Source: Candidatus Crickella equi (GTDB lineage Bacteria > Bacillota > Clostridia > Peptostreptococcales > Anaerovoracaceae). Taken from it: 64,000 bases of DNA. A model generated the notes under the pieces. The model ran no database searches and was not told where the DNA came from. It saw nothing but the letters and a program-made list of their open reading frames with translations. The position numbers were made by a program, and so were the translations under genes. The stretch covers positions 1 through 64,000 of the forward strand of contig JAGHUP010000006.1 in assembly GCA_018064755.1 (NCBI GenBank), read 5' to 3'. This document shows positions 1 to 64,000 of this stretch, one piece after another (position 1 is the first letter of the stretch; each line of letters begins with the position of its first letter).

Positions 1-162
1 ATCCAGGAAGTTACAAAGGATACCTACGAAGAAACCAGCAAACCACTGCTTTCCAGTAGCGTTCTTAACGTCATCCATCTTGTCCTTCTTAATCTTAACG
101 ATTGTGCCAACTGCTGTACCAACGAAGCAAGCACCGAGGACGATTTGTAAAGCTAATAACAT
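1..162 (-). CDS. partial small/integral membrane protein (N-terminal 54 aa only, runs off window)
   Basis: Reverse strand ATG at 162 with AAGGAG upstream (171-176); open to window edge: MLLALQIVLGACFVGTAVGTIVKIKKDKMDDVKNATGKQWFAGFFVGILCNFLD. Confidence 0.6.
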   Translation of the reverse strand, partial: MLLALQIVLGACFVGTAVGTIVKIKKDKMDDVKNATGKQWFAGFFVGILCNFLD

Positions 163-366
163 AATTGTTCCTCCTTAAATATAAGAAATAAACTATTAAA
201 TTGTTATCCTATAAAATCTGTGCATACCCCGATGTTCGCACTATCCTACAGGATAATTGATAGTGATATTTTATTATCAATTGGTCTAATTGTCAACATT
301 TTTTTCACACAACCTTCACATTTTGTTGACTCTCATTTTTCTCTATTTTCGTTGAAATTCCAATAA

Positions 367-397
367 AAAACCGCCTGTCAATCTGACAGACGGTTTG
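367..397 (-). terminator. intrinsic terminator after prdE
   Basis: CCGCCTGTCA-atc-TGACAGACGG (371-393, one mismatch) followed on minus strand by TTTTTT. Confidence 0.75.
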
Positions 398-417
398 TTT
401 TTTGTTAGTGTTATGTC

Positions 418-903
418 CTAGAAGAACTTCAAGCCTCTTTCCTTCTTAGCCATCTGAATCTTCAGTCTCTTAACAGCTTCTCTAGCATCTTCCTCAGTGT
501 AGTTGTTCTCACCGATGATGTTGGACTCGATACCCTCAGGGTTCTTGTTAAAGTCAACAACGTCTACCAGATACTTACTCTCTACTACGAAAGTTCCAGC
601 TGTACCGGACCAGTTCAGTCCTGCTACAGGAATTCCTCTCTTACCGATTTCTTCTACGCAGTTAACGTAGTCAACGTCCAGGTTGCCCCATCCGTCTGTC
701 TCTACGATAACGCCATCACATCTTGAACACTCAGCAATAACTGCTGCGCTTCTTGAACAGAGAATCTTATCGATATTTGCTTCTGGGGAACCGAATACCA
801 GTACTCCCATCAGATCGATGCCAGGATCCTCGCCGAGAACCTTAATCAGTGGATCTCTGAAGTGATGTAAACTTGTCTCTTTAGTTGAAGGACCTACTCC
901 CAT
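418..903 (-). CDS. prdE: proline reductase cluster protein PrdE (PrdA C-terminal-like)
   Basis: 161 aa; aligns by eye with PrdA residues after the pyruvoyl cleavage site; operon position after prdD. Confidence 0.85.
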   Translation of the reverse strand: MGVGPSTKETSLHHFRDPLIKVLGEDPGIDLMGVLVFGSPEANIDKILCSRSAAVIAECSRCDGVIVETDGWGNLDVDYVNCVEEIGKRGIPVAGLNWSGTAGTFVVESKYLVDVVDFNKNPEGIESNIIGENNYTEEDAREAVKRLKIQMAKKERGLKFF

Positions 904-914
904 GATTCCACCTC

Positions 915-1688
915 CTAGTTCATAGCATGGATTGCGCCGTCTCTGAACTCATTAGGAGTCAGCATAACTGGCATGCATCCCATATCAATAGTTGACTTGC
1001 CGCCTTCTACGCCACATGGCTCGTCAGCGAAGAACCAAGTGTCGAGCATAGCGCCGTGACCGATTACCTCCTTGATTACGAGAACCTTCTTCTGGCCCTG
1101 CTTAACTGTATCATAGTAATCGTGTCTCTCTGTTGCTGCGTTGCCATCGAACTTCTTCATCTGCATTCTGAACTGCTGCATCCACTCATCGACAGCCTTG
1201 TAAGCCTCGATAATTGCATATCTTTCCTGTCCAAGTCCCTTCTTGAAAGTGATATCAACAGAAACGATAATGTCGTCGTCAGCAGGAGTTCCTGCCATGT
1301 TCAGATGAAGCATCTCCTTGAGGTTACCGTTGCAGGAACCAAATTCGTGAACCTGCTCACCCTCAGTGTCAACGCCTGTAGGCATTACATAAACGCCTGT
1401 TACAGTATGTGTAATTCCCTCGCCTCTCTTGCCAAGAACCTTAGTTGAGAGTGGGATAATATCCATAATTGCATTAGTGTGTCTGTCGTGGTCACCAGGC
1501 ATGATAATCTGGAGTTTGATATCCTCGATTACCTCGCTATGTGCCTTAACGTATTCAGACATGTCTTCCTTAAATGTCCACTTTCCATCAGGAGTAATCA
1601 GGTTCTCATCCCCGAATGCTACCTCTGTCATGTGGTAGGACTTAATTGAAAGTCTTCTCAGCTCGATATTTTCAGCCATTGGAAACAC
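915..1688 (-). CDS. prdD: proline reductase cluster protein PrdD (PrdA N-terminal-like)
   Basis: 257 aa; EFGSCNGNL / VIKEVIGHGAMLD motifs match the PrdA pro-domain EFGSSEGYI / VKEIMGQGAMHD; ends DGAIHAMN. Confidence 0.85.
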   Translation of the reverse strand: MFPMAENIELRRLSIKSYHMTEVAFGDENLITPDGKWTFKEDMSEYVKAHSEVIEDIKLQIIMPGDHDRHTNAIMDIIPLSTKVLGKRGEGITHTVTGVYVMPTGVDTEGEQVHEFGSCNGNLKEMLHLNMAGTPADDDIIVSVDITFKKGLGQERYAIIEAYKAVDEWMQQFRMQMKKFDGNAATERHDYYDTVKQGQKKVLVIKEVIGHGAMLDTWFFADEPCGVEGGKSTIDMGCMPVMLTPNEFRDGAIHAMN

Positions 1689-1732
1689 CTCTTCTTTTGT
1701 ATAGTGTTTTATTTAACAATATAATTTTTGAA

Positions 1733-1758
1733 ATGGGGGCAGTGTTACCTGCCCCCAT
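1733..1758 (-). terminator. strong GC hairpin between prdB and prdD, likely (partial) terminator
   Basis: ATGGGGGCAG-tgttac-CTGCCCCCAT, then TTTCAAAAATT on minus strand. Confidence 0.65.
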
Positions 1759-1807
1759 CTACGTCCCAATTGGAACGTTGTCCTATTCACTTTAGACTAG
1801 TTTAAAA

Positions 1808-2533
1808 CTAGATCTGAGCGTGATACTCGTATGGCAGTGGAACGATCTGTCCAGGTGCCTCGAGCTCTTCTAACAGCTTCAGAGTATCAGTTACGATACC
1901 TGTCTGCATCTCGATGTTGTGAGGCTCACCAGCGTTAGCGCCCATAGGTACCATAGGAGCAACTGCTCTTGGAGTACCAGCCTGTCTTACTACAGGTGGC
2001 AGTGCTGCGATGATGATTGTAGGGATACCTGCCTGCTCGATTGCTCTCTGCACGATTGTTGCAGAGCGGTGGCAAGTTCCTCATCCAGCTGTCATGAGAA
2101 CAGCATCAACACCCTGCTCTACGAAGAACTTAGCGATTGCTGGGCCAGTCTCTTCTGTGAACTTCTGGATGTTTCCGCCGCCGCCCATGAAGCCTGCGTG
2201 GAATTTAGCTACTCCGCCGATAACGCCAGCCTTAGCGAGCTCGTGAAGTCTCTCATAAGGGAACATAGCGTTGATGTCTCTGTTTACGTCAGAGTTATCA
2301 TATCCACCGTGGGATACCATCAGCTGATCTGGAGCGTAGCTATCATCAACCTTTCTCCAACCGAAGTCTCCTGCGAGATTAAATCTCTCCTGATCCTTCT
2401 GGTGTACGCCTGCTGCAGTAGCGATAGCGATAGTCATCTCGCTCAGCTTCTTAGTAACAGGAGCCCAAACTGGAGCTGGAGTAACAGGTACATAAATCTC
2501 GGACTGTAAGCCCTTTACAACTGTTAAACTCAT
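1808..2533 (-). CDS. prdB: D-proline reductase (dithiol) subunit PrdB, selenoprotein with in-frame TGA (Sec)
   Basis: ORF track splits it (2081..2533 and 1808..2053); continuous frame reads ...DAVLMTAG-U-GTCHRSATIVQRAIEQAG...; TGA complement at 2081-2083. Confidence 0.93.
2046..2066 (-). promoter_or_regulatory. candidate bacterial SECIS hairpin in prdB
   Basis: Perfect 7-bp stem CTCTGCA-(7 nt)-TGCAGAG, starting 14 nt 3' of the TGA on minus strand. Confidence 0.6.
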
Positions 2534-2536
2534 TGT

Positions 2537-2815
2537 TTATTCCTCCTCGTTGTATTGTCTTAATATTTCAAGTCTACGTGCTTCTCTGACAGTGAGATTG
2601 TTGAAATACTTGTCGTTGATCTCAGTGCTCTTCTGCTCGAGAAAACTCATGTTCCAAGCAACTGTCTGACCAACCTTAAGTTCTCCTTCGGAAATTACCA
2701 TTCTCTTAGGTACGGAGATGAATCCCAGTCTTCCCATGAGGTCAACGTCGATTGCACCATCCTTAACCGCAACAATGACTCCTTCCATTCTAATTAACTT
2801 ATCACCGTATTTCAT
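2537..2815 (-). CDS. CBO2463/CBO2479-type small protein of proline reductase operon
   Basis: 92 aa, located between prdA and prdB as in other clostridial prd clusters. Confidence 0.65.
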   Translation of the reverse strand: MKYGDKLIRMEGVIVAVKDGAIDVDLMGRLGFISVPKRMVISEGELKVGQTVAWNMSFLEQKSTEINDKYFNNLTVREARRLEILRQYNEEE

Positions 2816-2840
2816 CTAACAAACTCTCCTATAATTCAGA

Positions 2841-4670
2841 TTAGTCGTACTTTTCTTTTCTCTTCTGGGACATTGGCAGTGACTGCTCGTTTGCAGCTCT
2901 TTCAATCTTGATTCCCAGTGCCTTTTCGCATGCCTCGAGGTTGTTCTCCTTAACGTTAGGATTCCACTTTCTCTCAGCTGGCTTAACTTCTTCGCCTGCC
3001 ATCTTAGCCTTGAGCATTGCGATACCTCTGATTGCATCTTCCTTATCAAGGCAGTTGCACTCGAGTACTTCGTTCTCAATTCCGGACTTGGACTTGTTGG
3101 AGTCTACCATTGCGTCGCAGTACTTGTTTCCTACTACGAGAGCACCCTGCATAGCGCAGAATGAGTGACCAACAACTGGAACGCCTCTCTTACCGATGTT
3201 CTCGATATGAGTTACGAAGTCAACGTGGTTGTTTCCGAATCCTTCAGTAGTTACGAATGCGCCGTCAACGTCGAGCATTTCAACCATCTGGCCAACTCTT
3301 CTGGATACATAGAACTTCTCAGTATTAGCCTGAGGTGAACCTACGAAGATAACTCCGCACAGGTCGAGCTCTTCATCGTGAAGAACTTCGAGTACCAGTG
3401 GCTCTCTCCAGTAATGTCTGGACATTTCCTTGGAAGCAGGTCCGATGCAAGTAAGAGCGTGGATGCATCCATCGAGTACTTCGAGTGGGGATGCAGCTAC
3501 AGGAACGTTTCCGAGGTCAACGTTAGGTCTAGCTCCGAGAGTTCCAACTGGCTCTGTTGGGAACAGGTAGTTATCATGCATAGCGCCCTGGCCCATGATC
3601 TCCTTAACGATAACGACTTTCTTCTTTCCAGGTCTTCTAACCTGCTTCAGAACTTCTTCGCTATCAGCCTTGTCAGCGTCGAGCTGCTTCTTCATAGCCT
3701 TTCTGATTTCAGCTGTTACATAGTCAACTGCTCTGTGAGCTGCCATAGGTCCTGGTCTCTCCATGTTCTTACCGTTTACGATAGTAACCTGGTACTTAAT
3801 AAGAGTTTCGCCCTTATCTACAGCACCTGGACGGCCCCACTGCATGTTCTCATCGATGTATCCTTCGGATGAACCGAACTCACCGATCTGAACGCCTTCT
3901 TCAGTTGTTCCAGTAACTACTGTTACAACGCCATCAAGAACCTTAGTTACGCCGTAACCAAGATCGAAATCTCCGTCCTTAGCAGCGATAGGCTGTACGT
4001 CCATAACTGCCTCAGAATATGTATGATAGTTGTCTGGAGTAACAACATCAATCTTCAGATCAAGAACGAGTTCTTCTGAATCAACAGCTTCCTTCTCGAT
4101 TCCTTCTCTGATGTAAAGAGTCTTGCCATCGAACTTTGTTTCAGGTCCTCTAGCAACCTTCTCGATTACATAGTGCTTTCTAGTAAGCTCTCTAACAACC
4201 TTATCCTCGAGCTCAGCTGCTGCTGCGCCACCAGCTACTACAGGAGCTGCTCCTGCTACTGCTGCGCCACCGCCGAGTCCTGCTGGAATCTGGATGTCAA
4301 TGTTCTTACCTTCGCCAATGTGCAGATTGATAACTCCGCCTGCTGCTGGAGCTGCTGCTACTGCTGCTGCTGCAGGAGCTGCTTCCTCAGCTGCCTCTTC
4401 TTCACCAGCACCAACTTCGTCAAACTTGTCAACGATGTCTGGAGTGATTGGAGTCAGGGAATCTACAGTCTTAGTTAACTTTGTTCCGTTAAGAACCTGT
4501 CCGAGCTTCAGTGCTCCGTCAAGGTTCAGAAGACCAGAATCTACCAGATCTGGGAAGATGTTAGGGTCTTCGAAGTTTGCAGGTGTCAGTTCTGTTCCTG
4601 CTTCACATCTGCAGCATAATACTGCTGGATCGTTTGCATGCTGTTTAGCTGTTTCAGCTGTAATTGACAT
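2841..4670 (-). CDS. prdA: D-proline reductase (dithiol) proprotein PrdA
   Basis: 609 aa; ALTCIGPASKEMSRHYWREPL contains the Thr-Cys pyruvoyl cleavage region; Ala/Pro-rich linker; followed by prdB. Confidence 0.93.
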   Translation of the reverse strand: MSITAETAKQHANDPAVLCCRCEAGTELTPANFEDPNIFPDLVDSGLLNLDGALKLGQVLNGTKLTKTVDSLTPITPDIVDKFDEVGAGEEEAAEEAAPAAAAVAAAPAAGGVINLHIGEGKNIDIQIPAGLGGGAAVAGAAPVVAGGAAAAELEDKVVRELTRKHYVIEKVARGPETKFDGKTLYIREGIEKEAVDSEELVLDLKIDVVTPDNYHTYSEAVMDVQPIAAKDGDFDLGYGVTKVLDGVVTVVTGTTEEGVQIGEFGSSEGYIDENMQWGRPGAVDKGETLIKYQVTIVNGKNMERPGPMAAHRAVDYVTAEIRKAMKKQLDADKADSEEVLKQVRRPGKKKVVIVKEIMGQGAMHDNYLFPTEPVGTLGARPNVDLGNVPVAASPLEVLDGCIHALTCIGPASKEMSRHYWREPLVLEVLHDEELDLCGVIFVGSPQANTEKFYVSRRVGQMVEMLDVDGAFVTTEGFGNNHVDFVTHIENIGKRGVPVVGHSFCAMQGALVVGNKYCDAMVDSNKSKSGIENEVLECNCLDKEDAIRGIAMLKAKMAGEEVKPAERKWNPNVKENNLEACEKALGIKIERAANEQSLPMSQKRKEKYD

Positions 4671-4703
4671 ATCGATCTTCCTCCTTAAAATTGTTGCTTT
4701 AAG

Positions 4704-4776
4704 TCTACGCGGAGTGCATAGACGGGATAGTGTATTAACGACCCGTCACCGGTGATTAATCGGGGGTAATCACCGG
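4704..4776 (-). promoter_or_regulatory. structured prdC-prdA intercistronic region
   Basis: CCGGTGATTA-(8)-TAATCACCGG (4749-4776) plus GACGGG/CCCGTC (4721-4747) plus overlapping TCTACGC/GCATAGA (4704-4723). Confidence 0.5.
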
Positions 4777-4832
4777 CTTCAGGATTAATACCAACTAACT
4801 AAATAAAATTATATCTGTAAATAGATTACGTA

Positions 4833-6197
4833 TTACTCTACTTCTACGTTATCTACTACATTCAGGTCCTGGTCAACAGCCTTAGAAACTGTGAGCTCTC
4901 TATATCTGTCATGACCAACAGCGTCCATAGCCTTGTCTGTCATGTGGAGAACCTTCAGTCCCATCTTAGGGCCGGAAGCCATTACTGTGTTAGAGCAGTC
5001 TGAGCAGTTTCCGATCAGAACGTACTCACAACCAGTGCTCTTGAAGTCGAGGTTGTTCTTAACCTGTCCTGGGCAGTTTCCTGGACGCTCGCACTTACGA
5101 GTTCCATTAGGCTGCAGCTGAGCCTGCTTGCAGTAGCAGATGTGTGTAACTTCTGCCTTATACTTGCTAGCAAGGTCCATCATTCTGTTGAGGTTACCAC
5201 CGCATGCACATACGAGGATACCCATCTTGTGACCAGTCAGATCATCGAATGGAACTGTTACGAGGATAGCTCCTGTAGCCTTCATAATAGGAGCATCAAG
5301 AGTAGTTGCGCTTCCTGTGAAGGATCCGCCCATGATGATTTCACCAAACTCTTCCTCAAGTCCGCCAGCCTTCTCGATTAGAGCGCCAACAGTTGTTCCT
5401 ACAGGAACGTTCATGAATACGTGTGCTTCATTTCCGCCCTTGATTCTTCCTCTTACAGTTACGTTCTTGTCGATCAGAGGCTTCTTATCTTCGATAGCCT
5501 TAGCGCAAGAATAAACTGTCTCGGAGTTGATTACTACTGAGTTAGCAGCAGCTGGGAGCTGATTTGGCTCGAGCTCGATGCCGAGGCACTCTCTTACTAC
5601 AGCTCTTTCTTCGCCCATTGGGTAAATGTCTGGGAGAAGGTGTCTCTCGATTGCAGGCTCGTTAGCGAGCAGCTTGTCAAGAGTCTCAATAGTAGCCTTA
5701 TGCTTTTTCTTAATTGCGATGATGCCCTTGTCAGCACCAGCAATCTCCATAACGTACTTAATTCCTCTGATCAGAGTCTCTGGATCCTCATCGATCTGAG
5801 CGATATTATGAGCAAGTCCTGGCTCACACTCAGAAGCGTTTACGAGGATATATCCGTGGTCGAGAAGAATTGATCCATCCTTCTTAGGTCCGATCTTGAT
5901 GGAAGTAGGGAATCCTGCTCCACCCTGACCGATGATACCTGCGTTCTTGATCAGCTCGAGGTTGCTTGATCCCTCAACCTTTACATAATCATCACTCTGC
6001 TTCTCATCTGGCTTAATGATGATTCTGTCGTTAGTGATGTAATCAACAACGCCAGAAACTGAAGCGTGAACTGGAGCACCAAGTCCAGTTGGCTCTGCGA
6101 TAAGCTGTCCTCTCTTAACCTTGTCGCCAGTCTTAACAACTGGAGCGCATGGTCTACCAACAGCGCCCTGCTTGAGCATCATCTGAATGTTTTCCAT
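4833..6197 (-). CDS. prdC: proline reductase-associated electron transfer protein PrdC (RnfC-like)
   Basis: ORF 4833..6275; most likely start MENIQMMLKQGAVGRPCAP at 6197 after AAGGAG; GQGGAGFPTSIK and GNCSDCSNTVM motifs. Confidence 0.88.
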   Translation of the reverse strand: MENIQMMLKQGAVGRPCAPVVKTGDKVKRGQLIAEPTGLGAPVHASVSGVVDYITNDRIIIKPDEKQSDDYVKVEGSSNLELIKNAGIIGQGGAGFPTSIKIGPKKDGSILLDHGYILVNASECEPGLAHNIAQIDEDPETLIRGIKYVMEIAGADKGIIAIKKKHKATIETLDKLLANEPAIERHLLPDIYPMGEERAVVRECLGIELEPNQLPAAANSVVINSETVYSCAKAIEDKKPLIDKNVTVRGRIKGGNEAHVFMNVPVGTTVGALIEKAGGLEEEFGEIIMGGSFTGSATTLDAPIMKATGAILVTVPFDDLTGHKMGILVCACGGNLNRMMDLASKYKAEVTHICYCKQAQLQPNGTRKCERPGNCPGQVKNNLDFKSTGCEYVLIGNCSDCSNTVMASGPKMGLKVLHMTDKAMDAVGHDRYRELTVSKAVDQDLNVVDNVEVE

Positions 6198-6563
6198 GAT
6201 ACGAATCTCCTTTATAAAAAATATTATTAAAATAAATAATTGACCGGAAACGATATAGATTTTCTCTATAGACATAGAGATACTATTTCACATTCCCATA
6301 CACACATATATTAACATTCAAATGCAGTTATATCAATGCATTAATTGTTTTATCTTGTACTTATTTCCGTTGCCTTTTTGTGCACTTTGTTAAAATAAAC
6401 AATTTTTTGTCAATCGTTGGTTGAAGTGCATAAGAATTATTTGTAGATTGTTATTAGACCATCTGTTGGGCACTATATAATGTATATCAAAATTTCACTT
6501 GATATTTCAGTAATTTCAGCTGTATACTCAACACTGTACTTTAAGTTAAAAGGATGGTAAAAA

Positions 6564-7145
6564 ATGGCAAAAACATCTAAAAGCACCAGAAGTCGTATTG
6601 TTTCTACCGCTTGGAAGCTTTTCTACCGTGATGGATACGATAATACGACTATAGATGACATCATCGAAGATGCACATGTATCCAAAGGATCCTTCTATCA
6701 TTATTTTGCTAGCAAGGAATCCCTTATTGACGGTATTTCGTATCTCTTCGATGAAGCATATGAAGAAATCTTGGATAACATCGATGAGGCCCTATCCCCT
6801 ATCGACAAGCTGGTTACACTTAACCAGGAAATATTCTTCATGATTGAGAATACAGTGCCGGTTCACCTGCTAACAAGAATTATGTCATCCCAGCTAACAG
6901 CCAAGGGAGACAAGCACTTGCTCGACCCCGACCGCACATATTTCAGAGTTATTAGACAGATTGTTATCGACGGCAAAGAGCAAGGTGTCTTTAGCGAAGC
7001 TTTTTCTGTTAATGAAATCTGTGTATCCTATGCCCTTTTCGAGCGCGGGCTTATGTACGACTGGTGCGTATCCAACGGCAACTACGCGTTTTCGCAGTAC
7101 GCCTCGAAAATAATGCGTGTTTTCCTTAACGGATTCACCATTTAA
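6564..7145 (+). CDS. TetR/AcrR family transcriptional regulator, divergent from prdC
   Basis: 193 aa, N-terminal HTH: SRIVSTAWKLFYRDGYDNTTIDDIIEDAHVSKGSFYHYFASKESLI. Confidence 0.9.
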   Translation: MAKTSKSTRSRIVSTAWKLFYRDGYDNTTIDDIIEDAHVSKGSFYHYFASKESLIDGISYLFDEAYEEILDNIDEALSPIDKLVTLNQEIFFMIENTVPVHLLTRIMSSQLTAKGDKHLLDPDRTYFRVIRQIVIDGKEQGVFSEAFSVNEICVSYALFERGLMYDWCVSNGNYAFSQYASKIMRVFLNGFTI

Positions 7146-7176
7146 CAATCATCTCTATAATTATCATATAAAAACA

Positions 7177-7200
7177 ACAGCGGTTCCGAAGAACCGCTGT
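7177..7200. terminator. bidirectional intrinsic terminator
   Basis: ACAGCGGTTC-cgaa-GAACCGCTGT with flanking A and T runs, between convergent genes. Confidence 0.85.
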
Positions 7201-7226
7201 TTTGTTGTATTCGATTTTCAGCTTAA

Positions 7227-8603
7227 TTATTTGATTACTCCGAATACGTTCAGAAGTACAACGAGCATGAAGAATGGAACGATGACTGTGAGCTCAATCT
7301 TGTCCCACTTAGAAATCTTACCAAACTTTCCGTCGTTAGTAACTTCCTTCTCGTAGTTATCCCAACCCCAGAACCATGGGAAGATAGCAGTCAGTAAGCA
7401 GCCGAGTGGCAGCAGTACATATCCTGAGAAGCAATCGAACCAGTCATAGAGTCCATAGTACTCAACTGATCCAACGTATGCCCATGGAATCTGAACATCA
7501 GACATAACGCCAAATCCGAGGGATACGAGAATGTTCAGAACAGCCATTCCGATTCCGTAGAGAACCAGGCCCTTCTTACGTCCCCAACCAAGGTTGATTT
7601 CGAATGTTCTTGCAGTGATCTCAACGAATGAGAACAGTGATGAAATAACCGCGAAGATCAGTGCTGTGAAGAAGAATGCTCCGATGATTCTTCCGCCTGG
7701 CAGGTTACCAAAGATATCTGTCAGTACTCCGAAGATTAGGGATGGTCCCTTCTGTACGTCAACGCCTGCGCCGAATGCTGCAGGGATGATAACGAATCCA
7801 GCAACGATAGCTGCTACTGTATCAGCGAATGATACGAAGATAGCGTCACTTCTAAGGTTGTTCTTCTTAGGCAGGTTAGCACCCAGTGTTACAAAGAGTG
7901 ACCAACCGATACCAACGGAGAACAGGCACTGAGTTACAGCATCTGCAGCAACCTTAACTGAGAAGTTGCTGAAGTCTGGCATGAGGTAGTACTTAAGGCC
8001 TTCCATAGCTCCTTCTGCTGAAGTACAAGCATATACGCCGCAGATAATCAACAGACAGAAGAGTGCAGGAAGCATTACCTTAGCCATCTTCTCTACGATG
8101 TTAGTAATTCCGAAGAACAGGAAAATAATTGTGAATGCCAGCAGTCCAAGCGCCCATACAAGAGGCTCTACTGTGCTGGAAGTGAAGTCTGTAAAGTACT
8201 GCCATGGGTCAGAACCGAAGTCACCACTTACGATGAAGTTGACAGCGTACTTGATAACCCATCCACCTACTACGAAGTAGTATGCGCAGATCATGATTGT
8301 TGCGAGGTTACCAATCCAACCGAGCAGACCCCAAGCCTTCTTCTTGCCGCACTCTGCGAATGCTGTTACGCAGTCTGACTGAGTGTGACGACCGATTGCT
8401 GTCTCCAGCTCTACCATAGGCTTAGCCAGAAGCAGAATAATAATGATGTAAACCAGCATGAAGATTCCGCCACCACCACGATATGCGAGGTAAGGGAATT
8501 TCCAGATGTTACCAAGTCCAATGGATGCACCGGCTGCTACCATGAGGTATCCGAATCGTGATCCCCATTCCGCCTGTCCACTGTTTAAAGGTGTATCAGA
8601 CAT
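7227..8603 (-). CDS. sodium-dependent (SNF/NSS family) transporter
   Basis: 458 aa; WGSRFGYLMVAAGASIGLGNIWKFPYLAYRGGGGIF is the hallmark NSS TM1. Confidence 0.9.
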   Translation of the reverse strand: MSDTPLNSGQAEWGSRFGYLMVAAGASIGLGNIWKFPYLAYRGGGGIFMLVYIIIILLLAKPMVELETAIGRHTQSDCVTAFAECGKKKAWGLLGWIGNLATIMICAYYFVVGGWVIKYAVNFIVSGDFGSDPWQYFTDFTSSTVEPLVWALGLLAFTIIFLFFGITNIVEKMAKVMLPALFCLLIICGVYACTSAEGAMEGLKYYLMPDFSNFSVKVAADAVTQCLFSVGIGWSLFVTLGANLPKKNNLRSDAIFVSFADTVAAIVAGFVIIPAAFGAGVDVQKGPSLIFGVLTDIFGNLPGGRIIGAFFFTALIFAVISSLFSFVEITARTFEINLGWGRKKGLVLYGIGMAVLNILVSLGFGVMSDVQIPWAYVGSVEYYGLYDWFDCFSGYVLLPLGCLLTAIFPWFWGWDNYEKEVTNDGKFGKISKWDKIELTVIVPFFMLVVLLNVFGVIK

Positions 8604-8857
8604 AATAAATTCCTCCTAAAGATAAGTTTTGTCTTTCTTATATGTTTATATCCGCTATGAACAGATATAATAAATGTCGTTTAAATTATAACACTTCTTA
8701 TTTTATATAATAATATGAACTATTTATTATACTTTTATAGCATATTTCCCCACCTGTATTCTTTCTTTACATTGCAAATACTGGTATTTTTTAGTAGACT
8801 GAAGTATATACTTTCTATATTTCTAATCTTAATATTTGTATTATTGAAAAAACAAAT

Positions 8858-8891
8858 AGGAGTCTGGGCGGATACTGCCGTTCAGACTCCT
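8858..8891 (-). terminator. intrinsic terminator of yitT-like/ABC operon
   Basis: AGGAGTCTG ... CAGACTCCT, minus strand followed by ATTTGTTTTTTC. Confidence 0.75.
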
Positions 8892-8948
8892 AACTATTAT
8901 TTGTCATATTTTTAGTATTTTTTACGGTATATTTACACGTCTGTACTT

Positions 8949-9878
8949 CTATTTAGAAAGACGTTTGTCGAAAATGCCGTGAACTTTACCGATTTCCTGT
9001 ACAGATATGAATGCCTGTGGATCTAATTCATATATTGCAGCCACAACTCCGTCAGACTCTTTCTTGGTTACAATAGTCTTTACAATGTTAGTCTGTGTCT
9101 TGGTATATGCACCCTCTCCATACCAACTAGTAACGCCTCTATTAATCTTGTTAGCAAGTTCAGTAGCCATAACTGGAACCTTCGAATATACCGTGATTTC
9201 GATATAGTGATTCTGAAGGTGTCCCTTGTCCATTGCCCAAGCAAGAATCGCAGCATAGAAGATTGAGAAAGCCGCTCCCTCTATGCCATATATGAATGCG
9301 CATATAGAGTAAACGCATACATTTACAATCATATTGATTAATCCGATACTAAATCCTGGTTTCTTCTGAGCGAGAACCATTCCGATACAATCAGAAGCTC
9401 CTGCACCTGCACCAGATGAGAATGTTCCAATTCCAAGTGCAAATCCTCCTACAACTGCCGCAGCGATACATCCCATTATTTTATTCTCAATAATTGGTGT
9501 GTCTGCAACAGGGATTATTGACAGAAACAGTGATAAGGATGTAATCGAATACACTGTCTTTACCAGGAACTTTGCTCCCAGGACCTTCATTCCATACAAG
9601 AATGCCGGGATGCTCATTCCCCAATAGATAATACCCAGCCAGCCAATCTTAGGAATAGCAGGTATTCCAATTGTCTTAAAGAGCAATTCGATGAGCTGGG
9701 CAACTCCCATTGCACCACTACAATAAATTAGAAATGGTGTTACAAGGTAATTCATAGTCAGGGCAAAAATGAAATTGCCAACAGATATGTATACCAGTTG
9801 CTTAATTAATCTTGATGTATCGTTTGACTCTATTCTCTTATCTAATTCCTGAAACTTACTCAATTTTCCAATCTCCAA
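8949..9878 (-). CDS. YitT family membrane protein (DUF161/DUF2179-like)
   Basis: 309 aa multi-TM with C-terminal soluble domain NIVKTIVTKKESDGVVAAIYELDPQAFISVQEIGKVHG. Confidence 0.75.
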   Translation of the reverse strand: MEIGKLSKFQELDKRIESNDTSRLIKQLVYISVGNFIFALTMNYLVTPFLIYCSGAMGVAQLIELLFKTIGIPAIPKIGWLGIIYWGMSIPAFLYGMKVLGAKFLVKTVYSITSLSLFLSIIPVADTPIIENKIMGCIAAAVVGGFALGIGTFSSGAGAGASDCIGMVLAQKKPGFSIGLINMIVNVCVYSICAFIYGIEGAAFSIFYAAILAWAMDKGHLQNHYIEITVYSKVPVMATELANKINRGVTSWYGEGAYTKTQTNIVKTIVTKKESDGVVAAIYELDPQAFISVQEIGKVHGIFDKRLSK

Positions 9879-9893
9879 AAGTGCTGATTCGTA

Positions 9894-10985
9894 CTATTTT
9901 ATGTGCATTGTAAGGATGTTAGTTCCCTTATCATCCATAGTGATTTCCATGTCATCAACAGCATGTTTAACGATGCTCCATGAAATACTATCACCTTCAT
10001 CGTCCGGATTGAATTCACAATCCTTTGTTGAAACTACAACTGTTGCATCTTTATCCCTTGCCGAATATTCGACATCAAACTTGATTTCATAACCCTTTGA
10101 TTTCTTAACCTTAGGCTCTAGAATCTGATAGCATATTTCCTCAAACAGCGTCTCTATGCTTTTTCTAACCGCCGGCTCGATATCATGCTTCAATGCAAAC
10201 TTGCTGAGTTTGGAGTAGAACTCCAAGAAATCACTGCCCTTGGAATCAAGCGTACAACTGAACTGTCTAAACTGCTTAATGAAAGCTCTTGTCTTTTCCT
10301 TCTGCGGATTGTGGAAGATCTGTTCAGGAGTACCCTCTTCATAGATTCCACCTTCATCAAGATAGAAGATTCTAGTAGCAACCTTTTCTGCAAACTTCAT
10401 GTCGTGAGTTACCAGAAGAATTGTGAATTTATATTCTGTCAATCCCTGGATAACCTTCTCAACTTCTCCTACCATTGTAGGATCGAGTGCGGAAGTAGGC
10501 TCGTCGAACAGAATAACATCAGGCTTTATCGCGAGCGTTCTGGCAATTGCGACCCTCTGTTTCTGTCCACCTGAGAGCTGATCCGGATACTTCATAGCAC
10601 ACTGTGCCATTCCAACATCCTCCAGGAGCTTCATTCCATATTCATAGGCCTCCTTAGGATCAACTTTCTGAAGTTCAATCGGTGCATACGTTACATTCTC
10701 GATTACAGTCATATGGTTGAACAGGTTAAAGCTCTGGAATACCATTGCAATCTTACCGCGAACTGTATTCAGTGGAAACTTTGGCGCAGTGATATCCTGA
10801 CCATCAACAACAATCTGTCCCGATGTTGGACGCTCGAGCATGTTCAGCATCCTGAGAACAGTCGACTTACCTGTACCAGACGGACCAATCAGGGCCACCA
10901 CATCACCATCATTAACAGTAAAGCTCATGTCCTTAATTGGAACTACATCCGGATATTCTTTTCTTAAATGTTTTACTTCTATCAT
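9894..10985 (-). CDS. amino acid ABC transporter ATP-binding protein with ~120-aa C-terminal extension
   Basis: Walker A GPSGTGKST, LSGGQKQR signature, Walker B VILFDEPTSALDP; non-canonical C-terminal domain after ~240 aa. Confidence 0.88.
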   Translation of the reverse strand: MIEVKHLRKEYPDVVPIKDMSFTVNDGDVVALIGPSGTGKSTVLRMLNMLERPTSGQIVVDGQDITAPKFPLNTVRGKIAMVFQSFNLFNHMTVIENVTYAPIELQKVDPKEAYEYGMKLLEDVGMAQCAMKYPDQLSGGQKQRVAIARTLAIKPDVILFDEPTSALDPTMVGEVEKVIQGLTEYKFTILLVTHDMKFAEKVATRIFYLDEGGIYEEGTPEQIFHNPQKEKTRAFIKQFRQFSCTLDSKGSDFLEFYSKLSKFALKHDIEPAVRKSIETLFEEICYQILEPKVKKSKGYEIKFDVEYSARDKDATVVVSTKDCEFNPDDEGDSISWSIVKHAVDDMEITMDDKGTNILTMHIK

Positions 10986-12517
10986 AATTTGTATTTCTTG
11001 AGGATTTTTTCCTCAGTCCTCTTCTTAGGTTCGAAGGAAATAGAAACTTTCTTAATAAATGCTGTAATTATCAATACCAAAGCGAGATATATCAGGGCCG
11101 TCGCAATGAGTGGGAAGAACGCCTCATAGGTGCGCGCGCGGATTACGTCAGAGATTTTGGTGAGATCCTGAACCGCAATATATCCAACGATTGCCGTTCC
11201 CTTGAGCATTGATACCAACGTGCTCTTGTAGTTAGGCATGAATTGTGTCATCGCCTGCGGGAATACTATTTTCCAGAATGTCTGTCTATCTGTAAAGCCC
11301 AGGCTATATGCACCTTCAATCTGGCCCCTATCTATTGAAAGAACTGAAACCTTCATTAACGAATATACACTCAGCATCGTACTTATTCCGAATGCAATTA
11401 TTGAAACAACGGTGCCTGAGATATCCGACTTTCCGAAAATGATGTAATAGAGAATCATCAATATTACAACCATAGGAATTCCACTAAACAGCCATGTGAA
11501 AGCGTCAAAGAATTTATTGAGAACCTTGTTACCCTTTCGGCACAACATATAAACCACTAAACCTAACAAAGTTCCCAGGATTGCCGACATCACGAATATA
11601 TTTAAAGTTGTAAGCAGGCCTCCCAGAACATTCTTCCATCTATCTTCGTGAATAAATGTACGCTCAAAGCTGTATTTTATTCCTTCGAGAGAAAATGCAC
11701 TGACATTCTCCTTGGCTACGACCGCCAGGATGTCGCTAGTCTGGTAGCAGTCACTGAAGTCAACACTTTTAGCACGTTCTTCGGTGTATGAAAGAGATGA
11801 AGCACCAAAGTCACACTTGCCCGAAACAACGGCCGGTATGATTCCACCGAAGTCAGATGCGCTAATCGTAAGACCATAACCATATTTCTTGCAGAACATT
11901 GCTGCAAACTCAATATCAAATCCATTGAGTTCTGTACCACTTACGAATGAATATGGTGGAGATGTATTACATACTGCTAAATTTAAGTTTCCATTTTCTG
12001 CCGTGAATGTAAAGTCTAACGGCTCCGCATGTTCTACTGCATAATCTGTATCGTCGAGCCATTTGTGTCTAAGATTTTCGAGTGTCCCGTCCGCTTCACT
12101 TGCAGCTATATACTCATTAAACTGGGCCTGTAGTGCATCAGATTCTTTAGAATCTTTTTTGAAAATGAATCCAAAATCCTGAGTTTGAATCACTTCTTCA
12201 ATGGTTGTTACATCATCGGTCTGCCCTGCCATGTGTTTGGCCTTGAGTCCATCAATCAGGAAATAGTCTATTTTATTATTCTGAAGCGCAGCTATTTCAT
12301 CTGCATATTCATTTACATAGCTAATTTCACTATCAGGAAAATGCTTCTGTGTAACAGCATCATGGATTGTTCCCACAACAACGCCAGCCCTTAAGCCATT
12401 AAGATCATCCAATGATTTTGGATATGCCCTATCACTAGATCCAGCGCAGGATGTAAGTGCCACAACTGCAATCAACATTGGAATCAATATTAACATCTTC
12501 CTAATATCGGTTTTCAT
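10982..12517 (-). CDS. amino acid ABC transporter, fused substrate-binding lipoprotein and permease
   Basis: 511 aa; lipobox LTSCAGS; SBP-type segments then HisM-like permease LLTTLNIFVMSAILGTLLGLVVYML...EGAYSLGFTDRQTFWKIVFPQA. Confidence 0.85.
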   Translation of the reverse strand: MKTDIRKMLILIPMLIAVVALTSCAGSSDRAYPKSLDDLNGLRAGVVVGTIHDAVTQKHFPDSEISYVNEYADEIAALQNNKIDYFLIDGLKAKHMAGQTDDVTTIEEVIQTQDFGFIFKKDSKESDALQAQFNEYIAASEADGTLENLRHKWLDDTDYAVEHAEPLDFTFTAENGNLNLAVCNTSPPYSFVSGTELNGFDIEFAAMFCKKYGYGLTISASDFGGIIPAVVSGKCDFGASSLSYTEERAKSVDFSDCYQTSDILAVVAKENVSAFSLEGIKYSFERTFIHEDRWKNVLGGLLTTLNIFVMSAILGTLLGLVVYMLCRKGNKVLNKFFDAFTWLFSGIPMVVILMILYYIIFGKSDISGTVVSIIAFGISTMLSVYSLMKVSVLSIDRGQIEGAYSLGFTDRQTFWKIVFPQAMTQFMPNYKSTLVSMLKGTAIVGYIAVQDLTKISDVIRARTYEAFFPLIATALIYLALVLIITAFIKKVSISFEPKKRTEEKILKKYKL

Positions 12518-12565
12518 AGTTAGCTTATTATATCATAACCAGCCAACATTATGTACCAAAGAAAA

Positions 12566-12589
12566 ACCGGTTGACCTAAGTCAACCGGT
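12566..12589 (-). terminator. intrinsic terminator of proline racemase gene
   Basis: ACCGGTTGAC-ctaa-GTCAACCGGT then TTTTTC on minus strand. Confidence 0.85.
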
Positions 12590-12616
12590 ATATTTTTCTT
12601 CTACGTCTAATTGATA

Positions 12617-13690
12617 TTAGATGGAGAATCCTCTTGTCATCTTGTCGTCTTCATCCATGAACCAAGTAGCCTCACCGCAGAGATATGCAGCGCCTGTTAC
12701 CTGTGGGATTACTGCGTCGAAATCGCCAACCTTAGCTGTGTCAGCAACACGACCAACGAATCTTGTTCCGATGAATGACTCGTAAACGAATGCCTCGCCT
12801 ACGCCGAGTTCACCGTGCTTGTAGAGCCATGACAGCTTAGCTGATGTACCAGTTCCACATGGTGATCTGTCAACCTGTGGGTTGTCGTGCTCACCGAATA
12901 CCAGTGTATTTCTGAGAGCAAACTTAGCATCTGCACAAGTCTCCTTGTACTCTGCTTCTGTCAGGCTGGATGAGCTGTAGTTCTCGATCAGGTCTACGGA
13001 AGTGATGTCGAGTTCTGGGTGCTGAATCTCGAACTTCTCGTTGATCTCCTTAAGAGCGAAGCTTGACCACTTAACCAGGAAGTCCTTAGTCTCTGGGCAT
13101 GACTTCAGTCCGAAGTTCTTCTCTGCGTCTACGAGAGCGAAGAATGATCCACCGAAGCAGATATCAAACACAACCTTCTTGCCTTCATATTCGAGTTCGC
13201 AGTTCTCTTTGTAAACGAATGCAGGAACGTTAGTCAGAGTTACGCCAGTAACCTTTCCGTCCTTAACAGTAGCAACTGTTCTGATGATTCCAGCAGGTGC
13301 TTCAAGAACTACATTGTTCTCGCCTTCATGCATCTCCATCAGACCAGCTTCGAGAATAACTGTTACTACGCCGATTGTGCAGTGTCCGCACATATTCAGG
13401 TACATACCACCGTCCATGAAGATTACACCGAAGTCAGCTTCCTTGTTAACTGGCTCTACGATGAATGCTCCGAACATATCGTGGTGTCCACGAGGCTCAT
13501 GCATCAGCATTGTTCTCAGATCGTCAAAATTAGCTTCGAGATACTTCTTTCTCTCGATCATTGTGTTACCAACTAATTCTGGGCAGTCAAGAGCTACTCT
13601 GCAGTACTCACCTTCAGTATGAGCTTCAATTGTTCTAATTGGGTTAGTGTAAAGTGCACTATTTACCTTAGGCTCTAATTTAATTGCCAT
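12617..13690 (-). CDS. prdF: proline racemase / hydroxyproline epimerase family protein (likely PrdF)
   Basis: 357 aa; two catalytic cysteines in NMCGHCTIG and DRSPCGTGTSAK. Confidence 0.85.
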   Translation of the reverse strand: MAIKLEPKVNSALYTNPIRTIEAHTEGEYCRVALDCPELVGNTMIERKKYLEANFDDLRTMLMHEPRGHHDMFGAFIVEPVNKEADFGVIFMDGGMYLNMCGHCTIGVVTVILEAGLMEMHEGENNVVLEAPAGIIRTVATVKDGKVTGVTLTNVPAFVYKENCELEYEGKKVVFDICFGGSFFALVDAEKNFGLKSCPETKDFLVKWSSFALKEINEKFEIQHPELDITSVDLIENYSSSSLTEAEYKETCADAKFALRNTLVFGEHDNPQVDRSPCGTGTSAKLSWLYKHGELGVGEAFVYESFIGTRFVGRVADTAKVGDFDAVIPQVTGAAYLCGEATWFMDEDDKMTRGFSI

Positions 13691-13799
13691 GAAAAATTAC
13701 CTCCATAATTATGATTGTAATAATAAATAGATTCGCTGAGAGCCGTCGCCCTCATACACATTGATTTTAACTCTCATATTCTCACGCGTCAAGAAAATA

Positions 13800-14513
13800 T
13801 CAATCTTGTTTCTCATAAATACGCGATTCATATTCATATATATATTCTCTAAATTCTGAGGTAATCGTTTCGTAGAACAATGCCTTAGCCTTCGGATTGT
13901 TCTCAATGATTGGAAGTATTACTTCTAATGCAACATCATGCATTGTTTTCGTACCTTCTCGCCACATATTTTCGGTGAAGCCACAAAACTTCTTAACCAT
14001 AGGTATAGTCTCAGGCTTAGCTGTATTCTGAACAAAAAAGTCCGCCGCCTTAGAGAAGTAGGCATTCATGTCGAGGCCATCCTCATTCTCGTTGTTAATG
14101 TAGCTGTCTTCGCACATAGAAACATAGTCGTCGTACGCTTTAGAGTATATCTTGTTGAGAGACTCTGCGAAAGACTTTGCATTTTTAACGCCGAAGCCCT
14201 CTCTTACAGGGGCATGAGGCTTTAATCCGTCAAATTCAAACCGTTCAATCCATGGGTGCTTCTCATACCTGATGCCAACATTTCCAACGATGTCTAGATC
14301 ATTCTTAGGAATGAACACTTTGCCGATTGGGCTGTCTTCTACGAGATATTTTTCGTCTTCATAATATTCAGCACTATCATCAGTAAAACTTACTGATATC
14401 TCCGGTTTCGGAGGCTCACATCAAGTTTTATACGTGATAACCTGAAGCAAGACATCTTCATATCCCATTTTGTCGCGAATGTATTCAATCGCTTCTTGAT
14501 TCATATTTACCAT
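13800..14513 (-). CDS. selenoprotein with Sec-Cys (UC) motif, CC/Se-motif-like N-terminal domain plus helical C-terminal domain
   Basis: Track lists only 13800..14318. Reading through TGA (complement 14421-14423) gives MVNMNQEAIEYIRDKMGYEDVLLQVITYKT-U-CEPPKPEISVSFTDDSAEYYEDEKYLVEDSPIGKVFIPKND...; ATG 14513 with GGAAGG upstream; hairpin immediately 3' of TGA. Confidence 0.8.
14394..14423 (-). promoter_or_regulatory. candidate bSECIS hairpin of the UC-motif selenoprotein
   Basis: UGAU-GUGAGC-CUCCG-AAAC-CGGAG-AU-AUCA on minus strand. Confidence 0.5.
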
Positions 14514-14535
14514 ACAACAACCTTCCCAAGCTGTA

Positions 14536-16809
14536 CTACCGCTCATTATCAACATTCGAGTGTGCCGCCAGTCTTTTCAGATTATCACTGGTTCCTATTA
14601 CCCAGAGAATATCTCCTTCTTCTATTATCATATTGGAATCTGGCATAGTCGTGGCATACGCACCTCGTTCTATTCCAAGTATCATGCAATGGATTCTCGC
14701 ATTGATACCGCTCTTCTTAATTGGTTTGCCTACATAAGCCTCTGTTCCTCTCGTCTTAAGCGCCAGACATTCTAGAGCATGATCCTCGTCCGGATAACCC
14801 GCATCAAGGAAAGCCTTCAGCGTTCTTAAGTTAGTCAATTCTCCAATATCCAATGTCTTGTGGAATATCTCAAGAGATTGCTTATCGCCAATTACGTATA
14901 CCTTGTCGCCAGTCTGAATAATAGTTTTGGCCGATGGCATGGCAATATTCTTTCCGTTCTTTCTTATCTTAACTACATAGATTCCTATGTTCCTGCCCCA
15001 TCCAACAGCCTCAATGGTCTTACCGGCGTATGGCGCACCCTCTGGAACAAACCAGCTGAATATGCTGTAATCCTCATCAAGCCATCTGCTGTCCTTGGTT
15101 CCGTTGTTGTCATTAACCGTCTTCTGGTTGAGATTGGATAAGAATCTTGTCTCCAGCTTGAGGTAGTGAGACGAGATATAGTCCGATTTAACTGCAATTA
15201 GTATTACAAATACGATGAAAGGCAGCACCAGTAAAGTATGTACATTATATATAGCGTTAAGCGGTATATATCCAGCCAGAACGACAACTACCATCTTAGT
15301 TAACACTACAACAACGAGTGGGGGTCTATTGGAAAAACGAGCCATCCACAGGTGAGTTACAGCGGCGCTTCGCGTGCCCATTAATGGCTTTACGAACACC
15401 GCAATTACTGCATAAATCAGAATGATTGAAACGAGCTTTCCAGCCCTATTACCTATCAGCTTAATTAATGCCGGTGCAAGAAATTTGGATCCGGCTATAG
15501 CTGTAACCAGCATAATGCTTCCGAACAGCAGCACCTTTAGAACGCTATCCTTGAGTACAATATGCCATTCGTTCGCAGTTTCCTCTTCATCCTGATCATC
15601 AGATGTATAGTTTTCAATTATCTTCTTGAGTTTATCTGGCAGGTGTTTCTCAATGAAATGAACAAGCTTCTCTGACTGTTTGATACAAGTCGGTGTGAAA
15701 ATAATAGTAATAATTGACGCCGCAACGATAACCGGATACAGATATTCATGCATTACGCCCAACGATACGCCAAGGCCAGCAATGATAAATGAGAACTCAC
15801 CGATTGGTGCCAGTGCCGCACCTCCTCGGATTGCAGTATTAATCTTCTGACCGGACAAAAGCATTCCGATAGTAGCGAATATCAATTTGGCCAATACAGC
15901 AACCGCCGCAATTGGTACGATTATCATCCATCTTGTCGCGATGATATTAGGGTCAACCATCATTCCAACGGATAGGAAGAATACCGAGCCGAATACATCT
16001 TTAATTCCAGTCGTAACCCTCTCGATTTCATGAACATGAGTAGTTCCTGCGAAGAACGAGCCTGCAAGGAAGGCACCCAGTTCCATTGAGAATCCGAGCT
16101 TGCTGGCAATTAAAGCCATTAAGAAACATACGCCCAGACTGAAGAGCGTCAGCATCTCATCGGACATATACTTCATAACCTTATCCATCAAGCTTGGAAT
16201 AATAAAGATTCCCAGCAAGAGCCAGATAATAAGATATCCTATCAGAAGCGCAAAATGTACTATAAGGTTGCCTGAAGCAGCATTACTAACAGAAATGCTT
16301 GTAAGGATGATCATCATAAACACTGAGATTACATCCTCCATTACAAGCGAACCCATAACCAGATTGGAAAACTTTTCTTTCTCTAGCCCTAGTTCAGACA
16401 GGCATTTCTGTATAACAACCGTCGAGCTGATAGATAGCATAGCGCCGAGGAATATAGCATTAATTTGATTGAGGCCAATCAGTATTCCGAACGCATATCC
16501 AACGGCCATAACGCCGCCCATTTTGACCAGTGCTGATACTATCGCAGTACTACCCAGATTAGCTATCTTGTGGAAGTCGAACTCTAATCCAATATGGAAA
16601 AGGATTACCACAACTCCGATCTCACTCCAGGTCTCTACAGATGCCGTACTCTCAATTTCCAAGAACAGAGGAAAATGTGGACCAATTAAAAATCCCGCAA
16701 CAATATAACCAAGTATTGTTGGCAATTTCAGTTTCTTAAATACGATTGTTACCACCGCTGCTGTGGACAGCATGATAGCAAGATCAATTATCATCTGTGG
16801 GATTTCCAA
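14536..16809 (-). CDS. CPA2 (KefB-like) cation:proton antiporter with C-terminal TrkA-C domains
   Basis: 757 aa; TILGYIVAGFLIGPHFP, LGAFLAGSFFAGT; two TrkA-C-like repeats near the C-terminus. Confidence 0.88.
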   Translation of the reverse strand: MEIPQMIIDLAIMLSTAAVVTIVFKKLKLPTILGYIVAGFLIGPHFPLFLEIESTASVETWSEIGVVVILFHIGLEFDFHKIANLGSTAIVSALVKMGGVMAVGYAFGILIGLNQINAIFLGAMLSISSTVVIQKCLSELGLEKEKFSNLVMGSLVMEDVISVFMMIILTSISVSNAASGNLIVHFALLIGYLIIWLLLGIFIIPSLMDKVMKYMSDEMLTLFSLGVCFLMALIASKLGFSMELGAFLAGSFFAGTTHVHEIERVTTGIKDVFGSVFFLSVGMMVDPNIIATRWMIIVPIAAVAVLAKLIFATIGMLLSGQKINTAIRGGAALAPIGEFSFIIAGLGVSLGVMHEYLYPVIVAASIITIIFTPTCIKQSEKLVHFIEKHLPDKLKKIIENYTSDDQDEEETANEWHIVLKDSVLKVLLFGSIMLVTAIAGSKFLAPALIKLIGNRAGKLVSIILIYAVIAVFVKPLMGTRSAAVTHLWMARFSNRPPLVVVVLTKMVVVVLAGYIPLNAIYNVHTLLVLPFIVFVILIAVKSDYISSHYLKLETRFLSNLNQKTVNDNNGTKDSRWLDEDYSIFSWFVPEGAPYAGKTIEAVGWGRNIGIYVVKIRKNGKNIAMPSAKTIIQTGDKVYVIGDKQSLEIFHKTLDIGELTNLRTLKAFLDAGYPDEDHALECLALKTRGTEAYVGKPIKKSGINARIHCMILGIERGAYATTMPDSNMIIEEGDILWVIGTSDNLKRLAAHSNVDNER

Positions 16810-16970
16810 GTATATTCTCCTCTAATCTTATTAAATAAACTATCTGTATATAAATGTTATCACACTTTTGTGTTCTCTAGGTAAAGCTATTATTTATTTT
16901 CACATATCATTAGTAACAATATAATGATTATGCACTTAGATTTAATATCAACTGTGCTAATAACATAATT

Positions 16971-16999
16971 GAAGCTGCAGCCCCGAACACTGCAGCTTC
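16971..16999. terminator. intrinsic hairpin (tandem 1 of 2)
   Basis: GAAGCTGCAG-(9)-CTGCAGCTTC. Confidence 0.6.
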
Positions 17000-17016
17000 T
17001 TCCTTTTTTTGAAAAC

Positions 17017-17056
17017 AGAAGAGCTGATTCATTGAATTCATTGAATCAGCTCTTCT
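17017..17056 (-). terminator. terminator hairpin after hypD (tandem 2 of 2)
   Basis: AGAAGAGCTGATTCA-(10)-TGAATCAGCTCTTCT, then GTTTTC on minus strand. Confidence 0.7.
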
Positions 17057-17069
17057 ACTATTAACTCTA

Positions 17070-19442
17070 TTAGCAGAATGATTGCTCTGTTCTGTTGATA
17101 ATTTCATCCTGCAGAGGCTTGTCCAGATTTCTGAAGAAGTCAGAGTATCCGGCAACTCTTACGATGAGGTCTTTGTACTCATCTGGATGCTTCTGTGCCT
17201 CAATCAATGTCTGCTTGTCGATTACGTTGAACTGAATGTGGTGTCCATCCATTGCAAAGTATGAACGAATGAGCGTAGCCATGTTGTTCAGTCCCTCTTC
17301 ACCGGCAACTACGTCTGGAGTGAACTTCTGGTTCAGCAGAGTTCCTGCTGTTGACAGGTGATCCATCTTAGCGCAGGACTTGATAACTGCTGTTGGTCCG
17401 TGAGTATCTGCTGACTTCTCTGGTGAGATTCCCTCGGATACTGGTTTGTGTGCCTTGCGTCCGTTAGCTGTAGCTCCGATTACATCGCCGAAGTATACGT
17501 GACAAGTTGTAGGCAGCATATCTACTCCATACTTACCGCCAGTCATTGTTGGACGACCTGTAATTGTATCGCGGTAGAGTGCAAATACATCCTGCATGAT
17601 GCTATCTGCATAGTCATCATCATTACCATACTTAGGTGAGTGATCATGAACGAGGTTGTAGATAGTATCATATCCTTCAAAGTCGTTGTCCATTGCCTCG
17701 ATGAGTTCTTCCATTGTGAAGTTCTTCTCATCATATACGTTGTACTTGATAGCAGCGAGGCAGTCAGTAATAGTTCCAATACCTACGCCCTGGATGTATC
17801 TAGTATTGTATCTTGATCCACCTGCATTGTAGTCTTTACCATTCTTGATGCAGTCGTTAGTTACAACTGACAGAATAGGTGCTGGCATATACTCTGCATA
17901 CAGCTTTTCAATTACGTTGTTTCCTCTGATCTTGATATCGATGATATACTCAAGCTGCTTCTTGAAAGCATTCCACAGTTCATCATAAGTCTTGAAGTTT
18001 CTAGCATATCCGAGTGGAAGTCCGAGCTGCTTTCCTGAAATAGGATCGAATCCATTGTACAGTGTCAGCTGGAAAATCTTAGGAATGTTCATATATCCTG
18101 TCAGGATGTATGCTTCGCTTCCCCACGCACCAGTCTCTACGCAGCCAGATGATCCGCCACGTCTAGCGTCCTCGAGGCTTTTGCCCGCATTGATGAGCTC
18201 CATAATCTGAGCCTCAGTGTTGTAGAATGCAGGCTGTCCCCAACCCTTACGGGAAATCTCGCAAGCTCTCTTCAGGAACTTAGCTGGAGTTTTCTTGGAG
18301 ATAGTAACATTGGAGTTAGGCTGAACCAGCTTCATCTCGTCCATGCAGTCGAGGATGAGATAGCTGACAGGGTTAACGCCGTCCTTACCATCAGGTGTTA
18401 CTCCACCTGTGTTGATGTTAGCAAAATCAGTATATGTAGCACTCTCCTTGAGTGTAATTCCTACCTTAACTGGTGCTGGCTGGTTGTAGAACTTAACCCA
18501 CAGACACTCCAGAAGTTCCAGAGCCTTCTCGTCGTCGAGAATTCCAGCTTCGGTGTCAGCCTCATAGAACTTGATAAGATGCTGGTCCATTCTTCCTGGG
18601 GAAAGTGCATCCCAAGGGTTCAGCTCTGTAGTAACAGCCAGATGTGTGAACCAATACTGCTGAATTGCCTGCCAATAAGTCTTAGGTGCATATTTAGGAA
18701 CTACTTCGAGGTTAGCCGCAATCTGCTTGAGCTCAGCTCTTCTCTTAGGGTCCTTCTCCTTCTCTGCCATCTCAAGTGCCAGCTCGTGATATCTCTCACC
18801 AAGGATGATAACTGCATCGCATGCAATATCCATACCCTTGAGTTCTTCCTGCTTAGCAATGGCATCAGGATCATTCATATAATCAATAGCTTCGAGAGCT
18901 TTCTTGATTTCTTCCTTATAATCCATATAACCTGTTGTGAAGATCTGCTCTCCACCACAAGTGTGTCCAGGTCCTCTCTGCTCCATGAACTCTGTGAACA
19001 TTCCCGCTGCATAGCACTCATGCCACTCTGGAGTCATCTCTGAAAGGATCTTATCTCTCATTGTTCTTCCCTGCCAGTATGGGATAACCTCGAACTCCTG
19101 AATCTTACGGTCCTCTTCAGTTGTATGGAACGAAACGAGCTTTCTCTCGCTCATTACTACCATATCCTTTTCACTGTGGCAGCACAGCTCTGGGAAGGTA
19201 GGTGAAGCCTGAGGGTCACAGCCCTTCTCACCGATAATGAGCTCGCCATCTCCAAGATAAAGAGTCTTCTCGGAGAAATACTTCTTCAGAAACATTCCTC
19301 TCATTACAGGAATTGAATACTTACCGTCGTTCTCTTCATAGAATTTAGTCTCGATTAGAGCTCTCTCCATATCAATATGTACTGGAGTGTTTACGCTGAT
19401 ATCTCTCAACTTCTGAATTCTCTCGTTCATGCCTCTTGCCAT
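17070..19442 (-). CDS. hypD: glycyl radical trans-4-hydroxy-L-proline dehydratase HypD
   Basis: 790 aa; Gly-radical motif IVRVAGYSDFF, catalytic region SSGCVETGAWG; extended similarity by recall to the clostridial HypD sequence (FANINTGG, NVTISKKTPAKFLKRACEISRKGWGQPAFYNTEA). Confidence 0.88.
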   Translation of the reverse strand: MARGMNERIQKLRDISVNTPVHIDMERALIETKFYEENDGKYSIPVMRGMFLKKYFSEKTLYLGDGELIIGEKGCDPQASPTFPELCCHSEKDMVVMSERKLVSFHTTEEDRKIQEFEVIPYWQGRTMRDKILSEMTPEWHECYAAGMFTEFMEQRGPGHTCGGEQIFTTGYMDYKEEIKKALEAIDYMNDPDAIAKQEELKGMDIACDAVIILGERYHELALEMAEKEKDPKRRAELKQIAANLEVVPKYAPKTYWQAIQQYWFTHLAVTTELNPWDALSPGRMDQHLIKFYEADTEAGILDDEKALELLECLWVKFYNQPAPVKVGITLKESATYTDFANINTGGVTPDGKDGVNPVSYLILDCMDEMKLVQPNSNVTISKKTPAKFLKRACEISRKGWGQPAFYNTEAQIMELINAGKSLEDARRGGSSGCVETGAWGSEAYILTGYMNIPKIFQLTLYNGFDPISGKQLGLPLGYARNFKTYDELWNAFKKQLEYIIDIKIRGNNVIEKLYAEYMPAPILSVVTNDCIKNGKDYNAGGSRYNTRYIQGVGIGTITDCLAAIKYNVYDEKNFTMEELIEAMDNDFEGYDTIYNLVHDHSPKYGNDDDYADSIMQDVFALYRDTITGRPTMTGGKYGVDMLPTTCHVYFGDVIGATANGRKAHKPVSEGISPEKSADTHGPTAVIKSCAKMDHLSTAGTLLNQKFTPDVVAGEEGLNNMATLIRSYFAMDGHHIQFNVIDKQTLIEAQKHPDEYKDLIVRVAGYSDFFRNLDKPLQDEIINRTEQSFC

Positions 19443-19445
19443 AAC

Positions 19446-20354
19446 CTAACCTCCTATTTTAGTGTTCGTATAACCGGCATCTATAAACATCTGCTTGAAA
19501 TGCTCCATCTCGTCCTTGTCCGGTGCATGGAGCTCCGTTCCTTCGTACTCTTTACCTATTCTTCTGTATTTACCACTTCCGGTATCGTGATAAGGCAGCA
19601 AGTTAACCTGCGCTACCCTGATTCTATTCTCATTCAGGAAATCAATAGTTGCCTGCATATTCGCATCATTACCATTAACTTCCTTGACCGTCGGTATTCT
19701 AATATATATTCTTCCGCCATCATCGGAGAGCCTCTTGAGATTCTCTAAGATGAGCTTGTTATCTACTCCGATATACTTCTTGTGAAGCTCCGGATCCATC
19801 ACCTTAACATCGTACAAGAACGTGTTGACGTACGGGAGTATTTTCACAAAATTCTCGTAGTCCGTATATCCGCAAGTGTCGATTGTCAGCGTAATGTCTT
19901 CTCTGTCGAGAGATTTGGCCATAGCCAGAATAAAGTCCATATCTACCGCCATTACCTCACCACCTGAGAATGTAACGCCACCACCTGAATCCTCGTAGAA
20001 CATTCTATCCTTAACAAGTTCCTTGGTGAGTTCCTTGACTGTGTATTTCTTGCCGACATTTTCGCGGCATACCGCAGTACAGAACTTCTCGCACTTTCCG
20101 CAGTGAATGCATTTGTTTTGGTCTAGCTCAGGTCTGCCTTCGACCATCGAAACTGCGCCTTCAGGACATACCTGTTCACACATTCCACAGTGAACACACT
20201 TATCCTCGTCGAGCATCATCTCAGCGTAGAATCGCTGTGTCTCCGGATTGTGGCACCATACGCATTTAAGTGGGCAGCCTTTAAAGAAGACTGTCGTGCG
20301 CACACCATCGCCATCGTGTATTGAGAACTTCTGAATATTCGTTACGAGTGGCAT
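19446..20354 (-). CDS. glycyl-radical enzyme activating protein (radical SAM, HypD activase)
   Basis: CPLKCVWCHNPETQ (CX3CX2C) plus two ferredoxin-like Cys clusters; start at 20354 after AAGGAG; adjacent to hypD. Confidence 0.9.
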   Translation of the reverse strand: MPLVTNIQKFSIHDGDGVRTTVFFKGCPLKCVWCHNPETQRFYAEMMLDEDKCVHCGMCEQVCPEGAVSMVEGRPELDQNKCIHCGKCEKFCTAVCRENVGKKYTVKELTKELVKDRMFYEDSGGGVTFSGGEVMAVDMDFILAMAKSLDREDITLTIDTCGYTDYENFVKILPYVNTFLYDVKVMDPELHKKYIGVDNKLILENLKRLSDDGGRIYIRIPTVKEVNGNDANMQATIDFLNENRIRVAQVNLLPYHDTGSGKYRRIGKEYEGTELHAPDKDEMEHFKQMFIDAGYTNTKIGG

Positions 20355-20358
20355 ATTA

Positions 20359-21210
20359 TTACTCCTTCTGTAGCTGTGCAGATACAACTACAATTGTTAC
20401 AATTATCGCTCCGATGATCTCGTTGATTGTCGGTACTTCACCGAGCAGAACGAAAGCCAGAGCGATTGAATATACCGTCTCCATCGAATTGCAAATTCCA
20501 ACCAGCTGAGCCGGAATAGCCTTCATCGATGAAATCAATGTTGTGTGAGCTATTGCTGTACAGAACAATCCTAGTGCAATCAGCAACAGGATGTCTGTAG
20601 TTGTTGGATGGAAACCGCTTGCTATTATGACAGGGAGCAGAACAACCGCAACCATTGCCTGTTCATACATCGAAATAACCATTCCGTTATAACCCTGTAT
20701 CGTAAATCTCTTATTAAACAACTGTAGGAACGCATAAGAAATTGCCGAGGCAAATCCCATAACGAATCCCATGAAATTGCCGCTTCCGACATCGGTACCC
20801 CACGCTGTGATGCTGATTCCAACCACTACGAGCGCCGCAAACATTACATTGCGGAGAGTAAGCTTGGTCTTGAACACGATGGGTTCGAGGAATGTCAGGA
20901 ATAGCGGGAATGTCGCGAATGTAATCGTGCATATCGCTACACTTGACAGCTTGACCGACTGGAAGAATGTTATCCAGTGTATTGCCAGTAATACGCCTGA
21001 TACAAGGAACAATCCCCCGTCCTTCTTGGACTTGATGGATATGTCCTGTCCCTTGTATTTGCAAAATGCAAATAGCGCAATTGAGGACAGTACTACTCTT
21101 CCGAAAGTTATTCCGATTGAAGATATACTGATCCATCTGCCAAACAACCCTGTTGTTCCTAGCAGCAAGGTTGCAACATTAACTGCAATAAGAGCTTGTT
21201 TCCTAGTCAT
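20359..21210 (-). CDS. DMT superfamily (EamA) transporter
   Basis: 283 aa, 10-TM EamA-type pattern. Confidence 0.85.
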   Translation of the reverse strand: MTRKQALIAVNVATLLLGTTGLFGRWISISSIGITFGRVVLSSIALFAFCKYKGQDISIKSKKDGGLFLVSGVLLAIHWITFFQSVKLSSVAICTITFATFPLFLTFLEPIVFKTKLTLRNVMFAALVVVGISITAWGTDVGSGNFMGFVMGFASAISYAFLQLFNKRFTIQGYNGMVISMYEQAMVAVVLLPVIIASGFHPTTTDILLLIALGLFCTAIAHTTLISSMKAIPAQLVGICNSMETVYSIALAFVLLGEVPTINEIIGAIIVTIVVVSAQLQKE

Positions 21211-21265
21211 ACTTGTTTATATTATAACAATGTTTAATTGTATATGCCAAGCAGAACTATAAAAA

Positions 21266-21289
21266 AAGAGAGTTCCGAAGAACTCTCTT
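21266..21289 (-). terminator. intrinsic terminator of tRNA-Arg
   Basis: AAGAGAGTTC-cgaa-GAACTCTCTT with T-run on minus strand. Confidence 0.8.
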
Positions 21290-21293
21290 ATTA

Positions 21294-21370
21294 TGGTGCG
21301 TCCGTAGGGACTCGAACCCTAGACCTACTGATTCGTAGTCAGTCACTCTATCCAACTGAGCTACGGGCGC
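21294..21370 (-). tRNA. tRNA-Arg (anticodon ACG), CCA encoded
   Basis: GCGCCCGTAGCTCAGTTGGATAGAGTGACTGACTACGAATCAGTAGGTCTAGGGTTCGAGTCCCTACGGACGCACCA folds as cloverleaf. Confidence 0.95.
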
Positions 21371-21422
21371 ATATTCAGCGACTCTCCAATAATACTATTG
21401 GGAGTCGCGATTGTCAATGTTG

Positions 21423-21908
21423 TTATTTCTTCTTGTTCTTATTCTTGTTGAGCTGAGGCTTAACGTTTCCGCCGAGTGGAGCAACCTCAATCTTATCCCA
21501 AGATTTGCTCATCTTCTCCATCTGCTTCTTCTTAATCTCAGTCTTGCTGTTCTTTCTCATCTGCTTGAAGAACTCTTGCTTTGGAATTCCCATTGACTTG
21601 TAGTACTTAAGGATTTCTTTTTCCTTATTTCTCATATAGAGAACAAGTACGCCTGTTACAACTCCGCCGAGAATACATCCAGCGAGAAGACCCCACCAAT
21701 GGAGCTTCCAAGTCAGAAGAACTGTTGCCAGAATCCAAAGTCCAACGACAACGATAACTACAATTCTCAATTTCTTAGCACTTGGTGACTTTGGTGCACC
21801 ATTAGCATAACCAGCCATTGCCATAGCATTCTTCATCTGGTTCTGCTGCCATGCCTTACTCTGTCTATTGTACATTACCTGTCTCTGCATTGATTTTCTT
21901 GATGACAT
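21423..21908 (-). CDS. hypothetical basic membrane protein (two TM)
   Basis: 161 aa, two hydrophobic helices flanked by Lys-rich regions. Confidence 0.65.
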   Translation of the reverse strand: MSSRKSMQRQVMYNRQSKAWQQNQMKNAMAMAGYANGAPKSPSAKKLRIVVIVVVGLWILATVLLTWKLHWWGLLAGCILGGVVTGVLVLYMRNKEKEILKYYKSMGIPKQEFFKQMRKNSKTEIKKKQMEKMSKSWDKIEVAPLGGNVKPQLNKNKNKKK

Positions 21909-22001
21909 ATCTCTATTTCCTATCTATATATAAATTTTTATTTATCACATAAGATTACAGGTAATATTAACATATTTCCTGGGTATTAATCAAGCGGACT
22001 T

Positions 22002-23177
22002 CTAGCCCAATTTAGCAGCTGCCGCTTCTCTTTCTTTGCAAATCTCAGTCCAGCGCTTATTGCTAGATAGCATTTCTGAGAACTCCTTGAGAACCGCAGG
22101 AATGTCAATCTTCTGTGGGCAGATCTTCGCACAAGCACCGCATCCTATGCACTGATCAGGCCACTTATCTCTAGGTGTTCCATCCATCTGAATTCCAACA
22201 GTTACGCCATTCTGGTATTTAAGATCGTTATAACCAGCGATGAGTTCTGGAATGTCCAATTCCTTAGGACAACCATCACAGCAATACCAGCAAGTTGTGC
22301 AAGGAACACCAACTTTGAGTTCTTCAGCAATATCCAGCATCATATCGAACTCATCCTGGTTCAGTGGCTCACCGTCAGCAAATGTCTTAACATTATCTTT
22401 CATCTGTTCCATATTAGACATTCCGGAGAGAACTACCGCAACGCCAGGAACATTAAGTAGCCATCTGAATGCCCAGGCCGCAATTGAATCATCCGGCCTT
22501 AACGCCTTCAGCTTGGCATTTCTTTTCTCACCAAGATCCGCGAGTTTGCCACCACGTACCGGTTCCATAATCCAAATAGGAATTCCACGCTTGTTGAGTT
22601 CTTCGACTTTGGTCTTGGCCTCCTGAAGTGTCCAGTCAATATAGTTCAGCTGAATCTGGCAAAACTCAGCGTATTCACCCATATAGTCAAGAATCTCTGG
22701 CACGTTCTTGGCACGAGCGTGAGTCGAAAGTCCGAGATGCTTGATTCGGCCGTTCTTCTTCTGTTCAATAAAATAGTTCAGAATATCCCATTTAGAATCC
22801 TTGTATACATCAAAGCACATCTCATTGATATTGTGTAACAGGTAGAAGTCGAAGTACTCAACGCCACACTTCTCAAGCTGCTTCTCGAAAATTTTGGCAG
22901 GATCGTAGTCACTCATGACCTGATGGCCGGGATACTTGTCGGCGAGGAAGTATGACTCACGTGGGTACTTAGCGTGAGCTTTGCCAATAGAAATCTCAGA
23001 CAGGCCATCATGATAAGGCCATGCCGTATCGAAATAGTTCACGCCGTTCTCAATTGCATAATCGGTCATCGCCTGAATCTGTTCTTGATCGAGTTTGCCA
23101 TCCTTCATAGGCATTCTCATAGTCCCGAATGCAAGCTTGCTGACTTTCTCTCCACACACATTAGAATACTTCATCAT
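22002..23177 (-). CDS. aldo/keto reductase with C-terminal 4Fe-4S ferredoxin domain
   Basis: GTMRMP, FDTAWPYHDG, C-terminal CIGCGACAKICPQKI; start at 23177 after GGGGAGGTA. Confidence 0.88.
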   Translation of the reverse strand: MMKYSNVCGEKVSKLAFGTMRMPMKDGKLDQEQIQAMTDYAIENGVNYFDTAWPYHDGLSEISIGKAHAKYPRESYFLADKYPGHQVMSDYDPAKIFEKQLEKCGVEYFDFYLLHNINEMCFDVYKDSKWDILNYFIEQKKNGRIKHLGLSTHARAKNVPEILDYMGEYAEFCQIQLNYIDWTLQEAKTKVEELNKRGIPIWIMEPVRGGKLADLGEKRNAKLKALRPDDSIAAWAFRWLLNVPGVAVVLSGMSNMEQMKDNVKTFADGEPLNQDEFDMMLDIAEELKVGVPCTTCWYCCDGCPKELDIPELIAGYNDLKYQNGVTVGIQMDGTPRDKWPDQCIGCGACAKICPQKIDIPAVLKEFSEMLSSNKRWTEICKEREAAAAKLG

Positions 23178-23329
23178 TACCTCCCCTACGGTAGAATCCG
23201 CCATTTCTATCATCTCTGGACATGCGATTAATCATTGCTAATCTAGTTAATTCTGTAGTCATATCTTTATTATACTATTAAAAAGTGTTACAATAAACGA
23301 CGTATTTAAACACTAAGGAGAAAACCAAA

Positions 23330-24292
23330 ATGAAAAGAATTGCAGTACTGACAAGCGGTGGAGATTCACCTGGAATGAATGCAGCAATTAGATCCGTTCT
23401 TCGTAGCGGAATTAACGCAGGAATGGAAGTCTATGGAATTTACCGTGGATTTGAAGGCCTGATTGAAAACGATATTAAGCGCCTGGAATGGCAGGACGCC
23501 GGAGATATTATTTATCGCGGCGGTACAATCCTTCAGACAGCAAGATGCGAAAGATTCCTTGATGATGAATGGGTTAAGCGCGCTGCAGATAACCTCAAGC
23601 ATAGAGGTATTGACAGCTGTGTTGTAATTGGAGGTGACGGAACTTTCAGAGGAGGAATGAGCCTGGCTAAGCATGGCATCAACGTCATTGGAATTCCTGC
23701 ATCAATTGATAATGATCTGGGCTATACAGATATTACAATTGGATTCAATACTGCAATTGATACAATCCTTGATCTTGTTACCAAGATCAGAGATACTTCA
23801 TCATCACACTCAAGAGCTACTATTATCGAGGTAATGGGAAGACACTGTGGAGACCTGGCAATCTACGCAGGAATCACAAGTGGCGCTGATGTAATCATGG
23901 TCCCTGAGAACGAAATGGACATCAAGGATGTTGTAGAAAGAGTAAGAGCTGGTAAGAACTCCGGCAAACTCCACACAGTTATTATCAAAGCAGAAGGCGT
24001 TGATATTCCGCTCAATGAGATGCAGCAGATTCTCGAATCACTTACAGGACAGGAAACTCGTTGCGTAGTTCCTGGTTATATCCAGAGAGGTGGTAGCCCT
24101 GTCGCACAGGATAGACTGATGGCAAGTCTTGCAGGTGCCAAAGCAGTCGAACTCATCAACAGCGGTGAGAGTGGCAATTGGGCAATCGGTTTTGCAGGCA
24201 GCGATGTATTTGCAATTGATCTCGAAGTTGCAGTTAACACTAAGAGAATTTTCAGAGACGATATCTACAATCTGGCAAACGTTCTCGGTTAA
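23330..24292 (+). CDS. pfkA: 6-phosphofructokinase
   Basis: 320 aa; LTSGGDSPGMNAAIR, GGDGTFRGG, PASIDNDL. Confidence 0.96.
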   Translation: MKRIAVLTSGGDSPGMNAAIRSVLRSGINAGMEVYGIYRGFEGLIENDIKRLEWQDAGDIIYRGGTILQTARCERFLDDEWVKRAADNLKHRGIDSCVVIGGDGTFRGGMSLAKHGINVIGIPASIDNDLGYTDITIGFNTAIDTILDLVTKIRDTSSSHSRATIIEVMGRHCGDLAIYAGITSGADVIMVPENEMDIKDVVERVRAGKNSGKLHTVIIKAEGVDIPLNEMQQILESLTGQETRCVVPGYIQRGGSPVAQDRLMASLAGAKAVELINSGESGNWAIGFAGSDVFAIDLEVAVNTKRIFRDDIYNLANVLG

Positions 24293-24313
24293 GCCGTCAT
24301 ATATAAGTAATAA

Positions 24314-24344
24314 AAAATGCAGAGGGTTAATCCCTCTGCATTTT
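24314..24344. terminator. bidirectional terminator between pfkA and fbp
   Basis: AAAATGCAGAGGG-ttaat-CCCTCTGCATTTT. Confidence 0.85.
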
Positions 24345-24350
24345 GTTTTA

Positions 24351-24440
24351 TTAAAGATGTCTATGGTTGTCCTTGATGAGAAGTATCATATACCAGAGAC
24401 ACACAGCTACCAATACAGCTCCTAATATTTTAACTACCAT
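24351..24440 (-). CDS. small hydrophobic 29-aa ORF directly following fbp
   Basis: MVVKILGAVLVAVCLWYMILLIKDNHRHL; AAAGGAG 7 nt upstream within the fbp 3' end; starts 1 nt after fbp stop. Confidence 0.5.
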   Translation of the reverse strand: MVVKILGAVLVAVCLWYMILLIKDNHRHL

Positions 24441-24441
24441 A

Positions 24442-26388
24442 TTAGTTCTCCTTTACACTACCCATCTTGAAGGCTTCGTAGAGATCGCTGAGATCTGCAA
24501 TCTGTCCACGCAGCTTATCACCGATGTCAGTATCCTTAATCTGCAGTCTGCTAGGAATTGTATCTACCAGATGCATAATAGGTCTGTGGAATACCTGCGT
24601 TCCGTCTTCTTTCAGTGGTTCATAAGGCTTGTGTTCAGCAAGATATAGGTGCTTGGATGTGAAGATTGCTGTATATCCAGCAATACCCGTTGTCTTCTGA
24701 TAAGCCTTGGAAATTCCACCATCGATAACGAAGAGTTTTCCATTACCCTTGATTGGGCTCTCGCCATCCTTCATCTTAACTGGCACATGTCCGTTTAAAA
24801 TGCGTCCAACCTGTGCATTCAGGCCAAAGTCCTCAAGAATGCGATTACAAGCCTCCTCTTCTTCTACGAGTTTATAATAAGGAACTGAATGTTCTTTGTG
24901 AGTTGTCTTATCCTCAATGAAGTATCTCTCGAAGGTTGTCATTTTATCTTTGCCGAAAAGTGGAGAATCTTCCGACAACCAGAGATACCACATAATAGAA
25001 GCTGCCTCTGCACGGGTCTGTCCTTGGCGAGGATTATAACGAGCCTCTCTTACCAGTTCGTCCAGTTTCTGCATGTATGTAGCGCCCGAATAACGGCCGC
25101 CATCAATTTCAACAGTCTTAAAGCTGCCGTCTTCATTCATTGGAATTGATCCATGATAGAAAAGATTGCCATTGTTAACCTTGAACATTGCTCCATGTGA
25201 GAACATATACTCAATATGCCTCTGTAGCTTGCTACCATTGATAATACTAGCTTCAAGAGCTACCATTACCTCTTCTTCGTCCTCAGTCAACTGATATGGA
25301 TTGGCAGGATCAATAGTTGGGAAATTACAATCTCTAAGAGGCCATACCTTACCCTCAATCTCAACTGTTTTATTCTCAAAATCGATCTTCTCTAAGAGAT
25401 TCCTTTTCTCTAGATGGTACTCAGGATGAGCTATAATCTCTTGTCCTTCGCACTTGAACTGGATGATGGCAATCATCTTGTGCATCTTGGCCGCGAGTTC
25501 AGCCGGGATAGGATCGTAAGCGTTCTTCTCTAGCTGGTTAGGCTGGAAGTATTCGCAAGGATCATCTCCGTAAATCTTCTCTGCCAGAGACGCAAGCGGT
25601 CTTAAATTGAATCCGTATCCAACCTCGAGCATATCGAAGTTGTTATAGCGGACATTGATTCTGATCATTGTTGCAATGCAGGATCTATTACCGCAAGCAG
25701 CGCCCATCCAGAGAATGTCGTGATTGCCCCACTGAATATCAATGCCCCTATTGGCCATAAGATAATCCATTACTTCATCGGATTTAGGTCCTCTGTCGAA
25801 GATATCTCCGATGACATGAAGTCTATCTACTGTCATATTGGCAATTACTTCAGTCAAATCGATGATGAAACCTTCACAAGCATCGTACTCTATCATTGTA
25901 TCGATGATTTCATCATAGTAGTTCTGACGGTCAGCAACATCATCTGCGAAGAGCAGCTCGTCCATAATATAGGAAGACTTTGTAGGCATACGTTTCTTAA
26001 CCTTGGATCTTGTATATTTACCAGATACCAGACGGCAGATTACAATCAGTCTTCTAATTGCGGTTCTGCACCAGTCATCAAAATCGTCTTCGCTTTTCTT
26101 ACGTCTAGCAATTTCAGCCTGAGGGTTATAAATAAGGGATGCAAGATCATCGCATTCCTTTTCAGTCAGTACTTTGCCATAAGCCTCATCTACCCTCATG
26201 CGCAACATACCTGAGCCGCTACGAACAAAATGTCTGAACGCATCAAACTCACCATGAATATCACTCAGGAAGAACTCTGTCGCCTTAGGCAATGCCAAGA
26301 TAGCTTTAAGGTTCATAATCTCAGTTCTAACCGCGCTTCTATTAGGGTATTTTTCAGCCAGCAAATTCAGGTACTGTAAATCTGACAT
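24442..26388 (-). CDS. fbp: fructose-1,6-bisphosphatase class III
   Basis: 648 aa; FFLSDIHGEFDAF, GDIFDRGPKSDEVMDYL, GNHDILWMGA. Confidence 0.93.
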   Translation of the reverse strand: MSDLQYLNLLAEKYPNRSAVRTEIMNLKAILALPKATEFFLSDIHGEFDAFRHFVRSGSGMLRMRVDEAYGKVLTEKECDDLASLIYNPQAEIARRKKSEDDFDDWCRTAIRRLIVICRLVSGKYTRSKVKKRMPTKSSYIMDELLFADDVADRQNYYDEIIDTMIEYDACEGFIIDLTEVIANMTVDRLHVIGDIFDRGPKSDEVMDYLMANRGIDIQWGNHDILWMGAACGNRSCIATMIRINVRYNNFDMLEVGYGFNLRPLASLAEKIYGDDPCEYFQPNQLEKNAYDPIPAELAAKMHKMIAIIQFKCEGQEIIAHPEYHLEKRNLLEKIDFENKTVEIEGKVWPLRDCNFPTIDPANPYQLTEDEEEVMVALEASIINGSKLQRHIEYMFSHGAMFKVNNGNLFYHGSIPMNEDGSFKTVEIDGGRYSGATYMQKLDELVREARYNPRQGQTRAEAASIMWYLWLSEDSPLFGKDKMTTFERYFIEDKTTHKEHSVPYYKLVEEEEACNRILEDFGLNAQVGRILNGHVPVKMKDGESPIKGNGKLFVIDGGISKAYQKTTGIAGYTAIFTSKHLYLAEHKPYEPLKEDGTQVFHRPIMHLVDTIPSRLQIKDTDIGDKLRGQIADLSDLYEAFKMGSVKEN

Positions 26389-27662
26389 TAGTAATCTCCT
26401 TCAATCTTCATAATATCAGCACCGATGCCTTTGAACTTTGCAACAAAGTCCTCATAGCCTCTCTCGATGTGATGTATTTCACTGATTTCTGTAGTTCCTG
26501 TCGCAGCAAGGCCTGCCAGCACCATAGCCGCACCGGCACGCAGGTCGGTAGCACGGACTTTGGCACCATGAAGCTGCTTGCCTCCAGGAATAACAGCCTC
26601 TCTGCTGTTCTCTGTTGTAATGTCAGCGCCCATTCTGTTCAGCTCGACAACATGCATGAATCGGTTCTCGAATACTGTCTCGCGAACCGTACTCTTGCCC
26701 TTAACAGTTGTCAGGAAAGCCATGAATGGTGACTGAATATCTGTAGGAAATCCTGGGTAAGGCAGAGTCTTGATATCTGTTGATACCAGCTCACCCTGGG
26801 TTGCATCTACAAGGATTCCGTTGTCTGTAATCTCAACTTCAACGCCACACTCCTTGAGCTTGGCAATGATAGGTCTAACATGACCCGGAAGAGCGTTCTT
26901 AACCAGCACTTTGCCTCTTGTAATGGCTGCTGCCAACATAAATGTTCCAGTCTCAATACGGTCAGGAATTACTTCGTGAATACAGCCAGACAGCTTCTCC
27001 ACGCCTTCAATTCTTACCATATCTGTTCCCGCATACTTAATCTTGGCGCCCATTTTGTTCAACAGGTTAGCAAGATCAATAATTTCCGGTTCCTTAGCTG
27101 CGTTCTCGATGATAGTTGTTCCCTTAGCCAGAGTTGCTGCCATAAGGATGTTCTCAGTTGCTCCTACGCTAGGGAAATCGAGGTAGATTGCATCACCTGT
27201 GAGTCCATCCGGGCCAGCGGTAATCTCAACTCTATCTTCGAATTCTTCAACAATGGCACCGAGCGCCTTAAATCCCTTTAAGTGCAGGTCAATAGGTCTC
27301 TTGCCGATAGTGCATCCACCTGGCATAGGCATTACTACCTTGCCACTTCTTGCCAGCATAGGTCCCATTGTGAAAATGGATGCTCTCATCTCCTGAACCA
27401 TCTCAGGGTCGCCCTCAACACTAGCAATCTCACTGGTAGTTACTTTGAGGCATCCAGCTACTGAATCATCAACAGTTGCTCCATAGTGAGTCAGCATATT
27501 CTTCATAACATTAACATCAGCAAGATCAGGGACTCCCTCAATTGTGCAAGTCTGATCTGTCATTAATGTTGCTGCCATCAGCGGAAGAACTGCATTCTTA
27601 GCACCGCTGATTGATACTTCACCGTGAAGTGGTCCGTTATTGTTTACCAGAATTTTAGCCAT
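26388..27662 (-). CDS. murA: UDP-N-acetylglucosamine 1-carboxyvinyltransferase
   Basis: 424 aa; GAKNAVLPLMAATL, MPGGCTIGKRPIDLH. Confidence 0.96.
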   Translation of the reverse strand: MAKILVNNNGPLHGEVSISGAKNAVLPLMAATLMTDQTCTIEGVPDLADVNVMKNMLTHYGATVDDSVAGCLKVTTSEIASVEGDPEMVQEMRASIFTMGPMLARSGKVVMPMPGGCTIGKRPIDLHLKGFKALGAIVEEFEDRVEITAGPDGLTGDAIYLDFPSVGATENILMAATLAKGTTIIENAAKEPEIIDLANLLNKMGAKIKYAGTDMVRIEGVEKLSGCIHEVIPDRIETGTFMLAAAITRGKVLVKNALPGHVRPIIAKLKECGVEVEITDNGILVDATQGELVSTDIKTLPYPGFPTDIQSPFMAFLTTVKGKSTVRETVFENRFMHVVELNRMGADITTENSREAVIPGGKQLHGAKVRATDLRAGAAMVLAGLAATGTTEISEIHHIERGYEDFVAKFKGIGADIMKIEGDY

Positions 27663-27688
27663 TAAACGTTCTCCAAACTAATATCTTT

Positions 27689-28165
27689 CTATTTATTTCT
27701 GAGCTTTCTAGCCATTTTGCTGGCTTTTCTGCTCTGCTTTGCTTCTTTTCTTGCTGCCTTTCTCAGTGCGGCAACTTCCTTCTTAGTCTTCTTGATTTCC
27801 TTCTTGGTCTTTCTCTTCTCAATCTTGTCCAGAACAGCTCCAACCTTGCCCTGTCCGAGCGGAGTGAACTTGCGAACAATCTGATTATAGTTAACAACAG
27901 CCAAAACAGCAGCTACGATGCAGATAGCTTTGTTAACGGTCGTAGCGTTTTCGACTAATGCATCAGCTGTATCCTGTACTGTAGCTTTGCATTCAGCAAC
28001 AGCATTGGTGCTGAAATCTACAAGATTCTGAGTGTGGCCAAGTGTAACCTTGAGATTCTTTAGGAATCCTAATGCTCCAATTGCAAGTCTGGCAAGAACT
28101 ACGAGGAATACCACCAGTTCTGCAATGAGGCAGATAACTAGAATCTGATTAATTGATAATGCCAT
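27689..28165 (-). CDS. hypothetical membrane protein with Lys-rich C-terminus
   Basis: 158 aa, N-terminal TM. Confidence 0.6.
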   Translation of the reverse strand: MALSINQILVICLIAELVVFLVVLARLAIGALGFLKNLKVTLGHTQNLVDFSTNAVAECKATVQDTADALVENATTVNKAICIVAAVLAVVNYNQIVRKFTPLGQGKVGAVLDKIEKRKTKKEIKKTKKEVAALRKAARKEAKQSRKASKMARKLRNK

Positions 28166-28177
28166 ATTCTTACCTCT

Positions 28178-28456
28178 CTACTTGCTTAGTTTCTTTTCGA
28201 TAACTTTCTTGGCAATGCCAACACCTGTGTCGACGTAGCCCTTAACCATTTCCTTCTTCTCATTAACACTTGAAGTAGCATGGCTAATCTTGCCCTTTGC
28301 CAGATCGATTGCAGAATTTCCGCCTTCAAGCATAGTATTAGCCATCTTAACTGTAGCGTTCAGACGTGCAATCAGAACGATTAGGAAGATAACCAGAACA
28401 ATCAGCGCAATGAGCAGAACTGAGATTAGTACAGCCTTGAGATTCATTGTAAGCAT
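28178..28456 (-). CDS. hypothetical single-TM protein
   Basis: 92 aa, N-terminal TM, adjacent to preceding membrane protein. Confidence 0.6.
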   Translation of the reverse strand: MLTMNLKAVLISVLLIALIVLVIFLIVLIARLNATVKMANTMLEGGNSAIDLAKGKISHATSSVNEKKEMVKGYVDTGVGIAKKVIEKKLSK

Positions 28457-28477
28457 AGCGTTTTCTCCTTTTTAACT

Positions 28478-29221
28478 TTATCTTTCATATAACGTATTAA
28501 TAACTTGTGTATAGTTGCCATCGGCTGTGTGAACAGCTATCTCAGGCAGTAGTTTGAGTTCCCTTCCGGCGCCCTTGATGCCATGAATGAGAACGATATT
28601 AGCAGCTTCTCCTGCTCTTGGAACAACCATCTGCATTTCTTTAGGTTCGATACCATTAGTTCTAAGAGCCTCGAATATGTCTACTAGCCTATCCGGTCTA
28701 TGAACCAGCCAGCAATCGCCACCCTTATCCAAGAGTTGTGACATAGCCACAGTCCAATCATTTATGTTTGCTGTAGTTTCATGTCTAGCGACATACTTGT
28801 CATCCAGCATGCAGGGTACTGCTGCAGACTGCTTAAAATATGGTGGATTGCTGACAACAGCATCGAACTTACCGTCAGGTAATTCAGCACCATATACCGC
28901 AAGATTCTTAATATCTATCTGAGAGAATCTAATTCTATCAGTCATGCCATTAAGTTCTGCGGCACGGCTCGCCCTATCTATAGCATTTTCTCTCTTCTCG
29001 TAGCCAACGACCATCGCATCTGGAACTTTGTGGCACACAATGAATCCAACAATACCGCTGCCGCTACCAAGATCAGCGACTTTAGCACCAACCTTCATGC
29101 CTCTAGCACCAGTCTCGCCAGCCGCAAACGCCGCCAGCAGCACAGAATCAACACCATATCCCAGGCCTTCATTCTGTATTACCTTAATATTCCCAAATCC
29201 AGTGTTATCAATTCTTTCCAC
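28478..29221 (-). CDS. tRNA1(Val) (adenine(37)-N6)-methyltransferase-like
   Basis: VADLGSGSGIVGF and VVSNPPYFK (NPPY motif). Confidence 0.85.
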   Translation of the reverse strand: MERIDNTGFGNIKVIQNEGLGYGVDSVLLAAFAAGETGARGMKVGAKVADLGSGSGIVGFIVCHKVPDAMVVGYEKRENAIDRASRAAELNGMTDRIRFSQIDIKNLAVYGAELPDGKFDAVVSNPPYFKQSAAVPCMLDDKYVARHETTANINDWTVAMSQLLDKGGDCWLVHRPDRLVDIFEALRTNGIEPKEMQMVVPRAGEAANIVLIHGIKGAGRELKLLPEIAVHTADGNYTQVINTLYER

Positions 29222-30135
29222 TAGAATTCTCTCATCAACTTCTCAAGCTCTCTGATTTCATCAGCATCAAGTTCTTCACTCTTATCCTGCTGCTGACCTT
29301 TCTTGCCCTTACGCTTGATTTCTTCCTTAGTATATGACTTGATTTCCTGTGAGAAGATTTCCTCACCAGTGTCAGTATCAATATCGATACCACGGCAATT
29401 AATCAGGCCATTGAAGTAGTCAACGTTAACAACCTTGGCAAGTCCGTCCGGAGTCTCAACTCTTTCGTTGTCGTTAGGCATGCCCTTTCGCAGTTCTTTG
29501 TAAGTCTTATCCTCAAAGTTCAGACAACACATCAATCTTCCACATGTTCCTGAGATCTTAGTCGGATTGAGTGAAAGATTCTGCTGCTTGGCCATCTTAA
29601 TGGAAACAGGCTGGAAATCATGCAGCCACTTGCTACAGCACAGCGGTCTTCCACAGATACCAATACCTCCGAGCATTTTGGCTTCATCTCTAACACCAAT
29701 CTGACGGAGCTCAATTCTATTCTTAAAGTAACCAGCCAGGTCCTTGGCCAGCTCTCTGAAATCAACTCTTCCATCTGCCGAGAAATAGAAAACAATCTTG
29801 CTGCCATCAATCATGAACTCAACATCGATTAATTTCATATCCAATTCATGTTTGGCAATCTTCTCAGCACATACCTTGAGCGCATCATCACGCTTTGCAA
29901 GGTTTTCTTCATAAGTGCGCAGGTCATCCTCTGTCGCTTTTCTCTCGACAGGCTTCAGTGCCGCAACGAGTTCCTCTTCATCAATCATTGAATTGGCAAT
30001 GAGAATATGACCCAGCTCCAGGCCTCTTGCAGTTTCAACGATAACCATATCGCCCTGCTCGAACTTCTGGCCAACTGGATCGAAATAATAAGTCTTACCC
30101 GACTTCATGAATCCTACGCCAACAATTTCTACCAT
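29221..30135 (-). CDS. ricT: PSP1/RicT (YaaT) family regulator
   Basis: GRPLCCSKWLHDFQPVSIKMAKQQNLSLNPTKISGTCGRLMCCLNFE. Confidence 0.92.
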   Translation of the reverse strand: MVEIVGVGFMKSGKTYYFDPVGQKFEQGDMVIVETARGLELGHILIANSMIDEEELVAALKPVERKATEDDLRTYEENLAKRDDALKVCAEKIAKHELDMKLIDVEFMIDGSKIVFYFSADGRVDFRELAKDLAGYFKNRIELRQIGVRDEAKMLGGIGICGRPLCCSKWLHDFQPVSIKMAKQQNLSLNPTKISGTCGRLMCCLNFEDKTYKELRKGMPNDNERVETPDGLAKVVNVDYFNGLINCRGIDIDTDTGEEIFSQEIKSYTKEEIKRKGKKGQQQDKSEELDADEIRELEKLMREF

Positions 30136-30144
30136 CTATACCTC

Positions 30145-30903
30145 CTAAGCAAGCTCTAGGAATAATCTCCTCAGGGCTTTGCCATATTGCATTCCTCTGT
30201 AAATATCCATGCGTGCAGTCTCTATCATATCAATAGCACGCACGTTGGATGCGTCCTCCAGCATCCTATCTCTATACTTGTCTTCCAGAATTCCAAGCAG
30301 CGCAACCGCTTCCTCGGTGGATTTAATCTTCTTGTCGACAGCACTCCTCCACTCGTAGAACTTTCCTTGGCCAAAACTTTCCGCAAGCTCGTTAATGTTC
30401 TCGCTTGCTGCAAGTTCCTCCTCGTCCAAGGTTTCCAGTCCTGTGAAGTCGCTAATCCTTACGACGTTACATCTCGATCTGACCGTACGCAACAGATTAT
30501 CCCTGTTAGCTGTTGCCAGAATGATTACTGCACCCTCCTCAGGCTCTTCAAGAGTCTTCAGGAGCTTGTTCTGAATCGACTCGCTCAGCAAATCTGCTTC
30601 ATCAATAACACCGATAATATGTCTGCCATATGAGCCCATTCCCAGACGTTCTATCATTGCTGCTGCATCTTCTACCTTGTAAGCAGTCTTGCCACTCTTC
30701 TCCATATGGATAACGTCCATGCTGGTTCCGGCATCTATCTGTCTACAAGAAGGACAGCAGTTGCAAGGTCTTAAATCAATATCCTCGCATTCACAATTAA
30801 GTCCCTTGATGAAGTCTGCTAACCAGTGATTTCTTGCCTCACCGGCCCTACCCTCAACGATGAATGCGTGTGCAGAGCTCGTCAAGATATCCGTAAATCT
30901 CAT
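30145..30903 (-). CDS. DNA polymerase III delta' subunit-like ATPase
   Basis: CNCCPSC zinc-module, VIDEADLLSESIQNKLLKTLEEPEEGAVIILAT. Confidence 0.88.
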   Translation of the reverse strand: MRFTDILTSSAHAFIVEGRAGEARNHWLADFIKGLNCECEDIDLRPCNCCPSCRQIDAGTSMDVIHMEKSGKTAYKVEDAAAMIERLGMGSYGRHIIGVIDEADLLSESIQNKLLKTLEEPEEGAVIILATANRDNLLRTVRSRCNVVRISDFTGLETLDEEELAASENINELAESFGQGKFYEWRSAVDKKIKSTEEAVALLGILEDKYRDRMLEDASNVRAIDMIETARMDIYRGMQYGKALRRLFLELA

Positions 30904-31492
30904 CCTTCATCTCCTCAATTGTTCTTGTAGCGTCAATTCTCTTAACCCTATCAGGTTCTGCTTCGCAGAGAGATCTATATCCGTCATATACTCTGTAGTG
31001 GAAATCCATCTTCTCTCGCTCAAGCCTATCTAGAGTCGAATCTTCACGTGTTCCGATTCTCTCTCTACCTGCCTCAGGATTGATATCCATCCAGAAAGTA
31101 ATATCTGGCATCAGTCCATCAACAGCATAAGAATTAACTATCTTAACCATATCTCCGAGCTCTCTACCATAAGTTTGATAAGCAATACTCGAATCTACAA
31201 ATCTATCGCATATTACTACCTCGCCTCTCTCTAAGGCAGGTCTGATGAATTCTCTAACAATCTGCGCTCTTGCAGCTGCATAGATCATCATCTCAGTAAC
31301 GCTCTCCATTCCACTGTTCTCAGGGTCGAGCAGGATCTCGCGCAGTTTCTCTCCAATTGAAGTTCCGCCAGGTTCGCGTGTGCGAACGCAGCTATATCCA
31401 CGCTCATTGAAATACTTTTCAATGTTATTCATCTGTGTCGACTTTCCGGCACCGTCTCCGCCTTCAAGTGAAATGAAAATTCCTTTAGTCAT
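30854..31492 (-). CDS. tmk: thymidylate kinase
   Basis: ISLEGGDGAGKSTQ, TREPGGTSIGEKLREILL, CDRFVDSSIAYQ. Confidence 0.96.
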   Translation of the reverse strand: MTKGIFISLEGGDGAGKSTQMNNIEKYFNERGYSCVRTREPGGTSIGEKLREILLDPENSGMESVTEMMIYAAARAQIVREFIRPALERGEVVICDRFVDSSIAYQTYGRELGDMVKIVNSYAVDGLMPDITFWMDINPEAGRERIGTREDSTLDRLEREKMDFHYRVYDGYRSLCEAEPDRVKRIDATRTIEEMKDEIYGYLDELCTRIHR

Positions 31493-31494
31493 AA

Positions 31495-31653
31495 TTACAT
31501 AAATGGACGATAATCGTCACGATTCATCTCTTGGCGTTTTTCTTCTCTGTTCAGCTTAACTGAATAATTTCTGGACTGATAGAAGAAGAAAGCGGCCGCA
31601 CCAATAACAGGCGCCGATAGCAATATTATCAGTAAGAGTTTAAATAGAATCAT
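31495..31653 (-). CDS. small single-TM protein (52 aa), not in ORF track
   Basis: MILFKLLLIILLSAPVIGAAAFFFYQSRNYSVKLNREEKRQEMNRDDYRPFM; starts 3 nt after the stop of the 31657..32565 gene. Confidence 0.55.
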   Translation of the reverse strand: MILFKLLLIILLSAPVIGAAAFFFYQSRNYSVKLNREEKRQEMNRDDYRPFM

Positions 31654-31656
31654 GAA

Positions 31657-32565
31657 TTATCCCCACAGGTTCATTGGATATACGCCAGTTGATTTAAGTT
31701 CAGCGAACTTCTTAACAACTTCCGGCTTGTCTTCCTTATATGTAACTCCGAACCACTTGTCCGAAGAAGTCAGAATCTCGTATGAACAAGTTCCTTCTGC
31801 AATCTGTTTGTTAATAGGGCTCTGAATGTAATACTCGCCCTTCATTGGATTGGTCTCAAGGATAACAGGTAATGATGCCTTGAACCCTGTCTCCAGAACC
31901 TTCATATACTCAGCCGAGAATCCCCAGAGATTCATCGACACTGGTGCGTCCATAGGAATCTCGATTTTGCTACCATCAGCCAAAGTGTCAGTCACTCTAC
32001 CATCCGGCTCCTGAGCAACCTTGAGGTGTTCGACAATATCTACCATCTTACCGTCCTCAGCCTTGCAAATGCCGCGAGAAACGGTTCCGTTCTCGGACAG
32101 GGTCTTGGAAATCTCGAATCCTACCATGCAGTTATGTGCTGAATCAGCCTTGGTTGTAAGGAACTCATAAATTTTCTTGAATCCCTCCTTGCCATAGTAG
32201 TCGTCAGCATTAATTACTGCAAATGGGGCATCGATGATGTTTCTTGCTGAAAGTACCGCCTGTCCAGTTCCGAAAGGCTTAGTTCTTCCTTCTGGAACGC
32301 TGAATCCTTCAGGCAGGTCATTCAGTTCCTGGAAAGCATAGTAAGTTGTGTATTTCTTACCAGCGCCATTTTCAATATGTTCTTTGAACACCTCTTCGAA
32401 GTCATGTTTGATGATAAAGCAAACTCTTCTAAAGCCTGCTTCGTAGGCATCGAAAAGGCTGAAATCCATAATGATGTCGCCTTGTTCAGTTATCTTGTCC
32501 AGCTGCTTGTTGCCACCATAACGGCTTCCCATACCCGCAGCCATAATTACCAGAATAGGTTCCAT
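31657..32565 (-). CDS. nucleotidyltransferase (sugar-1-phosphate NTP transferase-like)
   Basis: MAAGMGSRYGGNKQLDKI, INADDYYG. Confidence 0.85.
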   Translation of the reverse strand: MEPILVIMAAGMGSRYGGNKQLDKITEQGDIIMDFSLFDAYEAGFRRVCFIIKHDFEEVFKEHIENGAGKKYTTYYAFQELNDLPEGFSVPEGRTKPFGTGQAVLSARNIIDAPFAVINADDYYGKEGFKKIYEFLTTKADSAHNCMVGFEISKTLSENGTVSRGICKAEDGKMVDIVEHLKVAQEPDGRVTDTLADGSKIEIPMDAPVSMNLWGFSAEYMKVLETGFKASLPVILETNPMKGEYYIQSPINKQIAEGTCSYEILTSSDKWFGVTYKEDKPEVVKKFAELKSTGVYPMNLWG

Positions 32566-32582
32566 AATCTCTCCTATATCAC

Positions 32583-34250
32583 TTACATCTTAGCTGTGAT
32601 TCTTGCTCTAACTTTTTCTTCGCCCATAATCTGCTGAATTGCCCATACATCAGGTGACTGCGCACGTCCCATCAGTGCAATTCTGATTACTGTGCTGACA
32701 TGACCTACATGTCCCTTGTAATCATCAGGATTCTTCTTGAAGTCCTTAGGCTTAGCAGCATAGCCAAGCTCAACTGCGAGATCTCTAATCTTGCCAAACC
32801 ATGTTTCATTATCATCGGAGTGATCGTAGTTCTCGAGATATTTCGCAAGAATTGTCTTAGCGTCATCTGCTGCCTCAGCAGGATACTCATCTTCAATCTT
32901 GAATGACTCATCGAAGAAGTAGCTGATGAAGTCCATAATCTGTCTAGCGTATACTAGGTCAGCTCTTGGTCTTGCATCGTGTCTTCCGAGGTCCAGAATT
33001 TGCTCAAGTAGATCCATATCCTTGAATACATACCCGAACTCAGGTGCCCATGCATCTGACCAATCCTTCAGCCATGCTGCGATTTCTTTAGCCGGAATCT
33101 GAAGCATTGCTGTCTTGCTGACATCGTTCAGCTTGTCAAGATCGAAGAGTGCTCCGGATGAGCTCATCTTCTCTGTTGTGAACTCGAAGTCCTCAGCTGG
33201 TGCTTCTGGATTCTCAATTCTCCACTCTTCATAGTTAGAGTTAAGAATTGTGAGCAGATACTCTCTTACTGCTGCTGGATGGTAACCCTGACTACGATAG
33301 TAATCGAGTGAGAGTTCTGGGTCCTTTCTCTTGGATAGCTTTCTCTTGTTACCATCCTCACCAATCTTCATCAGCTGAGCTGTGTGGCAGTAGATAGGCA
33401 TATCCCATCCAAGGAAGTTAAAGAGTTCAATATGAATAGGCAGTGATGGCAGCCACTCTTCACCTCTTACAACGTGAGTTGTTCTCATCAGATGATCATC
33501 AACTACGTGTGCAAAATGATAAGTAGGGATGCCTGTCTGCTTGATAATAACCACATCCAGGAAGTTGTCTGGAACTGACAGCTCGCCTCTTACCGCATCA
33601 ACTACTGTATGTCTGCCAGTTTCCTCAGCACTCGCATTAGGAACACCTTGGCTCTTCATACGGATAACGAACGGTTCGCCAGCCTTGATTTTGGCCTCAA
33701 CCTCAGCAGCGATAGCCTCATCCTTGTCCCAGTCTCTATACTTGGACCAACCAGCGTAAATTCCCGGTGCAATCTTCTTAGCCTCCTGCTCCTCACGAAT
33801 AGCAGCAATCTCTTCCTCACTCAGGAAGCAAGGATAAGCCTTGCCCTCTTCGAGCAGTCTCTTGGCATAAGTTCTATAAATCTCGCCTCTGTGACTTTGA
33901 GTGTAGTCACCATAGCTACCGATATCTCCGTTTTCTGTAACACCTTCATCGAACTGGATTCCAAAGAATGCGAGAGATGTAATAATGGTCTCTACTGCAT
34001 TCTCAACAAAACGCTTGTCATCTGTATCCTCGATACGGAGGAAGAAAGTTCCGCCGCTCTGGTGTGCAAGACGTTCATCTACGAAAGCACCATAGAGATT
34101 GCCCAGATGAATGAAACCTGTTGGAGAAGGTCCAAGACGTGTTACTTTGGCACCCTCTGGCAGGTTTCTCTCAGGGAACATCTTCTCATAGTCCTCTGGT
34201 GTATGTGGAAATTCCGGATAAATTAAATTAGCGAGATCTGTGTAGTTCAT
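32583..34250 (-). CDS. gltX: glutamyl-tRNA synthetase
   Basis: RLGPSPTGFIHLGNLYGAF (HIGH-like), KRKLSKRKDPE (KMSKS-like). Confidence 0.94.
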   Translation of the reverse strand: MNYTDLANLIYPEFPHTPEDYEKMFPERNLPEGAKVTRLGPSPTGFIHLGNLYGAFVDERLAHQSGGTFFLRIEDTDDKRFVENAVETIITSLAFFGIQFDEGVTENGDIGSYGDYTQSHRGEIYRTYAKRLLEEGKAYPCFLSEEEIAAIREEQEAKKIAPGIYAGWSKYRDWDKDEAIAAEVEAKIKAGEPFVIRMKSQGVPNASAEETGRHTVVDAVRGELSVPDNFLDVVIIKQTGIPTYHFAHVVDDHLMRTTHVVRGEEWLPSLPIHIELFNFLGWDMPIYCHTAQLMKIGEDGNKRKLSKRKDPELSLDYYRSQGYHPAAVREYLLTILNSNYEEWRIENPEAPAEDFEFTTEKMSSSGALFDLDKLNDVSKTAMLQIPAKEIAAWLKDWSDAWAPEFGYVFKDMDLLEQILDLGRHDARPRADLVYARQIMDFISYFFDESFKIEDEYPAEAADDAKTILAKYLENYDHSDDNETWFGKIRDLAVELGYAAKPKDFKKNPDDYKGHVGHVSTVIRIALMGRAQSPDVWAIQQIMGEEKVRARITAKM

Positions 34251-34261
34251 TATTTCTCCTA

Positions 34262-34939
34262 TTAAACATGCTTGCTCTCAAGCTGCTTGATAACGATTTC
34301 TTCTTTATTCTTGTAAATGCTGTTAGCTGGAACAACGCCACGAACGCTGCTCAGCGGATATACGTTGGAGTTGCGTCCAATTACTGTTCCTGGGTTCAGC
34401 ACGCTGTTGCAACCTACTTCAACGAAGTCGCCCAACATTGCGCCGACCTTCTTGCGGCCTGTTTCGACTTGCTCGCTTCCGTTCTTGACAACGACCAAAG
34501 TTTTGTCGCTCTTGACATTGGAAGTTATTGAGCCTGCGCCCATATGAGACTTATAGCCAAGTACCGAGTCACCGACGTAGTTGTAATGTGGCACCTGAAC
34601 GCTATCGAATAGGATGACGTTCTTAAGTTCTGTTGAATTTCCAACTACAGTTCCCTTACCAACAATTGCGGATCCTCTAATGAAAGCGCACTGTCTTATC
34701 TCAGCACCATGATCAATGATGCAAGGTGAGCCGAGATATGCGCTATCGAACACTGTTGCATCCTTAGCAACCCATACGCCTTCTGCAGGATTATCGAACT
34801 CATCTGTAGGAAGTGTTGGACCCAGCTCCAGGATATACTCCTTAATTCCATCCAGTACTTCCCATGGATAATCCTTGCCGTCGAATAATGGAGCTGCAAT
34901 TGTCTTCTCTAAATCATAAAGATCTTTTATTTTATACAT
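34262..34939 (-). CDS. left-handed beta-helix protein, GlmU C-terminal-like
   Basis: 225 aa; hexapeptide repeats, YVGDSVLGYKSHMGAGSITSNVKSD. Confidence 0.75.
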   Translation of the reverse strand: MYKIKDLYDLEKTIAAPLFDGKDYPWEVLDGIKEYILELGPTLPTDEFDNPAEGVWVAKDATVFDSAYLGSPCIIDHGAEIRQCAFIRGSAIVGKGTVVGNSTELKNVILFDSVQVPHYNYVGDSVLGYKSHMGAGSITSNVKSDKTLVVVKNGSEQVETGRKKVGAMLGDFVEVGCNSVLNPGTVIGRNSNVYPLSSVRGVVPANSIYKNKEEIVIKQLESKHV

Positions 34940-34952
34940 AAATGTTCCTTTC

Positions 34953-35005
34953 AGCCCGTTCCTAAAGGGTACATTTTTAAAAAATGTACCCTTTAGGAAC
35001 GGGCT
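34953..35005. repeat. 53-nt perfect palindrome (26-bp arms, 1-nt centre), repeat family 2
   Basis: AGCCCGTTCCTAAAGGGTACATTTTT-A-AAAAATGTACCCTTTAGGAACGGGCT. Confidence 0.9.
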
Positions 35006-35015
35006 CGATGGTGCA

Positions 35016-36368
35016 TTATTTGATTTTAATTAGTTTACCTGCGTCCTTCATTGCTGCGATAATTGCATCAACTTTTTCTTCGCAGAGTTCATATGTTGTA
35101 GCTTCAGACATTACTCTGAGCAGTGGCTCTGTTCCGCTCTTACGGAGCAGGATACGTCCATCCTCGCCTAGCTCTTCTTCAGCCTTCTTAACTGCAGCCT
35201 GGACTTCAGGGCAATTAAGTGTCTCGTCCTTGTCAGTTACAACAACATTCTTTAATACCTGTGGGTACATAATCATTGGTTCAGCAAGCTTGGACAGAGG
35301 CTGCTTGGTCTCAGTCATTGCTTCCATAACCATGATGGCTGTCAGGATACCATCTCCAGTATTAGCATGACGTCCGAAGATAATGTGTCCAGACTGTTCA
35401 CCGCCAAGAATGTGATCATTAGCTCTCATATTCTCAGCAACATACTTGTCACCAACTGCGGTCTTCTCATAACCGATACCCAGTTCATCAAGGGCTTTGT
35501 AAAGACCCATGTTGGACATTACTGTTGTAACAACTTTGGAGTCTCCCAGAGTTCCCTTCTGCTTCATGTATGCAGCGCAGAGATACATAATATGATCTCC
35601 ATTAATAACGTTGCCATTCTCATCAACTGCGATACATCTATCCGCATCACCGTCAAATGCAAAACCAACATCGAGGTGGTGTTCCTTAACGTGCTTAACG
35701 AGGTTGTCGATATGTGTTGAACCGCAATCTACGTTAACGTTAAGTCCATCAGGAGTATTGCCGATAACGAATGTATCTGCTCCAAGAGCATCGAATACGC
35801 TCTTGGCCATCTGCCATGAACTGCCGTTAGCGCAGTCAAGTCCAACTCTATATCTCTTATATGAGCGTGTTGCAAGTGAAATCAGATATCCAATATATCT
35901 GTTACGACCTGCAGCATAATCCTCTGTATAACCAATTTCATCGCCATATGCATATGGGAGATTGTCATTACTATCGAGGTAATCCTCGAGTTCAAGAAGC
36001 ATTGACTCTTCCATCTTGTCGCCCTGGGAATTAATCAGCTTGATGCCGTTGTCCTGGAAAGGATTGTGGCTAGCAGTAATCATAATTCCACAGTCAAAAT
36101 CATCTGACTTAGTGATATATGAAACGCTTGGTGTAGTAGTTACATGCATGATATGTGCATCTGCTCCTGATGCTGTAAGGCCTGCGCAAAGTGCAGATTC
36201 AAACATATAACTGGAACGACGCGTATCCTTACCGATAACTACCTTAGGTCTATATCCATCTTTCTTGAAATAGTGTCCAACGAATCTGCCGATTTTAAAC
36301 GCATGGTCAACTGTTAAGTTGCAGTTAGCCTCGCCACGGAATCCGTCTGTACCAAAATATTTGCCCAT
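35016..36368 (-). CDS. glmM: phosphoglucosamine mutase
   Basis: YFGTDGFRGEAN, MITASHNPFQDNGIKL, DGDADRC, RKSGTEPLLRVM. Confidence 0.93.
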   Translation of the reverse strand: MGKYFGTDGFRGEANCNLTVDHAFKIGRFVGHYFKKDGYRPKVVIGKDTRRSSYMFESALCAGLTASGADAHIMHVTTTPSVSYITKSDDFDCGIMITASHNPFQDNGIKLINSQGDKMEESMLLELEDYLDSNDNLPYAYGDEIGYTEDYAAGRNRYIGYLISLATRSYKRYRVGLDCANGSSWQMAKSVFDALGADTFVIGNTPDGLNVNVDCGSTHIDNLVKHVKEHHLDVGFAFDGDADRCIAVDENGNVINGDHIMYLCAAYMKQKGTLGDSKVVTTVMSNMGLYKALDELGIGYEKTAVGDKYVAENMRANDHILGGEQSGHIIFGRHANTGDGILTAIMVMEAMTETKQPLSKLAEPMIMYPQVLKNVVVTDKDETLNCPEVQAAVKKAEEELGEDGRILLRKSGTEPLLRVMSEATTYELCEEKVDAIIAAMKDAGKLIKIK

Positions 36369-37156
36369 TAGATAATCTCCTTAGCGTAAACGTCCTTGAA
36401 GAACTTGTATGTATCAACCTTGAGCTCACCGCATGCAGCTTCATCGCAAGCGATTACTGCATCGTTGTGCATCTGAAGAGCTGAGATAGTCCACTTGGAG
36501 CTAACTCCGCCTTCTACGCAGTGAGCAAGTGCTCTTGCTTTGTTGTGACCACTGATCAGAATCAGAACTTCCTTAGCATCTGTAACTGTACCAACTCCTA
36601 CGGACAGTGCCTGAGTTGGAACCTTGTCAGGGTCGTTCTCGAAGAATCTTGAGTTAACGATTCTTGTATCTTCAGTCAGGTCTCTAATTCCTGTTCTTGA
36701 ATTCAGTGAAGTGTAAGGCTCGTTGAAAGCAATGTGTCCGTCAACGCCTGCACCTCCGAGGAAGAGATCAATGCCACCATAAGAAGCAATCTTCTCTTCA
36801 TATCTAGTGCACTCACCTTCAGGATCATCAGTCATTCCATTAAGGATGTTGATGTTCTCAGCAGGAATCTCAATGTGATCAAAGAAATTGTCGTGCATGA
36901 AATACCAGTAGCTCTGATCGTGCTCGTGTGGCAGACCAAGGTACTCGTCCATATTGAATGTAACAACATTCTTGAAGCTTACCTTGCCGGCCTTGTTAGC
37001 CTCGATGAGTCTCTTGTAAACTCCGAGTGGGGATGAACCTGTAGGAAGTCCAAGTACGAAAGGTCTGCCTTCCTTGTGGTTGTTAATTGCCTCGATAATG
37101 TGATTGGCAGCCCATTCACACATCTTGTCATAATCGTTTTGAATAATAACTTTCAT
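36368..37156 (-). CDS. nagB: glucosamine-6-phosphate deaminase
   Basis: LGLPTGSSPLGVYKRL, FNMDEYLGL, GAGVDGHIAFNEP. Confidence 0.95.
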   Translation of the reverse strand: MKVIIQNDYDKMCEWAANHIIEAINNHKEGRPFVLGLPTGSSPLGVYKRLIEANKAGKVSFKNVVTFNMDEYLGLPHEHDQSYWYFMHDNFFDHIEIPAENINILNGMTDDPEGECTRYEEKIASYGGIDLFLGGAGVDGHIAFNEPYTSLNSRTGIRDLTEDTRIVNSRFFENDPDKVPTQALSVGVGTVTDAKEVLILISGHNKARALAHCVEGGVSSKWTISALQMHNDAVIACDEAACGELKVDTYKFFKDVYAKEII

Positions 37157-37169
37157 ATGTTTCTCCTAT

Positions 37170-38096
37170 CTATTTCACAGCTACCTTGACGCAATTACCC
37201 AGTGACTTTCTAGCCACATATACGCCCTTAGGTAGCTTGTATTCAATCATAAGATCCGTATCTTCAGTGATGTCTGTAACATCAACAGGTTCAGAGTCGA
37301 TTTCATTTATATTCTTGAGCAATGAGCCTGGCCCCTTGATGGTAATTTTCTCAGGGGCATTTATGCTCAACCCATCATTATGTGACTTCCGAATTAAGAA
37401 CACATTCAGTGGAACTGTCTTAGTAGCAGCAGCTTTTGCATTGAACGAAATCTCACCAGGAAGCACGATAATGTGTTTTACTTCCTTGCCATCATCATCA
37501 ACTGCAACAGGTGTCTCAACAAAAGACTTCTCGCCACCTGCCAGATCGTTGGAGTTAACTTCGAGCAAAGCCATGCATACTTTGTCTACGTTATCAGCAG
37601 CTCCCAGAACGCTTACCTTGGAATAACTCATTGCAGTAGCAATAGGTTCCTGAGTGTCGTCGTTAGTGTCACCGTATATGGCTGTAAGTGGAACATCCTT
37701 GTTGTTGCCTTTAACAACTTCGACGGTAATGCTGTCTTTGCTTACTCTCTCAACTGTACAGTCTCTTGGCGGAGTAACATCAACGCTCAATCCATTGCGA
37801 CCCTCAACTGCATTGGTTACATCAACCGCAACGTAAATGTCATCAGCTGAGATATTGTTGTAATTCTTTCTATTAATCTTGAGCGTTACATCTACGGTAT
37901 CGGCTGTTGAAGTTTCAATGCCAAGTCCGCTCTGCACGAGCTCAAGTTCTCCGATATAATTAATCGGAACATTGCTATATGTCACATTTTTCATCGGTGC
38001 ATAGTTGTATATAACAAAGAACCATGCTACGAATGAAATTATAATTGCGATGAGAATATTTAATTTGCTGGTTTTGGCCTTCTGATTATTTGACAT
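37170..38096 (-). CDS. cdaR: YbbR-domain protein, CdaA regulator CdaR
   Basis: N-terminal TM then YbbR-like repeats; directly follows cdaA. Confidence 0.85.
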   Translation of the reverse strand: MSNNQKAKTSKLNILIAIIISFVAWFFVIYNYAPMKNVTYSNVPINYIGELELVQSGLGIETSTADTVDVTLKINRKNYNNISADDIYVAVDVTNAVEGRNGLSVDVTPPRDCTVERVSKDSITVEVVKGNNKDVPLTAIYGDTNDDTQEPIATAMSYSKVSVLGAADNVDKVCMALLEVNSNDLAGGEKSFVETPVAVDDDGKEVKHIIVLPGEISFNAKAAATKTVPLNVFLIRKSHNDGLSINAPEKITIKGPGSLLKNINEIDSEPVDVTDITEDTDLMIEYKLPKGVYVARKSLGNCVKVAVK

Positions 38097-38922
38097 CTCT
38101 TCGGCCTCCTCCCATCAGTACGGACCATCTGTCCTTCTTCTCATCCTGTGGTAGATAGATGTCCAGCAACATCTTTTCGAGAGCTTTGCCGTCGAGGAAT
38201 CTGATTAGCTGTCCATTCTGAGCTACCGAGATAGCACCGGATTCCTCGGAAACGATGATTACGAAAGCATCGCTGACTTCGCTGACGCCAACACCCGCCC
38301 TGTGTCTCGTTCCGAGGTTTCCGCCAATATTTGTTCTGCTAGTTAATGGCAAAACGCAGCTCGCTGCGTATGCCTTAGCGCTTCTGATGATAACGGCTCC
38401 ATCGTGAAGTGGCGAACCAACATAGAAGAGGTTGCCCAGCAGTCTATCTGAAATATCTGCATTGATAACAACTCCAGTCTCAATGATGTCATTCAGCATA
38501 GTCTGTCTCTCGATGACCATTAAAGCACCTGTTCTTGAAGCTGAGAAATTCTCACATGCATATACGATGTTGTGTATTACATCAATTGCTGCATCCTTAT
38601 TAACGTCCCTGAACTGTTCTGCAAAAGCAGTTCTTCTTCCGAGCTGTTCAAGACCTCTTCGTAGCTCAGGCTGGAAGAGTACTACGATTGCAATCAATCC
38701 AACTGTAATCAAGCTCTTCAGCAACCAGTTGAGCAACATGAGATCAAATATCTCGGAAAGAAGGAATACGACAAGCACGAGAACAATACCCCGCACCAAT
38801 TGCTGGGCTCTTGTTTCCCTTATGAATCCCAATACCTTGTAAACAAGATATGCGACTATGACGATGTCGATGATATCAGTAATACCGATACTCATTAACA
38901 GTCCAGTGATGTTGTCAATCAT
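38086..38922 (-). CDS. cdaA: diadenylate cyclase CdaA
   Basis: 278 aa; SPLHDGAVII (DGA) and GTRHRAGVGVSEVSDA (RHR) motifs; N-terminal TMs. Confidence 0.95.
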   Translation of the reverse strand: MIDNITGLLMSIGITDIIDIVIVAYLVYKVLGFIRETRAQQLVRGIVLVLVVFLLSEIFDLMLLNWLLKSLITVGLIAIVVLFQPELRRGLEQLGRRTAFAEQFRDVNKDAAIDVIHNIVYACENFSASRTGALMVIERQTMLNDIIETGVVINADISDRLLGNLFYVGSPLHDGAVIIRSAKAYAASCVLPLTSRTNIGGNLGTRHRAGVGVSEVSDAFVIIVSEESGAISVAQNGQLIRFLDGKALEKMLLDIYLPQDEKKDRWSVLMGGGRRDVK

Positions 38923-40511
38923 TATTCACCTTCAGATTCAGTTTCAACTTTAATAATTACGTTATCGTCTTTATCTTTAGTCAGTTCCTGTCCATTAAGA
39001 ACTGCATTAATCAGATCCTGAGCGTTTGCAACGCTAGTAGGGTCCTGAGTCATTACATAGCACTTAGTTCCACCTGTGGAATAAGTTGCCAATGATCCAT
39101 TACCACCAACAATAGTATTCTTGTACATCTGCCACTTAATATTCTTAGCAAGCTGCAGTTTGAGCAGTGATCTAATCTCACGCGATGACAAACTCATCTC
39201 GAAGTAATCATCAAGTTCTGATAGCACTGTGTTGTATGAGAGCAGCATTGTCTTGCTGGAAGTTGCTTTCTTGAGCATCTCTGAGAAAATCAGCTGCTGG
39301 TTCTTGATACGCTGGTTATCTCCGCCCATAAAGGCCTTTCTCTCTCTTGCGTAGTACAGAGCACCTCTGCCCTGTACATGAATCATACCTTTCTTGTAGG
39401 TATGTCCAGTAATCGCGGATGTGAACTCTTCTTCATTGTTAAAGTCGAGTCCACCAACAGCATCGATAAACTTAACGATAGTTGAGAAGTTAACCTTAAC
39501 GTAGTAGTTTGCTTCTGTATCCAGCAGATTTTCAACGGCTCCAATCGTTGTATCAACGCTATAGAATCCCGTGTGTGTCAGCTTGTCCATCGCCATACCC
39601 TTGTCAGGCATGTAAACTTCGTAATCTCTTGGAATGGAAGTCATCAGAATCTGCTCAGTCTTAGGATTGACTGTAACAAGCATGTTTACATCGGATCTAC
39701 CTGGCTCATCTACCTTGCCCCATACATCCATTCCTGTAATCAGGACATTGAATGGTTCCTTGGTGATATGAGCAACCTTACTATCATTCTGAACCGAGGT
39801 CTTATCTAGGAACGAAAGTGTTCCGAGTGCATATACCGTTCCGAGTCCGTAGAAGAACATCAGCACAACAGCCATTAGTGTTGAAAGAACCTTGGCCCAT
39901 TTCTTGATGTTGGTCTTGCGCAGCTGTGCAACGATGATAGCAGACAGAAGCCCAAGTACAACCAACATTGCAACCCACCAGAAGAACGGAAGGACGTTCA
40001 TAAGCGTCATAACAACTGCGAAAACAGCCAGTAGCGCAATATAAGGAACGCTGAGAATCTTAGTAAACTTGTAGAATCCAGCAGCCTTTCCTGCAGCCCC
40101 AGCGGCTCTTGAAGCAGATTTTATGACCGCTGATTTCGCCGCCTTTGAAGCCTTTTTGGATGCCTGATTGCTAATAGGCTTCTTGTCAGAGTATTCTTCT
40201 CTGAACTGGCGATACGCTTCCTGCTGAGCAGCTGCGTTCATGTGCTGCTGTTCAGGTGTAACTGCCTGTGCTCTACGAGGAATCTCTACCGGAGCCTCTT
40301 GCTGAGCTCTTGCTGCCTCGCGAATTTTTCTGTATTCCTCCTGAAGTCTCTTAGCGCGAGTTTCCTCACGTCTAATTGCCTCATCAACTTGCTGTGGTGA
40401 GTCGAAAGACTTTAGGTCAGGCTTATTAAATTCTGCCTTGGGACGTTCCTGCGGAACTGGATTGCTATAATCAAAGTTCAGCAGTTCATCTTCCCAATTA
40501 TCGTAACTCAT
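38922..40511 (-). CDS. LytR-CpsA-Psr (LCP) family protein
   Basis: FNVLITGMD, RSDVNMLVTVNPKTEQILMTSIPRDYEV; long cytosolic N-terminus. Confidence 0.9.
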   Translation of the reverse strand: MSYDNWEDELLNFDYSNPVPQERPKAEFNKPDLKSFDSPQQVDEAIRREETRAKRLQEEYRKIREAARAQQEAPVEIPRRAQAVTPEQQHMNAAAQQEAYRQFREEYSDKKPISNQASKKASKAAKSAVIKSASRAAGAAGKAAGFYKFTKILSVPYIALLAVFAVVMTLMNVLPFFWWVAMLVVLGLLSAIIVAQLRKTNIKKWAKVLSTLMAVVLMFFYGLGTVYALGTLSFLDKTSVQNDSKVAHITKEPFNVLITGMDVWGKVDEPGRSDVNMLVTVNPKTEQILMTSIPRDYEVYMPDKGMAMDKLTHTGFYSVDTTIGAVENLLDTEANYYVKVNFSTIVKFIDAVGGLDFNNEEEFTSAITGHTYKKGMIHVQGRGALYYARERKAFMGGDNQRIKNQQLIFSEMLKKATSSKTMLLSYNTVLSELDDYFEMSLSSREIRSLLKLQLAKNIKWQMYKNTIVGGNGSLATYSTGGTKCYVMTQDPTSVANAQDLINAVLNGQELTKDKDDNVIIKVETESEGE

Positions 40512-40538
40512 CTAAGTTATCTCCTAGTCTAGTGTGTC

Positions 40539-41069
40539 TTATCTGTCAGTTGTCAGCAGTCCGTATGCATTGCCCTTTCTCTTGTAAACAACGCTAACTG
40601 CATTAGTATCCATATCCAGGAATACGAAGAAATCGTGTCCGAGCATTTCCATCTGGAGAATTGCCTCTTCAGCAACCATTGGCTCGAGCTCAAGCTCTTT
40701 TCTTCTTGCGATAACAAGTTCTTCTTCCTCAGCTTCTTCAACCTCTGGGATGAACTCAAACTTAAGAGCCTTGTTTTCTTTATATCTTGTCTCGAGTTTG
40801 CCCTTGAGCTTGCTCATCTGAGACTGAAGTCTTTCAGCTGCAACATCAACTGCATCGTAAACGCTGTCGTTAGCAACTTCTGCTCTGAATACAGCTTCCT
40901 TAGCCTTGATAGTCATCTCGATCTTAGGTGTATCCTTAAGCTTGCTAACTACTACGTTAGCATTAACATCTTCGTTAAAGAACTTCTCGAGCTTACCTAA
41001 TTTAGTCTCGATATAATTGTGGAGCTTGTCGCCCATATCATAATTTTTTGCGATAATCTGTACTTTCAT
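40539..41069 (-). CDS. hpf: ribosome hibernation promoting factor (long form)
   Basis: 176 aa; VQIIAKNYDMGDKLHNYIETKLGKLEKFF; C-terminal GHDFFVFLDMDTNAVSVVYKRKGNAYGLL. Confidence 0.94.
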   Translation of the reverse strand: MKVQIIAKNYDMGDKLHNYIETKLGKLEKFFNEDVNANVVVSKLKDTPKIEMTIKAKEAVFRAEVANDSVYDAVDVAAERLQSQMSKLKGKLETRYKENKALKFEFIPEVEEAEEEELVIARRKELELEPMVAEEAILQMEMLGHDFFVFLDMDTNAVSVVYKRKGNAYGLLTTDR

Positions 41070-41206
41070 TGCAGATACCTCCTTTTATCCTATTTTAGCA
41101 CCATAATTATAGCATAAAACGGGGAGGTTTTATGTGATTTTTTTATGAAGGGTTCCGGGGTTATTGGTCGTAAAAGGCCTTTTGGGGACAGGGTAAATTA
41201 TGCAAT

Positions 41207-41413
41207 AAAAAAGATGCCGTTAGGCATCTTTCAAAAGTTTGAGAAAACACTCGACCTGGTCTTTGACCCCACACTTGCCTTAACCCGGTTTCCGGAGGAC
41301 TTACTTCTAAGATACGCCATGATCACAGTGGCCTCTTGCTCACTGCTTACGTGGATCCCTTTGCCCGTATCTGGCTTGGACTTGCAACCACGAACATGCT
41401 TCTCAAGTGTTTA
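41207..41413 (-). ncRNA. structured ncRNA, 6S RNA (ssrS)-like candidate
   Basis: ~200-nt intergenic RNA: extended -10 TGATAAAAT overlapping the comFC stop, rod-like pairings (TTGAGAA/TTCTCAA, AGATACG/CGTATCT, CAGTG/CACTG), small CCGGAAACCGG hairpin on the 3' side, and intrinsic terminator AAGATGCC-gtta-GGCATCTTTTTT. Confidence 0.5.
41211..41230 (-). terminator. intrinsic terminator of ncRNA candidate
   Basis: AAGATGCC-gtta-GGCATCTT then TTTTTTATT on minus strand. Confidence 0.8.
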
Positions 41414-42172
41414 TGATTTTATCACATCGGCGCCTGATGCGAAAGATAAAAAATCGACATTAGCGGCGCCATTTTCGTACAAAACGCCAGCAATTTCATC
41501 GGCGGTGGCGCCGGTTGTCATGATGTCGTCGATAACGAGACATGATGCGCCGTCGATATAATCGCGAGCACTGCCAATGAGGGCGAAGCTGCCGCTGAGG
41601 TTCCTGCGACGTTCAGCGGGAGTGAGCCCCTTCATGGCGGTGGTTTCCTTGCAACGCCTCATTACCTCGCCACGAAACGGCAGACCTGTGTGGTCTGCGA
41701 AGTATTCAGCGATTAGAGCGGCTTGATTGTAGCCGCGAGTGGCGAGGCGTTCTGATGCGACCGGCACAGGAACTAGAAGGTCGTAGCTGGATGCAAGTTC
41801 CTCCTTGGTGAATTCCGAAAGCATACGGTCTGCCATAATCTCGCCTATGGAACGGGCAATCGCCGGTTTCTCATCGTATTTCAGAGCATAGACCATCGCA
41901 CGGTCATGGATGCCATACTCGGTGCAGGTATAACCGTGATTAAAGTTATGTGCGATTGCTCGGCAGTTATAGCATGTGTCCTCCGGGTTGTTTTCCGAGA
42001 GGAGCTTGCCGCATTTCTTACACAATCTGCCGGTCGCCCATTTCATATTTGTCATACAGCTGTCACAAAGCCCATATGGTCTACTCCAATCGATGGCTTT
42101 GCCACAGCACAGACAGTAAAGCTCGCCGGGATATATCCTTTCGGCGAGCATTTCCATAAGGTTTTTAAACAT
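41411..42172 (-). CDS. comFC: ComF family protein
   Basis: CLCCGK/CDSC/CKKCGK zinc motifs and PRTase motif CLVIDDIMTTGAT. Confidence 0.92.
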   Translation of the reverse strand: MFKNLMEMLAERIYPGELYCLCCGKAIDWSRPYGLCDSCMTNMKWATGRLCKKCGKLLSENNPEDTCYNCRAIAHNFNHGYTCTEYGIHDRAMVYALKYDEKPAIARSIGEIMADRMLSEFTKEELASSYDLLVPVPVASERLATRGYNQAALIAEYFADHTGLPFRGEVMRRCKETTAMKGLTPAERRRNLSGSFALIGSARDYIDGASCLVIDDIMTTGATADEIAGVLYENGAANVDFLSFASGADVIKS

Positions 42173-42181
42173 ATATTTCCT

Positions 42182-44383
42182 CTAAAGTGAGTTCTCCAAT
42201 CTATACTTCAAGCCAGTATAACGGCCATCAGCCCTGTTGTTATCTATCATCCACTGTAGGTATCTTGGATTACCAACAATTACAACCAATTTCTTGCCTC
42301 TTGTAACAGCTGTGTATAGCAAATTTCTAGTCATTAGCATTGGCGGGAACTGCCACATTGGAATGATAACTACCGGGAACTCTGAACCCTGACTCTTGTG
42401 AACTGTGACAGCATAGGCAAGATCTATTTCCTCTAGCATCTCGCCTTCATAAGTGATAAGTCTATCGTCTGAGCGAACTACCATGCTGTGTTCTTCAGCA
42501 TTTATACTCTCAACCGTTCCCATATCTCCGTTGAAGATACCTTCACCGGTCATGAAAGTTTCAGCATCTTTCCACTCAGCTGAATAGTTATTGCGGAGCT
42601 GCATCACCTTGTCGCCTTCGCGGAAAGTTCTAGCTCCAACTTTCATTTCAGCAATGCTTTCTTGAGGCGGATTAATTACTTCCTGAAGAACTGAGTTAAG
42701 AGAAGGCGCGCCCAACACTCCGCGTTTTGTCGGAGTGAGAACTTGAATGTCTTCAGCGCCGTTAACGAAGTCGTAATAACGTTCAAGCCTGCCGCCTACC
42801 ATACCTTTTATTTCTTCGAGAACCTCTTCTTCGTTAGCTTTCTGGATAACGAAGAAATCCGAATCAGCGCCGCCCAACTCAGGATATTCGCCGTTGTTAA
42901 TCTGGTGTGCATTAGAAATAATAAGACTTCCCTGTGCCTGTCTAAAGATGGCTTTGAGCCTAGCAGTGTAAATGTAATCACTAGCAATAATATCTCTTAG
43001 AACATTACCGGCTCCAACAGATGGCAGCTGATCGGCATCGCCCGTCATAATGAAAATTGTGCCATCTTTGATAGCTTCGAGGAGGCCATCCATCAACATA
43101 ATGTCAATCATTGAAGCCTCGTCGATGATGATTGCTTGATAGTCGAGCGGATTCTCGCTGTTGCGGCCAAAATACATTTCATCTTCATCCGGTGAGTATT
43201 CGTATTCGAGCAGGCGATGCACTGTCATCGCTGGCTCGCCGGACGCTTCTTCCATTCTCTTGGCAGCTCTTCCTGTTGGTGCCGCAAGAGCGACTTTCAT
43301 TTCCATTATTTTGAAAATACTGACAAGCGTATTGATGATTGTTGTCTTACCTGTTCCCGGTCCACCTGTAATTATTGTGCAATTGCCGAGGAGCGCGGAC
43401 TTGACCGCGCTGCGCTGTTCTTCGGACAGCGCAATCTCTCCGAGATTAGCCTCGGCATCATTAATTAAATTATCAATATTAGCGGGAATAATCGGCATAG
43501 ATGCACGCATCAGTCTGCGCAGATTAGCCGCTACTCTCTGCTCTGCATAGTAGTATCCATAAAGATAAACAACCGGCATTTCATCTATAACGTCAGTCTG
43601 AATTGAACCGCTGAAAGCCATCTGTAGCAGTGCATCCTTCACGCGTTCTGTCTGTGTATCCAGCAGTTCTATAACCTTCTCAATCAGAAGTTCTTCAGGC
43701 ATCAAAGTACTGCCACTTGCCGCCCAGCTTCTCAGCACATATTTAATGCCACTCTCAATTCTAAATTCTGAATCTGCATCGTATCCAATCTTGGAGGCAA
43801 TCATATCTGCCTTCTGGAAAGTCAAACCATATACATCTTCAACGAGCGAATATGGATTTTCCTTAACGATGCCCACAGACTCCTTGCCATACATTTTAAA
43901 AATCTTAACAGCATGGCTCATCTCAATTCCGAGTTCTCTTAGCTCAAGTGAGATCTGAGCGAACTCGCGAGTCTCTGCATAGGATTCTGAAATCTTAGCG
44001 AGCGTGTTCGGACCGATTCCCTTAATCTGCAGCAACATCTCCGGAGTTTCACCTATAACAACCAAACTATCTTCGCCGAATGTATCGACAATCAATTCAG
44101 CTGTCTTAGGGCCAACTCCCCTGATGTTACCAGCCGCCAAGAATTCATATATCGCATCCGCACCTTCCGGCAGCACTTCTTCATAACTTGTGAAACTAAA
44201 CTGCTCTCCGTATTTGCGATGAATAGTAAAGCTTCCATCAAGCTTATACTTAGCACCTATTTTCGGTGCATTAAAAGAACCGGCTATTCTGATTGCGCCA
44301 TCTTCCGTGTCGAAAATTGCTACAGTATAGCCGTTCTCCTCATTGTTGAATATTATCTTACCCAGCTTGCCTTCTTTGATCAT
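42182..44383 (-). CDS. recD2: ATP-dependent RecD-like DNA helicase
   Basis: 733 aa; TGGPGTGKTTIINTL, IIDEASMIDIMLM, DLAYAVTVHKSQGSEF. Confidence 0.94.
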   Translation of the reverse strand: MIKEGKLGKIIFNNEENGYTVAIFDTEDGAIRIAGSFNAPKIGAKYKLDGSFTIHRKYGEQFSFTSYEEVLPEGADAIYEFLAAGNIRGVGPKTAELIVDTFGEDSLVVIGETPEMLLQIKGIGPNTLAKISESYAETREFAQISLELRELGIEMSHAVKIFKMYGKESVGIVKENPYSLVEDVYGLTFQKADMIASKIGYDADSEFRIESGIKYVLRSWAASGSTLMPEELLIEKVIELLDTQTERVKDALLQMAFSGSIQTDVIDEMPVVYLYGYYYAEQRVAANLRRLMRASMPIIPANIDNLINDAEANLGEIALSEEQRSAVKSALLGNCTIITGGPGTGKTTIINTLVSIFKIMEMKVALAAPTGRAAKRMEEASGEPAMTVHRLLEYEYSPDEDEMYFGRNSENPLDYQAIIIDEASMIDIMLMDGLLEAIKDGTIFIMTGDADQLPSVGAGNVLRDIIASDYIYTARLKAIFRQAQGSLIISNAHQINNGEYPELGGADSDFFVIQKANEEEVLEEIKGMVGGRLERYYDFVNGAEDIQVLTPTKRGVLGAPSLNSVLQEVINPPQESIAEMKVGARTFREGDKVMQLRNNYSAEWKDAETFMTGEGIFNGDMGTVESINAEEHSMVVRSDDRLITYEGEMLEEIDLAYAVTVHKSQGSEFPVVIIPMWQFPPMLMTRNLLYTAVTRGKKLVVIVGNPRYLQWMIDNNRADGRYTGLKYRLENSL

Positions 44384-45349
44384 TTAGAATGTTCTCTTGT
44401 ACAGCTTTCTTCCGTCCAAAGTGAAGACCTTCTCGCTGAATCCACCCGGCTCGACATTGCGAAGAGCATCCTCGAAGTCGAACATTTTGGCATCGACCAT
44501 GTCCAGGTAGTGAAGCATCTCAGCCTCTGGGAAAAGTGGTTTCTTAGGGCTTCCGAACTCTGGCTCATAATGGTGCGTAATCGCCATGTGCTCGAGCATC
44601 AGAGCCTTCTCATCATTAATTCCGAGTTCATCGCATTTCTCGCGAATTGCCGCTACACCCATGACAAGGTGTCCGAGCATTTTGCCCTCGAGAGTATACT
44701 CTGGAACAACGCCATTCTCGTCTGAATCGAGTTCGTTCAGCTTCTCAATATCATGAAGCGCAACACCTGCAAGCAGCAGATCCTTATTCAGGTTAGTGTA
44801 AACTTCGCAAGCTCTTTCGCCCATCATCATCATTCTCTTAACGTGATAGAGGAAGCCACCGTACTCCGCGTGGTGATTGCTCATAGCTGCAGGATAGTAC
44901 ATGATTCTATCCTTGCTCTCCTCATAGAATGCCATGCACAATTTCTTCAGTTCCTCGTCCTCAAACGCCTGAATTCTGCCTGTGATGTAATCCCACATTG
45001 TCTGTGACTCTTCAGGAGCGGACTTGAAGAAGTCTTCTCTATCCATCGCCTCGACCTTGAGTCTTCCAGTGATGCCATCGAGAATCAGCTGGTTATTTCC
45101 TCTGAACTCCTTGCATCTTCCGATAACGCCGATGACCATGCCGGCTTTGATGCCTGAGAATCGCTGAACCTCGTCAGCAGTTAAGCTCCACTTAACTGCC
45201 TGAATCTCGCCAGTTGCATCAGCCAATGTCATATACAGATGTCTCTTGCCCTGATTGCCATCACGAATATCTGCAACCTTAACGAGGTAGTGATCCTCAA
45301 TCAGCATTCCGTCATCTGCAACTAAATCTTTTACATAAAATGGTTTCAT
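44384..45349 (-). CDS. 3'-5' exoribonuclease YhaM family (OB + HD)
   Basis: 321 aa; HHAEYGGFLYHV, ALHDIEKLNEL, MEHMAITHHYEPEFGSPKKPLFPEAEMLHYLDMVDAKMF. Confidence 0.9.
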   Translation of the reverse strand: MKPFYVKDLVADDGMLIEDHYLVKVADIRDGNQGKRHLYMTLADATGEIQAVKWSLTADEVQRFSGIKAGMVIGVIGRCKEFRGNNQLILDGITGRLKVEAMDREDFFKSAPEESQTMWDYITGRIQAFEDEELKKLCMAFYEESKDRIMYYPAAMSNHHAEYGGFLYHVKRMMMMGERACEVYTNLNKDLLLAGVALHDIEKLNELDSDENGVVPEYTLEGKMLGHLVMGVAAIREKCDELGINDEKALMLEHMAITHHYEPEFGSPKKPLFPEAEMLHYLDMVDAKMFDFEDALRNVEPGGFSEKVFTLDGRKLYKRTF

Positions 45350-45412
45350 AATTATTCTCTTTCTCTATTCCATGGACCTAGGTCCTATTATTTGCACTAT
45401 TATTCTAACATA

Positions 45413-45622
45413 TTACTTCCATGAAATATGTGGCTTTTTCTTCTCACGCACACACTCGGCCAGATACATATTAATTAGTGACTGATACGGAATTCCCGTC
45501 TCTTCAGCTAATTCTTTGAAGTACTTTATCGTATCCTTCTCAAGATTAATTGTTATCTGCTGTTTCATTCTCGCAGCGTAAGGATTCTTTATTGCATTCG
45601 AAAAATCATATTCATCTCTCAT
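45413..45622 (-). CDS. BrnA-like antitoxin (ribbon-helix-helix)
   Basis: 69 aa; KNPYAARMKQQITINLEKDTIKYFKELAEETGIPYQSLINMYLAECV. Confidence 0.7.
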   Translation of the reverse strand: MRDEYDFSNAIKNPYAARMKQQITINLEKDTIKYFKELAEETGIPYQSLINMYLAECVREKKKPHISWK

Positions 45623-45904
45623 TTTGTCACCTTGCTAGTTCATACTTTTGTATCCCGCTCAAAGGTCATCTCATCTATAATTAAAATATAGTTATATTGT
45701 AATGTTTTGTCAATTTGATTTTTCATATTTTATAATTGTGTTTTTTCCGCTCTATCAACATGTGCACATATATTAACAGAAACCTCATCACGAAATCATA
45801 CATTTCAGAACCGAATTTAAAAACATAAAAATACAAAGCCCCACATGAATTTTGCCTGTTGTGTAAAAAGCTCTTTTAAAAGTGTTAAAACAGCCCTGAT
45901 TCGA

Positions 45905-46132
45905 TTTTGTCGCTATATAGACATCCATATAAAAAATACATGCATTTTAAGGGCGTTGTTTCTGGATTTTGTCGCTATATAATCATTCAATCAAAAAGCA
46001 CATCACTAATTTGGCCTAAACCGCCTGAATTAATGATGTACTTTTATTATGCAAAGATGTATAGCGACAAAACACATACTTTCACTTAGAAAAAAGCATG
46101 TACTTTATGCATTGTCTCGTGTATAGCGACAA
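45905..46132. repeat. symmetric repeat element with four copies of TTTTGTCGCTATA (two direct, two inverted)
   Basis: Copies at 45905, 45967 (+) and 46060-46072, 46122-46132 (-); both pairs spaced 62 bp; central imperfect inverted repeat around 45990-46045. Confidence 0.8.
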
Positions 46133-46157
46133 TTACTGGTTTTTAAACCATTGCGAG

Positions 46158-46913
46158 TTATTCAGCCTTGATTGGCAGCTCTTCCCATTTGAAGCAATCC
46201 ATAAACTTGAGCTTGAAGAGGTTAGCTTTGTGCTTCTTATCAATCTTCTCCTTGTACTCAAGATTGTCAATTTCACCTGTTCTAATGTATTTGTCGAGAG
46301 CTTCGTAAGTAAATCCGAGCTTGTCCTCGTCGCTCATACCCGACAGACCGTCAGATGGAGTTTTGTCTACGAGCACTGAAGGGAGTCCGAGTTCTCTTCC
46401 CATAGCTCTAATCTCAGCTGTTGTGAAGAATGACATTGGGCTGAAATCGCCAACGGAATCACCGTAACGAGTAGAATAACCTACCCAATCCTCGGAAAGG
46501 TTGCAAGTGTTAACAACTCTGCCGTTTTTTGACTGTGCAACTGCGTAGAGTGTGGACATTCTCAGACGTGGTGGAAGGTTGATCTCAGAATCCTTACTGA
46601 AATCGATACCGGCATCAACAATCTGCTGCTTGATGCCTTCATAACCGTCGTGAATGTTTACAATGTAATGCTCAATGCCGAGGTGGTCAACCAGAAGCAT
46701 AGACATATCCAGGTCGGACTGCTCACCGTTAGGCATCAGCACGCCAATAACTCTATCCTTGCCGAGAGCCTCTACCATGAGAGCTGCAGCGATTGAGCTG
46801 TCCTTGCCACCGCTGATTCCAAGAATAGCGTTGCAGTCAGGACCGTTCTTAGCGAACCAATCTCTAATCCATTCAACAGTAACTTGAGTTGCTTTCTTTG
46901 CGTCAAAATCCAT
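46158..46913 (-). CDS. nadE: NAD synthetase
   Basis: LGISGGKDSSIAAALMVEALG; CNLSEDWVGYSTRYGDSVGDFSPM. Confidence 0.93.
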   Translation of the reverse strand: MDFDAKKATQVTVEWIRDWFAKNGPDCNAILGISGGKDSSIAAALMVEALGKDRVIGVLMPNGEQSDLDMSMLLVDHLGIEHYIVNIHDGYEGIKQQIVDAGIDFSKDSEINLPPRLRMSTLYAVAQSKNGRVVNTCNLSEDWVGYSTRYGDSVGDFSPMSFFTTAEIRAMGRELGLPSVLVDKTPSDGLSGMSDEDKLGFTYEALDKYIRTGEIDNLEYKEKIDKKHKANLFKLKFMDCFKWEELPIKAE

Positions 46914-46964
46914 TTTTAGTTCCTCCGAATTTTAATTGTTTGTATATTATATCACTTCTTGCAA

Positions 46965-47016
46965 GGACTGTCCCAAAACTGACATTTTCGACAGAAATGG
47001 ACCGGCCCGGTTTTAC
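46965..47016. repeat. dispersed intergenic repeat family 1, copy A
   Basis: GGACTGTCCCAAAACTGACATTTTCGACAGAAATGGACCGGCCCGGTTTTAC. Confidence 0.8.
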
Positions 47017-48956
47017 ATTTTCTTTTTAACCTTCTTACGTATCTTGCGTTCGACAAGGATGAGGAGGCCGAGCAGCAGAATTACGCCAATCATTGAGGCG
47101 ATTGTTGTGCCGCCTGGGTTCTTGATTGCTGCGAGGCCGGTTTGTTCGTATTTAACCTTGCGGCCCTGCTTATCCTGATACTTTGCAGGGATTTCTGAAA
47201 CGCCCTCTTCATTAGGTTTGAATGATGAGAGATAGTCTGCGAAAGCATACCATTCTTTTATTTCTCTGCCCTGTGCATCTACAAGTTCATAATCATAGAA
47301 ATCTGAGATTTCAGTTCCGTCCTTGTCTTTAGGTACGATCTTCAAGATGCCTCTTGTCAGGCCATTCAGCATTCCAAGCATGTTAGCCGCATACATATTG
47401 CAGCAGACTTTGTACATCTTATCGTCGTATATTTTTTCTCTGGTTCCGTCATCACGAACAATATGAACGCTTGTTACTTTGTCGAGAATTGCTCTCTTAT
47501 CGTTGAACTTGTACTCGAGTCCCGCGTAGCTCATCTTGATAGATGAAACGAGAGGTCCGAGCGAAGCGTCCAATTCAACGAGCAGCTTGAGTTCAGCGCC
47601 TGTGATATATGCCGAAAGTATTGGATGTCCGGACGAGTTGTCCTTACCTGCTCCGAGCGAACATATTTCAAAAGCGTCCGAAACGGAGATGTCGCCCTTG
47701 GTGAATGAACCTCTAATTGTACCGAGTCCTACAAGAGCAATATCAATATCATTGATGCCATTCTTTCTGGCTTCGTAGAGGTATGAATCGGCAATCAAGT
47801 CACCCATCGGATATTCATCGTGAGTCGCATACATTTCCGCTAGGCTTGTGAAGTCCCAGTTGCAGTGAGCAACAGTCTGGTCACAAGTCACACCGTACTC
47901 CGCAAGATACTCGCTATCGATCGCAGCCTTGTAAGCATCTACTTTGGGCTGAATCGACGGGTCGCTAGCAACCATTGCGTTAATTGGATCCAGTTCGTAG
48001 TTGGCAAAAGTACAGTTGCCATCCTTGTCGACAGTTGCATCCACGTAGCCCATGTATGAGAGGTACTCGCCGCTGGCAGCAATAAGAGTATTTCCTACCA
48101 TTACAGGCTCGTACAGGAAGGTGTGCGAATGTCCGCTGATGATGAGGTCGATGTCAGGACAAGCTTTGGCAAGCTCGATGTCCTCACCCTCTTCAGTGCT
48201 CTCAACTCCGCTGTGAGAGATGCAGACAATCATATCGCATTTATCCTTGAGGTATTCAACCTGAGCCGTTGCAGTCTCAACCTGATCCGCCCACTTCATT
48301 CCGGAAGTTGGAGAGTCTTCGATTGATTCAACGCCGGAGATACCGAACAATCCAATCTTCAGGCCATCCTTGGTCTTAATAATCGTATTGCCAAGATGCT
48401 TCTGTCCGGATTTCTTAACGTATTTCTTAAGTGTCTTCTGAACATATTGCTGCTCTTCAGTAAGCTCACCGCTGAAATCAAGATTGGCGCAGAGCAGCGG
48501 TGGAAGTTTATCGTTCTTGGCCATCGCTGTATTAAGCATGTCCGCGAATCCTCTACCAGCAAGATCCCATTCGTGATTGCCGATAGTTCCTGCTGTCAGG
48601 CCAACGTCTGCTAATAGGCCCAACTCAGCTGCTTCCTGAATATATCCCGCTTGGAACAAAGTTCCCTGTGAGAAGTCACCGCCATCGAGATAAATAGTGT
48701 CGTACTTAACCTCATTGGCGTGTTTCTTAAGCAGTGTAGAAAGACGCGCGATACCTCCGCGTTCGCGGATCTCGCCGTTAACATTGCCTCTTGTAACATC
48801 AACGTATGAGTGGATGTCACTTGTAAATTCAATTCTTACACTGCGCTTACTTTTCTTGGCTTTGGCTTGGTCGCTGGTTGCATCTGCGAATACTGCAGTG
48901 CCGGTTCCAACGAAGGCCATAATTGATGCAAGTGCAAGAGCAATTATTCTCTTCAT
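47013..48956 (-). CDS. 5'-nucleotidase/UshA-like metallophosphatase, membrane-anchored
   Basis: FTSDIHSYVD, LDGGDFSQGTLFQ, GNHEWD, ISGHSHTFL; C-terminal TM. Confidence 0.9.
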   Translation of the reverse strand: MKRIIALALASIMAFVGTGTAVFADATSDQAKAKKSKRSVRIEFTSDIHSYVDVTRGNVNGEIRERGGIARLSTLLKKHANEVKYDTIYLDGGDFSQGTLFQAGYIQEAAELGLLADVGLTAGTIGNHEWDLAGRGFADMLNTAMAKNDKLPPLLCANLDFSGELTEEQQYVQKTLKKYVKKSGQKHLGNTIIKTKDGLKIGLFGISGVESIEDSPTSGMKWADQVETATAQVEYLKDKCDMIVCISHSGVESTEEGEDIELAKACPDIDLIISGHSHTFLYEPVMVGNTLIAASGEYLSYMGYVDATVDKDGNCTFANYELDPINAMVASDPSIQPKVDAYKAAIDSEYLAEYGVTCDQTVAHCNWDFTSLAEMYATHDEYPMGDLIADSYLYEARKNGINDIDIALVGLGTIRGSFTKGDISVSDAFEICSLGAGKDNSSGHPILSAYITGAELKLLVELDASLGPLVSSIKMSYAGLEYKFNDKRAILDKVTSVHIVRDDGTREKIYDDKMYKVCCNMYAANMLGMLNGLTRGILKIVPKDKDGTEISDFYDYELVDAQGREIKEWYAFADYLSSFKPNEEGVSEIPAKYQDKQGRKVKYEQTGLAAIKNPGGTTIASMIGVILLLGLLILVERKIRKKVKKKM

Positions 48957-49315
48957 TTCTTTTCTCCAATTCTGTCGAGTGCCATTCTATATCCGCCTGG
49001 ACCATAATTCAGGCACTTGTTTACACGACTAATTGTAGCTGAACTTGCGCCAGTCTCCTTGCTAATATCGTTAAACACCTTGCCATCATCTAACATCCTG
49101 GCAACTTCAAGTCTCGCTGACAGATCAATCAGCTCCTTGATTGTCGCAACATCATCGAAGAATAGCTCACACTCTTCAGGAGTCTTAAGCGTCAATACAG
49201 CCTTATAAAACTGCTGAATATTACTCTTTTCTTTATCGCTAATCATAGGAAATTCTCCTTCTAATAACACTAATTCGGTCACATCTATTTTACACTTTAA
49301 AGTGTTGAAGTGCAA
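48953..49315 (-). CDS. YerC/YecD family TrpR-related protein
   Basis: 120 aa; LTLKTPEECELFFDDVATIKELIDLSARLEVARMLDDGKVFNDISKETGASSATISRVNKCLNYG. Confidence 0.92.
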   Translation of the reverse strand: MHFNTLKCKIDVTELVLLEGEFPMISDKEKSNIQQFYKAVLTLKTPEECELFFDDVATIKELIDLSARLEVARMLDDGKVFNDISKETGASSATISRVNKCLNYGPGGYRMALDRIGEKK

Positions 49316-49330
49316 TGAACAATAAAAAAA

Positions 49331-49352
49331 GGTCAGGGTTTATACCCTGACC
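49331..49352 (-). terminator. intrinsic terminator overlapping zip gene stop codon
   Basis: GGTCAGGG-tttata-CCCTGACC then TTTTTTT on minus strand. Confidence 0.85.
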
Positions 49353-50209
49353 AAAACGATTCCTATTAGTATGCCAACCATTGCGGCTGCGCCCGGAGCT
49401 TTGGATTTCCACATAAGGAACGACTCTGGGAAAAGCTCGCCAAGTACAACGTATGACATTGCTCCGCTGGCAAAACTTAGCGCCAGGCATAACATCATTG
49501 GCGAAATAAGCCCGAGTCCATATCCCAGCATTGCACCAAGAATAGTCGGTGCACCGGAAAGTGCGGATACAACTACTGATTTGGTTCTATTCATTCCACC
49601 GGCAACAAGCGGAACGGACACCGCCATTCCCTCTGGTATGTTGTGAAGACCGATTACTATTGCAATAATAAGTCCTGCACTGCCACCGAGTACAGTGTGA
49701 TGACCTGCATAAGATGCTCCGATTACAATGCCTTCAGGCAGATTGTGCAAAGCGATAACGCTAGCCATTACAACACCGGCTGCGAAGAGTCCGGCCTGAT
49801 TAGTATTTCGATGCATTGTAAGGTGATCTGAGTGAATCAACTCATCGAGGTCGTCTGCAGTGAGCGGATGATCAACACCGATGTGCTGAACTTCAGGGTT
49901 GGTGTTCTTGTCAATTGCATCATTCAGAATATAAACGAGAAGGTAGCCAGCGATGATGCCCCCGAGCACCATCCAGAGCGGCATCTGGCCGTCAGCACCC
50001 ACCGGTCTGAACGCTGATGGGATGAGGTCAAAGCAAACAACAGCAAGCATGATGCCACCGGCGAATGCCAGAAGCAGACTTACTGTTTTCGAAGAGTCAC
50101 GAGTCATAACAACTCCGAGCAGGCCACCTAGGCCTGTTCCTACAACTCCCGCTATTGTTGTAATGATGACTACCCACCAGAACATTGACATAAAACGAAC
50201 CTCCGTCAA
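49340..50209 (-). CDS. ZIP family metal transporter
   Basis: 289 aa; HNLPEGIVIGASYAGH, GLHNIPEGMAVSVPL. Confidence 0.93.
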   Translation of the reverse strand: MTEVRFMSMFWWVVIITTIAGVVGTGLGGLLGVVMTRDSSKTVSLLLAFAGGIMLAVVCFDLIPSAFRPVGADGQMPLWMVLGGIIAGYLLVYILNDAIDKNTNPEVQHIGVDHPLTADDLDELIHSDHLTMHRNTNQAGLFAAGVVMASVIALHNLPEGIVIGASYAGHHTVLGGSAGLIIAIVIGLHNIPEGMAVSVPLVAGGMNRTKSVVVSALSGAPTILGAMLGYGLGLISPMMLCLALSFASGAMSYVVLGELFPESFLMWKSKAPGAAAMVGILIGIVLVRV

Positions 50210-50284
50210 ATTTTAATTCCTATCAATCTTGTTGGTTATATTATAGTTAGTCATCTCTAACTTTTCAAGGGGTAAAATAAAAAT

Positions 50285-50302
50285 AGAGGACCGAAGTCCT
50301 CT
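50285..50302 (-). terminator. intrinsic terminator
   Basis: AGAGGAC-cgaa-GTCCTCT with T-rich flank. Confidence 0.7.
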
Positions 50303-50317
50303 TTTTTTGCGATTTGA

Positions 50318-52240
50318 TTATTGTTCTGCCTCTTGGTATGAGCTGTAGTCAGTGATTCCCTCGCCCATATTTGGATAGTAATGTGAGTAAATTGTATCTG
50401 CTGTAAATACCATTACGAATATTAGGCAGAAAGGAATCAGAATCTTAACGTTAATCTTCTGTATCCATCTATCCAGCCCTGGGGCCAGAAGATATACTGC
50501 AGCCATTCCGGCAAGTGCGAATACAACAAGTCCTTCTGCACAGATACGTCCATTCAAGTTAAGGAAGTATCCTGTGTAATCCCACCAACGAATTCCCTTG
50601 GTTAATTCAAGGAAATATGAAGTGAAGTATTCTAGGAATCCGCAAAGTACAATGGATGCGCAAGCGAGACCCGCCGGATTCTTTCTGAATCTATTGAGCA
50701 GCATCAGGATTGCAATAGCGCCAAATCCGTATATTGGCAGCCATGGTCCATGCTGTACACCTCTATTGATGAATACTCCATCCTGTACCAGATGAATACC
50801 AACTTCCCAAGACCAACCAACAAACGCAAACAATGCGAACATTGTAATCAGTGACCATATAGAATAACTCTTTAAGTATGAACCCTTGTCAGAAAGATGC
50901 TTCTCAGCTGCTTCTGACCACAGTGGGTTGTAGCGTTCAGGGTATGCTTTGGCCTGTGCACACAGCTCGGCACGGGCGATGTTCGCTTCCTCAACATCGA
51001 CAGCATCATAAAGTAGCTGTTCCTCGCGGCTTCCGATCCAGAGGCCGAGGTATTTAGTGCAGAAATATCTAACACCGTGGAGTTTAATCTCAGCCTGTTC
51101 AGCCATCTTCTTACGATAGAGAATATCGCTGTACTTAATCTCGAGAACCTCAGGGTCGGTCTTCTCGAAGAGGAATATATCCTTAAGCTGACCGATTCCC
51201 TCAACTTTGTTCTTCTGGCTCTCTTCACGGATGTACGCATAGAGCTGAGCATCCGTTGATCTCTTGTATGGTGTTACGAAGAGCACATTCAGAAGACCGA
51301 ATGTAAGTGCTGATAGCATCATCCATCCCAAGAATGTGCAGTCGTATTTGAAAGTCTCCCACTTGCGACCATCCATCATTTTGCGCGAGAGGAGAATGGC
51401 CTCTTTGCCTGTCATTCCAGGATTCTCTGCAAGGATGTATGGTACGCACCAATACGAATAGTATTTGATGATTCCACCAATGATGGTGAATGCCCAAAGC
51501 GCTTGATACAGCCAGGTCCTGAACATAGCCTTGGCCGCCGTGTTCCATTTTCTGATAGTTCTAAGGAAGAGCATATGGCCAATAGGAACTACTTCGTAAG
51601 TCCTTGCTTCTAGGTAGATTCTCGCCTGAATTACTCTATATGGATTAATCAGGAAGAACCATATTAAGAAGTAAATCAGCAATACAATCAGTATTGCGAA
51701 TCCACCAGCAAGGCGTTTGCTGCTCACGAGTGATTGCAGACCGCTCGCCATCTTTACGAAGATTGCACCTGAAGAGAAGCTATTCGCTATTCCGGCAAGA
51801 ATACCCTTCTGCCTTCCAACAATATCCTTAGTTACAGGTTGGCTTGTATATTCCTTCTCCTGCTGCTGAGCGATTTTCATTCCACCAATGATATCGCCGT
51901 TAAGCAAAGCTTCGATTACCGCCGACTGCTCTGCCTCACCACTATTAAGTCCCTGCACCGCCTTCGCAACATTCTTTCCGGTCTTATTGCCAGTATATTG
52001 GCCATATATTTCACCTGCAACGCTCTTAGCCTTTACCTCGTTCGTAACAGTGACTGTTTTGGCCGATGACAGATCATTCTTAGTGAAGTTGTAACCACCC
52101 TCGACGCCGATAAATCCAGCGAGCAGAGACACCATAATCAGCAGCACATAGTGAGCCCTGAGTACGTGTTTGGCTTTCTTCTTCCACTCTTTACGTCTTG
52201 CCTTGGTGTATGGTGTCTTGGCTTTCTTCTTGTTTTCCAT
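50318..52240 (-). CDS. membrane protein: DUF975-like N-terminus fused to putative ABC permease (CmpB-like) C-terminus
   Basis: Start MENKKK at 52240; C-terminal FAFVGWSWEVGIHLVQDGVFINRGVQHGPWLPIYGFGAI. Confidence 0.8.
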   Translation of the reverse strand: MENKKKAKTPYTKARRKEWKKKAKHVLRAHYVLLIMVSLLAGFIGVEGGYNFTKNDLSSAKTVTVTNEVKAKSVAGEIYGQYTGNKTGKNVAKAVQGLNSGEAEQSAVIEALLNGDIIGGMKIAQQQEKEYTSQPVTKDIVGRQKGILAGIANSFSSGAIFVKMASGLQSLVSSKRLAGGFAILIVLLIYFLIWFFLINPYRVIQARIYLEARTYEVVPIGHMLFLRTIRKWNTAAKAMFRTWLYQALWAFTIIGGIIKYYSYWCVPYILAENPGMTGKEAILLSRKMMDGRKWETFKYDCTFLGWMMLSALTFGLLNVLFVTPYKRSTDAQLYAYIREESQKNKVEGIGQLKDIFLFEKTDPEVLEIKYSDILYRKKMAEQAEIKLHGVRYFCTKYLGLWIGSREEQLLYDAVDVEEANIARAELCAQAKAYPERYNPLWSEAAEKHLSDKGSYLKSYSIWSLITMFALFAFVGWSWEVGIHLVQDGVFINRGVQHGPWLPIYGFGAIAILMLLNRFRKNPAGLACASIVLCGFLEYFTSYFLELTKGIRWWDYTGYFLNLNGRICAEGLVVFALAGMAAVYLLAPGLDRWIQKINVKILIPFCLIFVMVFTADTIYSHYYPNMGEGITDYSSYQEAEQ

Positions 52241-52315
52241 AATAACCTTCCTGTTAGTTCTAATTACTATGTTGTAAGTATAGCACATTGCGGCTTTTTT
52301 CTGTAAAATAATCGT

Positions 52316-53443
52316 ATGAAATACGATTGCATCATTATTGGTGGCGGTGCGTCAGGTCTGATGCTGGCTGCCATGGCCAAAGTGAATAAAGGATTGATTC
52401 TCGAAGCGACTGCGGCTCTCGGCACCAAATTGCTGATGACCGGAGGCGGTCGTTGTAATATAACGCATGCGGGGTCAATTAAGGATTTTGTTGACTGCTA
52501 CGATGAAGCCGGCCGCGCGCTCCGCAAATGCCTGTATAGACATAGTAATACGGAGATGCTGGACTGGCTCGAGTCTATTGGAGTGCCAACAATTCTTGAA
52601 GAAGATAGATACTATCCTGCCACGGAGCGCGCAATAGATGTAAGGGATGCACTGGTGCGCGCCGCCCAGAACAATGGCTGGGAGATTAAATTGCAACAGC
52701 GGGTCAGACCTAAATTGCAGAATTGCAACTCGGGGACAGGCCTGACGGTTGTAACCAATCAAGGCGAATATGATGCGGCGCGCGTCGTAATTGCAACTGG
52801 CGGTATCACCTATCCTGAAACCGGTTCCGATGGTTCAATGTTTGAAGTGGTTCGTGATCTAGGTATTGAGGTTACGGAGCTAAAACCTGCTCTCGCGCCT
52901 GTCCATGTTAGAGATTATCCGTACGCAGAGCTCAGCGGTGTTTCAATTCCTAATGTAACTGTCACCGCTTATAGTTCTGATACTATTAATACCTGTAAGG
53001 GCAAAGCTGCCAGATTCACTGGTGATCTGCTCTTTACACATAATGGTTTCTCGGGACCTGCGATTCTTAAGGTAAGTAAGTATTGCGAGCCTGGAGAAAT
53101 GATTCGTATAAATTACAATTGTAAATTGGAAGACCTTCCTAAGAGATTCCGCAAGTGCCTGGAAGACCGGGCTCGAGGCGAATCCGGAGATATAAAAACG
53201 AGCAAGCTCGCTGGCCTGCTCGAATCTGATGAATTTATTGTTAAATCTATTGATGCTAGAGGCATTGTTACAAGCGGCGGCATCAGTCTATCGGAGATAG
53301 ACACCGGGACAATGGAATTAAAGAAATGTCCCGGCCTCTTCGCCATCGGCGAAGCGATTGATGCCGACGGAACAACAGGCGGCTACAATCTGCAGCTTTG
53401 CTATTCAACAGCCGCGACTGTTGCTGAACAAATTCAAAAATGA
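52316..53443 (+). CDS. NAD(P)/FAD-dependent oxidoreductase (HI0933/BaiN family)
   Basis: IIIGGGASGLMLAAMA; TGGGRCNITH; GEAIDADGTTGGYNLQ. Confidence 0.93.
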   Translation: MKYDCIIIGGGASGLMLAAMAKVNKGLILEATAALGTKLLMTGGGRCNITHAGSIKDFVDCYDEAGRALRKCLYRHSNTEMLDWLESIGVPTILEEDRYYPATERAIDVRDALVRAAQNNGWEIKLQQRVRPKLQNCNSGTGLTVVTNQGEYDAARVVIATGGITYPETGSDGSMFEVVRDLGIEVTELKPALAPVHVRDYPYAELSGVSIPNVTVTAYSSDTINTCKGKAARFTGDLLFTHNGFSGPAILKVSKYCEPGEMIRINYNCKLEDLPKRFRKCLEDRARGESGDIKTSKLAGLLESDEFIVKSIDARGIVTSGGISLSEIDTGTMELKKCPGLFAIGEAIDADGTTGGYNLQLCYSTAATVAEQIQK

Positions 53444-53444
53444 G

Positions 53445-53501
53445 AAACGGGACCGGTCCATTTCTGTCATTTTCGACAGATATGGACCGGTCCCGTTTTA
53501 C
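53445..53501. repeat. dispersed intergenic repeat family 1, copy B (near-perfect hairpin)
   Basis: AAACGGGACCGGTCCATTTCTGTCATTTTCGACAGATATGGACCGGTCCCGTTTTAC. Confidence 0.9.
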
Positions 53502-53507
53502 ATTGCA

Positions 53508-54611
53508 TTATAAAGTTAAATCGCCGTCCTTAACCCAGCCAAGTTTTCTGCATCCCATGTTAATCAGTGGTGCAAGGATTGCTGGGAGAATGAAGCAGAT
53601 CAGCACAAGACCGAGCCAGTCCATTCCAGTGATGGCTGCTTTGGCGCCGGAAGCGACGTCAGCAACCCAACCTGTATAAACACCAATCTGTCCTACCAGT
53701 CCGCATGTTCCCATGCCGGATGATACTGGAGCGCCGTTCATCTGAAGATGGAATACGCAAGTTGCGATAGGGCCAGTAATGGCTGACGCGAGCGTAGGCG
53801 CAATCCAGATTCTTGGGTTCTTTACGATATTACCCATCTGCAGCATTGAAGTTCCAATGCCCTGTGAAATAAGTCCGCCCCATCTATTCTCTGGGAAGGA
53901 CATTACTGCAAATCCTACCATCTGAGCACAGCATCCTGCTACAGCAGCACCGCCGGCAAGTCCGGTCAGTGCGAGAGCTGCACATATTGCAGCTGAGCTG
54001 ATAGGCAGTGTCAGTGCCATTCCTACGATAACAGATACCAAAATTCCCATTGCAAATGGCTGAAGTTCAGTAGCCCACATAATCAGATTACCGACCTTCA
54101 TTGCAGCTGCACCGAGAGCCGGAGCCCACCACGCAGACAAGGCAACGCCGATTCCGATAGTTACCAGTGGAACTACGAGAATGTCGATTTTGGTCTCACC
54201 GCATACCGCTTTGCCGAATTCGGCAGCAATAATTGCGATAAAGAGAACAGCCAGAGGGCCGCCCGCTCCACCGAGTCCATTAGCAGCGAATCCAACAGCT
54301 GCCAGCGAGAACAGAACCATTGGCTGGCACTTCAGCGCATAACCAATTGCTACAGCCATAGCCGGACCGGTCATCGCAATTGCAAGACCGCCAACAGTGT
54401 AATCCACGCCACCAACATTGGCGATAGGATCAACCAGGAAACCGATGTGGAACTGTGTTCCAATCGTATTGATAATCGTTCCAATCAGCAGCGAGCAGAA
54501 CAGACCCTGAGCCATTGCTGAGAGTGCATCTATACCGTATCTCTTTGCTGAAATCTCAATGTTCTTGCGCTCGAGGAACGCTTTGATATTATCCTTTGTC
54601 ATTTTGGTCAC
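53508..54611 (-). CDS. PTS sugar transporter subunit IIC-like membrane protein
   Basis: 367 aa, repeated Gly/Ala-rich TM segments; GAPVSSGMGTCGLVGQIGVYTGW typical of PTS_EIIC_2 family. Confidence 0.8.
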   Translation of the reverse strand: MTKMTKDNIKAFLERKNIEISAKRYGIDALSAMAQGLFCSLLIGTIINTIGTQFHIGFLVDPIANVGGVDYTVGGLAIAMTGPAMAVAIGYALKCQPMVLFSLAAVGFAANGLGGAGGPLAVLFIAIIAAEFGKAVCGETKIDILVVPLVTIGIGVALSAWWAPALGAAAMKVGNLIMWATELQPFAMGILVSVIVGMALTLPISSAAICAALALTGLAGGAAVAGCCAQMVGFAVMSFPENRWGGLISQGIGTSMLQMGNIVKNPRIWIAPTLASAITGPIATCVFHLQMNGAPVSSGMGTCGLVGQIGVYTGWVADVASGAKAAITGMDWLGLVLICFILPAILAPLINMGCRKLGWVKDGDLTL

Positions 54612-54667
54612 TTTCCCTTATAATAGAAGCAACATATATAGTAATTATATAACTAAAGAGGTATTTT

Positions 54668-55771
54668 ATGTCAAGAAGTTCAAGAAGTCGCTCCAAGAGC
54701 CCGGCCAAGTTCTCGCCTAATAACAAATTCTTCCTTGTCATTATCGCGATACTCGGAGTACTGGTAATATTCGGTAGCATTTTTACCATCCAGCTCGGAC
54801 CGGTTGATCGTCACGACGACAAGACAATAATCGTTGAAATTCCAACAGGTACGGGTGCTAGTGCGATCGTAGATATTCTCGATGAGCACGGACTCGTTAA
54901 GAATCATTTCTGTGCCAAGGTTAAGGCTAAGATTGGCGGTTACAACACGCTCCAGGCTAACACATACATGTTCAGCAAGTCGATGTCATTCAACAAGATG
55001 ATGCGCGCCATCAATAAGGGCGATTTCGACTACATATCCAAAGCAACAGTCACTTTGACCGACGGAATGCGACTCGACCAGCTCGCCGAACAGATATCTG
55101 AGCAGCTCCCATACTCCAAGAATGAGGTTATGTCCGTATGGAACAATAAGTCATACGTTAAGAAGCTGATTAAGAAGTACTGGTTCCTGACTGATGAAGT
55201 TCTGAATAAGGATATTATGTACCCACTCGAGGGTTACCTCTATGCAGACACATACTTCATCACCACTGAAGATCCTTCTATCCAAGAATTCACAGAAATG
55301 TGCCTTGATAGAATGGATACGGAACTGACCGCTCGTAAGGATGCAATTAAGAAGAGTAAGTTCACAGTTCACGAACTTCTCACCCTGACTTCTATCGTAA
55401 CTAAAGAATCCGCTGCTGAAGATCAGTCACATGTTGCAGGCGTATTCATGAACAGACTGAAAGATGGTATGTCCCTCGGATCAGATGTAACAGTATGCTA
55501 CATCTACCAGGAAGACAGAGTTGAGCTCAAAGTCAGCCAGCTCGAGAACGACAGCCCTTACAATCTCCGTAAGCATGCCGGTCTCACACCTAGCCCAATC
55601 TGCTCAGTCATCGGATCTGCAATTGATGCAACTCTGAATTACGACAAAACCAAAGACTTATTCTTCTTCGCTGACAAGGATGGCGTTGTTCACTACTTTG
55701 AAACACAAGCCGAATTTGAGAAAGGTCTTGATACAATCGAGATGCTGAAAGACGACGAAGAAAAAGAATAA
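54668..55771 (+). CDS. mltG: endolytic transglycosylase MltG
   Basis: LLTLTSIVTKESAAEDQSHVAGVFMNRLKDGMSLGSDVTVCY; YNLRKHAGLTPSPICSVIGSAIDATL. Confidence 0.93.
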   Translation: MSRSSRSRSKSPAKFSPNNKFFLVIIAILGVLVIFGSIFTIQLGPVDRHDDKTIIVEIPTGTGASAIVDILDEHGLVKNHFCAKVKAKIGGYNTLQANTYMFSKSMSFNKMMRAINKGDFDYISKATVTLTDGMRLDQLAEQISEQLPYSKNEVMSVWNNKSYVKKLIKKYWFLTDEVLNKDIMYPLEGYLYADTYFITTEDPSIQEFTEMCLDRMDTELTARKDAIKKSKFTVHELLTLTSIVTKESAAEDQSHVAGVFMNRLKDGMSLGSDVTVCYIYQEDRVELKVSQLENDSPYNLRKHAGLTPSPICSVIGSAIDATLNYDKTKDLFFFADKDGVVHYFETQAEFEKGLDTIEMLKDDEEKE

Positions 55772-55789
55772 AAGGTGAAAATAAAAGCA

Positions 55790-55905
55790 AAAATGCGCCA
55801 CTGAGCCCGTATGCACCCCTTAGCCCGTTCCTAACGGGTACATTACGTAGAATGTACCGGTTAGGGACGGGCTAAGGGGTGCACGCGGGCTCGAAGGCGC
55901 ATTTT
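55790..55905. repeat. ~116-nt nested palindrome: terminator stem enclosing family-2 repeat
   Basis: AAAATGCGCC...AGCCCGTTCCTAACGGGTACATTacgtagAATGTACCGGTTAGGGACGGGCT...GGCGCATTTT. Confidence 0.85.
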
Positions 55906-55920
55906 TATTGTCTAAAAGTT

Positions 55921-57288
55921 TTATAGTTTAATAATCTTGTTTGCCAGTTCGGCGTCTTCTTGTGAGTGTGTAATTAGAAGAACGGTTTTGTCCTTGGTTC
56001 CTGATAGCCAGAGGTTCTTAATTACATCAGAACGTGTCTTGGAGTCAAGGCCACGGAATGGTTCATCAGCAATGAGAAGTCCTGCATCATAGAGGAAAGC
56101 TCTTGCCATTGCTACTCTGTAGCTCATGCCACCACTTAACTCGCCTGGCAGTTTGTAGAGTTCGGTGGATAGGCCGACCGCCTTGAGGGTGGATGCAATG
56201 CGAGAGTCATCCGGATTGACTATTGCAAGGTTGTCATAGACATTGAGCCAAGGCAGCAATCTGTCCTCTTGGAACAGATATGATGCGGTCGGCCCCGTTA
56301 CCCTTACAGTGCCGGAATCCGGAGTCTCGAGCCCAGCAATAATTCTTGCTATTGTTGTCTTGCCGCTTCCGCTAGCACCCATAATTGCTGTTACTTTGCC
56401 CGGCTCGAGCGTCATATTGAAATCCTTCAATACGACCTTCTCGCCGAACGACTTGTTAATACCAGTCATCTCTACAGCCGCCGACTCGCTGGCTACATCA
56501 GCCATTTGGCCAGCAGCGCCCGCGCCCTTTGCCACCTTGCTATACTCATATGCATGAGGTCCGAGCAAAGCAACCAATTTCTTAATGAGTCGCTCGAATA
56601 CCACGCTGATGAGAATCAGAACAACTACATAAGCGAAGAGCCTATCCGTAGTCAGATAATACTTGGCATTCATCAGCTCATAGCCAAGTGAAAGCTGAGG
56701 AATGGACAGCACTTCCGCAGTTACTATTGCTTTCCATGACATACCCGCAACAAGACTCATTGCTGAGCGGAAGTGCGGATAGAGCGATGGCATATATACC
56801 CATCTAACAAGTTTGCTTCCTTCAATCTTATATATCTTAGCCATCTCGAGCAACTTAACATCCATGCTATCTAGTCCCGCCAGCAGATTGGTATACACAA
56901 TCGGGAAGCACATTATCCAGCACACGAGAACAGGTACCGAGCCTGCCGACATGAGCAGAATCATATAAATCGCAACTGCCATTATCGGAATTGTCTTAAA
57001 TAGCGAAACTGGGAGGGACAGAACGTCGCGTACCCAGTGCCATTTGTAAGCACAGATTGATAGCAGGGTTCCCGCAATGAGAGCAAGTACCATTGCTGCC
57101 AGGCATCTTCCTATTGTTGCAAGCGCATCCATATAGAATGTGCCGTCTACCAGCAGTGCAGCTAGAGCTCTAACTGTGTCCATTGGGCCTGGCAGCAGCA
57201 GAGTATTGCCCACAATAAGGGCAAGTACTTCCCACAGTACCAGCCAGAACACAGCTATTAATGACCATTTCTTCCAATTATTTTTCAT
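55921..57288 (-). CDS. fused ABC transporter permease-ATPase (SsuC/SsuB-like)
   Basis: 455 aa; N-terminal BPD permease then Walker A GASGSGKTT, LSGGMSYRVAMARA, DEPFRGLD. Confidence 0.9.
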   Translation of the reverse strand: MKNNWKKWSLIAVFWLVLWEVLALIVGNTLLLPGPMDTVRALAALLVDGTFYMDALATIGRCLAAMVLALIAGTLLSICAYKWHWVRDVLSLPVSLFKTIPIMAVAIYMILLMSAGSVPVLVCWIMCFPIVYTNLLAGLDSMDVKLLEMAKIYKIEGSKLVRWVYMPSLYPHFRSAMSLVAGMSWKAIVTAEVLSIPQLSLGYELMNAKYYLTTDRLFAYVVVLILISVVFERLIKKLVALLGPHAYEYSKVAKGAGAAGQMADVASESAAVEMTGINKSFGEKVVLKDFNMTLEPGKVTAIMGASGSGKTTIARIIAGLETPDSGTVRVTGPTASYLFQEDRLLPWLNVYDNLAIVNPDDSRIASTLKAVGLSTELYKLPGELSGGMSYRVAMARAFLYDAGLLIADEPFRGLDSKTRSDVIKNLWLSGTKDKTVLLITHSQEDAELANKIIKL

Positions 57289-57291
57289 ATA

Positions 57292-58251
57292 TTATTTAAT
57301 TCCATAATAGATTTCATCTCCTGGAACTTTACCGCCAACAGCAGTAGGATCCATCTTGAACAATGTATTATAGAAAGGTGTCAGGATGTCCTTAGTCTCC
57401 TCAGCGGAGAGGAATACCAGCAGGTCATCGTCGATAACGGCTTTGCAGATGTCCGGGTCAGGAATGATTCCGGCTTCAACGATTTTGTTAACAACATCAT
57501 CTGACTTTGTTTGAACTGCTGTAACTGAATCCATTACCATCTCGAGGAGATAGTCAACATCTTCAGTTCTCTCATCTACAAAATCTTTCCTTGCAATAAC
57601 GATGCCCATTGGGAGTCTCTCCCCTGTCATCTCGTTCCATGCTGCATCGAGATCAATCGCAGCTCTTATTGCCGGATTCTTACTGATAATAGTTGACTTC
57701 ATTGGTTCAGGCAGAAGTCCGATAGTACCTTCAGTTGCCATTACTTTCTGGGAGACAGCGGCATGGTCCTCGAGCCACTGAACTTTGACATCCTTATTTA
57801 TTTCCAATCCGGCGTCAGCCAAGAGTGCCGCAAGAACATATTCAGGTGTTCCGCCCTTGCCGGATGCAACAACAGTCTTACCATTGAGATCAGCAAGCGA
57901 CTGAACCGTCTGACCATTCTCTACGATGAAGAGTCCGCCGTTCACGATGTCGGCCAAGATGCGCACACCGCCGTTTGTTTTGGCATCGAGCAGTGCTCCC
58001 ATATTAGAAGGTACGCAAGCCATGTCGAGTTCACCAGCAACCAGCTTCTGAACAACATCAGTAGGCGACTGGAATATCTCCATGCTAATCTTCTCGTCGT
58101 CCTGAAGATTAATCAGGCCCATTCCGGTAGGTCCAACCAGTGCGCCAATACGAACTTGGTCACTAAGGTCCTTACCGCCGCAAGCAGTCATTGCAAGCAT
58201 CATGCCCAGTGCGAGCACAATAGCGACCGCTTTCTTAATGTACGATTTCAT
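57292..58251 (-). CDS. ABC transporter substrate-binding lipoprotein (SsuA/NMT1-like)
   Basis: lipobox MTACGGKD; GALVGPTGMGLI; GLFIVENGQTVQSLADLNGKTVVASGKGGTPEYVLAALL. Confidence 0.9.
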   Translation of the reverse strand: MKSYIKKAVAIVLALGMMLAMTACGGKDLSDQVRIGALVGPTGMGLINLQDDEKISMEIFQSPTDVVQKLVAGELDMACVPSNMGALLDAKTNGGVRILADIVNGGLFIVENGQTVQSLADLNGKTVVASGKGGTPEYVLAALLADAGLEINKDVKVQWLEDHAAVSQKVMATEGTIGLLPEPMKSTIISKNPAIRAAIDLDAAWNEMTGERLPMGIVIARKDFVDERTEDVDYLLEMVMDSVTAVQTKSDDVVNKIVEAGIIPDPDICKAVIDDDLLVFLSAEETKDILTPFYNTLFKMDPTAVGGKVPGDEIYYGIK

Positions 58252-58263
58252 TTAATTCCCTCC

Positions 58264-58509
58264 TTACTTCTTAGAATAAACTGTCTTCGTACTAACGCCC
58301 GGCAATGCTCCAAGTTTACCCGAGAGTGCGCTGATGTCATCCATCGGCGCGTCAATTACAACACTGATAACACTAACGTCTTTCTTGTCATACGGAATGC
58401 CCATACGTCCCTTGATGTTCTCGCCAAATTCACCGAGCAGCTGGTTAACAGCTGGTGCAGAATTGCGATCTTCGACGATGATTCCGATTATCGCCAATCT
58501 TGTTTCCAT
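58264..58509 (-). CDS. TM1266-like iron-only hydrogenase system putative regulator
   Basis: 81 aa METRLAIIGIIVEDRNSAPAVNQLLGEFGENIKGRMGIPYDKKDVSVISVVIDAPMDDISALSGKLGALPGVSTKTVYSKK. Confidence 0.85.
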   Translation of the reverse strand: METRLAIIGIIVEDRNSAPAVNQLLGEFGENIKGRMGIPYDKKDVSVISVVIDAPMDDISALSGKLGALPGVSTKTVYSKK

Positions 58510-58526
58510 CAGTTACCTCCTTTCCA

Positions 58527-58636
58527 GTAAAAAAGGTGCGCCTAATGAAAGGCGCACCATAAATAACGGTTAATTAATGCATTTGCCTTTCCCCTCAGTT
58601 AAACCTTCGGGCGTCAGTACAATTTTGTATTAATTA
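58527..58636 (-). promoter_or_regulatory. candidate riboswitch: P1-closed aptamer-like leader plus intrinsic terminator
   Basis: P1 TAATTAATACA/TGCATTAATTA (58626-58636 with 58571-58581) enclosing CTGACGCCCGAAGGTTTAACTGAGGGGAAAGGC, then terminator GGTGCGCC-(8)-GGCGCACC-TTTTTT just upstream of the 58509 start. Confidence 0.55.
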
Positions 58637-58644
58637 TTATACAA

Positions 58645-59457
58645 CTATTTCTGTCTCTTGTAAACAAACCAATATGCAAGTCCTACGGCAGCTCCGCCGA
58701 TGATGTTACCGATTGTAACAGGCAGGAGGTTGGCTGCAAAGAAGTTGCCCCATGTGAGGTTTGCCATATCTGTGCCTGCTGCAACTGCGATGTCCACATA
58801 AGCAGGTACCATCTTAGCAAAGAGTCCAGCTCCAATGTAATACATGTTGGCAACACTATGCTCGAATCCACAGAGGACGAAGAGCATAATTGGCCAGAAA
58901 ATGCCGAGGATCTTGCCGGCAGCGTCCTTAGCTGCCATGCCGAGCCATACGGCGATGCATACGAGGAAGTTACAGAAAATGCCCTTGAGCAGTGCATCGC
59001 CGAAAGTCATTGAGCATTTGCCCACTGCTGTAGCGATAACGCTGCCGGCCATTCCGCCGTCGAATAATGACAGTTGATGGCTGAATACTGCTCCTGCTGC
59101 AACTATCATACCTCCTATGAAGTTACCGAGGTAGACAAGAATCCAATTGCGCAGTACCTGAGGAATTGTTACTTCCTTCTCTGCCAGCGGAATTACCAAA
59201 AGGCAGTTGCCTGTGAAGAGCTCGCTTCCGGCAATTACTACCATGATGAGTCCAGCTGGGAAGATGCAAGCTCCGAGGAATTTACCAACGGAGGCGAGCG
59301 GTACGGATACTGCCGCAGTGGTTGCGCCGAGTCCGGCGAGTCCAATGAACATGCCGGCGAGAACAGCAAGCACGATCATCTTGCTAGTTGTCAGCGCACA
59401 CTTGCCCTTTCCTACATTTATATAATTTTCAGTTATATCTTTTGGTGTGTTTATCAT
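58645..59457 (-). CDS. formate/nitrite transporter family protein (FocA/NirC-like)
   Basis: 270 aa; FLGACIFPAGLIMVVIAGSELFTGN; RNWILVYLGNFIGG. Confidence 0.92.
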   Translation of the reverse strand: MINTPKDITENYINVGKGKCALTTSKMIVLAVLAGMFIGLAGLGATTAAVSVPLASVGKFLGACIFPAGLIMVVIAGSELFTGNCLLVIPLAEKEVTIPQVLRNWILVYLGNFIGGMIVAAGAVFSHQLSLFDGGMAGSVIATAVGKCSMTFGDALLKGIFCNFLVCIAVWLGMAAKDAAGKILGIFWPIMLFVLCGFEHSVANMYYIGAGLFAKMVPAYVDIAVAAGTDMANLTWGNFFAANLLPVTIGNIIGGAAVGLAYWFVYKRQK

Positions 59458-59484
59458 TGTGTTTCCCCTTTAGGCCAAACTTAA

Positions 59485-60777
59485 TTAGCCAAGTATTTTG
59501 TCTCTGATTTCCTGTGGAACCATGCTACCACCTGTTGCCCAGACGATATGTGTAGCATTGTCCATCTTGTCTGTGAGGCCGTGAGCCTCGAGATATTTCT
59601 GTGCTTCACTGCATACGCTAATTCTTGATGGTGCGATGAATGTCGCACATGAACTAGGTTCTATATAAAGACCTTCTGATTTCCAAAGCTTGCGGCAGTA
59701 TGGATTGAGCTTAGCATCCTCTACTGTGAACTCTCCGGACAGAAGAACGTCCATAAATCTACTTACAAGACCGGATGGTCTTCCTACTGCCAGGCCGTCA
59801 GCCTCAGTGATGCCTGTCAGTCCGATATCCTGCACGCAGATATCGCTCATTTTGCCGGTAGCAAGGCCGACAACCATGCATGGGCACTGAGTTGGTTCAA
59901 CGAAGAATACATGAACGTTATCACCATACATCAATTTCTCACCAAATGCAACTCCGCCTGGCGCTCCGCCTACGCCGCAAGGGATGTAAACGAAGAGTGG
60001 ATGGTCAGCGTCAACAACAACGCCCTGTTCCTTGAACTGCTTGTCCATACGGCCTGCTGCTACAGCATAACCGAGGAAGAGTGCGCTGGAATTCTCGTCA
60101 TCAACGAAATATGACTTAGGATCTGCGTCAGACTCCGCACGTCCCTGCTCTACTGCTTTGCCGTAGTCTCCTTCATACTCAATAACAGTAGCGCCGCGGG
60201 ATCTCAGGAGGTCCTTCTTCCACTGCTTGGCATCCATTGACATGTGAACGATGGCATTGTAGCCGAGAGCTGCGGACATAATTCCGATGGACATTCCGAG
60301 GTTGCCTGTGGAGCCAACCTGAATCTTATACTGGCTGAAGAACTCACGAGCTTCAGCAGTTCCGAGCTTGAGATAATCGTCGTCATAGCCCTTCAGAAGT
60401 CCAGCCTCAAGAGCCAGATCCTCAGAGTGCTTGAGCACCTCATAAACGCCGCCACGAGCCTTAACGGATCCGGCAACTTTAAGGTCGCTGTCCCTCTTCA
60501 GGAAGAGCTTGCCAGTCAGAGCGGCACCCTCTTCATTAAGAACAGCCTTCATATTCTTGATCTCAGTCAGTGGAGACTCGATGATACCGTTAGTCTCCTT
60601 AGTCTCTGGGAAGTAGTGCATAATGAGTGGTGCAAAACGCTCGAGTCTTGCCGCGGCATCAGCGACATCCTCAGCATTAAACTCGATTGACTCGAGTGCT
60701 TCCTTCGCAGCTTTCAGATTAGGATTAATCCAAGTGCATTCTTCTGCGTTCTTAAGTTTGTCCAGTACAGTGCTCAT
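59485..60777 (-). CDS. dsdA: D-serine ammonia-lyase
   Basis: PLTEIKNM, GSVKARGGVYEVLKH (PLP Lys), GSTGNLGMSIGI; start at 60777 after AAAGGAGG. Confidence 0.93.
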   Translation of the reverse strand: MSTVLDKLKNAEECTWINPNLKAAKEALESIEFNAEDVADAAARLERFAPLIMHYFPETKETNGIIESPLTEIKNMKAVLNEEGAALTGKLFLKRDSDLKVAGSVKARGGVYEVLKHSEDLALEAGLLKGYDDDYLKLGTAEAREFFSQYKIQVGSTGNLGMSIGIMSAALGYNAIVHMSMDAKQWKKDLLRSRGATVIEYEGDYGKAVEQGRAESDADPKSYFVDDENSSALFLGYAVAAGRMDKQFKEQGVVVDADHPLFVYIPCGVGGAPGGVAFGEKLMYGDNVHVFFVEPTQCPCMVVGLATGKMSDICVQDIGLTGITEADGLAVGRPSGLVSRFMDVLLSGEFTVEDAKLNPYCRKLWKSEGLYIEPSSCATFIAPSRISVCSEAQKYLEAHGLTDKMDNATHIVWATGGSMVPQEIRDKILG

Positions 60778-60790
60778 ACTTGCCTCCTTT

Positions 60791-60842
60791 GTAAAACCGG
60801 ACCGGTCCATAACTGTCGAAATTGTCAGTTTTGGGACAATCC
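60791..60842. repeat. dispersed intergenic repeat family 1, copy C (inverted relative to A)
   Basis: reverse complement GGATTGTCCCAAAACTGACAATTTCGACAGTTATGGACCGGTCCGGTTTTAC. Confidence 0.8.
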
Positions 60843-60846
60843 TCTA

Positions 60847-61296
60847 TTATTCTATTACATCTACCAAATGATCGCCATTATAAATCATTCTAAGATTAAT
60901 TGTTTCATCGCCACGGAGCACACGTTCCAGGAAAACAGCATCGCCTTCCCACATTGGCAGTGACATCAGCTCATCCTTCTTAATCCAGTGGAGCTCACCT
61001 TCATTGCATTCTGGCGGATCAATATAATCGACCTGAGCTGAATACAGATACATATCCTCGTATTCGTAAGCGTCGGAGCGAAACTCTATAACCCCGTAGA
61101 AATGGTAATTGTCTAACTTAATTCCAGTCTCCTCGAACACCTCGCGAACGTTGCAATCATCCGCAGTCTCGCCAGGTTCGAATTTGCCACCAATGCCTAG
61201 CCATTTGCCGGCGTTGTCGTCATTCTTCTTCTTGTTACGATACAGCATTAAGAACGAGCCGTTATTCTCGATGTAGCATAAAGTAGTTCGTTTCAT
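60847..61296 (-). CDS. NUDIX hydrolase (8-oxo-dGTP diphosphatase-like)
   Basis: GGKFEPGETADDCNVREVFEETGI Nudix box. Confidence 0.92.
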   Translation of the reverse strand: MKRTTLCYIENNGSFLMLYRNKKKNDDNAGKWLGIGGKFEPGETADDCNVREVFEETGIKLDNYHFYGVIEFRSDAYEYEDMYLYSAQVDYIDPPECNEGELHWIKKDELMSLPMWEGDAVFLERVLRGDETINLRMIYNGDHLVDVIE

Positions 61297-61778
61297 TAGC
61301 CTTCAACGCGGATTGACTTCATTACCTGGTCAACCAGTGGCTTGTCGTTGAACATGTTGCGCTTGGCGTTAACGATGCGATCAGCCACGTCCATACCCTC
61401 AGTGACTTTGCCAAAAGCAGCATACTGGCCGTCGAGATGTGGTGATGTTGTAGTCATTACGAAGAACTGTGAGCCAGCTGAATCAGGGTCCATAGCTCTT
61501 GCCATTGAGAGAACGCCTCTCTCGTGCTTGAGGTCGTTCTTGAATCCGTTCATTGTGAACTCGCCTGGGATGTTGTGGCCAGGACCACCAGTTCCATTGC
61601 CTTGTGGGCAGCCACCCTGAATCATAAATCCAGGAATTACTCTGTGGAAGATCAGGCCATCGTAGAATCCATCATTAGCCAGCTTCTCAAAGTTTTCAAC
61701 TGTCTTAGGTGCGATTTCAGGATAGAGCTCGCCCTTCATAACGCCGCCATCTTCCATTGTAATAGTGAATATTTTCAT
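61296..61778 (-). CDS. cyclophilin-type peptidyl-prolyl cis-trans isomerase
   Basis: FHRVIPGFMIQGG, SAGSQFFVMT, AFGKVTEGMDVADRI. Confidence 0.94.
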   Translation of the reverse strand: MKIFTITMEDGGVMKGELYPEIAPKTVENFEKLANDGFYDGLIFHRVIPGFMIQGGCPQGNGTGGPGHNIPGEFTMNGFKNDLKHERGVLSMARAMDPDSAGSQFFVMTTTSPHLDGQYAAFGKVTEGMDVADRIVNAKRNMFNDKPLVDQVMKSIRVEG

Positions 61779-61844
61779 AGTTTTTCCCTCCTAGGTGTGT
61801 CCCTTTGTTGCAATCTTGCAATTTAGGTCTGACCCGTTGTTGCA

Positions 61845-64000
61845 TTATTCGATTGATTTAAGTGATTCTGTCATTGAGATCTTGCGTAGCACCGGCTGCA
61901 TCGCGAAATTGACGATGAAGGCGAAGACGAAGGTCAGGAGTACCGAGTAGAGATAGTCCAGATTCGTCACGCGAGCTACGAAGAAGATCATATTGACGTT
62001 AATATTGTCTATAACGAATTGTATTAGCCATCTGCCGAGCGGGATGCCGACGAGAGCGCCGAACGCAGTCAAGAAGATATTCTCCCTGAAGACATAGGAT
62101 GACGTCTCCTTGCGGCGGAATCCGAGGACTTTGATGGTTGCAATTTCGCGGATTCGCTCGGTGATGTTGATATTAGTTAAGTTGTACAGAACGATGAATG
62201 CAAGGAGTCCGGCGCAGAGAATTACTACGTAAATGACTGCGTTCAAGCTCGTCATCATTGAGTCAACTCGTTCTATCATGTCATTGTTCACGACTGTTGC
62301 AGCCGTGTGGTCGTACTTGGCGAGTTGAGCCGCATCCTCGTGGACTGCTGCTGAATCGTCGCCGTGGTCGGTCATAATGTAGGCTGTTTTGATCTCGGCG
62401 GCTTCGCCAAATCCTTGTTCATAAGTCTTGGCGGTCATGTAGACGTTCTCGCCGACGTAGTTATCGAAGATACCGCTGACCGTCGCAGTCATCTTCTTGT
62501 AACCCTTGGTGAAGGTTACTGTATCGCCGACGTTGATGCCGTACTGATGGTTGAGCTTCCTACAGATAACAACCTCACCATCGCCAGGGAATTCGACCTG
62601 CTCACCCTTGTAGTGCAGGCTAATCTGATCCGTGATGTGCTTATCATAGCTCGCAATCAATGTAACCTCACCGCTCTGGCCCGGAACTTTGATGTCCGCA
62701 GTGCCGGAATGAACGAAGAGAATATCACCAGGTGAGTCGACGTGATCCTTAGCGAAATCGATGAACTCAGCCTGCTTGCCAGCCGTCATATCTTTGTTAA
62801 AGATCACCTGATAATCGTACAGAGTGACCTCATCGTATTGGAACTTGGCGACGCCCTTTATTGTGGTGTTGATGCCAAATCCAGCAATTAGAAGCGCGGT
62901 GCAGCCTGCGATGCCGATTACCATCATCAGGAAACGCTTCTTATATCTGAAAACGTTACGGAAAGAGACTTTGTAGAGGAAGCTGATGCGTCGCCACAGA
63001 GGCGTAATGCGCTCCAGCAGAATTCTCTTGCCTGCCTTCGGAGTCTTAGGTCTCATCAGTTGTGCCGGTGATACGCCAAAATCTGCTGCGCAGCTCACCC
63101 AAGTCGCACCCATTGAACACAACAGTGCGACTGCGAGGCACTCGAGGCCGAGGACCCAATTGTATTTGATTGCCGATGCTGTATTGAAGTCATACATCAT
63201 CGTATATGCATGCCAGATAACCTTAGGGAAGACGTTGCAGCCTACGAAAAATCCGATGATGGATCCGAGAGTTGCGGCACTTCCCGAGTAGAACATGTAC
63301 TTGGAAAGTATTGCTCTATTGCTGTAGCCAAGGGCTTTTAAGATGCCCACCTGACCACGCTGGTCTTCCATCATTCTTGTCATGGTTGTCATGCAGACAA
63401 GTGCCGCAACCAGGAAGAAGAATGCCGGGAATATCTTGGCTATATTACTTACTATGTTGGAGTTTTGTTCGAAGGTCGAATATCCTATATTATCCTCTCG
63501 GGAAATCGAATAGGCATCACCCTTCTTCATTGTATCTATCTTGTGTTGGCCATCATCGAGCTTTTCCTTGGCATCGTCGAGAGTGCGCTCGGCCTTGTCC
63601 ATTTTCTTCTTGGCCGAGTTGAGCTGCGCCTTGGAGTTATCTAGCTTTTTCTTAGCCGCAGCAAACTCCGCAGTAGCCTGAGCCTTACCAGCATTAAGTT
63701 CTGCCTGGCTCTTATCTAATTCAGCCTGCATAGCAACAAGCTGTTCCTCTGGAACCACACCAGACTTTCTTGCCTGTTCTAGTTGCTCATAGCCAGCATC
63801 AATCTGTGCTTGTGATGCTGCCAGCTGTGCCTCTGTTGCTTTCTTTTCTTTGTTATATTGTGCAAGTCCATCCTTGTACTTAGCGTAGCCGCTCTTGTAC
63901 TCTTCCTTGCCCTTGTTGAAGTCTTTAACACCCTTATCATAATCGACTTTCTTGTCATCGAGTTTATCTTGGGCTTTGGTCTTCTCCTTGTCTCGTCTTG
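61845..64000 (-). CDS. ABC transporter permease (FtsX/MacB-type, coiled-coil), N-terminus beyond window
   Basis: Frame continues past the track start at 63758 to the window edge; coiled coil then FtsX domains; C-terminal MTESLKSIE. Confidence 0.88.
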   Translation of the reverse strand, partial: RRDKEKTKAQDKLDDKKVDYDKGVKDFNKGKEEYKSGYAKYKDGLAQYNKEKKATEAQLAASQAQIDAGYEQLEQARKSGVVPEEQLVAMQAELDKSQAELNAGKAQATAEFAAAKKKLDNSKAQLNSAKKKMDKAERTLDDAKEKLDDGQHKIDTMKKGDAYSISREDNIGYSTFEQNSNIVSNIAKIFPAFFFLVAALVCMTTMTRMMEDQRGQVGILKALGYSNRAILSKYMFYSGSAATLGSIIGFFVGCNVFPKVIWHAYTMMYDFNTASAIKYNWVLGLECLAVALLCSMGATWVSCAADFGVSPAQLMRPKTPKAGKRILLERITPLWRRISFLYKVSFRNVFRYKKRFLMMVIGIAGCTALLIAGFGINTTIKGVAKFQYDEVTLYDYQVIFNKDMTAGKQAEFIDFAKDHVDSPGDILFVHSGTADIKVPGQSGEVTLIASYDKHITDQISLHYKGEQVEFPGDGEVVICRKLNHQYGINVGDTVTFTKGYKKMTATVSGIFDNYVGENVYMTAKTYEQGFGEAAEIKTAYIMTDHGDDSAAVHEDAAQLAKYDHTAATVVNNDMIERVDSMMTSLNAVIYVVILCAGLLAFIVLYNLTNINITERIREIATIKVLGFRRKETSSYVFRENIFLTAFGALVGIPLGRWLIQFVIDNINVNMIFFVARVTNLDYLYSVLLTFVFAFIVNFAMQPVLRKISMTESLKSIE

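Follow-up and report, generated by a model that had tools for sequence, protein, structure and literature searches.

A terminator-coupled candidate riboswitch associated with [FeFe]-hydrogenase H-cluster genes in Clostridia

Among the described regulatory RNAs, the terminator-coupled riboswitches with small aptamers, such as the fluoride, preQ1 and guanidine-IV riboswitches, come closest to the RNA analyzed here. They share with it a short conserved structured domain, a coherent regulon, and the use of one aptamer strand for alternative pairing with the 5' arm of the terminator, but our RNA is a hairpin with an internal-loop core and not a described pseudoknot. The guanidine-IV riboswitch and its Gd4v variant consist of two hairpins joined by a pseudoknot and control exporters, transaminases and acetyltransferases (PMC9788692), and they are, like our RNA, small and terminator-linked with gut Firmicutes among their hosts (PMC9788692). 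No guanidine exporter, transaminase or acetyltransferase gene was found among 83 genomic contexts of our RNA, which argues against its belonging to the guanidine-IV/Gd4v group.

The second system of relevance is the TM1266/hydE-hydG-hydF maturation operons, in which the RNA sits across Clostridia. The window, by which we mean the whole analyzed stretch of 64,000 nucleotides from Candidatus Crickella equi, differs from these operons in that the maturase genes are missing and an ABC importer follows TM1266. We are not aware of any riboswitch for the maturation of [FeFe]-hydrogenases. A search of the open full-text literature, with subscription papers, supplements and preprints outside its scope, found no riboswitch for [FeFe]-hydrogenase genes, and no such RNA was found in the riboswitch and RNA-discovery papers PMC9481103, PMC9788692, PMC8632094, PMC6429828, PMC7266159 and PMC10043782. 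The original prediction had failed to match the core to a riboswitch class, in agreement with our cmscan search against Rfam 15 (4227 families), which gave no match at this position, be it in the window or among 14+14+16 homologous loci, divergent ones included. Even at permissive thresholds the best match, EGFOA-assoc-1 with 20.6 bits against a threshold of 224.5 bits, was spurious. As detailed below, the RNA family is real and widespread, and in every computational test applied it behaves as would be expected of an H-cluster gene switch that is coupled to a terminator.

Leader layout and conserved structure

The RNA and an intrinsic terminator are located between focA (58645-59457) and the TM1266 operon on the minus strand, with a sigma-70-like promoter immediately 5' of the structured RNA. 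All leader elements quoted in the original prediction were recovered, on the minus strand, and the features of the locus are as follows (R1 and R2 are the covariance models described below).

58664-58636, minus: sigma-70-type promoter TTTACA-17-TATAAT with 11/12 consensus matches (-35 box at 58664-58659, -10 box at 58641-58636)
58583-58622, minus: aptamer-like domain of about 40 nt, based on covariance-model scores (R1 70.9 bits, R2 67.3 bits) and pair counts
58617-58585, minus: core CTGACGCCCGAAGGTTTAACTGAGGGGAAAGGC
58622-58617 with 58587-58583, minus: P1, UUGU-A-C with G-GCAA
58616-58612 opposite 58591-58588, minus: internal loop, UGACG opposite GAAA
58611-58609 with 58594-58592, minus: P2a, CCC with GGG
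Enclosed by P2a, minus: inner part of the aptamer-like domain, with a 2x2 GA/GA loop, P2b and loop
58585-58591, minus: GAAAGGC, serving as P1 3' strand and predicted antiterminator 5' strand, based on the nascent-RNA fold and on enrichment of its complement in the terminators of homologs
58580-58575, minus: GCAUUA, continuation of the predicted antiterminator 5' strand
58547-58559, minus: UGGUGC-GCCUUUC, predicted antiterminator partner, overlapping the terminator 5' arm and loop
58558-58535, then T6/U6 to 58529, minus: intrinsic terminator GGTGCGCCT-TTCATT-AGGCGCACC (stem 9, loop 6)
58264-58509, minus: TM1266-family gene (TIGR03959, PF21699), first of the operon, start codon at 58509
57292-58251, minus: gene for an SsuA/NMT1-fold lipoprotein substrate-binding protein
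55921-57288, minus: fused ABC permease-ATPase gene (PF00528 + PF00005)

The predicted terminator in front of TM1266 is thus present, and it is the only one between the RNA and the TM1266 start codon, where 0.3 would be expected. The whole-leader fold is more stable than shuffled sequences (z -3.1), and the assignment of the first gene to the TM1266 family is secured by a TIGR03959 score of 110.6 bits, well above the equivalog cutoff of 60.8. The same window contains a raiA RNA at 41241-41404 on the minus strand (RF03072, 122.8 bits against a threshold of 101.3). The raiA RNA is a structured RNA whose function is still unclear.

It is clear from a comparison with two genomes of the same genus (Mogibacterium sp. 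and Candidatus Crickella caballi) that the RNA is conserved far above chance, since 40-48 nt of it are found at 96-100% identity while the corresponding binding proteins are only 51-54% identical to that of the window. The compact conserved core proposed originally is kept to 100% in the two closest relatives and is found across Clostridia, so that a lack of conservation, which would have spoken against the proposal, was not observed. The long A/U-rich P1 that was thought to enclose this core, TAATTAATACA/TGCATTAATTA, had to be abandoned: the letters are present, but the pairing is absent from the same two relatives, and the promoter's -10 box overlaps with its 5' half. The conserved P1 is instead a short bulged helix, UUGU-A-C / G-GCAA. 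In the aptamer consensus a bulged P1 (N-G-U-W-C / G-GC-N') is followed by the internal loop and by a P2 helix split by a 2x2 purine-rich loop. Nearly invariant among the unpaired bases of the internal loop are U (100%), G (99%) and A (97%) in its 5' strand as well as AA (100%) in its 3' strand.

Divergent homologs show compensated changes in P2 (CCC/GGG, UGC/GCA, CAU/GUG and CCG/CGG). In an alignment of 32 RNAs, 88.3% of the cells pair, compared with 77.4 in shuffles and 37-52 for slid helices, and two-sided changes occur in 9 of 12 base pairs. When 74 RNAs were aligned the covariation score was 0.506 (0.224 in shuffles, at most 0.196 for slid helices), and 10 of the 12 pairs showed two-sided changes, including all six of P2, although the P2 counts lean to the model because it already included P2 when the two alignments were fitted to it. 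P1 lay outside the first covariance model (R1), and its N-N' pair is found as C-G, U-A, U-G, A-U and G-U. Past three pairs the P1 pairing is weak, with roughly half of the 74 sequences unable to form the outer pairs. Collectively, these data establish a structured domain of 5' leaders that is conserved and covaries, as expected for a riboswitch. In one genome (G046, L004 / L092) the real copy of the core is directly preceded by a duplicate of its first part, ATTTGTACTGAC.

Distribution and associated genes

A pattern scan of about 85,000 species genomes gave 17 good matches, all of Clostridia type, and TM1266 was found downstream wherever the contig reached far enough; a scan of viral contigs gave no matches. 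Other pattern matches, among them those in Rhizobium, Burkholderia and Spirosoma, lacked the wider motif and were taken as chance (L063, L064, L066, L067, L069, L071, L074, L076, L078, L079, L085, L087, L088, L090 and L093), as was a single match with a similar ACTGAGGGGAAAGGC before an unrelated secreted protein (L016). The pattern-scan matches were used for building covariance model R1, which was run on 391 Clostridia genomes, and the top six matches beyond the window were all located upstream of TM1266-hydE or TM1266-hydG. A second model, R2, run on the same 391 genomes, found relatives of the RNA at 53 loci with E<=1e-3, all of them adjoining TM1266, hydE/hydG/hydF or an SsuA/NMT1-like ABC importer. 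R2 matches at E>=0.004 had no hyd genes near them and were treated as false (for example L271, L274, L276, L278, L279, L286, L288, L289 and L291). A structure-aware descriptor (score >=22) was positive for 61 of 153 TM1266-upstream regions, a few of which had been fetched via the RNA itself, compared with 0 of the 153 regions in reverse complement and 1.0 per 153 after shuffling.

The first identified gene after 83 RNAs was TM1266 in 72 cases, hydG in 5 and hydE in 3, and the remaining three were the binding protein, an ABC permease, and an aspartase-like gene followed by hydF. This is a functionally coherent gene set of the kind that riboswitches control, and the wider regulon with hydE, hydG and hydF points to maturation of the [FeFe]-hydrogenase H-cluster. 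Two side observations concern individual loci. The genome G384 has a second RNA of lower score (27 bits), in L267 (G384:C35), which precedes the aspartase/fumarase-like gene and then hydF, and one may speculate that ammonia from this enzyme serves the azadithiolate ligand. L062 and L070, from two different Oscillospiraceae-type genomes, carry a near-identical insertion between the terminator and TM1266, which begins with the palindromic TGAAAATAAATTTTCA and resembles a small mobile element.

The frequent position before TM1266 raises the question of whether the TM1266 protein itself binds the RNA and autoregulates its own operon, possibly in combination with an intermediate of the pathway. TM1266 is annotated as a putative regulator of the iron-only hydrogenase system, it is the predominant first gene in the count above, and it is encoded somewhere in all 53 of 53 RNA-positive genomes, so that a protein sensor fits too, although this occurrence is expected under riboswitch and protein-sensor models alike. 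However, the RNA is not confined to positions before TM1266 but also precedes hydG, hydE or the importer where TM1266 is not adjacent (L262, L282, L287 and L043), and is therefore not simply a TM1266 autoregulatory site. Furthermore, it is present at no more than a third to 40% of the sampled TM1266 genes (at least 43 of 130 when the loci were sampled regardless of the RNA). We regard autoregulation by TM1266 as unlikely.

A riboswitch could also respond to a general signal, such as Fe2+, tyrosine, cysteine, SAM or a redox-linked metabolite, and not to a dedicated H-cluster compound. HydG and HydE use tyrosine, SAM and iron, and small aptamers for ions and amino acids are known, which makes such a signal conceivable. 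The regulon, on the other hand, consists only of H-cluster genes plus the importer linked to hydrogenase, and no genes of iron, tyrosine, cysteine or SAM pathways were seen among the 83 contexts. A general signal is in our view rather unlikely.

The original prediction also named an objection to itself, that the hairpin might be only the focA terminator with a separate promoter downstream and a non-regulatory upstream sequence. The separate promoter downstream of focA does exist, and focA lies directly upstream in the window as well as in two relatives. The other part of the objection fails on the homologs, because the covarying RNA with its terminator recurs without focA, behind many different upstream genes, and the reading as a mere focA terminator can be regarded as refuted for practical purposes.

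Terminator coupling and the proposed switch

Of 63 RNAs, 55 are followed by a terminator. GCCTT, which is complementary to the invariant AAGGC, occurs in the 5' arm or the loop of 25 of these 55, where 1.75 would be expected; it is absent from about half of the terminators. The bases 3' of AAGGC pair with those 5' of GCC at -5.0 kcal/mol within their own locus compared with -3.3 kcal/mol when loci are swapped, a difference reached in 0 of 2000 permutations with kinship among the loci uncorrected. The complementarity of AAGGC and GCCUU, together with the co-varying flanks, indicates that P1 and the antiterminator are mutually exclusive, which in computational terms amounts to an expression platform exclusive with the aptamer. 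In L072, L075 and L084, which have the window-type core, the terminator arm appears by eye to match, as its complement, the 5' strand of the core UACUGACGCC instead.

As long as the 3' arm of the terminator has yet to be transcribed, the nascent RNA of the window is most stable as the antiterminator (-20.3 kcal/mol), formed by GAAAGGC:GCCUUUC and GCAUUA:UGGUGC with P2 kept and P1 open. In the full transcript, aptamer plus terminator reaches -26 to -31 kcal/mol compared with about -22 kcal/mol for folds with the antiterminator. The proposal of a terminator-coupled, aptamer-like RNA thereby gains support from homologs, covariation, a conserved choice between terminator and antiterminator, and a coherent regulon.

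In the mechanism we propose, a ligand would hold P1 closed and occupy the AAGGC strand, the GCCUU segment would then pair into the terminator, and transcription would stop when the ligand is plentiful. Without ligand, AAGGC would pair with GCCUU as an antiterminator, allowing the whole operon (TM1266, binding protein, permease-ATPase) to be expressed. The probable ligand is a compound of the H-cluster pathway, a metabolite or an intermediate, that the importer would bring in as well. Extra copies of the RNA within operons abut the hydG start (L183 373-429, L226 1448-1503, L128 300-355 and L232 824-880), and in these P1 looks reduced. Their AAAGG is probably the Shine-Dalgarno sequence, making them a possible translational version of the switch, in which closure of P1 would block translation via the Shine-Dalgarno strand. 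Since the closed aptamer would be incompatible with expression in all arrangements, we infer an OFF switch.

The opposite direction, an ON switch where the ligand favours readthrough over termination, might be suggested by the fact that no final state is more stable than aptamer plus terminator, so that readthrough might need help. Such a switch is difficult to reconcile with an antiterminator that takes bases needed by the conserved P1 and that is already the ligand-free nascent fold; in addition, importer and biosynthetic genes would usually be expected to be repressed by their product. We consider ON logic quite improbable. All in all, the leader likely represents a new class of cis-regulatory RNA for H-cluster genes, and most likely a small-molecule riboswitch with OFF logic.

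The importer and its link to [FeFe]-hydrogenase

The transporter was originally described as SsuA-like, which is correct for the fold but not for the family. The model of the binding protein (pLDDT 90.8) has the SsuA/NMT1 fold, shared with SsuA/TauA/NMT1/PqqT-type binding proteins, with a TM-score of 0.74-0.75 to 3hn0 and PqqT, whereas its score against the SsuA family (TIGR01728) is 46.5 bits and falls far below the cutoff of 163.5. It also differs from the SsuA/TauA/NMT1/PqqT types by its hydrogenase-linked gene context. As PqqT, a PQQ-binding protein, is among the best structural matches, there is a precedent for cofactor uptake by this fold.

Twelve genomes that encode the binding-protein family of the window (G000, G011, G046, G027, G053 and G477-G483) were examined in detail, and [FeFe]-hydrogenase H-domains were found in 12/12 and the RNA in 11 of them. 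In the same 12 genomes no HydE or HydG was found at E<=1e-5 and no HydF over its cutoff. In contrast, HydE, HydF and HydG are all present in G484-G487, where the RNA precedes hydE-hydG-hydF. The hydA gene lies immediately upstream in 5 of 30 binding-protein loci, once with TM1266 in between. These results link the importer to the hydrogenase system and suggest that it supplies something that HydEFG would otherwise make, and the occurrence of RNA, importer and [FeFe]-hydrogenase in genomes without HydE, HydF and HydG implies that this may be an H-cluster precursor. The 99% complete genome G253 encodes HydE and HydF and a HydG-like protein only below the threshold; in its locus L265 (G253:C1) the RNA precedes a permease-ATPase-binding protein operon without TM1266.

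A simple rule that the importer replaces HydEFG is weakened by the distribution within the genus of the window, since most of its genomes lack HydG as well as the binding protein. Among 46 genomes, including G000 and with many of the surveyed genomes being incomplete MAGs, HydG was found only in G030 and G037, and a relative of the binding protein is mostly absent (G005, 99% complete, L334, is an example), while the [FeFe]-hydrogenase is full-length in most of them and frequently part of a HydABC-like cluster. Remote homologs of the binding protein are also found in HydG-positive genomes, and G054 and G056 have both HydG and the binding protein. The HydA of the window genome (L319 / L340, G000:C13) keeps MPCTAKKFE and MACPGGCVNGGGQP, has TSCSPGW in place of TSCCPxW, and carries an extra Cys in LSSCKSPQQ.

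A more far-reaching reading is that the RNA senses an H-cluster precursor and that the importer takes up the same compound from neighbouring cells, enabling gut Clostridia without maturases to assemble active [FeFe]-hydrogenase. Such a precursor may be an iron-carbonyl-cyanide or diiron intermediate from HydG/HydE. We put this forward tentatively, as an idea that is unlikely to hold.

It is a puzzle how bacteria that have H-cluster hydrogenases but lack HydE, HydF and HydG mature these enzymes. An RNA switch offers a direct handle on how cells sense the H-cluster pathway, and, being linked to hydE, hydG and hydF, this RNA is a bench-ready probe for a metabolite of the pathway and a means of tracking its level in cells. 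With the same RNA shared by the maturase operons and by the importer operon in maturase-less genomes, the puzzle of H-cluster maturation is made testable.
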